Shown here: positions 1 to 64,000 of the stretch, one piece after another
Layout of the letters: each line of letters starts with the position of its first letter
Numbering within the stretch: position 1 is the stretch's first letter
From: Mesocricetibacter intestinalis
GTDB lineage: Bacteria; Pseudomonadota; Gammaproteobacteria; Enterobacterales; Pasteurellaceae
Direction: 5' to 3'
Assembly (NCBI RefSeq): GCF_004363295.1
Contig: NZ_SNYQ01000008.1
Coordinates: forward strand, 1-64,000
DNA: 64,000 bases
Program-made: the position numbers and the translations under genes
The notes under the pieces: model-generated
Told to the model about the DNA's origin: nothing
Database searches by the model: none
Seen by the model: the letters and a program-made list of their open reading frames with translations, nothing else

Positions 1-43
1 GCCGCCAGCGTTCAATCTGAGCCATGATCAAACTCTTCAATTC
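1..43 (-). rRNA. rrs: 16S rRNA gene, 5' end only
   Basis: Read on the minus strand, the first bases match the start of bacterial 16S rRNA (GAAGAGTTTGATCATGGCTC, followed by the usual AGATTGAACGCTGGCGGC). The gene runs off the left edge of the window, so only about 43 nt are visible. It lies downstream of hemG, as the rrnA operon does in E. coli. The exact 5' end is uncertain by a few bases. Confidence 0.95.
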
Positions 44-182
44 AAAAAGTTTGTGCTCAAAAGTCCTGACTTCATCTGTAAGGCCTAAGCCTTACCCTTA
101 TAATGAATTTTCGTGCACTTTTAAGTCTTTTAAATGTTTTTCACTTAAACTTAACAAGTGCCCACACAGATTGTCTGATAAG

Positions 183-195
183 TTGTTAAAGAGCA
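183..195 (-). promoter_or_regulatory. rRNA leader boxA antitermination signal
   Basis: On the minus strand this reads TGCTCTTTAACAA, which matches the boxA element of gammaproteobacterial rRNA leaders. It sits between the promoters and the 16S gene, where Nus-factor antitermination complexes assemble. Confidence 0.85.
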
Positions 196-216
196 TTTGC
201 TTTCGCAAGGTCGTCT

Positions 217-246
217 AGCTTACAGTAAACGGCTAAATTAAGTCAA
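217..246 (-). promoter_or_regulatory. rrn P2 promoter
   Basis: The minus strand shows a -35 TTGACT (241-246) and a -10-like TAAGCT (217-222). The spacing is 18 bp, or 16 bp if TGTAAG is taken as the -10. It lies just upstream of boxA, the usual place for the proximal rRNA promoter. Confidence 0.7.
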
Positions 247-298
247 GCATTATTTTTGTCATTTTCTTAATTTGCGTTCCCTTGCGGTGCGAGGGCGT

Positions 299-326
299 AT
301 TATAGAGATCCCGTATTTCAGTGCAA
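299..326 (-). promoter_or_regulatory. rrn P1 promoter
   Basis: The minus strand has -35 TTGCAC (321-326), a 16-bp spacer and a perfect -10 TATAAT (299-304). The A/T-rich tract immediately upstream (327-365) could act as an UP element. This is the distal, stronger type of rRNA promoter. Confidence 0.8.
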
Positions 327-388
327 GTTTTTTTTCAAAAAAAATCATTAACTGATTTTTTATTAAACAAACGAGGAAAATATGCGCT

Positions 389-904
389 TTATTTGTTCAA
401 GTTTGCAACAAGTTCGGCAAAATGCCGTACTTTATCCCAATCCGTATATTCGATTTCTTTGCGAATATCCGTTTCTCCGCCGGTAATCTTCATGATCAGG
501 CGGATCATTGTGCGATCAAACCAATGGTAGCGCGGATATAATAAAGCGCCGGCAAAAACAGCAGATATTGTCGGCCGCCACGGAATCCGATGTAAAAATT
601 TTCTGACATAAACATTGGTTTGCGGGCTATCTTTTCCCGCTTTGCGCGCAGTCAGATTAACACCGAAAAAAGCACTGGGTTTGCTATTTAAAAGTGCGGT
701 ATATTTTTCAATAAATTTATACAGACTTTTATCAAAATAGCCGTATCGGACCGAGGCACCGATAATAATAGATTCGAATTGGGATAACTCGGGGCAATCC
801 CATATGGCGGCGACCTGAGATTCATTCCCGATATTCCGTGCAAGATATTCGGCTATTTTTTTTGTTTGTCCGTCATGGCTCAAATATAAAATTAAGGTTT
901 TCAT
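389..904 (-). CDS. hemG: Menaquinone-dependent protoporphyrinogen oxidase
   Basis: This is a 171-residue flavodoxin-fold protein of the HemG family. HemG oxidises protoporphyrinogen IX to protoporphyrin IX, the penultimate step of haem synthesis, and passes electrons to membrane quinones. The N-terminus carries the FMN phosphate-binding loop (LYLSHDGQTKKIA, residues 6-18), and the long insert typical of HemG over plain flavodoxins is present. The start codon lies one base beyond the trkH stop codon, so the two are probably co-transcribed. The order trkH-hemG-rrn is the same as in E. coli. An exact uptake signal core lies inside the gene at 692-700. Confidence 0.93.
   Translation of the reverse strand: MKTLILYLSHDGQTKKIAEYLARNIGNESQVAAIWDCPELSQFESIIIGASVRYGYFDKSLYKFIEKYTALLNSKPSAFFGVNLTARKAGKDSPQTNVYVRKFLHRIPWRPTISAVFAGALLYPRYHWFDRTMIRLIMKITGGETDIRKEIEYTDWDKVRHFAELVANLNK
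692..700 (+). repeat. DNA uptake signal sequence
   Basis: Exact 9-mer AAGTGCGGT, the core recognised during natural transformation of Haemophilus-type Pasteurellaceae. It lies within the hemG coding region, and an A/T-rich tail follows. Confidence 0.8.
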
Positions 905-905
905 G

Positions 906-2366
906 TTATGTTTTCCAAAACGCTGGGCTAAACAGGACGATCAGGGAAAAAACCTCTAATCGTCCGCATACCATGGCAAAGGCCAGAATATATTTTGCGC
1001 TGTCGGGAACATGGGTAAAACTCATTCCAGTCGAACCTATACCGGGACCGACATTGGTCAATGTCGCCAGTACGGCGCCCATGGCATCAAAAGGTTCCAA
1101 TCCGCATAAGATAACGCCGAACACGCATATCCAGTAAATAATCAGAAATGCCATTAGGAACGACCATATTCCTTCGATCACACGCGGTGCTAAAATTGAG
1201 TGGCCTAACTTTATCGGTATCACTAAATTCGGATGCACTAGATGTTTGAGCTCTCGTTTTACCTGTAGCCACATAACCAAAACACGTATGCTCTTCAATC
1301 CGCCGGACGTCGAACCCGCACATCCGCCCAGAATTGCCGAGAATACCAGTAGCATGGCAATAAAGGCCGGCACTTGTTCCATATCATAAAGTGTAAATCC
1401 GGCTGTCATTGACATTGAAGTCAACTGAAACATACCTTGCGCAAAGGCGTCAAACATCGATAAGTCATAGTAGAAATAAAAGCTGACCGCAACAATGCAG
1501 ATAAACACAAGTTGAAGGGTTAAGAAAAAACGAAATTCCGGATCGCGAAAATAGGTTTTCCAAAGCGGTCGCCGCCCGATATTAACCAATGCGGTAATAT
1601 GCAGCGCGAAGTTACAACCGGCAATCAGCATAAAAATACTGGCTAATAAATAGATTTTCGAGTTATTAAAATAACCCATACTCATATCATGTGTAGACAT
1701 TCCGCCGTTTGATACGGTGGCGAAGCTATGGCTCAGGGCATCAAACAGATCCATTCCCGCCCAATAGTAAGCCAAAGCGCAAAGTACGGTCAGGCCGAGA
1801 TATAATATCCACAGTAATTTCGCAATTTCGGCAATTCTCGGTAATGTTTTCTGATCCTTCAGGGGGCCGGAGGATTCCGCCCGGTAAAGATGCGTTCCGC
1901 CGATACCGAGCAAAGGGATAATTGCCACAGCGAGTACGATTAACCCCATGCCGCCGATCCATTGTAAAAACTGGCGATAAAATAAAATTGACTTAGGTAG
2001 TTGATCCAAACCGGAAATAACCGTAGCTCCGGTTGTAGTCAGTGCCGAGAAAGATTCGAATACCGCATCGGGAAAGGTGAGATGGGTTTCTTCAAACATC
2101 ATAAAGGGAATCACTCCCAGTAAACTTAAGACCACCCAGAATGCTACGACGATTAAAAATCCCTCACGGGAATGGAGTTTTTGTTTATGCTTATGGCAGC
2201 TCCACCAGAGTCCGGCTCCGACAGTAAGACTGATAATAAAAGACTGCATAAAGGCTTTCCCGCCGCCATCCCCATAAATCAGGGCGACAAAGGCCGGTGT
2301 AAGCATAGTGATCGAAAAGCACATGATCAAAATGCCTATAATTCGAATAATGGATAAAATATGCAT
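906..2366 (-). CDS. trkH: Trk system potassium uptake protein TrkH
   Basis: A 486-residue integral membrane protein of the TrkH/KtrB superfamily. It is the K+-translocating subunit that works with the cytoplasmic NAD-binding protein TrkA. The sequence is hydrophobic throughout and contains the repeated pore-loop filters expected of the four M1-P-M2 units ([29 protein letters not shown] and [12 protein letters not shown], each with the conserved Gly). The length is normal for the family. It is followed within one base by hemG and preceded within three bases by yigZ, so yigZ-trkH-hemG form a compact operon. Confidence 0.95.
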
Positions 2367-2368
2367 CT

Positions 2369-2974
2369 CTATATCCTGCTCAGACTTAATTTTCCGCCTG
2401 ATCCCTGACGTAACTCCCGTTCAAAGGGAGCCAGTTTATCATCACTTATGCCCAACTCAAACCAGACTTTTTCCTGAAACTGTTGCCCATTAATAGCTAT
2501 CTGATATTTCTCATATAACCTTTGGAGCCAGTTAATTTCATGATAATCGCAACACAGCCTATAAGCGGAACGCTCTATTTTCAGTTCGGTTTCCAATAAT
2601 TTTAAAGCCTGTTGTACGCCATTCCCATAAGCTCGAACCAAGCCGCCGGTTCCCAACAAAATACCGCCGTAATAACGAACAACAACCGCACTAATCTCAC
2701 CTATCCGACTGCCTTGCAAGGCTGCCAACATTGGTTTGCCCGCAGTCCCCGCCGGTTCCCCGTCATCGGAAAACCCCAGTTGTTGTGAATCCAGAGGATT
2801 ACCGGCAACGCAGGCCCAGCAATGATGTCTGGCGTCGCTATGCCGGTTTTTTATCTCCTGCCAGAATTCTTTTGCCGTGCCTAGCCCTTCGGTATGCGCC
2901 AGATAAGTAATAAATCGGCTCTTTTTGATTTCTTCCTCAAAAACCGCCGTATTTTTCGGGATAAGATATTCCAT
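2369..2974 (-). CDS. yigZ: YigZ/IMPACT family protein
   Basis: A 201-residue protein of the UPF0029/IMPACT family. The N-terminal domain has the family signature around residues 75-110, including [10 protein letters not shown] and [20 protein letters not shown]. The smaller C-terminal domain resembles ribosomal-protein-S6-type folds. The bacterial function is not settled; eukaryotic IMPACT proteins modulate the translation stress kinase Gcn2. It heads the yigZ-trkH-hemG operon, an order also found in enterics. Confidence 0.9.
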
Positions 2975-3016
2975 GAATAATATTTATATTTGTCGTAAAA
3001 AATCTCTTTAATTTTG

Positions 3017-3025
3017 ACCGCACTT
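3017..3025 (-). repeat. DNA uptake signal sequence
   Basis: Minus-strand copy of AAGTGCGGT (seen as ACCGCACTT), followed by the typical CAAAATT extension. It lies in the intergenic region between yigZ and tusA. Confidence 0.8.
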
Positions 3026-3079
3026 TTTCTGAGTTGTATTATACCCGCTAATTCTAACAGACAAAGTGTAACATCAAGA

Positions 3080-3319
3080 ATGAATGAGATTCGTATTAAT
3101 TATCAGCTGGACACTATCGGCCTGCGTTGCCCCGAACCCGTAATGCTGATACGTAAAAAAATCCGCCATATGAACGAAGGAGAAGTGTTATTCATTTTAG
3201 CCGACGATCCGGCGACAACTCGGGATATCCCCAGCTTCTGTCGTTTTATGGAGCATAGCTTGCTAAAAAGCGAAACAAGCGATACGCCGTTTAAATATTG
3301 GGTAAAAAAGGGAAGATAA
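3080..3319 (+). CDS. tusA: Sulfurtransferase TusA
   Basis: A 79-residue TusA/SirA-family protein. TusA accepts persulfide sulfur from IscS and passes it to TusBCD for 2-thiouridine formation in tRNA. The active cysteine is C17 in the motif GLRCPEPVM, and a long C-terminal helix follows as usual. The start at 3080 gives the normal family length; the frame is open further upstream, but that would add a non-homologous extension of 22 residues. It is divergent from yigZ and convergent with ribB. Confidence 0.93.
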
Positions 3320-3324
3320 AACAA

Positions 3325-3353
3325 TATCGGCGCAGCTGTAAACTGCGCCGATA
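3325..3353. terminator. Bidirectional hairpin between tusA and ribB
   Basis: A perfect 11-bp stem (TATCGGCGCAG / CTGCGCCGATA) with a 7-nt loop separates two convergent genes. A short T-rich stretch (ATTGTTTT) follows on the minus strand, so it may terminate ribB better than tusA. Confidence 0.55.
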
Positions 3354-3358
3354 GTCGA

Positions 3359-4003
3359 TCAAAACTGATATTTCTTGCGGTAAGCAATTAAATCTTCAAT
3401 CGTCAAAATGGCATAGCCCTTTGCTTTCACGAATTCTATCAACTCAGGCGCTCTTGCCATGGTACCGTCGTCATTAGTGATTTCACAAATCACGCCTGCC
3501 GCTTTATAGCCTGCCAAACGCGCCAGATCCACCGCGGCTTCGGTATGCCCGTTACGTTCCAATACGCCGTTAGCGGCGGCTCTCAGCGGAAAAACATGCC
3601 CCGGTCGGTGTAATTTATCCGGAGTTGCGCCATCGGCGATAGCCGCTTTAATCGTGGTAACCCGATCTGCGGCGGATACGCCGGTGGAGACCCCGTCCGC
3701 CGCTTCAATAGTAACGGTAAAAGCGGTTTTATTTACGCTGGTATTATGCTGCACCATAGGTTCTAAATCCAACTGCCGACAAAGTGCATCCGTAATACAT
3801 AAGCATACGATGCCGCTGCCGTGCCGGATCAATGTTGCCATTTGTTGGGGAGTAATGGTTTCTGCCGGGAAAATCAAATCGCCTTCGTTTTCACGTTGTT
3901 CGTCGTCTAAAACAACTACGCCGTTTCCTTGTTTGAATGCTGCAATTGCAGCTTTGACACGCTCTTCCGGCGTACCGAAAGAAGCTAATAATGACTGATT
4001 CAT
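3359..4003 (-). CDS. ribB: 3,4-dihydroxy-2-butanone 4-phosphate synthase
   Basis: A 214-residue RibB that converts ribulose 5-phosphate to 3,4-dihydroxy-2-butanone 4-phosphate and formate in riboflavin synthesis. It carries the acidic substrate- and Mg-binding segment [16 protein letters not shown] (residues 33-48) and the motifs RHGSGIVC and [10 protein letters not shown]. It is the single-function form without a fused GTP cyclohydrolase II domain. It is monocistronic and lies directly downstream of an FMN riboswitch. Confidence 0.96.
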
Positions 4004-4094
4004 AGTAAATGCCTTCGTTATAAATGATGAGTACCAGAATCAGGGCTGATGATAAAACGACAAAAGGCGGATTCTGAACGAACCCGCATTTCAA

Positions 4095-4232
4095 TTCTCT
4101 TTCATCCGGACTTTAACCGTTGGCTTTGGAATTTCACCAAATCTGCTGACTTCATCGCAATGAACGCTCGTGGGCTTGTATTCAGAATACTTACCACCAG
4201 TAGGGAATTTCGCCCTGCCCTGAGAATGCAAG
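4095..4232 (-). promoter_or_regulatory. FMN riboswitch (RFN element)
   Basis: Read on the minus strand, the ribB leader has the conserved RFN blocks in order: TCAGGGCAGGGCGAAATTCC, then CTACTGGTGGTAAG, the AGCCCACGAGCG block, and the closing strand GTCCGGATGAAAGAG before the ribB start. These form the multi-branched aptamer that binds FMN and shuts down riboflavin gene expression. The boundaries are good to within about 5 nt. Confidence 0.93.
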
Positions 4233-4332
4233 GCTAGTATAACGCAAAGTTTTCATTTATTACACAATGAAAACATTTTTATTTATCCCTCGGATTGCAT
4301 ACAATAACCGGGTAAATAATAAAATGTATTGA

Positions 4333-6383
<2,051 letters not shown>

Positions 6384-6457
6384 AAAATATTGCTCCTAAG
6401 AACGAAGCTGCAATCATGCACCTTAAGCGTTAGTTTAAAAATCCCTGTATGATAAAC

Positions 6458-6488
6458 AAAAAAAGCCCGCCGATAGGCGGGCTTTTTA
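6458..6488. terminator. Terminator after rplQ (bidirectional)
   Basis: Perfect 10-bp GC-rich stem AAAGCCCGCC / GGCGGGCTTT with a GATA loop, flanked by A and T runs on both sides. It closes the ribosomal alpha operon on the minus strand and the nadR-phosphoesterase pair on the plus strand. Confidence 0.9.
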
Positions 6489-6500
6489 TCTGCTAAAATA

Positions 6501-6923
<423 letters not shown>

Positions 6924-6939
6924 TTAACCTATGACCAAA

Positions 6940-7929
6940 CTAGTCTTCAGCAATACTTGCTGGTGGCCAATTTTCAAGGCGCATACCTAATGACAGGCCG
7001 CGCGAAGCAAGTACATCCTTAATTTCTGTAAGAGATTTCTTACCGAGATTAGGCGTTTTTAATAACTCGACTTCAGTACGCTGAACCAGATCACCGATAT
7101 AATGAATTGTTTCTGCTTTCAAACAGTTAGCAGAACGAACTGTCAACTCTAAGTCATCTACAGGACGTAACAAAATCGGATCGAATTCCGGTTTTTCTTC
7201 CTTAACTTCAGGTTGACGAACATCACGCAAATCAACGAATGCATCAAGCTGCTCTGCTAAAATTGTTGCCGCACGACGAATAGCCTCTTCAGGATCAATG
7301 GTGCCGTTAGTTTCCAACTCAATAACTAATTTATCCAAGTCGGTCCGTTGTTCAACACGTGCTGCTTCAACATTGTAAGCAATACGATCAACAGGACTAT
7401 AGCAAGCATCTACCAATAGACGACCAATAGGTCTATCTTCGTCCTGAGCATGGGCGCGTGCTGATGCAGGAACATAGCCTCTGCCGCGCTGTACGCGAAT
7501 TCTCATATTAATTGATGCGTTTTCATCAGTTAAATGACAAATCACATGCTCAGGATTTATGATTTCAACATCCCCGTCATGGGTGATATCGGCAGCAACA
7601 ACAGGGCCAATTCCAGATTTATTTAATGTCAGAAAAAGGTCATCTTTATTCTGAACTTTAACCGCCAGACCTTTTAGGTTAAGAAGCACTTCAAGAATAT
7701 CTTCCTGAACACCTTCTTTACTGCTGTATTCATGCAATACTCCGTCGATTTCCACTTCAGTTACAGCACAACCCGGCATTGAAGACAGAAGAATACGACG
7801 TAATGCATTGCCTAAAGTGTGGCCGAAACCACGCTCTAACGGTTCTAAGATCACTTTAGCATGAGTTGAACTGATCTGTTCAATATCAACTAAGTGTGGC
7901 TTTAAAAATTCTGTAACAGAACCCTGCAT
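6940..7929 (-). CDS. rpoA: RNA polymerase alpha subunit
   Basis: A 329-residue alpha subunit, the usual gammaproteobacterial length. The N-terminal domain (about 1-235, including [20 protein letters not shown]) dimerises and nucleates beta/beta' assembly. A flexible linker rich in Glu and Pro follows. The C-terminal domain (about 250-329) carries the RSANCLKAE segment that binds UP-element DNA and activators such as CRP. It lies in the alpha operon between rpsD and rplQ. Confidence 0.99.
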
Positions 7930-7961
7930 TTTATCCTCTCTTTGCTACTAAGCTTTAACTA

Positions 7962-8582
7962 TTATTTAGAATAAAGCTCAACGATCAGATGTTCATTAAT
8001 GTCTGCTGATAAATCAGAACGTTCAGGAACACGTTTGAACACACCTTCCATTTTTGCAGAATCAACTTCTAACCATGTTGGTTTTTCTCTTTGTTCCGCT
8101 AATTCCAATGATGCTTTAATACGTGCCTGTTTTTTAGATTTTTCACGAACAGCAACAACATCATCGACTGAAACCTGGAAAGATGGAATATTCACAACAC
8201 GACCATTGACAACAATCGCTTTATGGCTCACTAACTGGCGAGCCTCTGCGCGAGTTGCGGCAAAGCCCATGCGATAAACAACGTTATCCAATCTACCTTC
8301 TAACAATACCAGTAAGTTTTCACCGGTATTACCTTTTAAACGGTTTGCTTCTTTGTAGTAGTTACGGAATTGACGTTCTAAAATACCGTACATACGGCGA
8401 ACTTTCTGTTTCTCGCGTAATTGACTACCATAGTCAGACAAACGCGGTTTACGAGCACCGTGTTGACCCGGCGCCGTATCAATTTTACATTTAGAATCAA
8501 TAGCGCGCACGCCTGACTTAAGGAATAAGTCAGTGCCTTCACGACGGCTTAGCTTGAGTTTTGGACCCAAATATCTTGCCAT
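7962..8582 (-). CDS. rpsD: 30S ribosomal protein S4
   Basis: A 206-residue primary 16S-binding protein of the 30S subunit, with the N-terminal [18 protein letters not shown] and an S4 RNA-binding domain in the middle ([11 protein letters not shown]...). In enterics S4 is the autogenous repressor of this operon and binds the pseudoknot ahead of rpsM. That leader is also present here, so the same feedback is likely. The N-terminal region lacks the Zn-binding cysteines of the other S4 form. Confidence 0.98.
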
Positions 8583-8611
8583 TTTCTTTCTCCAATTATC
8601 CTAACGCCAAC

Positions 8612-9007
<396 letters not shown>

Positions 9008-9017
9008 TTACCCCGAC

Positions 9018-9374
9018 TTATTTTTTGATCGGCTTACGAGGACCCTTACGGGTACGCGCATTAGTCTTAGTACGTTGACCACGTACCGGTAAACCACGAC
9101 GATGACGTAAACCACGATAACAACCCAAGTCTAATAGACGTTTGATGTTAAGTGTTACTTCACGGCGTAAGTCACCTTCAACGGTAAATTTACCAACTTC
9201 GTCACGCAGTTTATCAATCTGCTCTTCAGACAATTCGCTGATCTTAACATTCTCGGCAACACCGGCTGCAGCACAGATAAGCTGTGAGCGGGTTTTACCA
9301 ATACCGTAAATTGCTGTTAAAGCGATTACAGCGTGTTTATGATCAGGAATGTTAATGCCTGCAATACGGGCCAC
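9018..9374 (-). CDS. rpsM: 30S ribosomal protein S13
   Basis: A 118-residue S13 at the head of the small subunit, contacting the P-site tRNA and L5. It starts with a GTG codon (complement of 9372-9374) inside the conserved context GGAGTGCATAGTG, which is the same initiator and context as in the E. coli alpha operon. The C-terminal basic tail [17 protein letters not shown] is typical. It is the first gene of the alpha operon and the main target of S4 translational repression. Confidence 0.98.
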
Positions 9375-9466
9375 TATGCACTCCTATATTTTAACTGATT
9401 TGATATGCTGATCTTGAAAAGCCCGTTTTCAGGATACTCAAACAGCATATCAAGGACATAAATGAG
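9372..9466 (-). promoter_or_regulatory. Alpha operon leader (S4-binding pseudoknot)
   Basis: The minus-strand leader contains the block TGAGTATCCTGAAAACGGGC followed by TTTTCA, then GGAGTGCATAGTG at the start codon. These are, from memory, nearly identical to the E. coli alpha operon ribosome binding site pseudoknot that S4 binds to trap the 30S subunit. The fold itself was not computed. Confidence 0.85.
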
Positions 9467-9472
9467 CTGAGC

Positions 9473-9501
9473 AGTATAACTGCCCAACTGGTTCTTTGCA
9501 A
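9473..9501 (-). promoter_or_regulatory. Alpha operon promoter
   Basis: Minus-strand -35 TTGCAA (9496-9501), a 17-bp spacer and -10 TATACT (9473-9478), between rpmJ and rpsM. It gives a leader of roughly 90 nt before the rpsM GTG codon, so the alpha genes can be transcribed separately from the spc operon. Confidence 0.8.
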
Positions 9502-9514
9502 GAAAAATTATCAA

Positions 9515-9628
9515 TTAACCTTGACGTTGTTTATGTTTAGGATCGGTACAAAGTACGCGAACAACTCCCTCACGTTTAACAATTTTACAGTTACGACAAA
9601 TTTTCTTTACGGAAGCACGAACTTTCAT
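9515..9628 (-). CDS. rpmJ: 50S ribosomal protein L36
   Basis: A 37-residue protein, [16 protein letters not shown]..., read directly from the minus strand. It is the zinc-ribbon form of L36, with C11, C14, C27 and the histidine after DPK (H33) in place. It lies 28 bp after secY as the last gene of the spc operon. Confidence 0.97.
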
Positions 9629-9656
9629 TGCTTATCCCTTTTTATTGAACGGACGC

Positions 9657-10982
9657 TTACTGTCCGAAACCTTTTAGGTTTGCTTTTCTCAACGCAGATT
9701 CATATTTTGTCGACATAAGATGACTCTGAACCTGAACGATGAAATCCATAATTACCACAACAACGATGAGCAAGGAGGTACCGCCGAAATAAAACTGTAC
9801 GTTCCATGCGGACATCATGATGTAAGGAACCAAACACACAAACGTAATATAGAGACCGCCGATTAAAGTCAAGCGAGTCATAATTTTATCAATATAACGC
9901 GAGGTTTGTTCGCCTGGTCTAATTCCGGGTATGAATGCTCCAGATTTTTTCAAATTATCGGCTGTATCACGAGGATTATATTGCATCGCAGTATAGAAAA
10001 AGCTGAAGAATATAATTGCAATCGCATAAACAATCAAATACAGCGGCTGACCCGGATGCAATAACATGGATAGGTTAGTTAACCATTCCATGCTGGAACC
10101 TTCGCCCAACCACTGAGTTAATGTAGCCGGGAACAAAATAATACTTGATGCGAAGATTGCCGGAATTACACCAGCCATATTTACTTTTAACGGTAAATGG
10201 GTCGAATGACCGCCTAAAATTTGACGACCTTGCTGACGTTTAGCATATTCAACTTTTATTCTTCTCTGTCCTCTTTCAACAAAGACGACAAAGTAGGTTA
10301 CTGCAAAAACAATTACTGCTATCAATAAAAGAACTAACAGATGCATTTGACCTTGACGAGCCTGCTCGATCGTTTGACCTATTGCTGCCGGAAGTCCTGC
10401 AACAATACCGGCGAAAATGATCAAAGAAATACCGTTACCGATACCCCGCTCCGTAATTTGTTCACCCAACCACATAAGGAACATAGTCCCGGTAACAAGG
10501 CTGATTACGGCGGTAAAATAGAAACCGAAACCTAGATTAGGTACAATTCCCGGCATCATGTTCGGTAACCCGGTGGAAATACCTATCGCCTGTAAAGTCG
10601 CAAGTCCCAAGGTTGCATAACGCGTGTACTTACTGATTTTACGCCGACCGGCTTCTCCCTCTTTCTTTAACTCATTTAATGCAGGATATACAGTTGCAAG
10701 CAATTGGATAATAATGGAGGCCGAAATATACGGCATAATACCCAATGCAAAAATAGATGCACGGCTTAAAGCACCACCGGAAAACATGTTGAACATGTCA
10801 ATAATGGTGCCTTTTTGCTGTTCGATTAGTTGAGCTAATACGGCTGCATCAATACCAGGAACCGGAATGAAAGAACCAATACGGAAAACAATTAAAGCGC
10901 CTAATACAAAGAGCAAACGACTTTTAAGTTCACCCGTACCGCTTTGCGTACTTCTACTTTGATAACCTGGTTGTTTAGCCAT
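9657..10982 (-). CDS. secY: Protein translocase subunit SecY
   Basis: A 441-residue inner-membrane protein with ten predicted transmembrane segments that forms the protein-conducting channel with SecE and SecG. The plug and first membrane helix region ([12 protein letters not shown]), the periplasmic loops and the cytoplasmic C5 region ([21 protein letters not shown], about 350-370) that contacts SecA and ribosomes are all recognisable. It sits between rplO and rpmJ, the conserved spc operon position. Confidence 0.98.
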
Positions 10983-10990
10983 TTTAGTAA

Positions 10991-11425
10991 TTATTCCTCA
11001 ACAGAACCGCCGGCAGCTTCAATAGCTGCTTTAGCACCTTTAGTTACACGTAAACCACGTACTGTAACAGCACCTTTCACTTCGCCCGCTAAAATAACTT
11101 TAGCGAACAGAATGTCTTTGGTCAGTACATTCGCTGCTTTCAATGTATCTAAAGTAACAATATTACCTTCAACTTTAGTCAACTCATTCAAACGAACTTC
11201 CGCAGTTACGGCAGATTTCATTGAAGTGAAACCAAATTTTGGTAAACGACGGTATAAAGGCATCTGACCACCTTCGAAGCCGCGACGCACGCCGCCTCCG
11301 GTACGAGATTTCTGACCTTTATGACCACGGCCGCCGGTTTTACCTAAACCGGAACCGATACCACGACCTAAGCGCTTAGCACTGTGTTTCGCACCTTCAG
11401 CCGGGGATAGAGTATTTAAACGCAT
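10991..11425 (-). CDS. rplO: 50S ribosomal protein L15
   Basis: A 144-residue L15 with the Gly/Arg-rich N-terminal extension ([20 protein letters not shown]) that penetrates 23S rRNA. It is an early-to-mid assembly protein of the large subunit. Its start is only a few bases downstream of rpmD in the spc operon. Confidence 0.98.
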
Positions 11426-11429
11426 TCTC

Positions 11430-11609
11430 TTACTCCTCCACTTTAACCATATATGAAATCTGGTTAATCATACCACGCACAGCCGGCGTATCGATTAATT
11501 CAACAGTATGGTGCATATGGCGAAGACCAAGACCACGCAGCGTAGCTTTATGTTTCGGTAAACGAGCGATAGAGCTACGAATCTGTGTTACTTTAATAGT
11601 TTTTGCCAT
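11430..11609 (-). CDS. rpmD: 50S ribosomal protein L30
   Basis: A 59-residue L30 that begins [20 protein letters not shown]. An in-frame ATG two codons upstream (11615) exists, but the MAKTIKV start matches the family length and N-terminus. It lies between rpsE and rplO. Confidence 0.96.
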
Positions 11610-11615
11610 TATCAA

Positions 11616-12116
<501 letters not shown>

Positions 12117-12129
12117 CTAATTACCTCTA

Positions 12130-12483
12130 TTAGAACTGTAGACCAGCTTCACGAGCAGCATCCGCTAAAGATTGGACACGGCCATGATACTTAAAACCGG
12201 AACGGTCGAAAGCAACATCTTTCACCCCTTTCGCCAATGCGCGTTCGGCAATTAATTTACCCACTACCGCAGCAGCGTCTTTGTTTCCGGTATATTTAAC
12301 TTGCTCACTAATTACTTTTTCTACTGTTGAAGCAGCGGCAAGCACTTCTGAACCGTTCGGTGCAATAACCTGCGCATAGATATGACGCGGAGTACGGTGT
12401 ACTACTAAGCGAGTTACACCCTGCTCTTTCATCATATGACGCGCACGAGCTGCACGACGGATACGAGCTGATTTCTTATCCAT
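12130..12483 (-). CDS. rplR: 50S ribosomal protein L18
   Basis: A 117-residue L18 ([20 protein letters not shown]...) that binds 5S rRNA with L5 and delivers it to the large subunit. It is a standard-length member of the spc operon between rplF and rpsE. Confidence 0.98.
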
Positions 12484-12496
12484 AGTGTTACCTTAA

Positions 12497-13030
12497 TTAT
12501 TTCTTCTTAGCTTCTTTCGTACGTACAACTTCGTCAGCATAACGGACACCTTTACCTTTATAAGGTTCAGGACGACGATAAGCACGAATATCCGCAGCAA
12601 CCTGGCCGATTAACTGCTTGTCCGCACCTTTCAGCACGATTTCGGTCTGAGACGGACATTCAGCAGTAATACCTGCCGGTAAAGTATGCTCTACAGGATG
12701 AGAGAAACCTAAGCTTAAGTTAACGACATTGCCTTTAACCTGCGCTCTGTAACCAACACCCACTAATTGTAATTTCTTAGTGAAGCCTTCAGTAACACCG
12801 ATAACCATCGCATTAACTAATGCACGAGCGGTACCCGCCTGCGCATCTGCATCAACCACGCCTGCGCGCGGAGAGAAAGTCAATTCATTATTATCTTGTT
12901 TAACTTCAACTGAGCTATTAATGGTGCGAGATAACTCACCATTTTTACCTTTTACTGTTAATAACTGGCCGTTAAGTTTTACCTCAACTCCGGCAGGAAT
13001 ATTAACAGGTGCCTTTGCAACACGAGACAT
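12497..13030 (-). CDS. rplF: 50S ribosomal protein L6
   Basis: A 177-residue L6 with two tandem L6 domains and the C-terminal signature [16 protein letters not shown]. It lies near the factor-binding site of the large subunit. The N-terminal MSRVAKAPV matches the family. Confidence 0.98.
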
Positions 13031-13043
13031 TTTCCTACCTCTC

Positions 13044-13436
13044 TTAAGCTACATAACAGATAATCTCACCGCCCAAGCCCTCTTTACGAGCTGCACGGTC
13101 AGTCATCACACCTTTAGATGTAGAAACGATAGCCACACCTAATCCACCCATAACTTTTGGTAATTCGTCTTTACGTTTATAAATACGAAGACCAGGGCGG
13201 CTTACGCGCTGAATGCTTTCTACAACCGGTTTACCTTGGAAATATTTTAATGTAATTTCCAGTTCAGGTTTTACACCTTCTAATACTTTAACGCTTTCGA
13301 TATAACCTTCCGCAGCTAATACGTTGGCAATAGCCACTTTTAGCTTGGATGAAGGCATATTGATCGCAACTTTATTCGCAGCCTGACCGTTACGAATGCG
13401 GGTCAACATATCTGCGATAGGATCTTGCATACTCAT
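13044..13436 (-). CDS. rpsH: 30S ribosomal protein S8
   Basis: A 130-residue S8 ([20 protein letters not shown]...). It binds the central domain of 16S rRNA. In E. coli, S8 also represses the spc operon by binding the rplE region of the mRNA; that site was not verified here. Confidence 0.98.
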
Positions 13437-13472
13437 TGTGCTTTTACTCCGATTCCAAAATAAAGTGGTATA

Positions 13473-13778
13473 TTACCAACTCGCTTTCTTAAGGCCCGGG
13501 ATTTCGCCGCGCATTGCAGCTTCACGAACCTTAATACGGCTTAAACCAAACTTACGTAAAACGCCGTGAGGACGTCCGGTCTGGCGGCAGCGGTTACGTT
13601 GACGACTTGGGCTTGAATCACGCGGTAAAGTTTGTAACTTCAACACGGCATCCCAACGTTCTTCATCAGATGAATTGACATCAGAAATAATTTTCTTTAA
13701 CTCTACACGTTTTGCATAGAATTTTTCAGCCAATTTAACGCGTTTTACATCGCGTGCTTTCATTGATTGTTTAGCCAT
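13473..13778 (-). CDS. rpsN: 30S ribosomal protein S14
   Basis: A 101-residue S14 of the long, cysteine-free form. The short form has a CxxC...CxxC zinc site that is absent here. The C-terminal [20 protein letters not shown] motif is conserved. It lies between rplE and rpsH. Confidence 0.97.
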
Positions 13779-13789
13779 TGTAACCTGCC

Positions 13790-14658
<869 letters not shown>

Positions 14659-14671
14659 TTGTCACTTCTCC

Positions 14672-15055
<384 letters not shown>

Positions 15056-15085
15056 TTAAAATTTTAAAACACCCTTGCGGGACGA

Positions 15086-15110
15086 ACCTATTTACCTAGT
15101 GTAAACAGGT
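15086..15110 (-). promoter_or_regulatory. 5' stem-loop of the spc operon mRNA
   Basis: Ten-bp stem (ACCTGTTTAC with GTAAATAGGT on the minus strand, one G-U pair) and a 5-nt loop, starting almost exactly at the expected transcription start. A 5'-terminal hairpin of this kind commonly protects mRNA from RNase E; the role here is inferred. Confidence 0.5.
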
Positions 15111-15115
15111 CGCAG

Positions 15116-15144
15116 AGTTTATCAAATCAATGCCGGAAAAGCAA
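15116..15144 (-). promoter_or_regulatory. spc operon promoter
   Basis: Minus-strand -35 TTGCTT (15139-15144), exactly 17 bp, then -10 TAAACT (15116-15121). It is placed just upstream of rplN, where E. coli has the strong spc promoter. Confidence 0.82.
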
Positions 15145-15223
15145 CTTGATTTCACTTCCTCAACTGAAAAAACTTAGGAAAAAAACCACCGCTCTTTTAA
15201 CCGGCAAAAATAGCTTGGCCCTA

Positions 15224-15258
15224 ATAAAAAAGCCTGCCGTATTCGCGGCAGACTTTTC
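15224..15258 (-). terminator. S10 operon terminator
   Basis: On the minus strand, downstream of rpsQ, the stem GTCTGCCG / CGGCAGGC with a short AT-rich loop is followed by TTTTTTATT. It separates the S10 operon from the spc promoter. Confidence 0.82.
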
Positions 15259-15282
15259 TATTTATTATACTGACGTAGCGGA

Positions 15283-15540
15283 TTAAGCGATTACTGCTTT
15301 TTCAACTACACGAACTAAAGTCCATGATTTGGTTTTAGAGATTGGGCGACATTCGCGCACCTCTACCACATCACCTAATTTAGCTTCGTTATTTTCGTCA
15401 TGTACATGCAGTTTTGTTGTGCGGCGGATAAACTTACCGTAAAGCGGATGTTTAACCTTGCGTTCGATAGCAACAACGAATGATTTATCCATTTTATCGC
15501 TAACGACTTTACCTTGCACGCTACGAATTTTATCAGTCAT
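15283..15540 (-). CDS. rpsQ: 30S ribosomal protein S17
   Basis: An 85-residue S17 with an OB fold ([20 protein letters not shown]...), a primary 16S-binding assembly protein. It is the last gene of the S10 operon and overlaps rpmC by one base. Confidence 0.98.
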
Positions 15541-15730
15541 TACTCACCCGCCTTTTCGGTTAGAACAGTTTTTACCTGTGCGATACTACGACGCACTTGT
15601 TTTAACTGATGGGTTTGTTGAAGCTGACCGGTGGCTGCTTGCATACGCAACTTGAATTGCTCACCTAACAAGTTAACCAATTCAGCATTCAGCTCTTCAA
15701 CACTTTTTGTACGTAGTTCTTGAGCTTTCA

Positions 15731-15731
<1 letters not shown>
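15540..15731 (-). CDS. rpmC: 50S ribosomal protein L29
   Basis: A 63-residue two-helix protein ([20 protein letters not shown]...) located at the exit tunnel, where SRP and trigger factor dock. It overlaps rplP and rpsQ by one base on each side, indicating translational coupling. Confidence 0.98.
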
Positions 15732-16141
<410 letters not shown>

Positions 16142-16154
16142 TTAGCAAATCTCC

Positions 16155-16862
16155 TTACTTACGACCTTTGCCGCGAGGTGCCTTTTTAGGCGCGGCAGGT
16201 TGTTGTTCCGGTTGTTGTGCAATTGCAGCCATTCCACCGAGAATCTCACCTTTGAAGACCCATACTTTAACGCCGATAACGCCGTATGTTGTTTGAGCTT
16301 CAGCAGTGTTGTAATCGATGTCCGCACGTAGTGTATGTAAGGGTACGCGACCTTCACGATACCATTCAGAACGTGCAATTTCTGCACCACCTAAACGACC
16401 GCTTACTTCAACTTTGATACCTTTAGCGCCTAAACGCATAGCGTTCTGCACCGCACGTTTCATAGCGCGACGGAACATAACGCGACGTTCCAGCTGAGAA
16501 GCGATACTATCCGCAACTAATTTTGCGTCTAATTCAGGTTTTTTAACTTCAGCGATATTGATCTGCGCAGGTACGCCGGCAATGGCTGCTACCGCATTAC
16601 GCAGTTTTTCAACATCTTCGCCTTTCTTACCGATTACGATACCCGGGCGAGCAGTGTGAATTGTAACACGAATGCTTTTCGCAGGACGTTCGATAGTGAT
16701 ACGTGATACTGAAGCATTAGCCAATTCTTTGTTTAAGAATTTACGTACTTTGAAATCACCGTCTAAATTATCGGCGAAATCTTGTGTATTCGCGAACCAA
16801 GTAGAGCTCCAAGGCTTAACGATACCTAGGCGAATACCATGTGGATGTACTTTCTGACCCAT
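16155..16862 (-). CDS. rpsC: 30S ribosomal protein S3
   Basis: A 235-residue S3 with an N-terminal KH-type domain ([15 protein letters not shown]) and the conserved [13 protein letters not shown] start. It forms part of the mRNA entry tunnel with S4 and S5. The C-terminal tail is Gln/Pro/Lys-rich and variable. Confidence 0.98.
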
Positions 16863-16879
16863 TTGCTATTCCTCTACTA

Positions 16880-17215
<336 letters not shown>

Positions 17216-17222
17216 TTACCTC

Positions 17223-17501
<279 letters not shown>

Positions 17502-17523
17502 TTATCCTCTTATTTAATTAAAA

Positions 17524-18345
17524 TTATTTACCACGACGACGTACGATAAATTTATCGGTACGTTTGTTATGGCGAGTTTTCTTACCTTTAGTTTGAACGC
17601 CCCAAGGTGTTACCGGGTGTTTACCAAAGTTACGACCTTCACCACCACCGTGCGGGTGATCTACCGGGTTCATTGCTGTACCGCGAACTGTAGGGCGAAT
17701 GCCTCTCCAGCGGCTGGCACCGGCTTTACCTAACACACGTAACATGTGTTCTGAATTGCCGACTTCACCGATAGTCGCCGTACATTCGGCTAATACTTTA
17801 CGCATTTCGCCGGAACGGAGACGTAAAGTTACATAGTTGCCTTCACGCGCGATGATTTGTACATACGCACCTGCGGAACGGGCGATCTGGCCGCCTTTAC
17901 CCGGTTTTAATTCTACGTTATGTACAGTCGAACCAACCGGAATATTGCGCATCGGTAAAGAGTTACCGACTTTAATCGGCGCATTAACGCCCGCTTGGAT
18001 TTGATCGCCGGCAGACAAGCCTTTAGGCGCTAAAATATAACGACGTTCACCGTCTTTATACAGCACTAAAGCGATATTTGCAGAACGATTCGGATCATAT
18101 TCAAGACGCTCAACAACCGCTGGGATATCTAACTTGTTACGTTTGAAATCGATTAAACGGTAATGTTGTTTATGACCACCACCGATATGACGGGTAGTGA
18201 TACGTCCTAAATTATTACGACCGCCGGTTTTAGACTTAGTATCTAATAAAGGCGCGTAAGGTTTTCCCTTATGTAATTCAGGGTTCACGATTTTTACAAC
18301 GTGACGACGACCAGCGGAGGTCGGCTTACATTTAACGATAGCCAT
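17524..18345 (-). CDS. rplB: 50S ribosomal protein L2
   Basis: A 273-residue L2, one of the most conserved ribosomal proteins and required for subunit association and peptidyl transfer. The C-terminal motif [12 protein letters not shown] contains the essential histidine. Normal length. Confidence 0.99.
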
Positions 18346-18365
18346 TTGATTTTATTCCTCCGTCA

Positions 18366-18671
18366 TTACTCTGCAGCGCCTTCGGTGAAGTCCAATTCCT
18401 GGCCTTCCTGAAGGGTTACATAAGCTTTTTTCCAGTCACTGCGACGTCCGACTCTGGCGCCGTGGCGTTTAGTTTTACCTTTCACCACAACGGTACGTAC
18501 AGAATCCACTTTCACTTCAAATAACTGAGATACCGCATTGGCGATCTCGACTTTATTCGCATCTAATGCAACTTTGAAAACGATAGTGTTTGACTTCTCA
18601 GCATTATTTGTTGCTTTCTCAGAGACATGCGGTGCTTTAAGCACTTTTAACAAACGTTCTTGTTGAATCAC
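18366..18671 (-). CDS. rplW: 50S ribosomal protein L23
   Basis: A 101-residue L23 that starts [20 protein letters not shown]. It is the trigger factor and SRP docking protein at the exit tunnel. It overlaps the end of rplD by 4 nt, suggesting coupling. Confidence 0.98.
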
Positions 18672-19273
18672 GCTAACATCTCCTCAATTTGTTTCACAGC
18701 ATCAACGGTAACAACCACTTTATCAAAAGCGATTAAGCTGACCGGATCGATACCCTGCACATCGCGTACGTCTACTTTATACAAGTTACGTGCCGCTAAG
18801 AATAGGTTTTCATCTAAGCTCGCTGTGATGATTAACACATCTTCAAGTGCTAATTCTTTTAATTTCTGGACCAGAACTTTAGTTTTAGGCGCATCGATTT
18901 CGAATTTTTCGACAACCACTAAACGATCCTGACGAACAAGCTCGGAAAGGATGCTTTTAATTGCACCGCGATACATTTTCTTGTTCACTTTTTGGCTGTG
19001 ATCCTGCGGTTTTGCCGCAAAAGTTACGCCACCTGAACGCCAAATTGGTGATTTGATATCACCGGAACGAGCACGGCCCGTACCTTTTTGACGCCAAGGT
19101 TTTTTACCTGAACCAGACACTTCAGCACGAGTTTTTTGCGCACGAGAACCTTGACGGGCACCGGATGCATAAGCAACCACAACCTGGTGAATCAAAGCTT
19201 CGTTAAACTCACGTCCGAAGGTAGTTTCAGAAACAGTTAATGCACTCTGTGCATCTTTAACTACTAATTCCAT
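18668..19273 (-). CDS. rplD: 50S ribosomal protein L4
   Basis: A 201-residue L4 with the extended tunnel loop ([19 protein letters not shown]). In E. coli and H. influenzae L4 also represses the S10 operon through its leader. The S10 leader here is long enough and has hairpins consistent with that role. Confidence 0.98.
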
Positions 19274-19289
19274 CTCTATCTCCCAGACC

Positions 19290-19916
19290 TTATGCTTTCA
19301 CTGCCGGTTTAACGATAACGTCGCTATTAGTCGCACCCGGAACGGCACCTTTAACTAACAGTAACTTACGTTCAGCATCAACACGAACAACTTCAAGTGA
19401 TTGCACGGTAACGCGCTCGGCACCTAAATGTCCTGCCATTTTTTTACCTTTAAACACACGACCCGGAGTTTGGTTTTGACCAATAGAACCAAGTACACGA
19501 TGTGATAAAGAGTTACCGTGGCTAGCATCCTGAGTACGGAAGTTCCAGCGTTTAACACCGCCCTGGAAACCTTTACCTTTGGAAGTACCGGTAACATCGA
19601 CTTTCTTAACATCTGCAAAGATGTCAACATTGATTTCCTGACCTAAAGTGAATTCTTCACCCTGAGTACGGAATTCCCATAAACCGCGACCAGCTTCAAC
19701 GCCTGCTTTCACGAAATGACCCGCTTCCGGTTTTGTTACACGGCTCGCTTTTTTCGAACCTGTAGTAACCTGAATAGCAGTATAGCCATCGTTTTCAAGA
19801 GTCTTAACCTGAGTCACACGGTTGGCTTCGATTTCGATAACGGTAACCGGGATTGACACGCCGTCTTCATTGAAGATGCGGGTCATACCAACTTTACGAC
19901 CGACTAAACCAATCAT
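19290..19916 (-). CDS. rplC: 50S ribosomal protein L3
   Basis: A 208-residue L3, an assembly initiator reaching toward the peptidyl-transferase centre. The region around [20 protein letters not shown] carries the glutamine methylated by PrmB in enterics. Normal length. Confidence 0.98.
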
Positions 19917-19934
19917 TGTAATAACCTCTTAAAA

Positions 19935-20435
<501 letters not shown>

Positions 20436-20441
20436 CTGCGA

Positions 20442-20470
20442 ATTATAGTGAAAACCCAACTACAATGCAA
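20442..20470 (-). promoter_or_regulatory. S10 operon promoter
   Basis: Minus-strand -35 TTGCAT (20465-20470), a 17-bp spacer and a perfect -10 TATAAT (20442-20447). It is the only strong promoter-like sequence ahead of rpsJ. Confidence 0.85.
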
Positions 20471-20687
20471 GTATTTTTTCAGGATTAAGTGCTGGCCGAA
20501 AACAGAAACTCAGCGGTATGGGGAACCCCGGGTAGAATATAGATGCCGAAGCGACGGAAAAAATATCCGAAAAAACGACCGCTCTTTTCCTCCCCCCTGA
20601 TTTCCTTTTAATAACCTGCGCTTGAAGGCTGAACGGAATGGCGTCAAAAGTTAAGGACAGCCTCGCTTATTTATCCTTTCGCCTATC

Positions 20688-20715
20688 TTGCAAACTAAAA
20701 ATAAAAGCATAAAAT
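20688..20715 (+). promoter_or_regulatory. Possible urease operon promoter
   Basis: -35 TTGCAA (20688-20693), a 16-bp spacer and -10 TAAAAT (20710-20715), ending 35 bp before ureA. The remaining 20471-20687 stretch between the S10 and urease promoters shows no open gene; a near-miss uptake signal (ACCGCTCTT) lies at about 20578. Confidence 0.5.
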
Positions 20716-20750
20716 ACAGCCCGCTTTAATCATATACAGGAGATAAGCCC

Positions 20751-21053
20751 ATGCATTTAACCTCAAGAGAGCAGGAAAAATTAATGCTGTTTCTGGCCGG
20801 CGAACTGGCGGCAAAGCGTAAGGCGCGCGGCGTTAAATTAAATTATCCCGAATCCGTCGCTTATATTGCCAGCCATCTACAGGAAGCCGCTCGCGACGGT
20901 ATGAGCGTCGCCGAACTGATGCAATACGGTGCTACCCTGCTGAAAGTCGAAGATGTCATGGAGGGCGTTGCCGAAATGATTCCGGAAGTGCAAATAGAAG
21001 CGACCTTTGCGGACGGCACCAAGCTGGTTACCGTCCATCACCCGATTCGTTAA
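20751..21053 (+). CDS. ureA: Urease gamma subunit
   Basis: A 100-residue gamma subunit ([20 protein letters not shown]...). With UreB and UreC it forms the nickel enzyme that hydrolyses urea to ammonia and carbamate in the cytoplasm. It has a good ribosome-binding site (AGGAG) and opens the operon ureABC-(DUF3861)-ureEFGD. The subunits are separate, unlike the fused ureAB of Helicobacter. Confidence 0.98.
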
Positions 21054-21064
21054 GGAAAGAGCAA

Positions 21065-21382
21065 ATGATTCCCGGAGAATATCTTTTGGCCAGCGGTGAT
21101 ATTAAGGCCAATCAAAACCGCAAAACCCTTATTTTGGACGTAACCAATAGCGGCGACAGACCGATTCAGGTCGGCTCCCACTATCATTTCTACGAAGTTA
21201 ATAACGCCCTGATATTTGATCGCAATTCCGCCTACGGTATGCGTTTGAACCTGCCTTCCGGTAATGCCGTGCGCTTTGAACCGGGCGAAAGCAAACGGGT
21301 GGAACTGGTCGAATTCGGCGGTAATAAAATCATTTATGGGTTCCATAATGCCGTAAATGGTCAATTAGGAGAACACAAATAA
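21065..21382 (+). CDS. ureB: Urease beta subunit
   Basis: A 105-residue beta subunit ([20 protein letters not shown]...) with the conserved [11 protein letters not shown] segment. It follows ureA by 11 bp and its stop codon overlaps the ureC start (TAATG), so ureB and ureC are translationally coupled. Confidence 0.98.
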
Positions 21383-23103
21383 TGGCGTTGACAATTCCTC
21401 GCAATCAATATGTCGCAACTTACGGCCCCACTACCGGTGATAAAATCCGTTTGGGCGACACCAATCTCTGGGCGACGGTAGAACGCGATCTGCTCACTCA
21501 CGGCGACGAATGTAAATTCGGCGGCGGTAAAAGCGTACGCGACGGCATGGCACAATCCTCTACCGCCACCCGCCAGAATCCGAACGTCCTGGATTTAGCC
21601 ATTACCAATGTGATTATTATCGATGCCAAACTGGGGATTCTGAAAGCCGATATAGGAATCCGCGACGGCCGTATCGTCGCTATCGGACAGGCCGGTAATC
21701 CCGACACCATGGATAACGTAACCCCGAATATGATTATAGGTGCAGGTACCGAAGTACATAACGGCGCACATTTAATTGCAACCGCCGGCGGTATCGATAC
21801 CCATATTCACTTTATCTGTCCTCAACAGGCGCAGCATGCCATTGAAAGCGGTATCACCACGATGATCGGCGGCGGTACCGGGCCGGCGGACGGCACCCAT
21901 GCCACCACGGTAACGCCCGGCGCCTGGAATTTAAAACGTATGTTTCAGGCGGCGGAAGCACTGCCGGTAAACATCGGCTTTTTCGGCAAAGGCAACTGCG
22001 CCACCTTGGCGCCGCTGCGCGAACAGATTCAGGCCGGTGCGCTGGGACTGAAAATTCACGAAGATTGGGGAGCGACGCCGGCGGCCATTGATGCCGCATT
22101 AAGCGTGGCGGACGAAATGGATGTTCAGGTTGCCATTCATACCGATACCTTGAATGAAAGCGGTTTTCTGGAAGACAGTATGCGCGCCATTAACGGACGC
22201 GTGATCCATACCTTCCATACGGAAGGTGCCGGCGGCGGACATGCGCCGGATATTATTAAAGCGGCCATGTATCCGAATGTTCTACCGGCTTCCACCAATC
22301 CCACACGGCCCTTTACCGTTAATACCATTGACGAACATCTGGATATGCTGATGGTTTGCCATCATCTGGATAAATCCGTGCCGGAAGACGTCGCCTTTGC
22401 CGACAGCCGCATTCGACCGGAAACCATTGCGGCGGAAGATATTCTGCACGACATGGGCGTCTTTTCCATTATGAGTTCCGATTCTCAGGCCATGGGGCGC
22501 GTAGCCGAAGTGATTATGCGCACCTGGCAGACCGCCGATAAAATGAAAGCGCAGCGCGGCCCCCTGAGCGAAGATCCGGATTCGGACAACCTGCGGATCA
22601 AACGTTATATCGCCAAATACACCATTAACCCGGCAATCGCCCATGGTATCAGCCGCCATATCGGCTCCTTGGAAGTGGGTAAACTGGCAGATATCGTATT
22701 ATGGAAACCGGCATTTTTCGGCGTTAAACCGGAATGCGTGATTAAAAAAGGCATGATAAGTTATGCAAAAATGGGCGATCCGAACGCTTCGATCCCCACC
22801 CCGCAACCGGTACTTTACCGCCCGATGTTCGCCGCCCAGGGAAAAGCCGCGGCGGAAAGTGCGGTCTTCTTTATTTCCAAAGCCGGCGCGGAGGCAGATA
22901 TTCGCCGGGCCTATGGCTTAAATAAAGAAACCATTGCAGTGGAAGGCTGCCGCAATATAGGTAAAAAAGATTTGCTGCATAATGATGCGATGCCTGAAAT
23001 CACAGTAGATCCCGAGCGCTATGAAGTACGAGTGGATGGTAAACATATTAGCTGCGAACCGGTGCAAAAAGTTGCACTGGCACAACGCTATTTCCTGTTC
23101 TAA
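21382..23103 (+). CDS. ureC: Urease alpha (catalytic) subunit
   Basis: A 573-residue catalytic subunit. All residues needed for the di-nickel centre are present: H141 and H143 (THIHF), the carbamylated lysine K224 ([10 protein letters not shown]), H253, H279 ([10 protein letters not shown]) and D367 (SSDSQAMGR). The flap residues C326 and H327 (VCHHLD) are also intact. Each lies 7 positions beyond the Klebsiella numbering, so the enzyme should be active. A consensus uptake signal core lies within the gene. Confidence 0.99.
22857..22865 (+). repeat. DNA uptake signal sequence
   Basis: Exact AAGTGCGGT inside ureC. The position within a conserved coding gene means the codons have accommodated the signal. 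Confidence 0.75.
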
Positions 23104-23136
23104 CCCCCGTTCTAAATAGAGGTGGCAGGCCAACAA

Positions 23137-23145
23137 AAGTGCGGT
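23137..23145 (+). repeat. DNA uptake signal sequence
   Basis: Exact AAGTGCGGT followed by CAAAAATT, an almost full-length Haemophilus-type signal. It lies between ureC and the next gene. Confidence 0.85.
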
Positions 23146-23168
23146 CAAAAATTCGTGATTTTTTCAAA

Positions 23169-23200
23169 AATGCAGCGGGCGTCCGGGACGCCCCTGCATT
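23169..23200 (+). promoter_or_regulatory. Strong intercistronic hairpin after ureC
   Basis: The stem pairs AATGCAG and GGGCGTCC with GGACGCCC and CTGCATT, 15 pairs with one bulged C and a single-base apex as drawn. No T-run follows on the plus strand, so it is more likely an mRNA-stabilising or processing hairpin than a terminator. On the minus strand T-rich sequence does follow. Confidence 0.6.
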
Positions 23201-23267
23201 CAAGCGGAATAGATTGAGAGCGCAGGCATATAAGTAGGGCTTCGCCTCGCTGCTAAGGAATATCAAT

Positions 23268-23564
23268 ATGAAACAACATCAGTATAAAATCACCCTGCAA
23301 CATACCGCCGATCCGGAGGGAAATCCCATAAGGGATAAACAAATCGAGTTCTCCGCGCCGAATCATGAGGATATTTTCACGATTATCGAGAAAACCGGCA
23401 AGCGCGAAAACTTTACGCCGGAAATGGCACAACGCTTTGCCGTCGGTTTAAAGCTCTTCAGCGAAGTGATGCTGGAAAATCGGAAAGATCCTTTATTCGA
23501 ACGTCTACTACCGCATTTTCGCGCAATGATGAAAATCATTAAAGAAAAAAACCAACAGGAGTAA
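23268..23564 (+). CDS. DUF3861 family protein inside the urease operon
   Basis: A 98-residue, charged soluble protein without signal peptide or membrane segment. It fits the DUF3861 family (KITLQHTADPEG start, a central NHEDIFTIIEK segment, then FAVGLKLFSEVML), which has no established function. It has a Shine-Dalgarno AAGGAA, starts 164 bp after ureC behind a hairpin, and ends 3 bp before the ureE start codon, so it is co-transcribed with the accessory genes. DUF3861 is not a standard urease accessory protein. It may be a passenger or a local modulator; no function can be assigned. Confidence 0.8.
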   Translation: MKQHQYKITLQHTADPEGNPIRDKQIEFSAPNHEDIFTIIEKTGKRENFTPEMAQRFAVGLKLFSEVMLENRKDPLFERLLPHFRAMMKIIKEKNQQE

Positions 23565-23567
23565 CCC

Positions 23568-24104
23568 TTGGAAATACGTAGCCCAATTCTGCCGGTGATG
23601 CAGGACATTCTCGGTAATTTGGAAGCGCTGCGCCGGCAAGGAAAAATCGGCGGCCAGCATATTGATTACGTCCCCTTGCACTGGTATGAAAGCGAACGCA
23701 ATATTTTACGCAAAACCAGTAGCGACGGACGAGAAATCGCCTTTCGTCTGCTCAAGGAAGGACAGCGTCTGCAACATCAGGATGTGGTATTTATCAGCCC
23801 GGAACTGGTTATCGCCATCGACATTCTGCCGGCGGAAACCATCGTACTGGCGCCGCAGAGCATGGCGGAAATGGCACGTGCTTGTTATGAAATCGGTAAT
23901 AAACACGCACCGCTTTTTTTAGAGGGAAATCAGGTATTGCTACCTTACGACAAACCCATGTTCGACTGGCTACAGGCCGCCGGTTTTACGCCGAACCGCG
24001 CACAGCGCCGTTTAAGCTTTGCTTTGCGGGCAAACTCCGCCCAGGGACATAAGCATACCCAGGGCTATCATCAACATGGAGACGGCAATTGGCACCGGCA
24101 TTAA
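23568..24104 (+). CDS. ureE: Urease accessory protein UreE (nickel metallochaperone)
   Basis: A 178-residue UreE that delivers nickel to the UreDFG-apourease complex. It has the N-terminal substrate-like domain, the C-terminal metal-binding domain and a histidine-rich tail (HKHTQGYHQHGDGNWHRH) expected to bind extra nickel. The initiator is TTG at 23568, chosen because AGGAG sits 7 nt upstream and no in-frame ATG gives the family N-terminus. Its end overlaps ureF. Confidence 0.95.
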   Translation: MEIRSPILPVMQDILGNLEALRRQGKIGGQHIDYVPLHWYESERNILRKTSSDGREIAFRLLKEGQRLQHQDVVFISPELVIAIDILPAETIVLAPQSMAEMARACYEIGNKHAPLFLEGNQVLLPYDKPMFDWLQAAGFTPNRAQRRLSFALRANSAQGHKHTQGYHQHGDGNWHRH

Positions 24105-24784
24105 TACATCTGGGCGCCTTACTGCATCTGGTGGATCCCACCCTGCCCATCGGCGCTTTTAATCATTCCAACGGGTTGGAAACCTTTGTGCAACAAGGGC
24201 GAATCACAAGTAAAGAAAGCTTGCAGGAATACCTTTACACCCAGCTGATGCAGAACTGGATTTATAATGACGGCGCTTATCTATCCCTCGCTTTCGATGC
24301 GATGCAGGCTCAGGATTTCGAGCGCCTGCTTGAATTGGATCAGCAACTGGCGGCGACCAAAACCGCGCGTGAAAGCCGTGAAGGCAGTTATAAACTGGGC
24401 TTGCGCCTATTAAAAATTTTTATTCGCCATGAAAAGCATCCCCTGCTGTTGCAAATGCAGCAGGCGGTTGAACAGCGCCGCTGTAAAGGCTTCTATCCCG
24501 TTATTTTTGCCATGATTGCCGCCGCGCTGGCACTGGATAAAGCCCAGACGCTGTACGCCTTTTATTACAATGCCGCCGTCGGCGCAATTACCAACGGGGT
24601 AAAATTAATTCCCCTAAGCCAAATGGACGGCCAGGATATCCTGTTTGACTTACGTCAACCACTGGCTGAAGCCGTGCAAAAAAGCCTTAAGCCCGATCCG
24701 CAATGGCTGGGCGCTGCAGGAATCACCAATGATATCCGCGCTATGCAGCACGAAAACCTTTACAGTCGGCTTTATATGTCCTAA
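24089..24784 (+). CDS. ureF: Urease accessory protein UreF
   Basis: A 231-residue all-helical UreF that bridges UreD and UreG and gates GTP-dependent nickel insertion. The family motif LVDPTLPIGAFNHSNGLE appears at residues 14-31. The start is TTG at 24089, overlapping ureE by 16 nt, with GGAG 7 nt upstream inside ureE. This makes two TTG starts in a row, which may hold both proteins at low level relative to ureABC. Confidence 0.95.
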   Translation: MAPALIHLGALLHLVDPTLPIGAFNHSNGLETFVQQGRITSKESLQEYLYTQLMQNWIYNDGAYLSLAFDAMQAQDFERLLELDQQLAATKTARESREGSYKLGLRLLKIFIRHEKHPLLLQMQQAVEQRRCKGFYPVIFAMIAAALALDKAQTLYAFYYNAAVGAITNGVKLIPLSQMDGQDILFDLRQPLAEAVQKSLKPDPQWLGAAGITNDIRAMQHENLYSRLYMS

Positions 24785-24864
24785 TCGCTCATAAATCGCC
24801 CCATGAATAAAAATCAACCGGGCCGATAATACCGGCTCTTTAGGCTAAACATAAGGAACCTACT

Positions 24865-25500
24865 ATGCGTAACTATATAAAAATCGGTGTGGCCGGTCCG
24901 GTCGGCGCCGGAAAAACCGCCCTTATCGAGCGTTTGACCCGTGAAATGGCAAATCGCTACAGTATTGCGGTGATCACTAATGATATCTACACACAGGAAG
25001 ACGCTGAATTTTTAACCAAAAACAGTCTGCTACCGGCGGAACGTATTATGGGGGTGGAAACCGGCGGTTGTCCGCATACGGCGATTCGCGAAGACGCTTC
25101 TATGAATTTGGAAGCTGTAGACGAAATGGTCGCTCGTTTTCCGGAAGTTGAAATTATTTTTATCGAATCCGGCGGCGATAACCTTTCCGCCACTTTCAGT
25201 CCCGATCTGGCGGATGTAACCATCTTTGTTATCGATGTCGCGCAAGGGGAGAAAATCCCGCGTAAAGGCGGCCCGGGCATCACCCGTTCCGATTTGCTGG
25301 TCATCAATAAAACCGATCTGGCTCCTTTTGTCGGTGCGGATTTAAAGGTGATGGAACAAGATGCGCGCCGTATGCGCGGCGGGCAACCCTTTATTTTCAC
25401 CAATCTGATGCAAAAACAAAATCTGACGGCGATTATCGGCTGGATTGAAAGATACGCCCTGTTAAAAAATATTGACGAACCGGCAGGACTGGTTCGCTAA
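24865..25500 (+). CDS. ureG: Urease accessory GTPase UreG
   Basis: A 211-residue SIMIBI-class GTPase that powers nickel insertion into urease. It has the P-loop GPVGAGKT (11-18), the metal-binding Cys-Pro-His (69-71, in [11 protein letters not shown]), the [11 protein letters not shown] segment and the guanine motif NKTDL. An 80-bp gap separates it from ureF. Normal length. Confidence 0.98.
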
Positions 25501-25515
25501 TCCGGACAAGGAAAA

Positions 25516-25524
25516 AAGTGCGGT
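25516..25524 (+). repeat. DNA uptake signal sequence
   Basis: Exact AAGTGCGGT in the short ureG-ureD gap, followed by a T-rich stretch. Confidence 0.75.
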
Positions 25525-25560
25525 GGATTTTTCCCGACTTTTTTCCTCTTGTTTTATTTG

Positions 25561-26385
25561 ATGGAAAAAAATCTTATGCAGAGCCGACTTCGACTGTCAA
25601 CCAAATGCAATGCTGCCGGAAAAACGCAGTTAGAGGATTATTTCGCCTCGCCCCCCTTCAAGGTACTGACCCTACCGAACTACCAAGCCTATTGGCCGCA
25701 GGGATTAAATGCGATTCAGATGTCTTCCTCGCCGGGGTTACTCGGCGGTGATGAATTGGATATAGAAATCCGTCTGGCACAACATACCGCACTATCCCTC
25801 ACTACCCAAGCATTTACCCGAGTGCAGTCTATGCATCCGGACCAATACGCCGTACAGCATACCCGTATTACCATGGCGCCGCACAGCCGGTTGTTTTATC
25901 TGCCCCATCCCTTGGTACTGCATAAGGATAGTGCGCTACAACAAACCACCGAGATTCGTATGGGTGCAGGCTGCCGTCTGATTTACGGCGAAATCAGCAT
26001 TATCGGTCGGGTACTGATGAACGGCGAACGCTTTGCCTTCCGCGACTTCAATTCGCTGCTGAAGCTATACCGGGAAGACAAGCTATTATTATCCGATCGG
26101 ATCCGCTGGCAGCCGGCAAGTATGGATTTAACCGCCTTAATTCAGATGGAGAACTATTCCCACCAGGGCTCTCTGATTTATTTTGCAATCGACAAATCCG
26201 CAGCGGAAATCAGAGCTTTACAATCCGCTCTGCAACAGCAACTTTCCACCAGCGGCGATATTCTGTTCGGTTTATCGCAATTAAACGAAGAGGGGCTAAT
26301 GCTGCGCGCCGTCGCACACCGGGCAGACGAATTGCAAGAATTGTTTGCACAGGCCTCTGCCTATCTGAAATCCCTGCCCGATTAA
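25561..26385 (+). CDS. ureD: Urease accessory protein UreD (UreH)
   Basis: A 274-residue UreD, the scaffold that binds apourease and recruits UreF and UreG. Recognisable segments include HPLVLHKDSALQQTTEIRM and LIYGEISIIGRVLMNGERFAF. The start is uncertain: ATG 25561 is used here. ATG 25576 has a slightly better spaced GGAAA upstream and would shorten the protein by 5 residues, and a TTG lies four codons before 25561. It is the last gene of the operon, which matches the order in Actinobacillus-type urease clusters. Confidence 0.93.
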   Translation: MEKNLMQSRLRLSTKCNAAGKTQLEDYFASPPFKVLTLPNYQAYWPQGLNAIQMSSSPGLLGGDELDIEIRLAQHTALSLTTQAFTRVQSMHPDQYAVQHTRITMAPHSRLFYLPHPLVLHKDSALQQTTEIRMGAGCRLIYGEISIIGRVLMNGERFAFRDFNSLLKLYREDKLLLSDRIRWQPASMDLTALIQMENYSHQGSLIYFAIDKSAAEIRALQSALQQQLSTSGDILFGLSQLNEEGLMLRAVAHRADELQELFAQASAYLKSLPD

Positions 26386-26442
26386 ACCACCGCCCCTAAC
26401 AGCATAAAGTGCGGTGGTTTTCGGGGCGTTTTTTCGATTTTT
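26384..26442 (+). terminator. Urease operon terminator containing an uptake signal
   Basis: The stem AAACCACCGC / GCGGTGGTTT closes over a loop and incorporates the uptake core AAGTGCGGT (26407-26415). A second GC block (CGCCCC / GGGGCG) can extend the pairing ahead of a TTTTTT run. It lies between the convergent urease and sugar-kinase operons. Confidence 0.7.
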
Positions 26443-26481
26443 TTGAGGCGCCCCGAGTTAAGGCAGCCTACCCGCAACGCC

Positions 26482-28089
26482 TTAATCGGCACCGATACCG
26501 GCATCTACCGCCGCCTGCACCACCGGAATTCCGCGCTTATAACGTCGGATAAATTGGCGGTAACCTTCCGCCATGCTCTGATCCGGTGTCGATAAGGTCA
26601 TTTTCACATTATTAAAAATACATTGATCCAGATAATCTTCCAGACTATAACCCTCATTCCGTTTATGCAGGAAACTGGCCAACAAAGCGATTCCCCACGC
26701 CCCGCCGTTTGATGCGGTATTCATAGTGGCAAGGGGAATATTCAGGGCGGAGGAAAGTACCTTCTGGGCAACATTTTCCGTCTTAAAGATGCCGCCGTGG
26801 CCGAGAATACGGGTAATTTCCACTTTTTCCCGTTCGATAAGAATATCCATACCCAGCTTCATTGCGCCAAATGCGGTATACAGATGCACCCGTATAAAGT
26901 TGGCCAGATTAAAATCCGCATTAGTCGGATGCAGGAATAACGGGCAACCTTGAGCCAAGCCCACATTATGTTCGCCGGAATGGAAACCGTAAGCGAGCAA
27001 ACCGCCGCCGTCCGCATCCCCCTGCAACGCATGCAGAAACAGGGTTTCGTACAATTCTTCGGTACAGACTTTCACCCCGAAGGTTTGCAAGGTTTCGCCG
27101 AGCAAACCGACCCAAGCGTTAATATCCGTGGTGCAGTTCTGAGAATGAGCCATTGCCACGGGCTTTCCGGTGGGCGTGGTAACCATATCCAGTTCGGAAT
27201 AAACCTGAGATAAGGCTTTTTCCAGTACGATCATGGCAAAGGCGGAAGTACCGGCGGAAATATTTCCGGTTTTTTCCCGCACGCAGTTGGTCGCAACCAT
27301 ACCGGTTCCCGCATCGCCCTCCGGCGGACATAAAGGAATACCCGCACATAGATTACCGCTCGGATCCAAAAGCCGCGCCCCTTCCGCCGTTAATTTTCCG
27401 CCGCTTTCGCCGGCGACCCGCACCTTAGGTAAAATATCCTGTAAGCGCCAGCCCATATTCAGATGCTGAATCCGACGCTCAAATAAGGCCAGCATATTGC
27501 GATCAAAATCTCCGCTGGCGGTATCGATAGGGAACATTCCGGAGGCATCGCCGATACCCAGTGTTTTCTCCCCGGTCAGACGCCAATGTACATAACCCGA
27601 TAAGGTGGTTAAATAATCAATTTGATCGATATGAGGTTCATCTTTTAAGATAGCCTGATACAAATGAGCGATACTCCAACGCTGCGGAATCGGATAGCGG
27701 AATAAATCGGTTAATTCCTGCGCTGCCTGTAGAGTGATATTATTACGCCAGGTACGAAACGGCACCAGTTGATTCCCCTGTTTATCAAAGGGAAGGTAGC
27801 CGTGCATCATGGCGCTAACCCCAATCGCCTGTGCCTGTCTAATCAAAGTGCGGTACTTTTCTTTAACGGTTTTTTGTAAATCCTGATAGGCCGCCTGTAA
27901 CTTAGCCCAGATTTCTTCCTGAGAATAGGTCCAGATTCCGTTCACTAGGCGGTTTTCCCAGTCGGCGCCGCCGGCAGCCAGAATAGTGCCTCTGTCATCA
28001 ATCAGCACCGCTTTTATTCTGGTCGAACCCAATTCAATCCCGATTACGATTTTTCCGGCTTCAATTAATTGTTTTTCTGTCTGCATCAT
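26482..28089 (-). CDS. FGGY-family carbohydrate kinase
   Basis: A 535-residue sugar kinase of the FGGY family with two actin-like ATPase domains. The first domain holds the phosphate loop (IGIELGSTRIKAVL, residues 17-30). The second holds the Gly-rich ISAGTSAF and ILGHGGIF segments. The first motif has Glu where most family members have Asp. It does not align by eye with E. coli AraB, XylB, LyxK or LsrK from memory, so the sugar is not assigned. It is the last gene of the sugar ABC operon and presumably phosphorylates the imported sugar or its isomerised form. The start may be the second ATG (28086). An uptake core lies at 27846-27854. Confidence 0.85.
   Translation of the reverse strand: MMQTEKQLIEAGKIVIGIELGSTRIKAVLIDDRGTILAAGGADWENRLVNGIWTYSQEEIWAKLQAAYQDLQKTVKEKYRTLIRQAQAIGVSAMMHGYLPFDKQGNQLVPFRTWRNNITLQAAQELTDLFRYPIPQRWSIAHLYQAILKDEPHIDQIDYLTTLSGYVHWRLTGEKTLGIGDASGMFPIDTASGDFDRNMLALFERRIQHLNMGWRLQDILPKVRVAGESGGKLTAEGARLLDPSGNLCAGIPLCPPEGDAGTGMVATNCVREKTGNISAGTSAFAMIVLEKALSQVYSELDMVTTPTGKPVAMAHSQNCTTDINAWVGLLGETLQTFGVKVCTEELYETLFLHALQGDADGGGLLAYGFHSGEHNVGLAQGCPLFLHPTNADFNLANFIRVHLYTAFGAMKLGMDILIEREKVEITRILGHGGIFKTENVAQKVLSSALNIPLATMNTASNGGAWGIALLASFLHKRNEGYSLEDYLDQCIFNNVKMTLSTPDQSMAEGYRQFIRRYKRGIPVVQAAVDAGIGAD
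27846..27854 (+). repeat. DNA uptake signal sequence
   Basis: Exact AAGTGCGGT within the kinase gene, on the non-coding strand of that gene. Confidence 0.7.
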
Positions 28090-28099
28090 GGGTCCTTAC

Positions 28100-29041
28100 C
28101 TATCTGAATAGGGTTCTTTTCTGTAGGAAAATAAACAGGATAAGTAGAGAACCCCATAATATCAGGGTTACATAACTGCTTATACCAATCATATTCAGGC
28201 CGCTTTCCACAATTTGCAGCAGCACCAGTGCCAGCATAATCCCCACCAGTTTTCCTTTGCCGCCGTCCGGATTAATTCCGCCCAACACCACAGCCAGAAT
28301 AGAAATCAGCAAATAAGAATCCCCGTAGGAAGCCTTGGCCGAATTTAACTTGGACATCATCAGTAAGGCGGCGAACATACAGAGCACGGAAGACAACACA
28401 TATACGATAATCTGCACCTTCTTATTATCAATTCCGGAATAAAGCGTCGCTTTCTCATTATTACCGATAAAATAAATCGCTTTTCCCTCGGTGGTTTTTT
28501 CCAAAATAAACCAGACGCATACGAATAAGCACAGAAAGATCAGTACGGGTACGGGAATAAACCAAAGGTGGGAGGCGTTAATACTCAGCACCGCAGAAGG
28601 GAAATTAGCAATGGTGGAACCGTCCGTTACCAGAATATTGATACCATTGACCAGGGTCATGGTTCCCAATGTCGCGAGAATCGGCGACACCCGAATAAAG
28701 GCGATCAGCACCCCGTTAAATAAACCGATCAAGACGGCACAGCCCAAACTCACCAATAACCCGAGCAGAAAATATTCCATACCGGAGTAACGGGTTACAT
28801 AATAAGCGATAATCAGCGCACAGGCATTCATTCCGGCGATAATGGAAAGGTTAATTCCCCCGGTTAACATGGGTATCGCCATAGCCAGCGTTAAGATCCC
28901 CAGCACGGAAATCTGCGAAGCCATAGATTGAAAATTCGCCAGCGACCAGAAAACCTCCGGAATAAGAATACTGAATGAAAGAATGGCAACGGCAAATAAA
29001 ATAAACAGATATTTTATCGAATTATCCTTCAATAATTTCAT
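28100..29041 (-). CDS. Sugar ABC transporter permease (second)
   Basis: A 313-residue inner-membrane permease of the RbsC/LsrC/AraH class with about nine to ten hydrophobic segments. The family motif VLGGINPDGGKGKLVG is near residue 255. The ATG at 29041 is preferred over 29047 because GAGGAA lies 7 nt before it. Either start overlaps or abuts the preceding permease gene. The presence of two distinct permeases suggests a heterodimeric pore, as in LsrCD or RhaPQ systems. Confidence 0.9.
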   Translation of the reverse strand: MKLLKDNSIKYLFILFAVAILSFSILIPEVFWSLANFQSMASQISVLGILTLAMAIPMLTGGINLSIIAGMNACALIIAYYVTRYSGMEYFLLGLLVSLGCAVLIGLFNGVLIAFIRVSPILATLGTMTLVNGINILVTDGSTIANFPSAVLSINASHLWFIPVPVLIFLCLFVCVWFILEKTTEGKAIYFIGNNEKATLYSGIDNKKVQIIVYVLSSVLCMFAALLMMSKLNSAKASYGDSYLLISILAVVLGGINPDGGKGKLVGIMLALVLLQIVESGLNMIGISSYVTLILWGSLLILFIFLQKRTLFR

Positions 29042-29043
29042 AA

Positions 29044-30003
29044 TCATATTCCTCTTGAATTTCTCTGTCCCAGAGCCGTGGCACTGATACTTAAAATAAT
29101 AATGCCCCCGGTAATTACCGTTTGCCAGTAGGAAGATACGTTCAGCAAATTAAGCCCGTTTTGGATAATCGCCAGCAAGGCCACCCCCATTACCGTACCT
29201 GCCAAGGTGCCGCGTCCGCCCGACAAACTCGCACCGCCCAGCACCACCGCCGCCAACACGGTCAGTTCGTAGCCGAGTAACGAATCCGGCGCCACCGACT
29301 GTACCGTATAAGCCTGTACGATGCCGGCCAAACCGGACATCAGTCCCATATAGCCATAAGCCAAAAGATGCAGTTTAAAAATATTAAAACCGATACGAGA
29401 AGCGGAATCCTTACTACCGCCCAAGGCATAAATCTGACGTCCGAGGCTAAGTTTATTCGTCAGCAACCAGGTAATCAGTACCGCCGCACAAGCCAAAATC
29501 GCCTGGAAAGAGAATCCGTATTCCACGCCTTCGGCGCTGACCTGCTTAAACAGTATCATTTCCTCTTGAAACCACTGCGGAAAATCGTACAGCCAAATCC
29601 CTTTGGTGATATACAGCAAAGCGCCATAGAAAATATTTAAAGTAGAAATAGTGATAATAATGGAGGGAACATTAAGTCGGTTGACAATAACCGCATTGAC
29701 AAAACCCAATAACACGCCGCTACCAAGGGAGATCAGTAAGGCCGCGAATAATCCCACATCAAACTGTGAGATAAAGGAAATCATAATATATTGGGTGATA
29801 ATCGTAATCGCCGGAAAAGAAATATCAATTCCGCCGGACAATAATACGATAAACAGGCCGCAGGCCAGAATCATCAGCATGGAATAGTTATTAATCACGT
29901 CGTATAAATTTTCCACACTGAAGAAATCGTCGGTAAACAGGCTTAGCAGAACGAATAAGATAAAAAGGGTCGCAAATAATATTTTATTATTTAGTGTTTT
30001 CAT
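29044..30003 (-). CDS. Sugar ABC transporter permease (first)
   Basis: A 319-residue RbsC-type inner-membrane permease. It has the characteristic LLSGGIDISF segment (about 55-64) and the EAA-like loop VLGGASLSGGRGTLAGT (about 254-270). It overlaps the ATPase gene by 17 nt and has GAGGAG 7 nt before the ATG. It pairs with the permease encoded immediately downstream. Confidence 0.92.
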   Translation of the reverse strand: MKTLNNKILFATLFILFVLLSLFTDDFFSVENLYDVINNYSMLMILACGLFIVLLSGGIDISFPAITIITQYIMISFISQFDVGLFAALLISLGSGVLLGFVNAVIVNRLNVPSIIITISTLNIFYGALLYITKGIWLYDFPQWFQEEMILFKQVSAEGVEYGFSFQAILACAAVLITWLLTNKLSLGRQIYALGGSKDSASRIGFNIFKLHLLAYGYMGLMSGLAGIVQAYTVQSVAPDSLLGYELTVLAAVVLGGASLSGGRGTLAGTVMGVALLAIIQNGLNLLNVSSYWQTVITGGIIILSISATALGQRNSRGI

Positions 30004-31477
30004 AAATCATCTCCTCAATATATTCCTCGCTAACTTCCTGCGGAAGAATATCGCCGATAATACGACCTTTTTTCATCACTAAAACCCGGTGGCTGTAATA
30101 ATAAGCCTCCTCTACCTCATCGGTAACAAAAATCACCGCAATCCCCTGTTCGGATAAAGACTGCACGATACGGAAAATCCCTTCTTTATTGGCGATATCC
30201 ACCCCTATGGTAGGCGAATCCAGAATAATCAGTTTAGGATTAATCGCCAGCCATTTCGCAATAGAAACCCGCTGTGCATTACCCCCGGAAAGGGTATTTA
30301 CCGGTAAATCGGGATCCGATACCTTGATTTTGAGCGAACGGATCAAATCGTCGCTGTATTTATAGGCTTTTTTATTGTCGATAATTTTGTATTTATCGGA
30401 AATTTTATTAAAAATGGCGGAAATAATATTATTGTGAATGGACTCCGGCATAATCAGGCCGGTACTCATTCTGTCTTCGGAAACATAGGCAATACCTTTA
30501 GCAATGGCATCGCGGTTGGTATTCAGGCGAAGTTTTTCGCCATTCAGAAAGATTTCTCCCTGTTCGGGCTGAGTAATACCGAACAAGCTTAAACAAAGCT
30601 CCGTTCTGCCGGAACCTAATAATCCGGTGAGCGCCAAAATTTCCCCTTCCCGTACGGAAAAGGAAATATCCTTATACTGGTTTGCCCGTGAAAGATTTTT
30701 CACTTCCAAGAGGTTTTTCTTAGCGCTAAAATCCGGTAGCGGCAAGCGCTGATAATCAATTTCCAGTCCGGTCATCAAAAAGCCCAGACGTTTCTCATCG
30801 ATTTCTTTAATCGGGTATTTACCGATCATATTACCGTCTTTCAGTACCAGCACGTTATCGGAAACCTTCATCACTTCTTTCAGTTTATGGCTGACAAAAA
30901 TAATGCTGATGCCTTTACTCTTCAATTTCAGCACCAGTGCCAGCAAATCCTTGACTTCCTTTGCCGTCAGCGAAGCGGTAGGTTCGTCCATAATCAGTAG
31001 TTTCGCATTCTGAGCCAGAGCACGGCAAATCGCCACCAATTGCTGTTCGGCCACGGGCAGATTTTCTACATTTTCATTTAAATCCAAACTGGCATTAATA
31101 CTTTCCAGTACGTTTTGCGCAATTTCATATTGTTGGCGTTTATTCACCAAACCGAATTCTCGGTAAGCATTGATGGCAATATTTTCCGCCACGCTCAGAT
31201 TCGGGAATAACGCAAGATCTTGATAAATCACCTGAATCCCTTTGGCAATAGATTCTTCGGGTTTCAGTTTGGAATAAGTGCTGGCGCCAATCTGAATTTG
31301 CGCCCCTTCATCGGGTTGATAAACACCGGAGAGAATTTTAATCAGCGTTGATTTGCCGCAGCCGTTCTGTCCCGCCAGGCATAGCGCCTCACCGTAGTTT
31401 AACGATAATTCCACCTGATTAAGCGCTTTTACCCCGTTGAATGTTTTGCTGATATTCTGCATTGTAATGAATGTCAT
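29987..31477 (-). CDS. Sugar ABC transporter ATP-binding protein (double ATPase)
   Basis: A 496-residue protein with two fused nucleotide-binding domains, as in RbsA, MglA and LsrA. Domain 1 has Walker A GQNGCGKST (about 39-47), the family LPVAEQQL segment in place of a strict signature, and Walker B LLIMDEPTAS. Domain 2 is degenerate: its P-loop is GLLGSGRTE and the catalytic Glu is replaced in LIILDSPTIGVD, while its signature LSGGNAQ is intact. This asymmetry is normal for the class. It energises import from the cytoplasmic face. Confidence 0.94.
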   Translation of the reverse strand: MTFITMQNISKTFNGVKALNQVELSLNYGEALCLAGQNGCGKSTLIKILSGVYQPDEGAQIQIGASTYSKLKPEESIAKGIQVIYQDLALFPNLSVAENIAINAYREFGLVNKRQQYEIAQNVLESINASLDLNENVENLPVAEQQLVAICRALAQNAKLLIMDEPTASLTAKEVKDLLALVLKLKSKGISIIFVSHKLKEVMKVSDNVLVLKDGNMIGKYPIKEIDEKRLGFLMTGLEIDYQRLPLPDFSAKKNLLEVKNLSRANQYKDISFSVREGEILALTGLLGSGRTELCLSLFGITQPEQGEIFLNGEKLRLNTNRDAIAKGIAYVSEDRMSTGLIMPESIHNNIISAIFNKISDKYKIIDNKKAYKYSDDLIRSLKIKVSDPDLPVNTLSGGNAQRVSIAKWLAINPKLIILDSPTIGVDIANKEGIFRIVQSLSEQGIAVIFVTDEVEEAYYYSHRVLVMKKGRIIGDILPQEVSEEYIEEMIYENTK

Positions 31478-31493
31478 AATGCCTCCGGCAATT

Positions 31494-31523
31494 CAACTAT
31501 GGGTTCTTACGAACCCATAGTTG
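31494..31523 (-). promoter_or_regulatory. Intercistronic hairpin after the binding-protein gene
   Basis: A perfect 13-bp stem (CAACTATGGGTTC / GAACCCATAGTTG) with a GTAA tetraloop on the minus strand lies between the binding-protein and ATPase genes. No T-run follows. It probably protects the 3' end of the binding-protein transcript so that this subunit is made in excess; that is inference. Confidence 0.6.
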
Positions 31524-31533
31524 CTCTCAATAA

Positions 31534-32508
31534 TTAATATAATTTATCTATGTTTTCCTGCGTAACTCTCAATACGTTATGGAATTGAAGCAGTTTTTTC
31601 TCTTTATCGACCTTAGCTTTACCTACGCCCGGAATTTCCAGACCTTCTTCAATTTTTTCGCCTTTCAGCACTTTTGCCGCTACGGCGGCTAAAGCATATC
31701 CCGCGCTGGCCGGATCATAGGTAATTCCCATGGTAATATTGCCGCTCTTGATCAAAGAAGCTGCCTGAGAAGGAATCATCATACCGAAAACATGTAATTT
31801 TCCTTTCAGACGTTTTTCTTTCACCGCCAGTCCGGCACCTATAGGTCCCTGGGAACCGAATGAAATCACCGCCTTAAGATCCGGATGGGCTTTCACCAAA
31901 TCAATGGTGGTGCGGCGGGCATCATTAATATTTTCCGCTACCGGCATTCTGCTGGTAACTTCAAACATATCCGGATAATGTTCTTTCTGATATTTCACAA
32001 ACAGATCTGCCCACAGATTGTGCTGAGGTACGGTTAAACCGCCTACATAAAGCACATAACCGCCTTTACCCCCTAAAGATTTCGCTACTTCTTCCACATA
32101 GTCGGCGGCGAACTGAGCGTTATCAATAACTTCGATATCCCAGTCGGCACTCGGCTGCCCTACGGATTCGTTGGTCAGCACCACAATACCGTTTTGCTTG
32201 GCTTTTTTCAGTACCGGTTCCAACGCGCTGGCGTCATTCGGTACGATCGAAATGGCGCTGACTTTCTTCGCGATCAAATCCTCAATCAATTTAACTTGCT
32301 GAGGCGCATCTGTATTGGAAGGCCCGACCTGATAAGCATTAACATTGTTATCCTTACCCGCCTGAACGACCCCTTCCGCCATGCGGTTAAACCAAGGCAT
32401 ACCATCGATTTTGGAAATATTGACGATATCTGCAGCCATCGCCTGCCCATAGCAAGCCAAAGCAAAAATTCCGGTCAGGAACATACGTCCGAATGTTGGT
32501 TTTTTCAT
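31534..32508 (-). CDS. Periplasmic sugar-binding protein
   Basis: A 324-residue periplasmic binding protein of the RbsB/LsrB/RhaS class (type 1 PBP fold). It begins with a signal peptide (about 1-25, ending AMAADI), so it is exported. The first lobe contains KIDGMPWFNRMAEGVVQAGK and the middle contains ISIVPNDASALEPVLKKAK. Ligand residues cannot be assigned by eye. It is the first structural gene of the operon, just downstream of an AraC-like regulated promoter and followed by a stabilising hairpin. Confidence 0.92.
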   Translation of the reverse strand: MKKPTFGRMFLTGIFALACYGQAMAADIVNISKIDGMPWFNRMAEGVVQAGKDNNVNAYQVGPSNTDAPQQVKLIEDLIAKKVSAISIVPNDASALEPVLKKAKQNGIVVLTNESVGQPSADWDIEVIDNAQFAADYVEEVAKSLGGKGGYVLYVGGLTVPQHNLWADLFVKYQKEHYPDMFEVTSRMPVAENINDARRTTIDLVKAHPDLKAVISFGSQGPIGAGLAVKEKRLKGKLHVFGMMIPSQAASLIKSGNITMGITYDPASAGYALAAVAAKVLKGEKIEEGLEIPGVGKAKVDKEKKLLQFHNVLRVTQENIDKLY

Positions 32509-32614
32509 AAAAAATTCCTCGTAGAATGAACGGTTTTCTATCTTTAAAACACCAGCCTTCTCTCCCTTAACAAGGGGTAAAAAGCCCTGTTTACACCATT
32601 AAAGATGGGCAGAT

Positions 32615-32704
32615 CTTATACCCTGAAGGTAAAAAGACCATGTAACTTTTCGTTACTCGTATGGAATATTCCGCTATACTTCCGGAACTGAGAAGCAGAT
32701 CACA
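32615..32704 (-). promoter_or_regulatory. araBAD-like promoter: CRP site, two AraC-type half-sites, -10
   Basis: Reading the minus strand downstream of the regulator gene, four elements occur in order. First is TGTGATCTGCTTCTCA (32689-32704), a CRP-type TGTGA-N6-TCtCA site. After 12 bp comes TAGCGGAATATTCCATA (32660-32676), which matches the TAGC-N7-TCCATA pattern of E. coli araI1. Exactly 21 bp along is the weaker TAACGAAAAGTTACATG (32639-32655), in the position of araI2. A -10 TATAAG (32615-32620) then starts 35 bp from the second half-site (37 bp in E. coli). There is no good -35, as expected for an activator-dependent promoter. Confidence 0.8.
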
Positions 32705-33559
32705 TTAGCCGTTTTCTCTTTGTTGCGTATTTCTGAAACGCGCGGGAGAAACGCCCTGATATTTTTTAAATACCTTGGAAAAATACAGCGCATCTTCATA
32801 CCCGAGGGATTTTGCAATCTTATTGACGGACATATCGGAGAAGTACAACAGCTTCTTCGCCTCGGCGATACGCTGCATATCACGCCATTGCACCAAGCCG
32901 ACGCCCAAAGCTTGTTTAAATAGATGGGACAAACGGGATTCGGATAAATAAACTTTATCGGCAAAATATTGAACATTGTGTTTTGCCGCCGGATTCGCCA
33001 GAATCAAATCACATACCTTTACTATTCTGCTATCTAGAGGAGGGGCGATTTCAATTTGTTCGACCGAAACGCATTTCATCAGCAAATATTCCAATAGGCT
33101 GGCCGCCATCGTTTGCTTAAGGGGATGCGAAGATTTCAGTTCTGTTTCCAGCTTGGTAAACAACTGGCTGATTTCCTGAAAATATTGATTGTCGCCAAGC
33201 TGAATCCGACCTATTCCCCGTACGGTATTTGACCAGTTCAGCCATTTCAGCCAGCGGGAAGGGGGAGAAAAATACACCCATTTATAATGCCAGAACTGAT
33301 ATTCCGGCTGCCGGTAATAATGATGAGCCGCCTTAGGCGAAAACAGTAAAAGTTGACCTCGTTGCAACGGCAGCCTATCACTACCGTCGAACATAAAGCC
33401 TTTGCCGAAAGTCGTCAGCTGCAGCATATAACCTTCCATTCCTTCCGCCCGATCAACCGTAAAATCCAGATCATTCCCTTTTTCACATTGGGTGATGCCA
33501 GCAACCACTTCCGCACGAAACGCATGGATCGGGGATAAATTCAGATTGTTCGGTAACAT
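32705..33559 (-). CDS. araC: AraC-family arabinose-type transcription regulator
   Basis: A 284-residue regulator that resembles E. coli AraC along its whole length, not only in the DNA-binding part. The arm and cupin domain include LDFTVDRAEGMEGYMLQLT, and WVYFSPPSRWLKWLNW follows. The C-terminal region has two helix-turn-helix motifs (YLSESRLSHLFKQALG, and IAKSLGYEDALYFSKVFKK). The start at ATG 33559 gives the family length; an in-frame ATG 18 codons earlier would add an unrelated extension. Its own gene ends at the CRP site of the transporter promoter. An L-arabinose or related pentose effector is likely but not proven. Confidence 0.85.
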   Translation of the reverse strand: MLPNNLNLSPIHAFRAEVVAGITQCEKGNDLDFTVDRAEGMEGYMLQLTTFGKGFMFDGSDRLPLQRGQLLLFSPKAAHHYYRQPEYQFWHYKWVYFSPPSRWLKWLNWSNTVRGIGRIQLGDNQYFQEISQLFTKLETELKSSHPLKQTMAASLLEYLLMKCVSVEQIEIAPPLDSRIVKVCDLILANPAAKHNVQYFADKVYLSESRLSHLFKQALGVGLVQWRDMQRIAEAKKLLYFSDMSVNKIAKSLGYEDALYFSKVFKKYQGVSPARFRNTQQRENG

Positions 33560-33702
33560 ATACTGCCGCTTCTTTAATTTTGAGGAGAAACATTCGGATG
33601 CCGCCGCAAACATGGCAACGACAGAGTAAATTTAAAATAATATCCTCCGCTTTAGCAACAAATTTCTGCTATAATTCCTGCGCAAAAACTCGGATGAAAA
33701 TG

Positions 33703-33711
33703 ACCGCACTT
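33703..33711 (-). repeat. DNA uptake signal sequence
   Basis: Minus-strand AAGTGCGGT core (ACCGCACTT), just upstream of the HAD phosphatase gene. Confidence 0.75.
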
Positions 33712-33733
33712 TTATGATTAAGGAAGGAAATCT

Positions 33734-34414
33734 ATGCTGCAAGCCATCATCTTCGATATGGACGGAGTAATTGTAGATACGGAGTTTTTCGAATTTCAAT
33801 TGCAAACCCGCTTTATTGAAACCTTGCAACAACATCACCGGCCGCTTCCGCCGGAACGGCGTGCGGCACTGATCGGCTGTTCGTTGCCACAGATTCCGGC
33901 CATCATTAAAGAACTAAGCGGTTCTCCTTTAGCCTTGGAAGAAATCGAGCATCGCTACCGACAATTTTTCCACGAAATTTTCAGCCATGTCGATTATCCA
34001 TCCATCTTCCGTCGCGATATCCTGCACATCATCGAATATGCCGAAGCCAATAAAATTAAACTGGCGGTAGCCTCCTCCTCCGCCTTAAAACATATTGAAA
34101 CCATTTTAACCGCTTGCGGTATTTATCAGCGTTTCGATCTGATCCTGAGCGGAGAAATGTTTCAGGAGAGCAAACCCAATCCGGAAATCTATCTGCGAAC
34201 CTTGGAACATTTAGGCGTTCCCGCCGCTCATGCCGTAGCCGTCGAAGATTCCAGCTACGGTATTATGGCGGCGCAGGCGGCCGGTATTCAGGTTATCGCT
34301 TATGAAGAAACCCGGATGCCGGTAGATCAGTCTGCGGCACAAGGCAAGGGGAAAAATATGCGCGAAATTTTATCCCTTATCCGCCGTTTACATGAGGATA
34401 AAAAACAGGGTTAA
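33734..34414 (+). CDS. HAD-superfamily phosphatase / beta-phosphoglucomutase-like
   Basis: A 226-residue HAD subfamily IA hydrolase. Motif I is DMDGVIVDTE (residues 8-17) with the nucleophile Asp and acid/base Asp, motif II is the VASSS segment near residue 116, and the later motifs are SKPNPEIY and VEDSSYGIMAAQAAG. The helical cap inserted after motif I is of the beta-phosphoglucomutase/phosphatase type. The substrate is not known. It is divergent from the araC-like gene, so a sugar-phosphate substrate is possible, but the position may be coincidental. Good ribosome site (AAGGAA). Confidence 0.88.
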   Translation: MLQAIIFDMDGVIVDTEFFEFQLQTRFIETLQQHHRPLPPERRAALIGCSLPQIPAIIKELSGSPLALEEIEHRYRQFFHEIFSHVDYPSIFRRDILHIIEYAEANKIKLAVASSSALKHIETILTACGIYQRFDLILSGEMFQESKPNPEIYLRTLEHLGVPAAHAVAVEDSSYGIMAAQAAGIQVIAYEETRMPVDQSAAQGKGKNMREILSLIRRLHEDKKQG

Positions 34415-34470
34415 AAAAGAACGGCTGGTAAGCTAAAATACCCTCTGTTTTTGATGAAAGGAGTTATCCG

Positions 34471-34779
34471 ATGAAAAAATATCTGTTTGCCGCCATGCTG
34501 TTATCGCTGACCGCCTGTACTAACGACTGGTCGCATAGCGGCGTACCCGATGTTTATGAAGGGCAATCCAAGCAAAGCGTATTGCAGGCATTGGAGAAAA
34601 ATCACTGGGTAATAGTGCAGCAAAAGGAATTGATAAATAAAGCGCTGGTCATTGAAGCTTATGGCCCGCCCACCAAACAATTTGCCAAACTTTTCGCAGC
34701 GGACTGCCGCAAGGCCATATTGACGGTTTTTGAATATGTAGGCCTCCAGCGGTTAGAAACCACTGCCTGTGATAAATAA
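34471..34779 (+). CDS. Small predicted lipoprotein
   Basis: A 102-residue protein with a lipoprotein signal peptide and lipobox LTAC, giving a modified cysteine at position 16. The mature part is about 87 residues, with two further cysteines near the C-terminus (AADCRK and TTACDK) that could form a disulfide. I do not recognise a family with confidence. It lies between the HAD gene and guaA on the same strand, with a good ribosome site (AAAGGAG). Confidence 0.75.
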   Translation: MKKYLFAAMLLSLTACTNDWSHSGVPDVYEGQSKQSVLQALEKNHWVIVQQKELINKALVIEAYGPPTKQFAKLFAADCRKAILTVFEYVGLQRLETTACDK

Positions 34780-34804
34780 TTTATCCTTACAACGAGAAAA
34801 CTAA

Positions 34805-36364
34805 ATGAACAATATTCACAATCATAAAATCCTTATTCTGGACTTTGGTTCCCAATATACTCAGCTTATCGCCCGCCGGGTACGCGAAATCGGCGTTTAC
34901 TGCGAACTCTGGGCATGGGACGTATCGGAGCAGGATATCCGCAACTTTAATCCGAGCGGTATCATTCTTTCCGGCGGCCCGGAAAGCACTACCGAAGCAA
35001 ACAGCCCGCGCGCCCCTGAATATGTGTTTAATGCCGGCGTACCCGTACTCGGCATCTGCTACGGCATGCAAACCATGGCAATGCAGCTGGGCGGTCTGAC
35101 GGAAGGTTCCGATCAACGTGAATTCGGTTATGCCGCCGTGGAGGTGAAGGCTCAAGACGCCCTGCTCGGTAATCTGATCGAACATAACAATTCGTTGGAC
35201 GTATGGATGAGCCACGGCGATAAGGTTACCCAACTACCGCCGCAGTTTAATCTTACCGGCGTAACCCCAACCTGCCCAATCGCCGCCATGTCCGATGAAC
35301 AACGGCGTTTTTACGGCGTACAATTCCATCCGGAAGTTACCCACACCAAACAAGGGCTGAAACTGTTAACAAATTTTGTGGTTAATATCTGTGCTTGCGA
35401 AACCAAATGGACCGCAGAAAACATTATCGAAGACGCAGTGGCGCGGATTAAAGAGCAAGTGGGCGATGATGAAGTCATTTTAGGTTTATCCGGCGGCGTG
35501 GATTCCTCGGTAACCGCACTGTTACTACACCGCGCCATCGGCAAAAACCTGCACTGCGTCTTTGTGGATAACGGTTTATTGCGCCTGAACGAAGGTGATC
35601 AGGTAATGGAAATGTTCGGCAATAAATTCGGCCTGAATATTATTCGTGTCAATGCCGAGGATCGTTTCCTCAGCGAATTGGCAGGCATTGATGAGCCGGA
35701 GGCGAAACGTAAGATTATCGGTAAAGTTTTTGTGGATGTATTTGATGAAGAATCCCATAAACTGAGTAATGTAAAATGGCTGGCACAGGGTACCATTTAT
35801 CCCGATGTTATCGAATCCGCCGCCAGCAAAACCGGTAAAGCGCATGTAATCAAGTCCCATCATAATGTGGGCGGTTTACCGGATTATATGAAACTGGGGT
35901 TGGTAGAACCCTTACGCGAACTGTTTAAAGACGAAGTGCGTAAAATCGGTTTAGCCTTGGGTTTACCGGCGGAAATGCTAAATCGCCACCCGTTCCCGGG
36001 CCCGGGCCTCGGCGTACGCGTACTGGGCGAAGTGAAAAAAGAATACTGCGATTTACTGCGCCGTGCCGATGCGATCTTTATTGAAGAGCTTTACAAAGCG
36101 GATTGGTATTATAAAGTCAGCCAGGCCTTTACCGTCTTTCTGCCGGTTAAATCCGTCGGGGTTATGGGCGACGGACGCAAATACGACTGGGTCGTATCCC
36201 TGCGTGCGGTAGAAACCATCGACTTTATGACCGCCCACTGGGCTCATCTGCCTTATGAGCTGCTAGGAAAAATCTCCAACCGTATTATTAACGAAGTGGA
36301 CGGCATTTCCCGCGTGGTGTACGACGTTTCAGGCAAACCGCCGGCAACGATCGAATGGGAATAA
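34805..36364 (+). CDS. guaA: GMP synthase (glutamine-hydrolysing)
   Basis: A 519-residue GuaA that aminates XMP to GMP. The class I amidotransferase domain has its nucleophile C85 in LGICYGMQ and the His-Glu pair in FHPEV. The ATP pyrophosphatase domain has the P-loop LSGGVDSS near residue 225. The C-terminal dimerisation domain ends in PPATIEWE. The length is typical and guaB is not adjacent. A strong terminator follows. Confidence 0.98.
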
Positions 36365-36381
36365 AATTAAAATAAAACAAT

Positions 36382-36419
36382 AAAAAATAACGCCTTGGAC
36401 AACCAAGGCGTTATTTTTT
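36382..36419. terminator. guaA terminator
   Basis: Stem AATAACGCCTTGG / CCAAGGCGTTATT with an ACAA loop, flanked by A-run and T-run. Likely bidirectional. Confidence 0.92.
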
Positions 36420-36434
36420 GTCGATGCCGGCCTT

Positions 36435-36462
36435 AAAAAAACACGCGCCCGAGGACGCGTGT
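36435..36462 (-). terminator. purL terminator
   Basis: On the minus strand, stem ACACGCG / CGCGTGT closes over an 8-nt loop and is followed by a run of seven Ts. It lies directly downstream of purL. Confidence 0.85.
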
Positions 36463-36481
36463 TAATTACCTAAATTAAGGA

Positions 36482-39400
36482 TTATTTCAGTGCCACTCTG
36501 GCATTTCTAAACAATCTCATCCAGGCGCCGTCTTCGCTCCAGTCTTCCGGATGCCATGAGTTGCTGACGGTGCGGAACACGCGCTCAGGGTGCGGCATCA
36601 TAATCGCAACCCGGCCGTTGCTGTTGGAAAGTGCAGTAATTCCCTGTACGGAACCGTTCGGATTAGCCGGGTAATTTTCCGTAACCTGAATATTATTATC
36701 CACATATTGAGCAATAATCAGATTCTGCTCATGCAGCCCCTGTAACTGGCCCTCATGTTTAAATTCAACCCGTCCTTCCCCGTGGGAAACCGCAATCGGC
36801 ATATGCGAGCCAGCCATGCCGGAGAACCAGAGGGAATTACTGTCGTTAATTCGGACTAAGGCGGCACGAGCTTCAAAGCGCTCCGACTTATTGCGAACAA
36901 AACGCGGCCAGTTTTCCGTGCCCGGAATAATTTCCGCCAGATTGGATAACATCTGACAACCGTTACACACACCGAGAGATAAGGTATCTTCACGGGCGAA
37001 GAAAGCGGCAAACTGTTCACGCAATGCGGTATTGAACAAAATGGATTTCGCCCAACCGCCGCCGGCACCGAGCACGTCGCCGTAAGAGAAGCCGCCGCAA
37101 GCAACCAGGGCATTAAAATCCTGAAGATTATAGCGAGCCTGATGTAAATCGCTCATATGTACGTCTACTGCTTCAAATCCCGCCCGATCAAAGGCCGCCG
37201 CCATTTCCACATGGCTGTTGACTCCTTGCTCGCGCAAAATCGCAATACGCGGTTTAATCCCCTTGGCAATATAAGGGGCGGCGATATCCTGATTAATATC
37301 GTAGCTTAAATATGCACTGAAGCCGCGATTATCCGCCGCTTTCTTAGCAGCAAATTCCTGATCCGCACATTCCGGGTTATCCCGCAAACGTTGCATCTGG
37401 TGGGTTAATTCCGCCCAGATACCGCGTAATTCGGAGCGTTTTTCACTTAGCAGCACCTTGGTACCCCTTGTGATTTCAAAAGCATCGCCTTCGCTTGCCG
37501 CCCCCAGTTCTTTGGTTAAATGAATCAGACCGTGCTGTGTCAAGACTTCGCGTACCGCATTCAGATCGGTTTCGCGCACCTGAATTACGGCACCGAGTTC
37601 TTCGTTAAATAAAACGCCCAGATCACTGTCGCCGAATGCACTGATATCTACCGATACGGCACAGTTGCCGGCAAAGGCCATTTCCGCCAAAGTAACTATT
37701 AACCCGCCGTCGGAACGGTCGTGATAAGCCAGCAGTTTTTGCTGTTGCACCAGCGTCTGCATGGCATTGAAGAAGTTTTTCAGTAATTGCGCATTCACCA
37801 CATCCGCCGGCTTATCACCCAGTTGTTTATACACCTGAGCCAGTGCGGTCGCCCCCAGACGATCCTTACCTTCGCCCAGATCGATTAATAACAGCAGATT
37901 ATGCCCTTTATCGGTGCGCAGCTGCGGAGTTACGGTTTTACGTACGTCCTGCACGCGGGCAAAGGCGCTGATAACCAAGGAAAGCGGAGCGGTAACGCTT
38001 TTCTGTTCGCCGTTTTCCTGCCAGGTGGTTTTCATCGACATGGAATCCTTACCCACTGGAATGGTCAAACCGAGCTGCGGACAAAGTTCTTCGCCCACCG
38101 CTTTTACCGCTGCGTATAAACCGGCATCTTCACCTTTATGTCCGGCGGCCGACATCCAGTTGGCGGAGAGTTTAATCCGTTTAATATCGCCGATATCCGT
38201 TGCAGCGATATTGGTAATGCTTTCCGCCACCGCCAAACGCGCCGAAGCGGCAAAATCCAGCAATGCCACAGGCGCACGTTCGCCCATAGACATGGCTTCG
38301 CCATGGTAACTGTCTAAACTGGCGGTGGTTACCGCCACATCGGATACCGGAATCTGCCAAGGGCCGACCATCTGATCGCGCGCCACCATACCGGTAACCG
38401 AACGGTCGCCGATGGTAATCAGGAAGGTTTTTTCCGCCACCACCGGCAAGCGTAATACGCGATGCAAAGCCTCTTTCAGTTCAATAGCGCTCTGATCCAA
38501 AGCGGGATTATTCACCTCACAAGAGCTTACTTCGCGGGTCATTTTCGGAGTTTTGCCCAATAAGACGCTCATCGGTAAATCAATAGGTTTATTGTCAAAA
38601 TGGCTATCCTGCAGGGTTAAATGTTCTTCTGCGGTAGCCTCGCCGATAACCGCATAAGGTGCACGCTCGCGACGACAAATCTGTTCAAACAGTTCGAGAT
38701 TTTCCGGCGCCACCGCCAATACATAGCGTTCCTGCGACTCGTTACACCAAATTTCCAACGGCGACATACCGCGCTCGTCGCACAGAATATTACGTAATTC
38801 GAATTTACCGCCGCGACCGCCGTCATGTACCAATTCCGGCATCGCATTGGACAAACCGCCCGCTCCTACGTCATGAATAAAGGCGATCGGGTTTCTCTCT
38901 CCCAACTGCCAGCAGCGATCGATCACTTCCTGGCAGCGGCGTTCCATTTCCGGATTATCGCGCTGTACGGAAGCGAAATCCAAGTCTTCTTTAGATTTCC
39001 CCGAAGCCATGGAAGAAGCGGCACCGCCGCCAAGACCGATATTCATCGCCGGGCCGCCGAGTACGATCAGTTTCGCCCCTACCGGAATCTCACCTTTTTT
39101 CACATGCTCGGCACGAATATTACCGATACCGCCCGCCAGCATAATAGGCTTGTGATAGCCGCGCACCTCTTCGCCATTAAAGCTGTTGACCTTTTCTTCA
39201 TAGGTACGGAAATAACCGAGCAAGGCCGGGCGACCGAATTCATTATTAAAGGCGGCGCCGCCCAACGGCCCTTCAATCATAATATCCAGCGCGGAAGCGA
39301 TACGTCCCGGTTTGGACAGCGGATTTTCCCAAGGCTGTTCAAAGCCGGGAATCACTAAGTTGGATACGGAAAAACCGGTTAACCCCGCTTTCGGCTTGGC

Positions 39401-40375
39401 GCCCCGACCGGTTGCCCCTTCATCGCGGATTTCGCCGCCGGAACCGGTAGCCGCCCCTGGGAAGGGTGAAATGGCGGTCGGGTGGTTATGGGTTTCCACC
39501 TTCATCAGAATATGGGCATCTTCGTTATGATAGCGGTATTGTCCGTCCTGATCCGGGAAGAAACGTCCCACTTTGGAGCCTTCCATAACCGCCGCATTAT
39601 CCTTATAAGCAGAAAGTACGTATTCCGGGGTCTTTTCAAAGGTATTTTTAATCATTTTAAACAGGGATTTTTCCTGTTTTTCGCCATCGATAACCCAGTC
39701 CGCATTAAAGATTTTATGCCGACAATGTTCCGAGTTGGCCTGAGCGAACATATAGAGTTCGATATCCGCCGGGTTACGTCCGAGGGCGGTAAAATTCTCC
39801 ACCAGATAATCTATTTCGTCTTCGGCCAAAGCCAATCCTAATTCAATATTGGCGGTTTCCAAGGCTTTACGCCCGCCGTGCAGAATATCCACCGTAGTAA
39901 AAGGTTTAGGTTCCTGCTGACGAAACAGCATGTCCGCCTGCTGCGGAGAACGAATCACGGTTTCCATCATGCGATCGTGAATATGGGCGCACAGTCTGTT
40001 TTCCTGTTCGGCACTCAAACTATGCTCGAATTCAAAGTAAAAAGCCAGGCCGCGCTCCAAACGCAGTACTTTATTCAGGCCGCAATTATGGGCGATATCC
40101 GTCGCCTTGGAAGACCAAGAGGAAATAGTACCCACTCGCGGGATCACGATAAAACATTCGCCTTCCGGTTTATGCTGCGCCAAGGTCGGACCATAGTGCA
40201 ACAACTGCTCTAGCTCCCGGCTTTCTTCCTCGTTCAAAGCTTCGGAAAGCTCGGCAAAATGTAAATATTCCGCATAGCAGGATTTTACCGCTAAATCCGC
40301 TTGCTGAAAGCGTAGCGCCAATTGAGCTAAACGAAATTCGGAAAGGGCCGGAGAGCCGCGAAAAATCTGGAACAT
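36482..40375 (-). CDS. purL: Phosphoribosylformylglycinamidine synthase
   Basis: A 1297-residue large-type PurL that converts FGAR to FGAM with glutamine and ATP in purine synthesis. In order it has an N-terminal PurS-like domain, a linker, the two AIRS-like ATP-binding halves (for example [40 protein letters not shown], residues about 292-331, and the Gly-rich [12 protein letters not shown] further on), and a C-terminal amidotransferase domain with the nucleophile in [10 protein letters not shown] and the His-Glu in MPHPERVFR. Normal length for gammaproteobacteria. A PurR-like box overlaps its promoter. Confidence 0.98.
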
Positions 40376-40416
40376 AGGTTTCCCCTGATTGATTAGAAAA
40401 CAAAGAAATTGGCCGT

Positions 40417-40455
40417 ATTATAAATGAAATTATGTCATAACGAAAACGTTTGCCT
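40417..40455 (-). promoter_or_regulatory. purL promoter with PurR box
   Basis: The minus strand has a perfect -10 TATAAT (40417-40422). Overlapping the -35 position is AGGCAAACGTTTTCGT (40440-40455), which differs from the PurR consensus ACGCAAACGTTTTCGT at one or two positions. Repression by PurR with hypoxanthine or guanine is therefore likely. Confidence 0.8.
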
Positions 40456-40543
40456 TAAAAAGAAGGAAATTTTGCGGGTTTGTATATTATTTGCGTTGCG
40501 GTTAAAATGCCCAACATTATCGGCTTAGATCAAATGAGGCGCC

Positions 40544-42013
40544 TTGAAAGGTTTATTTTTACGAGTTATCACCGCATTCGGACTGCTGCTGTGGGCCATT
40601 GATATGGTTTTCCCTTGGCAGCAGATGATGCGTTCCGAACAAAATCGCTATAGCGCTATTCAGCAGCGCGGTAAGCTTATTGTCGGCAGCGTGAATAATC
40701 CCGTTTCCTATTTTATCGGCAAGGACGGCCAGGCCGGACTGGAATACGATCTGAGCAAAGCCTTTGCCGATTACCTCGGGGTTAGCCTTGAAATAAAAAC
40801 CATGAATAACAGTCAGGAGCTGTTTAACGCCCTGAAAGAAAACGATATTGATATCGCCGCCGCAAATCTGCTGTATCAGAGTAAACAGGCGGAAATTTTT
40901 CAGGTCGGCCCCGCTTATGCCTCCGCTTCCTGGCAGCTGGTTTACCGTAAAGGAGAAACTCGCCCGCAATCTCTGAATCAGCTCCAAGGTAAACTCGGTA
41001 TTGCCGGCGGTTCCGAACTAGAGGCGATCCTCAGTGAAAAACGCCGCCAGTATCCGACCCTGGAATGGCGGACGGAAGATAACAGCACGCCGGAAGAACT
41101 GCTGCTGAAAGTGGCGGAAGGTAAAATCGATTACACCATTGCCAATTCCATCGATGTATCCGCCGCTCAGCAAATCAAACCGCAGATTGCAGTGGCCTTT
41201 GACGTTACCGATGAATCGGGCGTCCACTGGTATTTACCCAATAATTCCTATAACGAGCTGCAATCGGCGTTGCTGGATTTTTTTAACCGAGCCATTGAAG
41301 GCGGACTGATTGCCCGTATTGAGGAAAAATATTTTAACCATATGTCGAAATTCGACTATGTGGATATGCGTTCCTACACAAATGCAATTGAAAACGTCCT
41401 GCCGAAATACGCACCTTTATTCAATAAATATAAAGGCGAGCTGGACTGGCGTTTACTGGCGGCGGTCGCCTATCAGGAATCCCATTGGAACGAGGATGCC
41501 ACATCACCGACCGGAGTACGGGGTATTATGATGCTGACCAAAGCCACCGCCGATCGAATGAAAATCAGCGATCGTACCGATGCGGAGCAAAGCATTAAAG
41601 CCGGCTCCGAATATTTGCACTGGTTGATTTCCCAGGTACCGGACAGTATCCCCCAGGAAGATCGGATCTGGTATGCCCTTACCGGCTATAATATGGGACT
41701 CGGACATATGCTCGACGCGCGTCGTTTAACCAAAACCCTGGGCGGCGATCCCGATAACTGGCTGGATGTGAAAAAGAACCTGCCCCTGCTGGCGGAAAAG
41801 CGTTACCACAGCAATCTGAAATACGGCTATGCGCGCGGTTATGAAGCTTACCAGTATGTAGAAAATATCCGCCGTTATATGAATAGCATTGTCAATTATT
41901 ATCGGGTACAGCAAACCCAAGAAGCCGCCGCCTTAAACCTGAAAGAAACCGGCGGCGTAAGCGCTCAAGCGCCGAAAAATACGGAAAAGGCTGCAAAAAC
42001 CTTAGCCGATTAA
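40544..42013 (+). CDS. mltF: Membrane-bound lytic murein transglycosylase F
   Basis: A 489-residue MltF. It has an N-terminal signal or anchor segment (about 3-22). A solute-binding-protein-like regulatory domain covers about 40-265 ([15 protein letters not shown]...). A C-terminal lysozyme-like domain has the catalytic glutamate E312 in [10 protein letters not shown], followed by [12 protein letters not shown] and GYNMGLGHM. It cleaves peptidoglycan to 1,6-anhydro products at the outer membrane. The start is TTG at 40544 preceded by GAGGCG; no in-frame ATG gives the signal segment. It is divergent from purL, as in E. coli. Confidence 0.95.
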
Positions 42014-42079
42014 AGCGGTCGGAATAAGGCTCAGGCAAACATAGCAAACAATAGCAAACATAAATAAGAAGGAATAATC

Positions 42080-42244
42080 ATGAGTATCAGACGCCGTAAA
42101 CTACACTTAAAGAAAACCAATAGCGCTCTGCATTTAACCCAATCCCGTCGTACCAGACGGCTGAAGCACGCCAAACGGCATAAAGCCAACATTGCTTCCA
42201 GACATGCGCAGAATTTTTTAATCCAGCAGGATGAATTATATTAA
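42080..42244 (+). CDS. 54-residue highly basic peptide
   Basis: Short open frame read directly from the sequence: MSIRRRKLHLKKTNSALHLT at the start, then an Arg/Lys/His-rich middle (RRTRRLKHAKRHKANIASRH) and the end NFLIQQDELY. It has a good ribosome site (AAGAAGGA, 7-9 nt before the ATG) and ends shortly before a strong terminator. More than a third of the residues are basic, suggesting nucleic acid or ribosome binding. I do not recognise it. It lies directly after mltF, where tadA stands in E. coli. Confidence 0.6.
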   Translation: MSIRRRKLHLKKTNSALHLTQSRRTRRLKHAKRHKANIASRHAQNFLIQQDELY

Positions 42245-42304
42245 CGACGAGTAGCTTAGGGAAATCTCAACAGGATTAATTCTCACCAAAAGTAATAAAA
42301 AAAT

Positions 42305-42339
42305 AACCGCACTTTGAGGTTATCGCCCAAAGTGCGGTT
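42305..42339. terminator. Terminator made from two inverted uptake signals
   Basis: Perfect stem AACCGCACTTT / AAAGTGCGGTT with A- and T-runs outside. Each arm is an uptake core (42306-42314 on minus, 42330-42338 on plus). It lies between the small basic peptide gene and the convergent aspA, so it likely terminates both. Confidence 0.9.
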
Positions 42340-42356
42340 TTTTTAACTAAGTTTTT

Positions 42357-43778
42357 TTATTTTTTCAATTTAGCTTTATAAGTCGGGTTCATCAGATTTT
42401 CGACGGAAAGAATATCGTCTAATTCCGCTTCGCTCAACAAGCCTTTCTCCAACACCACTTCACGTACGCTGCGGCCGGTAGTGGCACAGATTTTACCGAT
42501 AACATCACCATTGTGGTGGCCGATAAACGGATTCAGATAAGTAATGATACCGATAGAGTTAAATACGTAGTTCTGGCAGATTTCTTTGTTCACGGTAATA
42601 CCGTCGATACATTTATCGCGCAGATTTACGCAGGCGTTAGTCAGAATATCGATACTTTCAAACATTGCCTGACCGATAACAGGTTCCATTACGTTTAACT
42701 GTAACTGACCCGCTTCCGCTGCGAAAGTAACGGTAGTGTCGTTACCGATAACTTTGAAACAAACCTGATTTACCACTTCAGGCACAACCGGGTTCACTTT
42801 CGCCGGCATAATGGAAGAACCGGCCTGTAATTCAGGCAGATTGATTTCATTCAGACCCGCACGCGGACCGGAAGAAAGTAAACGTAAGTCATTACATACT
42901 TTAGATAATTTCACCGCTGTACGTTTTAACGCACCATGTACCATTACATAGGCGCCGCAGTCGGAAGTAGCTTCAATCAGGTTAGGCGCACCTACGCAAG
43001 GTAAACCGGTAACTTCCGCCAGATATTTCACTGCCAGCTGAGCATAGCCTTGCGGTGTGTTCAAACCGGTACCGATAGCGGTGGCGCCTAGGTTAACTTC
43101 CAGCAACAGCTGAGCGGTCTGGGTTAAGTTGCGCACTTCTTCGTCCAACAATACGGAGAAGGCTTTGAATTCCTGACCGACGGTCATAGGTACCGCATCC
43201 TGTAACTGAGTACGACCCATTTTCAACACATCGGAAAATTCTTTCGCTTTATTTTCGAAGCCCTGTTGCAAGTAACGGATTTTCGCTACCAGTTTCATAA
43301 TGCTGTTATAAACCGCAATACGGAATCCGGTCGGATAAGCATCGTTGGTTGACTGGCTGGCATTCACATGATCCATAGGATCAAGGTACTGATATTCGCC
43401 TTTTTTGTGGCCTAAAATTTCTAATGCCAGGTTAGCCACCACTTCGTTGGTGTTCATATTTACGGAAGTACCCGCACCGCCCTGATAAACATCTGACGGG
43501 AACTGATCCAGGCATTTGCCGCTGGTTAGGATCTCATCACAGGCCGCTACGATGGCTTTGGAAATAGACTCGGAAATCGCACCTAATTCGCCGTTAGCCA
43601 GTGCGGTCGCTTTTTTCACCATCACCATGCCTTTGACGAATTCCGGTACATCGGAAATGGTTACATTGGAAATATTAAAATTTTCAACCGCTCTTAATGT
43701 ATGAATCCCCCAGTAAACATCCGCCGGTACTTCGCGTTCCCCTAATAAATCCACTTCTTTTCTTGTTAATGTTGTCAT
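42357..43778 (-). CDS. aspA: Aspartate ammonia-lyase (aspartase)
   Basis: A 473-residue aspartase that deaminates L-aspartate to fumarate and ammonia, feeding fumarate respiration in an anaerobically living cell. The fumarase/aspartase signature [11 protein letters not shown] (about 322-332) carries the mobile catalytic Ser. The start is ATG 43778 ([14 protein letters not shown]), with AGGAGAAAG upstream. The reading frame is open for 39 more codons but without homology. Normal length. Confidence 0.97.
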
Positions 43779-43829
43779 TTCACTTTCTCCTGGTTTGTAG
43801 TGAATAAGTAACCTTTTTGAGTTAGGCCT

Positions 43830-43871
43830 ATTATAGGCATTTGCCGCCGAGAAAAACATGATCCATGTCAT
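43830..43871 (-). promoter_or_regulatory. aspA promoter with CRP/FNR-like site
   Basis: Minus strand: a perfect -10 TATAAT (43830-43835), and an inverted repeat ATGACATGGATCAT (43858-43871). The repeat is centred about 41.5 bp before the expected start point, the class II activator position. It is a partial match to both CRP (TGTGA-N6-TCACA) and FNR (TTGAT-N4-ATCAA) consensus, so which protein binds is open. Confidence 0.55.
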
Positions 43872-44047
43872 ATTTTGTCCCTCCCTCACCGACATATAAT
43901 TTATAGGTCGGATTACTTTTTGTATGGCGGGAAAAGAGGGAAAGATTGATAATACCGATTAAACCGATTATTGCGCGCCCTTTGCTTTCGGCCGTTTTTT
44001 TCGGCACAATAACCCACGGAATTTCATCACAATATAGGAACAACATA

Positions 44048-45418
44048 ATGGCTAAACACTATGATTATCTTGCTATCGGCGGCGGTAGCGGCGGCATTGC
44101 TTCCGTTAACCGGGCGGCCAGTTACGGCAAAAAATGTGCGATTATCGAAGCGAAGCATTTGGGCGGTACCTGCGTAAATGTCGGCTGCGTTCCGAAAAAA
44201 GTCATGTGGCACGGCGCCCAGCTTGCCGAGGCGATCAAAAATTATGCGCCGGATTACGGATTTGATTTAAGTTTAAATAAATTTGATTTCGCTAAATTGG
44301 TGGAAAGCCGCCAAGCTTATATTTCCCGTATCCATAACTCCTACAATAATGTTCTGGCCAAAAATCAGGTGGATGTGATTAACGGCTTCGCCCGCTTTAC
44401 CGGCCCGAACAGCGTGGAAGTTCAGTTTGCCGACGGCAGCAAAGAAAGCTTCAGCGCCGATCATATTCTGATTGCCACCGGCGGACGACCGAGCCGTCCC
44501 GATATTCAAGGGGCGGAATACGGTATTGATTCCGACGGTGTATTTGCTCTGACGGAATTACCGAAACGTGTGGCTATCGTCGGCGCCGGCTATATCGCGG
44601 TCGAACTGGCCGGTGTAATGAACGGATTCGGGGTAGAAACCCATTTATTCGTGCGCAAACACGCACCGCTGCGCAACTTCGATCCGATGATTACCGATAC
44701 CCTGCTGGAAGTATTCGAACAAGACGGTATTCGGCTGCATACCCAGGCGATTCCGCAGCAAGTAATTAAAAATGCCGACGGTTCCTTAACCCTACAATTG
44801 GAAGACGGTCGTAGCCAAGAGGTGGATAGCCTAATCTGGGCTATCGGACGCCAGCCGGCGACGGATGTGATTAACCTTGCAGCCGCCGGTGTGGAAACCG
44901 ACGGACGCGGTTTCATCAAAACCGATGCCTATCAGAATACCAATGTAAAGGGCATTTACGCCGTGGGCGATATTATGCAGGGCGGCATAGAGCTAACCCC
45001 GGTTGCCGTTGCTGCGGGACGCCGTTTATCCGAACGTCTGTTCAACAATAAACCGGAAGAACATCTGGATTACCGTCTGGTACCCACCGTGGTATTCAGC
45101 CATCCGCCGATCGGTACTATCGGTCTGACGGAACCGCAGGCAAAAGAACAGTACGGTGCGGAAAACATTAAAGTCTATACTTCCTCCTTTACCCCGATGT
45201 ACAGCGCCGTTACTCAACATCGGCAGCCGTGCCGAATGAAACTGGTATGTGCCGGTAAAGAAGAAAAAATCGTCGGTTTACATGGTATCGGCTTCGGTGT
45301 GGACGAAATGATTCAAGGTTTTGCTGTCGCCATCAAAATGGGCGCGACCAAAGCGGACTTCGACAATACCGTCGCCATTCACCCCACAGGTTCGGAAGAA
45401 TTCGTTACCATGCGCTAA
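44048..45418 (+). CDS. gor: Glutathione-disulfide reductase
   Basis: A 456-residue class I pyridine nucleotide-disulfide reductase. It has an FAD-binding N-terminus ([10 protein letters not shown]), the redox-active disulfide C42-C47 in [12 protein letters not shown], an NAD(P)-binding domain ([12 protein letters not shown]), and the C-terminal catalytic His in [10 protein letters not shown]. The motif following the second Gly-rich loop and the VRKHAPLR segment favour NADPH. The start ATG 44048 ([12 protein letters not shown]) has AGGA upstream; the frame is open further upstream but without similarity. It keeps glutathione reduced in the cytoplasm. Confidence 0.95.
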
Positions 45419-45439
45419 ACAAGGTGCATAAGTAAATTA

Positions 45440-45474
45440 AGAGCGGTCAAAAATCCGTTATTTTTGACCGCTCT
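45440..45474. terminator. gor terminator
   Basis: Fifteen-bp stem AGAGCGGTCAAAAAT / ATTTTTGACCGCTCT with a 5-nt loop followed by seven or more Ts. Each arm resembles an uptake signal with one change in the core (AAGAGCGGT instead of AAGTGCGGT). Confidence 0.88.
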
Positions 45475-45519
45475 TTTTTTCTTAATCCAAGCACGAATAG
45501 CTCTAGAGCAAATGCGAAC

Positions 45520-45822
45520 CTATGCTTGTTCCTGTGGCTGCGCCAACCCCAAGCTACCGATTTTGACGCCCAGATTTCCTAAAGATACGGGATCCAGATA
45601 GTCGGCCAAGAATTTAAACAATTCGTCCAAATCGGTAAAAGTGCGGTTGATTTTCACTTCATTTTCTACTTTACGGGTAAATTCATAATTTACCGGCGTC
45701 CGTTCCGTATGTGCTTCCAGGGTAATGTAAATCTTCTCGAAAAAATGGCTGCTTGCCCCTTCTTCGCCGGGATCGCTGATACGGACATTCCAGTTATTAT
45801 TAAACAGAACATGTGTTGTCAT
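45520..45822 (-). CDS. Small protein of unknown function
   Basis: A 100-residue soluble acidic protein (MTTHVLFNNNWNVRISDPGE...) with no signal peptide, membrane segment or recognised domain. It could belong to a family restricted to Pasteurellaceae, but I cannot name it with confidence. It begins 9 bp after the arfA stop codon on the same strand with GAGGTAAAT upstream. The terminator inside arfA should therefore limit its transcription from that promoter. An uptake core lies inside it at 45639-45647. Confidence 0.7.
   Translation of the reverse strand: MTTHVLFNNNWNVRISDPGEEGASSHFFEKIYITLEAHTERTPVNYEFTRKVENEVKINRTFTDLDELFKFLADYLDPVSLGNLGVKIGSLGLAQPQEQA
45639..45647 (+). repeat. DNA uptake signal sequence
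   Basis: Exact AAGTGCGGT followed by TGATTTT, within the small gene downstream of arfA. Confidence 0.75.
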
Positions 45823-45831
45823 ATTTACCTC

Positions 45832-46122
45832 TTAATTATGTTGTAACCTTAGCTGTGCGGATTTAATAAAAAACCCGATTATAAAATCTCTTAAACTAAA
45901 AATTTTATAATCGGGCTTTTCAAAATATTTCCCGGCGTGTTTGGCTTTACGCTGATAACTGCCTTTTCCTTTGCGTTTTCGTTCGATACGCTGACGGAAT
46001 AATCGATCATGCAATAATGCTTGAATCGCATTATCTTTAATCTGACCGCGCTGATGGCGGTAAAGTGTCATCTGCTCCGCGGCAACGGGCAGGGCTACCG
46101 GCACTGCTGCTTTCTTTGCCAT
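45832..46122 (-). CDS. arfA: Alternative ribosome-rescue factor ArfA
   Basis: A 96-residue open frame whose residues 18-62 match E. coli Arf[21 protein letters not shown], then [18 protein letters not shown]. ArfA recruits RF2 to ribosomes stalled at the 3' end of broken mRNA. The KGKGSY segment (51-56) is the conserved ribosome-binding part. An intrinsic terminator lies inside the frame, so the usual transcript should end near codons 83-86 (Gly-Phe-Phe-Ile, encoded by the T-run) without a stop codon. Such an mRNA is destroyed by tmRNA when that system works, making ArfA a backup. The start at 46122 has a strong GAGGAAA; ATG 46071 is an alternative. Confidence 0.9.
45864..45917 (-). terminator. 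Intrinsic terminator inside the arfA reading frame
   Basis: On the minus strand, 14 bp of perfect stem (CCCGATTATAAAAT / ATTTTATAATCGGG) are followed at once by TTTTTTATTAA. All of it lies within the coding frame, upstream of the stop codon. This would create a non-stop arfA mRNA. Confidence 0.88.
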
Positions 46123-46245
46123 ATTGATTTCCTCATTAACTTAAGATTAATTTAGCGCTTCCAAAGCGGTAAGCCGAGCTATTATAAGGGGAAATGGCAA
46201 AATCACAAAGTCGGCGTAGAATTTTCATCGATGCGGCTAAGAATA

Positions 46246-46271
46246 TAAAAAAGTCCCGCCGTAGCGGGACC
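46246..46271 (-). terminator. Terminator of the thiolase operon
   Basis: Minus-strand stem GTCCCGC / GCGGGAC with a 4-nt loop, followed by TTTTTTATA. It lies just after the acetyl-CoA acetyltransferase gene, the last gene of the left arm of the catabolic cluster. Confidence 0.85.
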
Positions 46272-46295
46272 AGAGAAGGAAAGCCTATAAGCTAT

Positions 46296-47471
46296 CTATC
46301 TACCGACAATCAGGGCGATGCCCTGACCGCCGCCGATACAAAGCGTCGCCAAGCCCGTGGCGACATCTCGCCGTTTCATCTCGTACAATAAACTCACCAA
46401 AATTCTCGCACCGGAGGCGCCGATAGGGTGGCCTAAAGCAATGGCACCGCCGTTCACATTAGTTTTTTCCGGATCCAAGCCCAGTGTTCGAACGACGCTC
46501 AGCGCCTGAGCGGCAAAGGCCTCATTCGCCTCGATCAAATCAAGCTCCGACACGCTGATCCCGGCCTTGTGCAAAGCTTTCCGAGTGGCGGGCACCGGGC
46601 CGAACCCCATGATTTCAGGGGCTACCCCGGCACTTGCCCACGAGCGGATTGTCGCCAACGGCGTTAAATTTAACGCCCGGGCTTTTGCTTTGCTCATTAA
46701 TACCAATGCGGCCGCTCCGTCATTCAAACCCGAAGCGTTACCCGCCGTTACTACGCCGTCCGCTTTAAATGCCGGCGACAATTTTGCCAGAGATTCTATT
46801 GTCGAGCCATGACGGGGATGTTCATCTTGTGTAACCAATACGGAAGCTTTCCTGTTTTTGACTTCTACCGCAATAATCTCTTCATCAAATTTTCCGGCTT
46901 GTTGCGCCCGCTCGGTTTTCAACTGACTGTTTAGAGCGAATTCGTCCAGTTCCCGGCGGGAAAGCTGATATTTTTCCGCCAGATTCTCTGCGGTTATCCC
47001 CATGTGAATATGGGAAAAAGCATCGGTCAGACCGTCTGTAATCATACTGTCCAGCAAAGTGCCGTCGCCCATTCTGGCGCCCCAGCGGACAGCCGGCGCA
47101 ACATAAGCGGCATTACTCATACTTTCCGTGCCGCCCACCACCACGACTTCCGCATCACCGCAAAGAATGGATTGCGCACCGGATATTACCGCCTGCAAAC
47201 CGGAACCGCACACTTTACCGACGGTAAATGCCGGCGCTTCCAGTGGTATTCCCGCTTTAACCGCTACCTGTCTGGCAACATTCTGCCCCAGTCCCGCCGA
47301 CAATACATTGCCGAGAATCACTTCATCTACTATAGCGGCATCAATACCGGCACGTTTAATCGCTTCAGATACGGCTATTCTACCCAGTTCTACCGCACCT
47401 ATATCCTTAAAACAGCCGCCGAAACTGCCGATAGGCGTTCTGGCCGCACTGACAATAACCACTTCTTGCAT
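46296..47471 (-). CDS. Acetyl-CoA acetyltransferase (thiolase 1)
   Basis: A 391-residue thiolase that splits acetoacetyl-CoA into two acetyl-CoA or catalyses the reverse. The nucleophile lies in [11 protein letters not shown] (C about 88), the activating His in [14 protein letters not shown] (about 347), and the second Cys in [10 protein letters not shown] (about 377). The overall pattern is that of degradative or biosynthetic acetyl-CoA acetyltransferases such as AtoB and PhaA. It is the last gene of the left arm: crotonase-MFS-SDR-thiolase. Confidence 0.92.
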
Positions 47472-47480
47472 AGCCAGCTC

Positions 47481-48227
47481 CTATAATGTAATGCCGTTGT
47501 CGACGACCAATACCTGGCCGGTAACGCCGCTTGATTCATCAGAAGCAAAAAACAGAATGGCCTGGGCTTGTTCTTCCGCCCGAGTTTCCGGCAAGCTCAT
47601 ATTCATGTGTTTGGCGCATTGTTTAGCAAAATCGTCAAAGGTCGCCAATTTATCCGGCGTATTTAATTCCGTCGGGGTCGGGCCGGGACAAACCGCATTA
47701 CAGCGAATACCTTTACCCGCATACTGAATGGCGACGTTTTTCGTCATACCCAATAAGGCGCTCTTCGCCGCCGAATAGGAGATTCCGGCCGAACCGAACA
47801 CGCCGCCGATGGAAGATACGTTGACAATAGAACCCTTGTTCATTTTTTCCAGGGCCGCTTTGGTGAGATAGAACACGGAAGTTTGATCCGTGAGGATAAC
47901 CTCATCCCACCAGGCGGTAGAACATTTGGTAATAGGAAGATGTTTATCGGCGATCCCCGCATTATTTACCAAAATATCGATATTCCCGAAGGCTTCGATA
48001 CTTTCCCGGATAACTCTACGGCATTCGCTTTCGGAAGTGATATCAGCGGCAATCACCTTAACCTCTCCCCCTTGGCGACGAATTTTTTCCGCCAATCGTT
48101 CCAAACGTTCCCGACGTCTTGCAACAATAACCAGTGTTGCACCCTCTGCGGCAAATAATTCCGCCGTTTTTTCACCGATACCGGAACTCGCCCCGGTAAT
48201 AATTGCCACTTTATTTTGTAATCTCAT
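47481..48227 (-). CDS. Short-chain dehydrogenase/reductase
   Basis: A 248-residue classical SDR. It has the cofactor motif TGASSGIG (11-18), the NNAG motif (about 87-90), the catalytic Ser in VNVSSIGG, and the Tyr-Lys pair in SYSAAKSAL. The Arg-rich stretch after strand 2 (ARRRERLERL) suggests NADP(H) preference. It resembles FabG-like and 3-hydroxybutyrate dehydrogenase-like enzymes. A hydroxy-acid or beta-keto substrate fits the surrounding thiolase, CoA-transferase and crotonase genes, but specificity is not visible. Confidence 0.9.
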   Translation of the reverse strand: MRLQNKVAIITGASSGIGEKTAELFAAEGATLVIVARRRERLERLAEKIRRQGGEVKVIAADITSESECRRVIRESIEAFGNIDILVNNAGIADKHLPITKCSTAWWDEVILTDQTSVFYLTKAALEKMNKGSIVNVSSIGGVFGSAGISYSAAKSALLGMTKNVAIQYAGKGIRCNAVCPGPTPTELNTPDKLATFDDFAKQCAKHMNMSLPETRAEEQAQAILFFASDESSGVTGQVLVVDNGITL

Positions 48228-48246
48228 AATATAAACTCCTGTTTTA

Positions 48247-49518
48247 TTATTCGGACTGATTATTGCTATTAACCGGGGTCAAATCGGTGGCCCAGATTAA
48301 AATAAAGGAAATCACGCCGACCCCTACCAGTAAGAGATAAGCGCCGTCGTAGCCGCCCAGATAACTTAATCCGAAAGCCAAAATCGAAAAGGCGCAGCAG
48401 CGTACCACCGATTGAATCGGGTGAATGATCCCCAGAGCTCTGACATAAGCCTGGCGCGGAAACTTGGTTGCAACAAAAGCGGTGCTGTAATTAGTCGCTC
48501 CCGGCAATGCCAGTCCAATCATGCCCATGGACACCAGCAACACCGTTGAAGAAGAAGAAAGGTTTAAAAGAATGGCGAGCATCCACCACAGGTTATAAAT
48601 CAACAACGCCGGTTTGATCCCGATTTTATGGTTGAGCCACCCCCAAGCATAAGCGCCTAGCGTGCCGAATAAAGCGGAAGCGCTCATATAGAAAATCGCC
48701 GTATTCAGATCCAGCCCCACATGAACCAAACGAGGAACAATCTGACTAACTACGCCTACCAGCATAATATAGATAGCGCCGGTGGAAAGCCCCATAAACC
48801 AGACATCTTTCATGGCCAGTAATTTTTTACGGGTCAGTCCGATATATTCGGGCTGCGGAGCGGATGCCGTTCCTGTGGTCGGCGGCAAGGGTTCGTTATC
48901 CGGCAACAGACCGACGTCTTCCGGTTTATTGGCGATAAATTTCCAGACAAATAAGGCGATCAGTAACATCAGCAGGGACATTCCCCAGAAGCCGTGATGA
49001 ACGCCCCAGAGAGAGAAGGTAACACTCAGAACCGGAACGAAGAAGGCACTGGAAGTGGTTTGACCGAAGGTAATAAATCCCAGCGCCATACTTTGTTTAC
49101 GCACAAACCAGTCGGCAACCAAAGCAGTACCGGCGATATAGGCAAAGCCCGTGCCGAAAAAGGAAACACCGGCAAACAAAAGGGTAAAAATCAAGACGGA
49201 ATCCGCATACCCGATCAGGCCAAAACAAAGTGCGCATAAAATCAGGCATAAATTAATAACGAATTTATTGCCTTTTTTCTCACACAACCAGGCGCAGAAA
49301 GGTGCCGCCGGTATGGCCGCCCAGGAAGCCGGGGTTACAAAGAACAACAGCTCGTTATAATCCAGCTGATAAAACTCCGAAATCGCAGGCAAAATCACAT
49401 TGAGACCATGGGTACAAACGCCGGCGGCAACCCAGAACATCACGGCCTGATTAATAATGACAAACCATCCCTGTTTGCCGAAATTCAATCCTTTTTCAGT
49501 TTTTTCTACATTGCCCAT
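48247..49518 (-). CDS. MFS transporter of the catabolic cluster
   Basis: A 423-residue 12-helix major facilitator protein (oxalate/formate antiporter or monocarboxylate-like by general pattern, with the GFG...GTALVADWFVRKQSMALG segment after helix 4). It probably imports the organic acid degraded by the cluster. The start ATG 49518 has AGAGG 7 nt upstream; a TTG 5 codons earlier is less likely. It lies between the crotonase gene and the dehydrogenase, after a short hairpin. Confidence 0.85.
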   Translation of the reverse strand: MGNVEKTEKGLNFGKQGWFVIINQAVMFWVAAGVCTHGLNVILPAISEFYQLDYNELLFFVTPASWAAIPAAPFCAWLCEKKGNKFVINLCLILCALCFGLIGYADSVLIFTLLFAGVSFFGTGFAYIAGTALVADWFVRKQSMALGFITFGQTTSSAFFVPVLSVTFSLWGVHHGFWGMSLLMLLIALFVWKFIANKPEDVGLLPDNEPLPPTTGTASAPQPEYIGLTRKKLLAMKDVWFMGLSTGAIYIMLVGVVSQIVPRLVHVGLDLNTAIFYMSASALFGTLGAYAWGWLNHKIGIKPALLIYNLWWMLAILLNLSSSSTVLLVSMGMIGLALPGATNYSTAFVATKFPRQAYVRALGIIHPIQSVVRCCAFSILAFGLSYLGGYDGAYLLLVGVGVISFILIWATDLTPVNSNNQSE

Positions 49519-49547
49519 AATCAGCCTCTGCAAGTAAGTTGTACAAT

Positions 49548-49574
49548 AAAGCTCTGCTGTTACGGCAGAGCTTT
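49548..49574 (-). promoter_or_regulatory. Intercistronic hairpin between crotonase and MFS genes
   Basis: Ten-bp stem AAAGCTCTGC / GCAGAGCTTT with a 7-nt loop and no T-run beyond ATTGT. It may act as a partial attenuator or mRNA-processing site that lowers expression of the membrane transporter relative to the enzyme upstream. Confidence 0.5.
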
Positions 49575-49592
49575 ATAGGGTTTAAGCAAGTT

Positions 49593-50588
49593 TTATTTGA
49601 TTTCGTCTTCTTCCTGGCCTCCATTGATGCGAGGACGAATAACCTTACCTTTCTTCTCGGCGGCACGTACTAATGCGGCCTCTTCTTTCGCGCGCTCCCA
49701 GTAATCGGCTTCGTGCGGCGAATGTTCGGTTGCGGTAACGAACATTTCGGTAGCAAAGGCGGTACGCAGTTCCTTGGCAATATCTTCTTTCCAAGGCTGA
49801 CGTAAAATCTGAGTGGTAATACGGCGGGTAACTCGAGTACCGGTACGCATAATCAGTTCGGCGATTTCCCAAGCACGCTTATAAGCGGCTTCGGTATCTT
49901 CACAGATTTCGTTTACCATACCTAACTGCAATGCTTTACGTGCGGTAATAATTTCACCGGTTAATTCCGCATAAGCAAAACGTTTACGTCCCATTAATTC
50001 GCGCCATGCGATTTGAACACCATCGCCCGGCACCATATTGGTTCTGAAGTGCATTTCGGTTGTCCAAGCGTCTTCGGTAGCTAACGTAATATCGCTGAAC
50101 AAGACTAAATCGGAATGGAAGGTTGCGCCGGCCCACACACCGATGGTAGGAACTTCAAGATCAAAAATCTGACCTTCAATATCATTGGTACCATCATAAT
50201 ACTGGTAGTTATACATACGCCAAGCAACGTCCGGGTCCGAAGCAAATTCGGTGGCCGGCTGCCATTCGCCTTCTTTATTAACGCGACCGATACCTTTAAA
50301 AGTATCAGGTCCTATACCACCCAAAATAATGACTTCGTTATCCGGATCACGTCCCGCCCAATCGAAGAATAAATGTAACCCTTGGTGCAATTGAGCTCCC
50401 CATTGAATCGGACCGCCGTTGGTATGCATACGGGCTTCAAGAATGCCGTTTTTACGTTTCATAATGAAACAGTCTTTTAGTTTTTCGGAATATTCCTCAA
50501 AAGGCATATGAGGAATTGTGCCAAGTTCTTCATGAGACATTTCTTTACGTTTATCGTGATCGGATTCGTAATTTGCTTTAATAGTCAT
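49593..50588 (-). CDS. Crotonase-superfamily enzyme, 6-oxocamphor-hydrolase-like
   Basis: A 331-residue member of the enoyl-CoA hydratase/isomerase superfamily. The best match I can recall is 6-oxocamphor hydrolase, a beta-diketone C-C hydrolase that uses no CoA. Shared points are the FxEYSxK start, H55 in MHTNG, H180 in MHFRT, D189 in VPGDG and E281. From memory these fall at positions of the hydrolase catalytic residues. Compared with that enzyme there are extra N-terminal (about 25) and C-terminal (about 45) charged tails. It may cleave a cyclic or linear diketone, or be an ordinary hydratase. The start ATG 50588 has AAGGAG upstream; it is divergent from the LysR gene. Confidence 0.75.
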   Translation of the reverse strand: MTIKANYESDHDKRKEMSHEELGTIPHMPFEEYSEKLKDCFIMKRKNGILEARMHTNGGPIQWGAQLHQGLHLFFDWAGRDPDNEVIILGGIGPDTFKGIGRVNKEGEWQPATEFASDPDVAWRMYNYQYYDGTNDIEGQIFDLEVPTIGVWAGATFHSDLVLFSDITLATEDAWTTEMHFRTNMVPGDGVQIAWRELMGRKRFAYAELTGEIITARKALQLGMVNEICEDTEAAYKRAWEIAELIMRTGTRVTRRITTQILRQPWKEDIAKELRTAFATEMFVTATEHSPHEADYWERAKEEAALVRAAEKKGKVIRPRINGGQEEDEIK

Positions 50589-50683
50589 AGGAAACTCCTT
50601 AATTAACAATGAGATACTTACACCAAAAGCGCGATTCTGTCTGCTCCGGTTGCCATTCATACTACAAGGCGCATCATGGCCGG

Positions 50684-50725
50684 TGAAATTCTTTTTATAC
50701 TTTTCGTTATGTGAAATATGTATAA
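50684..50725. promoter_or_regulatory. Putative LysR operator between crotonase and regulator genes
   Basis: The divergent 279-bp region contains TGAAATTCTTTTT followed by TTATACTTTTCGTTATG, and then a second GTATAA (50720-50725) that forms TTATAC-N19-GTATAA. The segment resembles one found ahead of the cleavage-enzyme gene at 56381-56422. Spacing and dyad symmetry suit a LysR-type binding site. The rest of the gap has no further gene. Confidence 0.5.
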
Positions 50726-50867
50726 CCGCCCGCTTAAAAATATAAAGAGAGAAACGGAAATTTACGGCATAAAAAGAAAGATAAAGGTTGGATTTATCAA
50801 CTCGCTTTTTCAGTGAAAAATGTTTAGACTGGTTGAACCTAACAGCTGTGATAAGGATTGGGAGTTT

Positions 50868-51821
50868 ATGAGAATACGCCTGTTACGCGAGTTTATTACA
50901 CTGGCAGAAATGCTGAATTTTACTAAAGCGGCAAATAAGCTTTATATGACTCAACCGATCCTAAGCCGTCATATCAAAGAACTGGAAGATAAATTCGGTA
51001 CGGAATTATTTGATCGCAGTACCCACCACGTAACCCTGACCTCTGCGGGAGAACTGCTTCTGCAGGAGGCGAAAAAAATCGTGCAACAATATGATGATTC
51101 CGTATTTCGGATCAACACCTTTACCGGACAGAATAAAAATAAACTCTCCATTGTCTATCTGGGTGATGCCTTTTCCCATTTATTGGCCGATGTTTTAGGC
51201 GCCTTTAAACAAGTCTATCCGCATGTTAGTGTTTCCCATCGCGATACGGATCTGCTGGAAGCTTTTAACCTGTTAAAATCCAAGGAATATGATCTCGGCT
51301 TTGTCCTGCGTCCCGCTTTTATCGACAATTTGTCCGAAGAAATGCTCAAGGAAAAATCCAATTTTTGCACCCTTCCCTTCGCCAACGATCCCCTATGCGT
51401 GGCCTTTAATAAATCCCATCCGCTGGCGGGCTGCGAACATATTAGGCTACAGGATATCAGCCAATATCCGATAATCGTCGAAGATTTAAAGGAAACCCCT
51501 TGGGCTAAAATGTATAGTACGGATTTTCTGCAAATGCAAAATCTCCCCTTTAGCATATATAAGGTATATCCGAATATTAAAACCTGCGCTTTCGAACTGG
51601 AACTGAATAATAATGTGGTGTTATTGCTGCCGAAACATAGACGTTTTATATTGGGCGCAAACAGTCGGTTAATGGTGCTGGAAGATGAACAAAAATACTC
51701 TTATGTGATGGAACTTATTTGGCACCCGCAAAACGGCAACCCTTATCTCCCCCGTTTTATTAAAAAATTTACCGAAATCATCAAAAACGGTGAATTGCCT
51801 TATTTACCCGATGAATTCTAA
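50868..51821 (+). CDS. LysR-family regulator of the catabolic cluster
   Basis: A 317-residue LysR-type regulator. The winged helix-turn-helix is at residues 1-60 (LREFITLAEMLNFTKAANKL, with the recognition helix ending SRHIKELEDKFG), followed by a periplasmic-binding-protein-like effector domain. The start ATG 50868 (MRIRLLREF) has GGGAG 5 nt upstream; an upstream in-frame ATG at 50820 adds an unlikely extension. It lies between the two arms of the cluster on the opposite strand and presumably activates both in response to the substrate or a CoA intermediate. Confidence 0.9.
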   Translation: MRIRLLREFITLAEMLNFTKAANKLYMTQPILSRHIKELEDKFGTELFDRSTHHVTLTSAGELLLQEAKKIVQQYDDSVFRINTFTGQNKNKLSIVYLGDAFSHLLADVLGAFKQVYPHVSVSHRDTDLLEAFNLLKSKEYDLGFVLRPAFIDNLSEEMLKEKSNFCTLPFANDPLCVAFNKSHPLAGCEHIRLQDISQYPIIVEDLKETPWAKMYSTDFLQMQNLPFSIYKVYPNIKTCAFELELNNNVVLLLPKHRRFILGANSRLMVLEDEQKYSYVMELIWHPQNGNPYLPRFIKKFTEIIKNGELPYLPDEF

Positions 51822-51850
51822 TAGGTATCCTCCGCCGAGGAGGATACCTA
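51822..51850. terminator. Hairpin between LysR gene and thiolase 2
   Basis: Perfect 12-bp stem TAGGTATCCTCC / GGAGGATACCTA with a GCCGA loop starts at the LysR stop codon and lies between two convergent genes. T-runs are weak on both sides, so efficiency is uncertain. Confidence 0.5.
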
Positions 51851-51865
51851 TAACAGTATGCTAAT

Positions 51866-53032
51866 TTAAATACGTTCCAGCAGGGCGGAGAAACCTTGTC
51901 CGCCGCCGGCACAGAAGGTAATCAAACCGCTGGAGAGATCGCGGCGCTCAAGCTCATACACCAGTTTTGCCGCCAGAATACCGCCAGTCCCTGCCAATGG
52001 ATGGCCCAAGGCTAGGGCGCCGCCGTTCACATTCAGTTTTTGCGTATCCATATTCAGCTCGCGAATACAGGCCAATGACTGTGCGGCAAAGGCTTCGTTC
52101 ATTTCAATCAAATCAATATCCGACAGATTCATACCGAGTTTTTTCAGCAGTTTCCGAGTCGCATATACCGGCCCGATTCCCATAATTGAGGGATCAACCC
52201 CGACAGAAGCGAAACCGCTGAATTTCGCCCAGATTTTTAATCCCAGCGCTTGCGCTTTCTTGCGTTCCATCACCACCACCGCGCCGGAACCGTCGCTCAT
52301 CGGCGAACTATTACCGGCGGTAACTATACCGTCCCGTTCGAATGCCGGCGGCAGTTTTGCCAAAGACTGTAAATTACAGTCCGGACGTAAAGGCTCATCA
52401 AGGGTAATCAGGGTTTCGTTCCCTTTACGATCCTTAACGCTGACCGGAACAATCTGCTGATCAAAATACCCATTTTGCCAGGCCTTCGCCGCTTTTTGAT
52501 GGCTTTCTAAGGCAAACTGATCGCATTCTTCACGGGTTAAATGATACTTACGCGCTAAATTTTCCGCCGTAATTCCCATCGGCATATCCATTTCTTTCGG
52601 TGCAGAAATAGGTACCACCCAGGAAGGCGGACGCGGCTGGTAGGCCGCCGTCGGTTTTTCCATAATATAGCAGCGGTTAGAATCGCTCTCTACCCCGCCG
52701 GCAACGATAACATCACCGTATCCGGCCTGAATTAGGGCGGCGGCATAGGCAATGGCGTTAATCCCCGAGGCGCATTGCCGATTTATGGTAATACCGGGGA
52801 CAGAAATGGGTAAACCGGCAGCCAGCCCGATGACCCGGGCGATGTTCACGCAATCCGTATTTAATAGATTACCGAAAATAATTTCATCAATTTCATTTGG
52901 ATCAATTCCCGCCCGTTTTACCGCCTCTTTCACCGTTAAGGTACCGAGCTGCCAGGCCGGTACCGAAGCCAAACAGCCCCTCGCCTTACCGACCGGTGTT
53001 CTTACCGCGGAAACAATTACCGCTTCACGCAT
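51866..53032 (-). CDS. Thiolase family protein (thiolase 2)
   Basis: A 388-residue acetyl-CoA C-acyltransferase-type thiolase. The nucleophile lies in NRQCASGINAI (about 88), the His in GGALALGHPLAGTG, and the second Cys in TFCAGGGQG. The GHPLAGTG form differs from the GHPIGASG of thiolase 1, and the two are clearly not recent duplicates. It may use a different acyl chain, for example a branched or longer 3-ketoacyl-CoA. It is the last gene of the right arm, after the CoA-transferase genes. Confidence 0.88.
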   Translation of the reverse strand: MREAVIVSAVRTPVGKARGCLASVPAWQLGTLTVKEAVKRAGIDPNEIDEIIFGNLLNTDCVNIARVIGLAAGLPISVPGITINRQCASGINAIAYAAALIQAGYGDVIVAGGVESDSNRCYIMEKPTAAYQPRPPSWVVPISAPKEMDMPMGITAENLARKYHLTREECDQFALESHQKAAKAWQNGYFDQQIVPVSVKDRKGNETLITLDEPLRPDCNLQSLAKLPPAFERDGIVTAGNSSPMSDGSGAVVVMERKKAQALGLKIWAKFSGFASVGVDPSIMGIGPVYATRKLLKKLGMNLSDIDLIEMNEAFAAQSLACIRELNMDTQKLNVNGGALALGHPLAGTGGILAAKLVYELERRDLSSGLITFCAGGGQGFSALLERI

Positions 53033-53116
53033 AATAAATACTCCTCTATTGATTTATCCTTCGCCGCTGCGAAGGATTTTTAGCGTCTTTCGCCTAAAAA
53101 AACTTGCGTTTTTTTG

Positions 53117-53125
53117 ACCGCACTT
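53117..53125 (-). repeat. DNA uptake signal sequence
   Basis: Minus-strand AAGTGCGGT followed by CAAAAAA, in the gap between thiolase 2 and the CoA-transferase beta gene. Confidence 0.8.
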
Positions 53126-53128
53126 TGA

Positions 53129-53758
53129 TCAACTTTCAAAAATCAGCGGTGCATCGGTACGCGCAATAACCTCTTCTTGAGTAACGCCCGGAAACATTTC
53201 TTTCACCACAATGCCTGCAGGCGTAATCTCAAATACGCCGAGTTCCGTAACTATGGTATCCACCACTTTATAACCGGTAAGCGGCCAAGTGCAGGTTTTC
53301 AAAATTTTCGCCGCTCCGTTTTTAGCATTATGCTCCATAGCAACAATCACCCGTTTAGCGCCGGATACCAAGTCCATGGCGCCGCCCATTCCCATAATGC
53401 GTCCGCCCGGAATACTCCAATTGGCGATACTGCCTTCGGAATCCACTTGTAAAGCACCCAGTACCACGGCTGTTAACTTACCGCTACGTACCAGTGCAAA
53501 TGCGCCGGCGCTGTCGGAAACCGATGCGCCCGGCAATAAAGTAACAATCTGGCCGCCCGCATTCACATAATCGGGTTCCTCCTCGCCGGGCTGCGGTGAA
53601 CCGCCATACCCCAAAAGACCGTTTTCCGCATGCAGTTGTACGCCGTCAACAATATAATTACGGACAAGACCGGGAATACCGATACCTAAATTAACTACAT
53701 CGCCGGCCTGAAAAAAACTGGCAATTTTTTCTGCGATAAGCGCTTTTGCATCGGACAT
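53129..53758 (-). CDS. 3-oxoacid CoA-transferase, beta subunit
   Basis: A 209-residue beta subunit of the AtoA/ScoB type. It carries the catalytic glutamate in the ENGLLGYGG segment (residue about 47) and the conserved GGAMDLVSGAKRVIVAMEH. With the alpha subunit it moves CoA from an acyl-CoA (such as acetyl- or succinyl-CoA) to acetoacetate or a related acid. The start ATG 53758 is 8 nt after GAGGAG. An ATG two codons earlier overlaps the alpha-subunit stop as ATGA, so the two are coupled either way. Confidence 0.92.
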   Translation of the reverse strand: MSDAKALIAEKIASFFQAGDVVNLGIGIPGLVRNYIVDGVQLHAENGLLGYGGSPQPGEEEPDYVNAGGQIVTLLPGASVSDSAGAFALVRSGKLTAVVLGALQVDSEGSIANWSIPGGRIMGMGGAMDLVSGAKRVIVAMEHNAKNGAAKILKTCTWPLTGYKVVDTIVTELGVFEITPAGIVVKEMFPGVTQEEVIARTDAPLIFES

Positions 53759-53760
53759 AA

Positions 53761-54423
53761 TCATTGCTCCTCATTACTTAAAATCATATCGACGAAAACA
53801 CCCGGTGTAATCACCGCTTCAGGATCCAGCTCACCCACTTCAACGATTTCATCTGCTTGGACAATAACTAAATCCGCCGCCATCGCCATAGCCGGGTTAA
53901 AATTACGTGCGGCGCCCTTATACACAAGATTTCCCGCTTTATCCGCCTTGGCGGCACGAATCAGTGCGATTTCGGCACGAAACGGCGGCTCGAAAATATA
54001 GGCTTGCCCCTCCACTTCGATAATCCGACGTCCCTCCTGAGCCACGGTGCCTAGGCCGGTTTTAGTCAGCACGCCGCCCAAACCCGCACCGCCGGCGCGA
54101 ATTTTTTCCACCAGCGTGCCTTGAGGATAGAGATTGACAGTCAGAATGCCGCGGTTAATAAGCTCGGTAACATAAGGATTCATGCCGATATGGGAATGAT
54201 GGGCTTTAGTCACTAAATGCGCATCATAGAGTTTACCGAGCGCTACGCCGGGATCCCCGGCGTCGTTGGCGATAACCTCTAAATTTTTGCACCCTTTTTC
54301 AACAATAATGTCCACCAATCTGTCGGCACAACCCCGGCAGGCAAAAATCCCTGCCATCAGCTTCATGCCATCATGAAATTTTTCTGCAATTTCCGCTTTT
54401 GAATAAATTTTATTTTTCACCAT
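53761..54423 (-). CDS. 3-oxoacid CoA-transferase, alpha subunit
   Basis: A 220-residue alpha subunit of the AtoD/ScoA type (AEIAEKFHDGMKLMAGIFAC, then a Gly-rich LEVIANDAGDPGVALGKL segment). The CoA-binding motif typical of these subunits is altered around GMKLMAGIFACRGCADR, which has two cysteines near residues 26 and 29 that are unusual for the family. The start ATG 54423 has GGAGGAAA upstream. It lies in the right arm after the outer-membrane protein gene and is coupled to the beta subunit. Confidence 0.9.
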   Translation of the reverse strand: MVKNKIYSKAEIAEKFHDGMKLMAGIFACRGCADRLVDIIVEKGCKNLEVIANDAGDPGVALGKLYDAHLVTKAHHSHIGMNPYVTELINRGILTVNLYPQGTLVEKIRAGGAGLGGVLTKTGLGTVAQEGRRIIEVEGQAYIFEPPFRAEIALIRAAKADKAGNLVYKGAARNFNPAMAMAADLVIVQADEIVEVGELDPEAVITPGVFVDMILSNEEQ

Positions 54424-54469
54424 AGGGCTGTTTCCTCCGTTATATACTGAGCTAATTTCCATTATCCGG

Positions 54470-55390
54470 TTAGAGCGGGATGGCAACACCTAAGTGCAAG
54501 AAACGCATTTTCGGATCGTTTTCCGAATGTACGGAAGCCAGGAAACGGGCGCTCAGAGAAAAAGAACCGAAATCATAACCGACCATCGGCCCGAACATCA
54601 CATGCTCGATACGATTGCCCCTCGAATGCAGCCCTTCAACCCTAACGCCGGCTTTTTTATCGTCGCTAAACTGTTTGGTCCAGTTACCGATAAGGCCGAG
54701 CGTCCATTTATCGATTTTTTTAGTGGCGGTCAGATCCAGATAATAGGTATTGCCCGAACGATAGTCGGTTTTCTTGTTTTTGCCGTTGAAATCAAAGGTA
54801 TTATTAATCGTAAAAGCCCAGTCGTTGCGGAAATAGGTCAGGGCAAGGTTCGGCTGCAAGGTGTAATAGCGATTAGCCAGATTTTCCGGCGTATTGCTAC
54901 ACCCTTCGTCATTACAGAGGGTGGCGTGCTTACCGTTTTTAAACACAAAAGCGGTTCCCGCCCCCAAATGGAAGCCTTCGCCTAAATTCCAAGACAATAA
55001 CAGCGGGATAATACTGGTACTCATCAACCCATGGTTGGAATATTTCGCCGTACCGCCCGGGGTGGAAATTTCGGTATGAGCTATTTTATAGGGCTGAGCT
55101 ATTCCTACGGCATAATTAGCACCTAGGACTTTATAGGGGGTCGACCATAATAAAGTGGCAACCATACTGACGTTGCTCGGTTTAATTCTGACATACGGGG
55201 AATTTAGGGTTCCCCATTCATAATTTACATCATAGCCGAAATAAACCCCTTCCGGCGGCAATGCACCGGCATGATTACCCGTCGGCGCTCCGGGTTGCAA
55301 AGGCGACACCCCTTCCGCCGCCTGAGCGGATTGAATGCCGGAAAAAAGTATTGCGGTTAAAGGTAAGGTACGACTGAGTTTTTTTAACAT
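54470..55390 (-). CDS. Outer-membrane protein of the phenol-degradation MetA type
   Basis: A 306-residue exported protein. It has a signal peptide (about 1-25, ending AQAAEG) and amphipathic beta-strands of an outer-membrane barrel. It fits the family known as MetA-pathway of phenol degradation (PF13557), members of which are often encoded next to catabolic genes for aromatic or cyclic compounds. Two cysteines (LCNDEGCS, about 155-162) may form a disulfide in a surface loop. Start ATG 55390 is preferred because GAGGAA lies 8 nt upstream. It may let the substrate cross the outer membrane. Confidence 0.8.
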   Translation of the reverse strand: MLKKLSRTLPLTAILFSGIQSAQAAEGVSPLQPGAPTGNHAGALPPEGVYFGYDVNYEWGTLNSPYVRIKPSNVSMVATLLWSTPYKVLGANYAVGIAQPYKIAHTEISTPGGTAKYSNHGLMSTSIIPLLLSWNLGEGFHLGAGTAFVFKNGKHATLCNDEGCSNTPENLANRYYTLQPNLALTYFRNDWAFTINNTFDFNGKNKKTDYRSGNTYYLDLTATKKIDKWTLGLIGNWTKQFSDDKKAGVRVEGLHSRGNRIEHVMFGPMVGYDFGSFSLSARFLASVHSENDPKMRFLHLGVAIPL

Positions 55391-55452
55391 ATGAAGGTTC
55401 CTCATATTGATATTCTCTGAGCCGAACGGCAAAAGAAGAAAATTTCTTCCTA

Positions 55453-56277
55453 TCAGCGCATCTTTAATCCCAGAATTTGTCTGGCTTCATTTGGGGTTGC
55501 TACCGCTTTATCCGCTTCATGAATAATACGGACCGCACGTTCCACTAACATTTGATTGGTTGCATGCACGCCTTTTTTGTAATAAACATTATCTTCCAGA
55601 CCTACTCGGATATTTCCGCCCATGGCCAATGAAGTCAACATCACCGGCAAATGCGCCCGGCCGATACCGAAAGCGCCCCAAGTGGAACCCTCCGGCAGCA
55701 GACTTTTTAGGTAAACCAGATCTTCCACGGTAGCCATGGCGCCGCCGAGTACTCCTAGCACCAGCTGAAAATGCAAGGGTGCTTTCAAAAAGCCTTTTTC
55801 CAGATAATATTTACAGCAATGAATCATACCGCTGTCAAAAATCTCCAATTCCGGTTTAATTCCCAGCTCCAGCATCACCGAACCTAATTTGGATAAAAAC
55901 TGCGGCGAGTTAACAAAAACGCCGCCCGGCATCCAGTTAAAAGAACCGGCGTCAAAGGAGGCGATTTCCGGTTGCACATAAGCAAGATGTTCCATACGCT
56001 GTTCATCTGTAGCCCGATGATCACCGGCTGTAGTTACATTAATCACCACATCGCATTTATCTTTAATCCGATCAATGGTCTCTTTAAATTTATGCTTATC
56101 CATGGTGCCTAAACCCTGATCGTCGCGCATATGCAAATGCACCACGGAAGCACCGGCTTTCCAGCACTTATAAGCGTCTTCCGCAATTTCCTGCGGGGTG
56201 ATAGGAATATAAGGCGCGATCTCTTTAGGGGTTACCGCACCTGTTAGTGCCGCGGTCAGAATAACTTTATTATTCAT
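55453..56277 (-). CDS. Beta-keto acid cleavage enzyme (BKACE, DUF849)
   Basis: A 274-residue member of the BKACE/DUF849 family. These enzymes use a zinc ion to exchange the acyl part of a beta-keto acid with acetyl-CoA, giving acetoacetate and a new acyl-CoA. The zinc ligands are present: the His pair in VVHLHMRD (about 46 and 48) and the acidic site in VGLEDNVYY (about 230). The residue after the second motif, which sets substrate class in the family, cannot be assigned. It heads the right arm, consistent with being the first enzyme on the substrate. Confidence 0.9.
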   Translation of the reverse strand: MNNKVILTAALTGAVTPKEIAPYIPITPQEIAEDAYKCWKAGASVVHLHMRDDQGLGTMDKHKFKETIDRIKDKCDVVINVTTAGDHRATDEQRMEHLAYVQPEIASFDAGSFNWMPGGVFVNSPQFLSKLGSVMLELGIKPELEIFDSGMIHCCKYYLEKGFLKAPLHFQLVLGVLGGAMATVEDLVYLKSLLPEGSTWGAFGIGRAHLPVMLTSLAMGGNIRVGLEDNVYYKKGVHATNQMLVERAVRIIHEADKAVATPNEARQILGLKMR

Positions 56278-56380
56278 AATCTTTACCTCATCTTATTGGG
56301 CGGGGATATCATGCTTAAAGGATAGTCGGAGTCGACGCCCCGTTACTGTGGAAAAATGTAGCACTCGCTCACTGCAGGAT

Positions 56381-56422
56381 TGAAATTCTTTTTTATTTTT
56401 TAGTTATACGTTTTTCGTATAA
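56381..56422. promoter_or_regulatory. Inverted-repeat operator upstream of the BKACE gene
   Basis: TGAAATTCTTTTTTATT is followed by the perfect dyad TTATACGTTTTTCGTATAA (56404-56422; 7-bp arms, 5-nt centre). The dyad and the preceding TGAAATTCTTTTT resemble the site between the crotonase and LysR genes. It lies about 130 bp before the BKACE start. The rest of 56278-56509 has no gene and also holds the permease promoter region. Confidence 0.55.
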
Positions 56423-56509
56423 ATAACTCAGCGCGCCGATTTTACCTTTCGCCATAGTCGGCGTTTTAGCTTATAATTCAAACTATTCGGAAGAATTGAG
56501 GAAAATTGC

Positions 56510-57577
56510 ATGATTGAAATGCTGAAAAACTGGTACGCCCGTCGCTTCAGCGACCCGCAAGCAATGGGATTGGCGGCCATATTATTATTCTGCTTTATCG
56601 TTATTTATTTTTTCAGCTGGCTGCTCGCCCCTTTGCTGATTGCCATTGTGCTGGCCTATCTGTTGGAAATGCCGGTAAAATTTCTAACACAGCGAATAGG
56701 TCTGCCGCGCCTGTTATCCATTATGCTGGTACTGGGTACCTTTGTCGGTATTACCCTATTTATCGTGTTTGTACTGGTACCTAATCTGGTAACCCAAACC
56801 ATTAATCTGTTCGGTGATTTACCGAATATGTTCAACGGTTTGCACGACTGGATGCTTTCCCTGCCGGAAGACTATCCCGAACTGGTGGATTATCAGATGA
56901 TCGGCAGCATTTTTAACACCGGCCGGGAAAAAATTCTGGCCTTCGGCGAGTCCGCAGTGAAATATTCTCTGGCCTCTTTAATGAATCTGGTAACCATAGG
57001 GATCTATGCCTTTTTAGTTCCCCTGATGATTTTCTTCCTAATTAAAGACAAACAGGAATTAATGAGCGGTTTTAGCCGTTTTCTGCCGCGCAATCGCACC
57101 CTGGCCTCGAAAGTATGGAAAGAAATGGAATTGCAAATCGCCAATTATATTCGCGGTAAATTACTGGAAATTCTTATTGTCGGCGTAATCACCTATGTCA
57201 TCTTTCTGTTCTTCGGGCTGCGCTATCCGCTGTTATTATCCGTCGCCGTCGGTTTCTCGGTACTGGTACCCTATATAGGTGCGGTATTGGTTACCATTCC
57301 CGTCGCACTGGTGGCGGTTTTTCAATTCGGCATCAGCCCGACTTTTTGGTATTTGATGCTGGCCTTTGTTATCAGCCAGTTGCTAGACGGTAACCTGCTG
57401 GTTCCTTTCCTATTCTCCGAAGCGGTTAATCTGCACCCGCTGATTATTATTGTCGCCGTACTGATTTTCGGCGGTTTATGGGGATTCTGGGGCGTATTTT
57501 TTGCAATTCCTCTGGCCACGCTGGTGAAAGCCGTAGTCAATGCCTGGCCGTCAAACGAAGAAATCAGCGTTAAATAA
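56510..57577 (+). CDS. AI-2E family transporter (PerM type)
   Basis: A 355-residue integral membrane protein of the AI-2E/PerM family with about eight hydrophobic segments and the family core [13 protein letters not shown] near the N-terminus and [20 protein letters not shown] in the second half. Members export varied substrates or ions, and some bring sodium or autoinducer-2 across the membrane. The substrate here is not inferable. It has GAGGAAAA before the ATG. It is followed within about 8 bp by a small membrane protein gene. Confidence 0.9.
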
Positions 57578-57584
57578 GGAGTTT

Positions 57585-57935
57585 ATGATTGTGAATCCAT
57601 CTATTGAAAAAGAATTGAAACGCTTTATGCAGGATCAGAACCGCACTTATATGTATATTATTTACGCCCTGTTCGCATTGGCCGTTATCTTTAAACCCCT
57701 GGCTATTTTCGGAGCGGTATTCGCTTTTGTGAAACGGGACGAACTGCCGCCGAACTATCAGGCGCATTGCAGTTATTTAATCAAAACTTTTATCGTTGCC
57801 TTTATCGCAATTTTTGCCGCCGTTATTTCGCTGATTTTCTGGTTGGTATTCGCTTGGTACATTTACCGAGTGGTAAACGGTTTCAATAAACTGCATAACG
57901 GACGGGAAATCGACGGTACAAGCTGGCTGCAATAA
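57585..57935 (+). CDS. Small membrane protein with DUF4870-like features
   Basis: A 116-residue protein with three predicted membrane segments (about residues 26-52, 68-90 and an end region) and a C-terminal soluble tail. The pattern and size resemble small DUF4870-like proteins, but that family call is only moderate. The start ATG 57585 has AAGGAG upstream. It is probably co-transcribed with the permease. An uptake core lies inside it (57640-57648). Confidence 0.75.
   Translation: MIVNPSIEKELKRFMQDQNRTYMYIIYALFALAVIFKPLAIFGAVFAFVKRDELPPNYQAHCSYLIKTFIVAFIAIFAAVISLIFWLVFAWYIYRVVNGFNKLHNGREIDGTSWLQ
57640..57648 (-). repeat. DNA uptake signal sequence
   Basis: Minus-strand AAGTGCGGT core within the small membrane protein gene. 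Confidence 0.7.
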
Positions 57936-57946
57936 AAAACCGCGGC

Positions 57947-57984
57947 TAAAAAAGGCGGATAGGTGCCTTCGGGTACCCTCCGCC
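57947..57984 (-). terminator. Terminator of the second LysR gene
   Basis: Minus-strand hairpin GGCGGA...GGTACC with a short loop and GGCACC...TCCGCC, followed by TTTTTTAGC. It lies between two convergent genes. An uptake core (57989-57997) sits just beside it. Confidence 0.75.
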
Positions 57985-57988
57985 GCCA

Positions 57989-57997
57989 AAGTGCGGT
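57989..57997 (+). repeat. DNA uptake signal sequence
   Basis: Exact AAGTGCGGT followed by AAAAAAAA, in the gap between the small membrane protein gene and the LysR gene. Confidence 0.75.
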
Positions 57998-58061
57998 AAA
58001 AAAAACAATAGTTTTTTCCGAATTGCAACTAGCGTTCATCGCCTTATCGAAATAAGCGCCG

Positions 58062-58946
58062 CTACATTCTTAAGGCATCAATCACCGCTCTTAATGCCGG
58101 AGATACGTTACGATGCGGATAATACAGATAAAAGCTCGGAAACACATGGCTCTGTTCGCTGAAAATCCGGATCAACTCGCCGGAGGCCAGTTCTGCGACC
58201 ACCTGATCTTCCGGTAAATAAGCGATACCCAACCCTTTTTTCGCCGCAATCAGTGCCGGCGTATCCTCATTAAAAATCCATCGCCCCTGCGGTTTAATTT
58301 TAATCGTTTCATTATTATGGTGAAATTCCCACAGGAATAAGCCGCCCGAATCCAGCCGGTAACCGATACATTGATGCTGTTCCAGATCCCGCACTTTTTT
58401 CGGAAAACCGTAACGATGAAAATAATCCGGACTGGCAACCGCCGCCATACGGGTTTCGGCGCTAATGGGTACCGCAATCATACCTTCGGCCACCGCATTA
58501 CCGAAACGAACGCCGGCGTCAAACCCTTCCGCCACAATATCGACAAAACGATTTTCGCTGATTAATTCCAACTGAATATCCGGATAATTTTCACTGAAAT
58601 CCGCCAATTTCGGCAGCAATAGGGTATTAACCACCTGCGACCCGGTATTTATACGCACTAATCCTGCCGGCGAAGTGCGAAAATGTGCCAGTTTTTTCAA
58701 CTCATTATCGATTTTTTGAAATCCCTGTTCCACCGCACCGAACAGCTTTTGCCCGGCCTGAGTTAGCGACAGGCTGCGTGTGGTACGGGTAAATAGCTGA
58801 ACGCCGAGGCGCGTTTCCAGTTGCTTGATGATATGGCTTAAAGCCGACTGAGAAATACCCAGTTTACCCGCCGCTCGGGTAAAGCTGGCTTCCTGAGCCA
58901 CAACTAAAAAGGCGTGAAGATTATTATAGTTTTCCTGCTGACGCAT
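58062..58946 (-). CDS. LysR-family regulator beside the exported hydrolase
   Basis: A 294-residue LysR-type regulator with an N-terminal helix-turn-helix (LVVAQEASFTRAAGKLGISQ, then SALSHIIKQLETRLG) and a co-inducer-binding domain. It belongs to the group often found divergent from small oxidoreductase, hydrolase or MFS genes. The start ATG 58946 (MRQQENYNNLHAF) has GGAGGG just upstream; a longer in-frame ATG exists but lacks a better site. It is divergent from the alpha/beta hydrolase gene and likely controls it and possibly the MFS gene beyond. Confidence 0.88.
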   Translation of the reverse strand: MRQQENYNNLHAFLVVAQEASFTRAAGKLGISQSALSHIIKQLETRLGVQLFTRTTRSLSLTQAGQKLFGAVEQGFQKIDNELKKLAHFRTSPAGLVRINTGSQVVNTLLLPKLADFSENYPDIQLELISENRFVDIVAEGFDAGVRFGNAVAEGMIAVPISAETRMAAVASPDYFHRYGFPKKVRDLEQHQCIGYRLDSGGLFLWEFHHNNETIKIKPQGRWIFNEDTPALIAAKKGLGIAYLPEDQVVAELASGELIRIFSEQSHVFPSFYLYYPHRNVSPALRAVIDALRM

Positions 58947-59096
58947 ACCCCCTCCATTTATTAATTTCACACATAAGTATATGAGATTTTTTGCGTATTA
59001 TCAGTAAAACTCAGGTTTTTTATAATATCAATCTCTTAATACTTTAAGAGACAGTCAAATTTCAAACGGATAATTTTCTTTTTAGGAACAGTAAAT

Positions 59097-60248
59097 ATGA
59101 AACTTCGCCATAAATTTTCTTCTCTAACCTCAGCATTATTAGTTGCCTCAGTCTTTTCAGGAGTAACCTCAATGACCCATGCCGCCTTACCTCAATCCGC
59201 CACCGCTATTGATATTCCCGCTCAGCACCTCCGCCTAAGCGAACAATGGGATAAAATATTTCCGCAAAGCGCCAAAGTAGAACATCGCAAAGTCATCTTC
59301 CAAAACCGCTACGGCATAACCCTCGCCGCAGACTTATACCTGCCTAAAGGAGCCAGCGGAAAATTAGCCGCCATTGCGGTTAGCGGGCCTTTCGGTGCGG
59401 TAAAAGAACAGTCTTCCGGTTTATATGCACAAACTCTGGCGGAGCGGGGCTTTGTTACCCTGGCTTTTGATCCCTCTTTCAGCGGCGAAAGTTCCGGTTT
59501 ACCGCGAAATCAGGCTTCACCGGATATTAATACGGAAGACTTCAGCGCCGCGATAGATTATCTGAGTACCAGAGATTTCGTCGATGCCGAGCGTATCGGT
59601 ATTTTAGGCATCTGCGGCTGGGGCGGTATGGCGTTAAATGCTGCCGCTATGGATACCCGTATTAAGGCGGTCGCTACCAGCGTCATGTACGATATGTCCA
59701 GAGCCATGGGACATGGTGTCGGCGAAGGCAAAGATCGCTATTCCGTTGCGGATCGTAAAGCCGTATTGAAATTTTTAAATGCACAGCGCACGCAAGACTT
59801 TAAAAACGGCACTTACGCACAAGCAAACCATGATTTATATGTTGACGAAAACGGACAAGTAACCCGTGCCGGGCGAACCCTACCGGAAGTGCTGCCGCAG
59901 AATCCGCACCCGATATTAAAAGAATTTTTCGATTTTTATCGCACGGAACGCGGCTTCCACCCGCGCGCCATCAATTCAACCTCAGCCTGGAACGCCACCA
60001 TGCCGCTGTCCTTTATGAATATGCCGTTATTAAGTTATGCTGCAGAGGTGGATATTCCGGTATTAGTGGTTACCGGTGAAAAAGCACATTCGCGTTATTT
60101 CGCCGAAGATGCCTTTAAGGCCATGGGCAGCCGGCATAAGGAACTGGTTATCGTACCTGGAGCTAATCATGTGGACTTATATGACAATGAGGCCGGAAAG
60201 ATTCCTTACGATAAATTCAGTGATTTTTTCACGCAAAATTTAAAATAG
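59097..60248 (+). CDS. Exported alpha/beta hydrolase
   Basis: A 383-residue protein with a signal peptide (about 1-30, ending THAALPQ), so it is likely periplasmic. The alpha/beta hydrolase core resembles YcjY/dienelactone-type hydrolases. The elbow region is GICGWGGMALNAAA, where Cys is the possible nucleophile and no Ser is present. A late catalytic His lies in PGANHVDLY. The substrate is unknown. It has AGGAA before its ATG, is divergent from the LysR gene, and is followed by the cyclophilin-like gene behind a hairpin. Confidence 0.83.
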   Translation: MKLRHKFSSLTSALLVASVFSGVTSMTHAALPQSATAIDIPAQHLRLSEQWDKIFPQSAKVEHRKVIFQNRYGITLAADLYLPKGASGKLAAIAVSGPFGAVKEQSSGLYAQTLAERGFVTLAFDPSFSGESSGLPRNQASPDINTEDFSAAIDYLSTRDFVDAERIGILGICGWGGMALNAAAMDTRIKAVATSVMYDMSRAMGHGVGEGKDRYSVADRKAVLKFLNAQRTQDFKNGTYAQANHDLYVDENGQVTRAGRTLPEVLPQNPHPILKEFFDFYRTERGFHPRAINSTSAWNATMPLSFMNMPLLSYAAEVDIPVLVVTGEKAHSRYFAEDAFKAMGSRHKELVIVPGANHVDLYDNEAGKIPYDKFSDFFTQNLK

Positions 60249-60255
60249 CCCGTTA

Positions 60256-60282
60256 TTTAATCCCGAGTCCCTCGGGATTAAA
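60256..60282. promoter_or_regulatory. Hairpin between hydrolase and cyclophilin-like gene
   Basis: Perfect 12-bp stem TTTAATCCCGAG / CTCGGGATTAAA with a TCC loop. There is no T-run, so it is an intercistronic stability or processing hairpin rather than a full terminator. Confidence 0.45.
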
Positions 60283-60342
60283 CTTCCAATATGGAAAACC
60301 TCGGTATAGAAAATAACAGAAGAGAAAACACAGGCTCAAGTT

Positions 60343-60786
60343 ATGCGCAAAACCATCTTGTTTACAGCGATAAGCTTATTGTTCGGAGGTATTATGATAA
60401 GCCGGTCAGCAACAGCAGAACCTTTACGTATCGAAATTCAGATAGAAAATCAGCCCCAAAAAGTGTTAGCGGTTTTAGCCCCTAACCCGACGGCACAAGA
60501 TTTTTATCGCCATCTTCCCCTAAACTTAACGCTTGATGATTACGTAGGCGCGGAAAAAATCGCCTCATTACCCCGGCGCCTGTCAACCCAAGGCAGTCCC
60601 TCCGCCTATGCGGGCAAAAAGGGAGATTTAACCTACTATGCCCCTTGGGGCAATCTGGCGATTTTTTACCGCGATAGCAACGTCGGCAATGCCAGAGGGC
60701 TAATATACTTGGGTAAAATTCAACAGGGGCTGGAACTACTAAATAAGCTTGAAGGTGCGAACATTAGCATTCGTCCCGCCGAATAA
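60343..60786 (+). CDS. Exported cyclophilin-like fold protein
   Basis: A 147-residue protein with an N-terminal signal peptide (about 1-27, ending ATAEPLRI). The mature part fits the cyclophilin-like family found as a small stand-alone protein (PF18050): LPLNLTLDDYVGAEKIASLP, then LTYYAPWGNLAIFYRD and a Gly-rich end. It does not carry the proline-isomerase active-site residues of true cyclophilins as far as I can see. Function unknown. It lies in the same direction as the alpha/beta hydrolase and may be co-transcribed. The start has only a weak ribosome site. Confidence 0.78.
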   Translation: MRKTILFTAISLLFGGIMISRSATAEPLRIEIQIENQPQKVLAVLAPNPTAQDFYRHLPLNLTLDDYVGAEKIASLPRRLSTQGSPSAYAGKKGDLTYYAPWGNLAIFYRDSNVGNARGLIYLGKIQQGLELLNKLEGANISIRPAE

Positions 60787-60793
60787 ATATTAT

Positions 60794-60823
60794 CGCCCGC
60801 GCTCGCCGAAGCTAACGCGGGCG
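60794..60823. terminator. Possible terminator after the cyclophilin-like gene
   Basis: Eight-bp stem CGCCCGCG / CGCGGGCG with a 14-nt loop. It is followed only by GATTATAC, so it is weak. The downstream gene is convergent. Confidence 0.4.
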
Positions 60824-60923
60824 GATTATACAGGCAGCCCCTAATCGATGATTTTATCTGCAATATTTTCTGATATTTTGTAGTTCACTTCTCCCTTCCC
60901 TAACCTTTCCGCTCCGGCTATCT

Positions 60924-62105
60924 TTATTCAGCACTTTGATGGCGGAAAAAACCACAACACAATAGCAGCAAAAGCAAACCTACGCTCAACAAGGATACCG
61001 CGCCCCAGGGAGAATAAAGCGTCCCGAACCGCGTAATAACCATACCGCAAACCAAGGTTCCGAACATAGTGCCTAAATTAGCAGAAGCTAAAAATAATCC
61101 ATTGGCAAAATCCGGCGCCTTCGGGGCGGCTTTGATCAACGTATATTGCATATTATTCGCCACAGTTCCGGCCATTGTCCCCAACATGAATAACAGCGCA
61201 AGGGAAATACCGAAACTATCGCCGTAGTAATAAAGCATTATGTAAGCGAGTGCCAATGCCGGCGGAACGCTAAGCAGAGAGATTAAAGGATAGGCGGCCA
61301 GTAATCTGCCGGCCACAATATTCCCCAGAATATTCGAGCCGCCGTAAACCAACAGCAGCAGACTGATCCTATCAAAGGAAATTTCCGTAACACTATGTAG
61401 GAAATCGGACATATAGCTAAAAAACCCGAAAATCCCGCCGTTAATCAGCACCGTACTCAGCAAAGCATACCAAAGTAAGGGTGTTTTTAGCACGCTCAGC
61501 TGCCTGCCATAGGATAATTTTTCCTTTACCGGCATGGAGGGAAGTATAAAAAGGGTAGCCAGTAAAACCAAGCCGTTAATCAGGGTAAAAAACCACATGG
61601 CAGCGGAAAAAGAAATATGACCGGCGATAAATGTGGTAAGGGGTACGCCAAGTACCATTCCGGCGGATACCCCGATAAAAACGCGGGATACGGCTTTAGG
61701 CGCGTCCTCCGGCGCCACGGCGCCGGCGGCAAGGGTAAAAGCCATGGAAACATATACCGGATGCAAAAACGCCGGTACCATCCGGGCGATAATCAGCAGG
61801 GTGAAATCATCGCTGAGCGCACTAATAATATTACTCAGGACAAAGAGGCCTAAAGCAAATACCATCATATATTTTCGGTTTATGGCAGAACACAGCAAGG
61901 GCATCAGCGGGGCGGATAACGCAACGATTAAGGCGAAAGCACTGACCGTCCAACCGGCCTGAGGCACGGATACATTAAAGCTTTCGGCAATCATGGGAAT
62001 AATGCCGACAACCCCCATTTCCGTGTTAATAATACCGAACACGCCCAAGCTCATAATGATAATAAGCAAACGAGGATTAACAGGCGACAAATTATTTTTC
62101 ATCAT
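60924..62105 (-). CDS. MFS exporter (DHA1 type)
   Basis: A 393-residue 12-helix major facilitator protein of the DHA1 group (sugar or purine efflux AraJ/NepI/YdhP-type pattern: FGIINTEMGVVGIIPMIAES near the N-terminus). A transport direction of efflux is likely. The substrate cannot be assigned. It is preceded by GGAG and starts with ATGATG, so either ATG may be used. It faces the hydrolase and cyclophilin-like genes from the opposite strand. Confidence 0.85.
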   Translation of the reverse strand: MMKNNLSPVNPRLLIIIMSLGVFGIINTEMGVVGIIPMIAESFNVSVPQAGWTVSAFALIVALSAPLMPLLCSAINRKYMMVFALGLFVLSNIISALSDDFTLLIIARMVPAFLHPVYVSMAFTLAAGAVAPEDAPKAVSRVFIGVSAGMVLGVPLTTFIAGHISFSAAMWFFTLINGLVLLATLFILPSMPVKEKLSYGRQLSVLKTPLLWYALLSTVLINGGIFGFFSYMSDFLHSVTEISFDRISLLLLVYGGSNILGNIVAGRLLAAYPLISLLSVPPALALAYIMLYYYGDSFGISLALLFMLGTMAGTVANNMQYTLIKAAPKAPDFANGLFLASANLGTMFGTLVCGMVITRFGTLYSPWGAVSLLSVGLLLLLLCCGFFRHQSAE

Positions 62106-62487
62106 AACAACTCCGAATAAATAACAATAGGCGTCTATTATATTTTTGAATAAATCCCGGGATAATAGGCAAAAAATAACTATTATTTATTTATAAAATT
62201 CATTAATAGCATAAAAGTGCGGTCATTTTTTGCTAAGTTTTTCTGTTATGCTCCACAGCTATAAAATAGCCACCCCCACTAGCCCGCTAGCCCACTAAGG
62301 GAGAAGGAAACCTGTCTTTAATGATATTTGCTCACCATTTTGTTGCTTAAAATTTAAAAACTTGATCGGTTTCACATTATATTTTTAAAAAAAATTTAAA
62401 ATATTTCTCTATATTATTTACACTAGGATCATCATGTCCCCGGATTATTCAAAGGGGATTCATTTCCCGCTATCTAAAGGAGCCAAT
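62106..62487. other. Intergenic region between MFS and PTS genes
   Basis: This 382-bp gap holds no convincing gene. It contains an uptake core (62215-62223), a possible CRP half-site (TTTCACA at about 62369), and a very A/T-rich stretch before the PTS start with TATATT and TATTAT motifs that could be a promoter. A two-in-one operator cannot be defined. Confidence 0.5.
62215..62223 (+). repeat. DNA uptake signal sequence
   Basis: Exact AAGTGCGGT followed by CATTTTTT in the region upstream of the PTS gene. Confidence 0.8.
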
Positions 62488-63951
62488 ATGGGAATTTTAA
62501 ATTATCTGCAACGTATCGGACGCTCGCTGATGCTACCTGTGGCCGCATTACCTGCCGCTGCTATTTTTATGGGGATAGGTTATTGGATCGATCCGAACGG
62601 TTGGGGCGGCGATAATATTTTAGCGGCTTTCCTAATTAAATCCGGCGGTGCGATTATCGATAATATGGCGATTATTTTTGCCGTCGGTGTCGCTTTCGGT
62701 ATGTCGAAAGATCAGCACGGTGCCGCCGCACTTTCGGGGTTGGTCGGCTATCTGGTGATTACTACCTTACTGGCCCCCAGCAGCGTTGCCCAGATTCAGG
62801 GGATCCCTGCGGATCAAGTGCCTTTGGCTTTCAATAAGATCGAAAACCAGTTTATCGGGATTCTGGTCGGGGTGTTAGCCGGCGAAATTTATAATAAATT
62901 CCATCAGGTGGAATTACCCAAAGCCTTGGCTTTCTTCAGCGGTAAGCGTTTAGTGCCGATTATCACTTCATTGGTGATGATTTTGGTATCTATTATTCTG
63001 ATGTATCTCTGGCCCGTACTGTTCGGCGGCTTGGTCAGTTTCGGTGAATCCATCGCCAAGCTTGGGGCGACCGGTGCCGGTATTTACGCTTTCTTTAACC
63101 GTTTGTTAATTCCAGTCGGTCTGCATCATGCGCTGAATTCCGTTTTCTGGTTTGATGTGGCAGGTATCAACGATATCCCGAATTTCCTGGGTGGTGCCAA
63201 ATCCCTGGCGGACGGTAAAGCGATAGCGGGAGTTACGGGTATGTATCAGGCCGGCTTCTTCCCGGTAATGATGTTCGGTCTGCCAGCGGCGGCATTGGCA
63301 ATGTATCACAGCGCCAATGCGGCGAAAAAAGCGCAGGTTGCTGCCTTAATGGCGGCAGCCTCACTGGCTTCGTTCTTTACCGGAATTACCGAACCTTTAG
63401 AATTTGCCTTTATGTTCGTGGCCCCGGTACTTTATATTATTCATGCCTTATTAACCGGGCTTTCCGTCTTTATTGCCGCGAGTATGCACTGGATCTCCGG
63501 CTTCGGTTTCAGCGCCGGATTTGTGGATATGATGCTGTCTTCACGCAACCCGTTGGCCACCCAATGGTATATGCTGATTGTTCAGGGCTTAGTGTTCGCT
63601 CTTATTTACTACATGGTTTTCCGTATCGCCATTAAAACCTTTAATCTTAAAACGCCGGGACGGGAAGAGGATAAAGAAACCCGTACCGCTACAGGGGAGC
63701 ATAACCAATTATCCAGAGATAGCCAGGCGCAGAATTTTATCGCCGCACTGGGCGGAAAGGATAATATAGACAGCATTGACGCCTGTATTACGCGTTTGCG
63801 TTTAACCCTGGTTGACCGTAGCCGGATCAATGAAAAGGCGCTTAATGAACTGGGTTCGAAAGGTAATATCAAACTCGGGGATAAGGGGTTACAGGTTATC
63901 CTCGGACCGGAAGCCGAATTAATCGCCGATGCGATGAAAAAACAATCTTAA
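62488..63951 (+). CDS. nagE: PTS N-acetylglucosamine-type EIICB component
   Basis: A 487-residue PTS permease of the glucose/N-acetylglucosamine family. The EIIC domain covers about 1-360, with GLHHALNSVFWFDV and TGITEPLEFAFMFVAPVLY. A linker follows (LKTPGREEDKET, as in NagE), then the EIIB domain with the phosphorylated cysteine in DACITRLRL. It lacks the EIIA domain present in E. coli NagE, so EIIA must come from another protein such as the glucose EIIA (Crr). The start ATG 62488 has AAAGGAG upstream; an in-frame ATG 18 codons before lacks one. N-acetylglucosamine is likely, but glucose cannot be excluded. Confidence 0.85.
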   Translation: MGILNYLQRIGRSLMLPVAALPAAAIFMGIGYWIDPNGWGGDNILAAFLIKSGGAIIDNMAIIFAVGVAFGMSKDQHGAAALSGLVGYLVITTLLAPSSVAQIQGIPADQVPLAFNKIENQFIGILVGVLAGEIYNKFHQVELPKALAFFSGKRLVPIITSLVMILVSIILMYLWPVLFGGLVSFGESIAKLGATGAGIYAFFNRLLIPVGLHHALNSVFWFDVAGINDIPNFLGGAKSLADGKAIAGVTGMYQAGFFPVMMFGLPAAALAMYHSANAAKKAQVAALMAAASLASFFTGITEPLEFAFMFVAPVLYIIHALLTGLSVFIAASMHWISGFGFSAGFVDMMLSSRNPLATQWYMLIVQGLVFALIYYMVFRIAIKTFNLKTPGREEDKETRTATGEHNQLSRDSQAQNFIAALGGKDNIDSIDACITRLRLTLVDRSRINEKALNELGSKGNIKLGDKGLQVILGPEAELIADAMKKQS

Positions 63952-64000
63952 TCCGCCGATATTTTCCGACGAACAAAACCGCTAAGCCGAAGCAAACTTT

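Follow-up and report, generated by a model that had tools for sequence, protein, structure and literature searches.

The window, that is, the whole 64,000-nucleotide stretch of Mesocricetibacter intestinalis DNA that was analysed, belongs to a 2.21-Mb genome rated 100% complete, from a member of the Pasteurellaceae, a family of animal-associated bacteria. An operon was found that lies entirely on the minus strand and encodes, in order of reading, a regulator, a sugar-binding protein, an ATPase, two permeases and an FGGY kinase. The regulator gene and the genes behind it stand in tandem on the same strand, and the divergent layout of K-12 is absent. The features are as follows.

32705 to 33613, minus strand: AraC-type regulator, 302 amino acids when counted from the first ATG, although translation probably begins at 33559; NCBIfam NF007860 (AraC), with AraC structures as best PDB matches
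32689 to 32704, minus strand: CRP-type site TGTGATCTGCTTCTCA, directly 3′ of the regulator stop codon, 9 of 10 consensus bases
32660 to 32676, minus strand: araI1-type half-site TAGCGGAATATTCCATA, matching all 10 fixed bases of TAGCN7TCCATA, as does K-12 araI1
32639 to 32655, minus strand: second half-site TAACGAAAAGTTACATG, in a 21-bp register from I1
32613 to 32618, minus strand: -10 element TAAGAT, 37 bp from the start of the second half-site (also 37 in K-12), at an aligned position conserved in relatives
31534 to 32508, minus strand: periplasmic sugar-binding protein of the AauA/RblA type, best PDB match 9i1m, 71% identical over 315 residues to O157:H7 AauA, with six D-ribulose contact residues kept
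29987 to 31477, minus strand: sugar ABC transporter ATPase, 57% identical to the O157:H7 aau ATPase
29044 to 30003, minus strand: ABC permease 1, 62% identical to an O157:H7 aau permease
28100 to 29047, minus strand: ABC permease 2, 60% identical to an O157:H7 aau permease
26482 to 28089, minus strand: FGGY kinase (FGGY_N and FGGY_C domains), last gene of the operon, of the type that adjoins araA in Pasteurellaceae and Clostridium, as judged from identities and a kinase tree

The kinase gene is followed by a convergent gene that forms part of an apparent urease cluster (urease accessory, named by eye), and the operon therefore holds no isomerase gene of the rblI type; no isomerase or epimerase gene adjoins it. 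A HAD hydrolase gene (33734 to 34414, plus strand) was considered as a member of the system and rejected, as it lies on the opposite strand and matches general phosphatases. The sequence-only reading had described a double-permease transporter, an FGGY kinase unlike AraB, a lack of isomerase or epimerase genes nearby and a neighbouring regulator that resembles AraC over its full length. Each of these descriptions held at the operon: two permease genes are present, the kinase bears little likeness to E. coli AraB (39.7 bits against a ribulokinase model, with a cut-off of 428), and the regulator belongs to the AraC family (342.7 bits, with a cut-off of 208). That reading did not include two features that, from the comparisons below, are assigned to the system, namely a transporter of the Aau/Rbl type and a regulator pocket unlike those of L-arabinose sensors.

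Promoter layout and its conservation

The 196-bp spacer between the regulator stop codon and the start of the binding-protein gene holds the promoter, which reads on the minus strand as TGTGATCTGCTTCTCA, 12 bp, TAGCGGAATATTCCATA, 4 bp, TAACGAAAAGTTACATG. Measured with the same ruler, the CRP-to-I1 gap, the half-site register and the distance to the -10 element are 12, 21 and 37 bp in the window, compared with 13, 21 and 37 bp in K-12 araBAD, so that a CRP site, I1, I2 at the 21-bp register and a -10 element about 37 bp from the I2 start are all in place. The arrangement of sites that had been reported earlier, including the 12-bp versus 13-bp gap, was thus reproduced, with every element on the minus strand. 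A -10 element was also correctly expected, but the hexamer chosen for it (TATAAG, 32620 to 32615, at 35 rather than 37 bp) was not the right one, since the relatives conserve TAAGAT at 37 bp. As judged from these sites, the promoter of the araBAD plan is real, and the earlier observation is confirmed.

Taken by itself, the I1 motif is not enriched: it has five matches with at most one mismatch in the window (two of them exact) compared with 3.1 expected, and, together with the following TA, 18 matches in the whole genome compared with 16 for the reversed pattern. Its use to find a genome-wide regulon was dropped for lack of an excess over the reversed control. The second exact TAGCN7TCCATA in the window (53323 to 53339, plus strand) has no CRP partner at the right distance and is probably due to chance. 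The pair of sites behaves differently: a CRP site (at least 8 of 10 bases) and I1 (at least 9 of 10) separated by 11–14 bp occur together once in the 64-kb window, at the operon promoter, whereas 300 first-order Markov simulations gave an expectation of 0.0033 such pairs per 64 kb.

Conservation is stronger evidence for the promoter than this chance estimate. The spacers between regulator and binding-protein genes were collected from 34 operon loci and the window, several loci from separate searches being the same genomes, and removal of identical sequences left 24 distinct promoters. The CRP-to-I1 gap is exactly 12 bp in all 24, the window included; the half-site register is 21 bp in 22 and 22 bp in the two from genomes G010 and G012; and a -10-like hexamer, with five variants accepted, lies at 37, 38 or 39 bp in every one. 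In the alignment, motif columns vary less than the columns between motifs, and the I1 columns are strongly conserved. Pasteurellaceae arabinose operons share the 12-bp gap (9/9 loci tested), although certain individual sites in them match poorly, at 7 of 10 fixed bases. The second half-site begins with TAAC in 19 of the 24 operon-type promoters, as opposed to TAGC or CAGC in nine arabinose promoters and K-12.

EHEC aau has a CRP site, 11 bp, I1 and then a TAAC-type second half-site at +21. Among the Enterobacteriaceae regions that precede the transporter where no kinase is linked (EHEC included), six of seven carry CRP-like and I1-like sites 11 bp apart, L153 being the exception; about four of these six are independent, since L168 and L169 represent one genus with the same site, and L171 and EHEC are nearly identical. 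In a shuffle control, 0 of 400 sequences reached the lowest score of the six regions; the control used single-base shuffles of five of the seven regions at gaps of 11–13 bp, and the real regions were searched at gaps of 10–15 bp. A third, araO2-like half-site common to all loci was not found within about 1.5 kb by a weight-matrix scan, which carried no validation on K-12 araO2. The best additional scores fell at differing places in different loci, and no such site is claimed; close relatives (Rodentibacter L002, L003 and L010; also G010 and G012) share weak sites, which are mostly inside the regulator gene.

Transporter, kinase and the distribution of araA

The best solved relatives of the binding protein are 9i1m (E = 1.2e-148) and 3d02. 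The former was deposited as EHEC AauA with D-ribulose, and AauA was reported to bind D-ribulose with a KD of 1.98 µM and L-arabinose with a KD of 598 µM, a more than 200-fold preference for D-ribulose (PMC12307932, available in part). The contacts with D-ribulose named in that source, K37, W43, E118, H167, E196 and S223, are all kept in the window protein and in 56/56 aligned rows, in which repeats of a species are included. With an AauA-like binding protein that carries all six contacts, the window transporter is assigned to the Aau/Rbl type.

The kinase is 69–76% identical to kinases of the same operon type, with the exception of the one at L019 (62%), and 63–66% identical to kinases that adjoin araA in seven Pasteurellaceae loci; three Clostridium relatives also lie in loci with araA and araD. 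From this placement, the family is seen to take the ribulokinase position in Pasteurellaceae arabinose operons, and the kinase is therefore not foreign to pentose metabolism. The sequence-only reading had proposed that the promoter logic is conserved and the regulated enzymes differ. This is supported in part: the plan is indeed conserved and the genes do differ, but the kinase, although unlike E. coli AraB, is of a family that adjoins araA in Pasteurellaceae arabinose operons. In Actinobacillus succinogenes, the putative ribulokinase was reported to share no more than 20% identity with its E. coli counterpart (PMC3091790, available in part), and Asuc_0489-94 is probably an arabinose operon of the Pasteurellaceae kind. 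AraK of C. acetobutylicum, a possible member of the family, was named a ribulokinase (PMC3507653, available in part).

A kinase tree was built from 43 rows (loci up to L033 or from L082; rows with fewer than 500 aligned residues or with internal stops were dropped). Twenty rows formed one group (99), made up of 18 kinases of the operon type, including that of the window, and those of two Pasteurella loci without the transporter. In these two loci, from Pasteurella oralis and P. canis (L009:8839-11599; L017), the kinase gene adjoins a transaldolase gene, and no transporter or regulator match was found in the stretch fetched around it. The kinase of G010, whose operon includes araA, was placed with the arabinose-operon kinases (support 82–86). 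The kinase of Necropsobacter massiliensis (L019) grouped on a long branch with a kinase from an arabinose operon (support 97) and was thus perhaps recruited separately; the operon of this species (L019/L128) is of the D-ribulose type, and of the seven pocket positions its regulator differs at His93 alone. No match to the kinase was found beside the transporter in the four Enterobacteriaceae genomes sampled, and none was listed there in two Klebsiella plasmids.

A search for araA and araD elsewhere in the genome had been suggested as a check. No araA (PF02610), as would be expected to accompany an L-arabinose operon, was found in the window genome; the same model was positive in 5 of 14 control genomes, E. 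coli among them. One araD-type gene, for an L-ribulose-5-phosphate 4-epimerase of the UlaF/AraD type, is present in an apparent ascorbate (ula) cluster, partly named by eye. This ula-like cluster (L137, G000:C1:13000-31000) has epimerases of the UlaE and UlaF types and lies close to an apparent cluster for four-carbon acid sugar catabolism (named by eye).

A survey of 140 family genomes found a match to the regulator (E ≤ 1e-40) in 50, the regulator (46–100% identity) next to an Aau-type transporter in 26, and AraA in 32. Nineteen of the 26 genomes with the linked regulator and transporter lack araA and seven have it. In two of these seven (G010 and G012), araA lies directly 3′ of the kinase gene, and AraC, Aau-type transporter, kinase and araA form one operon (L118 and L119), which means that an Aau-type transporter can accompany arabinose use; the G012 ATPase and kinase are in pieces, owing to breaks or assembly errors. 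The other five (G044, G116, G125, G127 and G131) possess a second, less similar AraC match.

Two genomes without araA, G035 and G036, each have an operon (L120 and L121) in which the Aau-type transporter is joined by a dedicated AraC and a kinase of the AraB type. This kinase, which stands in place of the usual one, is 60–61% identical to E. coli AraB, and that of G035 passes the ribulokinase cut-offs. Behind the G035 operon lies a fucose cluster (fucI and fucK), of which no counterpart was found in the stretch from G036. The transporter and AraB-type kinase are the pair that EHEC uses for D-ribulose, here within one gene cluster.

Sensor pocket of the regulator

The residues of AraC that form the L-arabinose pocket were taken to be P8, T24, R38, H80, Y82, H93 and W95 (E. 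coli numbering). AraC variants with changed effectors were mutated at P8, T24, H80, Y82 and H93 (PMC6350385, PMC5669015; both available in part), which supports the role assumed for these positions. The pocket string is NTRHYYW in the window regulator and PTRHYHW in E. coli; P8 and H93 are changed, so that the full set of L-arabinose pocket residues is not present. Regulators were compared from 34 loci and the window (26 distinct sequences) and from 11 arabinose loci (10 distinct sequences). PTRHYHW was found in all ten distinct arabinose-operon regulators and in the four from G010, G012, G035 and G036, giving 14 that are linked to araA or AraB; for the ten, the araA link lies within the fetched locus in seven cases and within about 3 kb for L109, L110 and L112. 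The other 22 operon-type regulators all differ from this string, and His93 is absent from every one of them (Tyr in 19, Phe in two, Ser in one).

The 15 sequences with the arabinose pocket, that of E. coli among them, have 44 invariant positions in the sensor domain; of these, position 93 alone is altered in 22/22. Six of the 44 are changed in most of the 22, and three of these six are pocket positions 8, 80 and 93, an enrichment for the seven pocket positions that a hypergeometric estimate by hand puts at about 0.04. The DNA-binding domain has 26 such invariant positions; one differs in most of the 22 regulators and none in every one. When the pocket columns were left out of the tree, the 22 regulators still formed one clade (90/63; 89% of bootstrap trees). 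They therefore do not count as 22 independent tests, and the pocket change probably arose once, in a common ancestor. These findings suggest that the effector changed and that the operator plan did not. G035 and G036, which keep the arabinose pocket in the absence of araA, appear by comparison to fit the EHEC arrangement better than a switch of effector.

Proposed function and comparison with known systems

The best explanation, which we regard as probable from the sequence comparisons, is that the operon serves the import and phosphorylation of D-ribulose in the manner of Aau and Rbl, under the control of a diverged AraC relative. The periplasmic protein would capture D-ribulose for import by the ABC transporter, and the FGGY kinase would make D-ribulose 5-phosphate, which would enter the pentose phosphate pathway directly. 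It is proposed that the operon has no isomerase or epimerase because a kinase suffices for the use of D-ribulose. The AraC-type regulator, whose gene immediately precedes the others on the same strand, would bind the two direct-repeat half-sites next to the -10 element and, together with CRP, recruit RNA polymerase, as at araBAD. The changed pocket (His93 to Tyr, with P8 lost in the window) makes D-ribulose or a closely related sugar, and not L-arabinose, the most likely effector. In relatives, AauA was shown to prefer D-ribulose, EHEC aau to need AraC, and the Rbl kinase to be needed for growth on D-ribulose (PMC12307932, in the part available). The promoter geometry, the absence of araA, the likeness to AauA, the EHEC aau promoter, the G035/G036 pair, the kinase next to transaldolase and the pocket all speak for D-ribulose. 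Against it stand the kinase relatives with pathway context, which sit in arabinose operons and are not known D-ribulokinases, the araA of G010 and G012, UlaF, and the confinement of the pocket change to one clade.

The main rival substrate is L-ribulose (or another ketopentose), which the kinase would convert to L-ribulose 5-phosphate and the UlaF of the ascorbate pathway to D-xylulose 5-phosphate. Such a route would suit a kinase whose family holds the ribulokinase place beside araA and a genome that has the UlaF/AraD-type 4-epimerase, and no test of AauA with L-ribulose was found in the part of PMC12307932 available. The epimerase, however, sits in another operon, the ula cluster, all six AauA contacts for D-ribulose are kept, and C. 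rodentium rbl was reported without response to L-ribulose (PMC12307932, in part), so that this route is considered unlikely. Less probable still is an L-arabinose uptake operon that has lost araA and araD and whose regulator senses L-arabinose to this day. The NCBIfam name of the regulator, an I1 with all fixed bases of the araBAD site and the sister version with araA in the operon (G010 and G012) are consistent with it, but the genome has no araA, AauA binds L-arabinose weakly (KD as above; PMC12307932, in part), and H93 is changed in all 22 regulators of the clade, in contrast to the 14 distinct Pasteurellaceae sequences with an araA or AraB link, which have the E. coli string. The lowest probability is given to a split of the EHEC kind, with L-arabinose as inducer and D-ribulose as cargo. 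EHEC aau works in this way (PMC12307932, in part), and the arabinose pocket is retained in G035 and G036 even though these genomes have no araA; the window regulator, however, lacks H93 and P8, and the inducer could not be used through araA in M. intestinalis.

A further possibility, judged somewhat less likely than not, is that D-ribulose replaced L-arabinose as the effector in a natural clade of AraC relatives by pocket substitutions of which that at His93 is the central one, with hardly any alteration of the operator plan, the CRP site or their spacing; the operon would then derive from an arabinose operon of the G010/G012 type after loss of araA. AraC is a model sugar switch, and here a natural clade has altered three of the positions used in its engineering (8, 80 and 93) in most of 22 members under a nearly constant promoter layout, which makes the pocket idea directly testable in an E. 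coli K-12 reporter. A relative of the textbook arabinose switch, with its layout intact and its pocket altered, probably governs D-ribulose uptake and use here, which would give a D-ribulose system with its own regulator, whereas C. rodentium rbl has no linked one. In a genome that lacks araA, the NCBIfam name AraC would lead to wrong predictions about arabinose. No earlier description of such a D-ribulose operon in Pasteurellaceae was found among the top-ranked matches in the open-licence PMC literature.

Growth of C. rodentium on D-ribulose requires RblABCD and the kinase RblK, and rblI is dispensable; the rbl genes were described as having no linked regulator (PMC12307932, in part). The window operon resembles Rbl in that ABC transporter genes are followed by an FGGY kinase gene in one operon, and differs from it in that Rbl has the added isomerase gene rblI and no linked regulator. 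In EHEC, L-arabinose induces aau by way of AraC, and AraB serves as D-ribulokinase (PMC12307932, in part). The EHEC Aau binding protein is 71% identical to that of the window and the other subunits 57–62%, and the AraC-dependent aau promoter is of like geometry; unlike the window operon, EHEC Aau has neither a kinase nor a regulator of its own and relies on AraC and AraB (PMC12307932, PMC11127945; both in part). With E. coli araBAD and AraC, the window shares the layout of CRP site, I1, I2 and -10 element and a regulator that passes the AraC model, whereas its regulator is in tandem, araA is missing, the pocket is altered and no family-wide third half-site was found. The Pasteurellaceae arabinose operons (L011-L016 and L018) share the kinase family and, in those tested, the 12-bp CRP-to-I1 gap; unlike the window operon, they have an AraGH-like transporter and araA, and their regulator keeps PTRHYHW.
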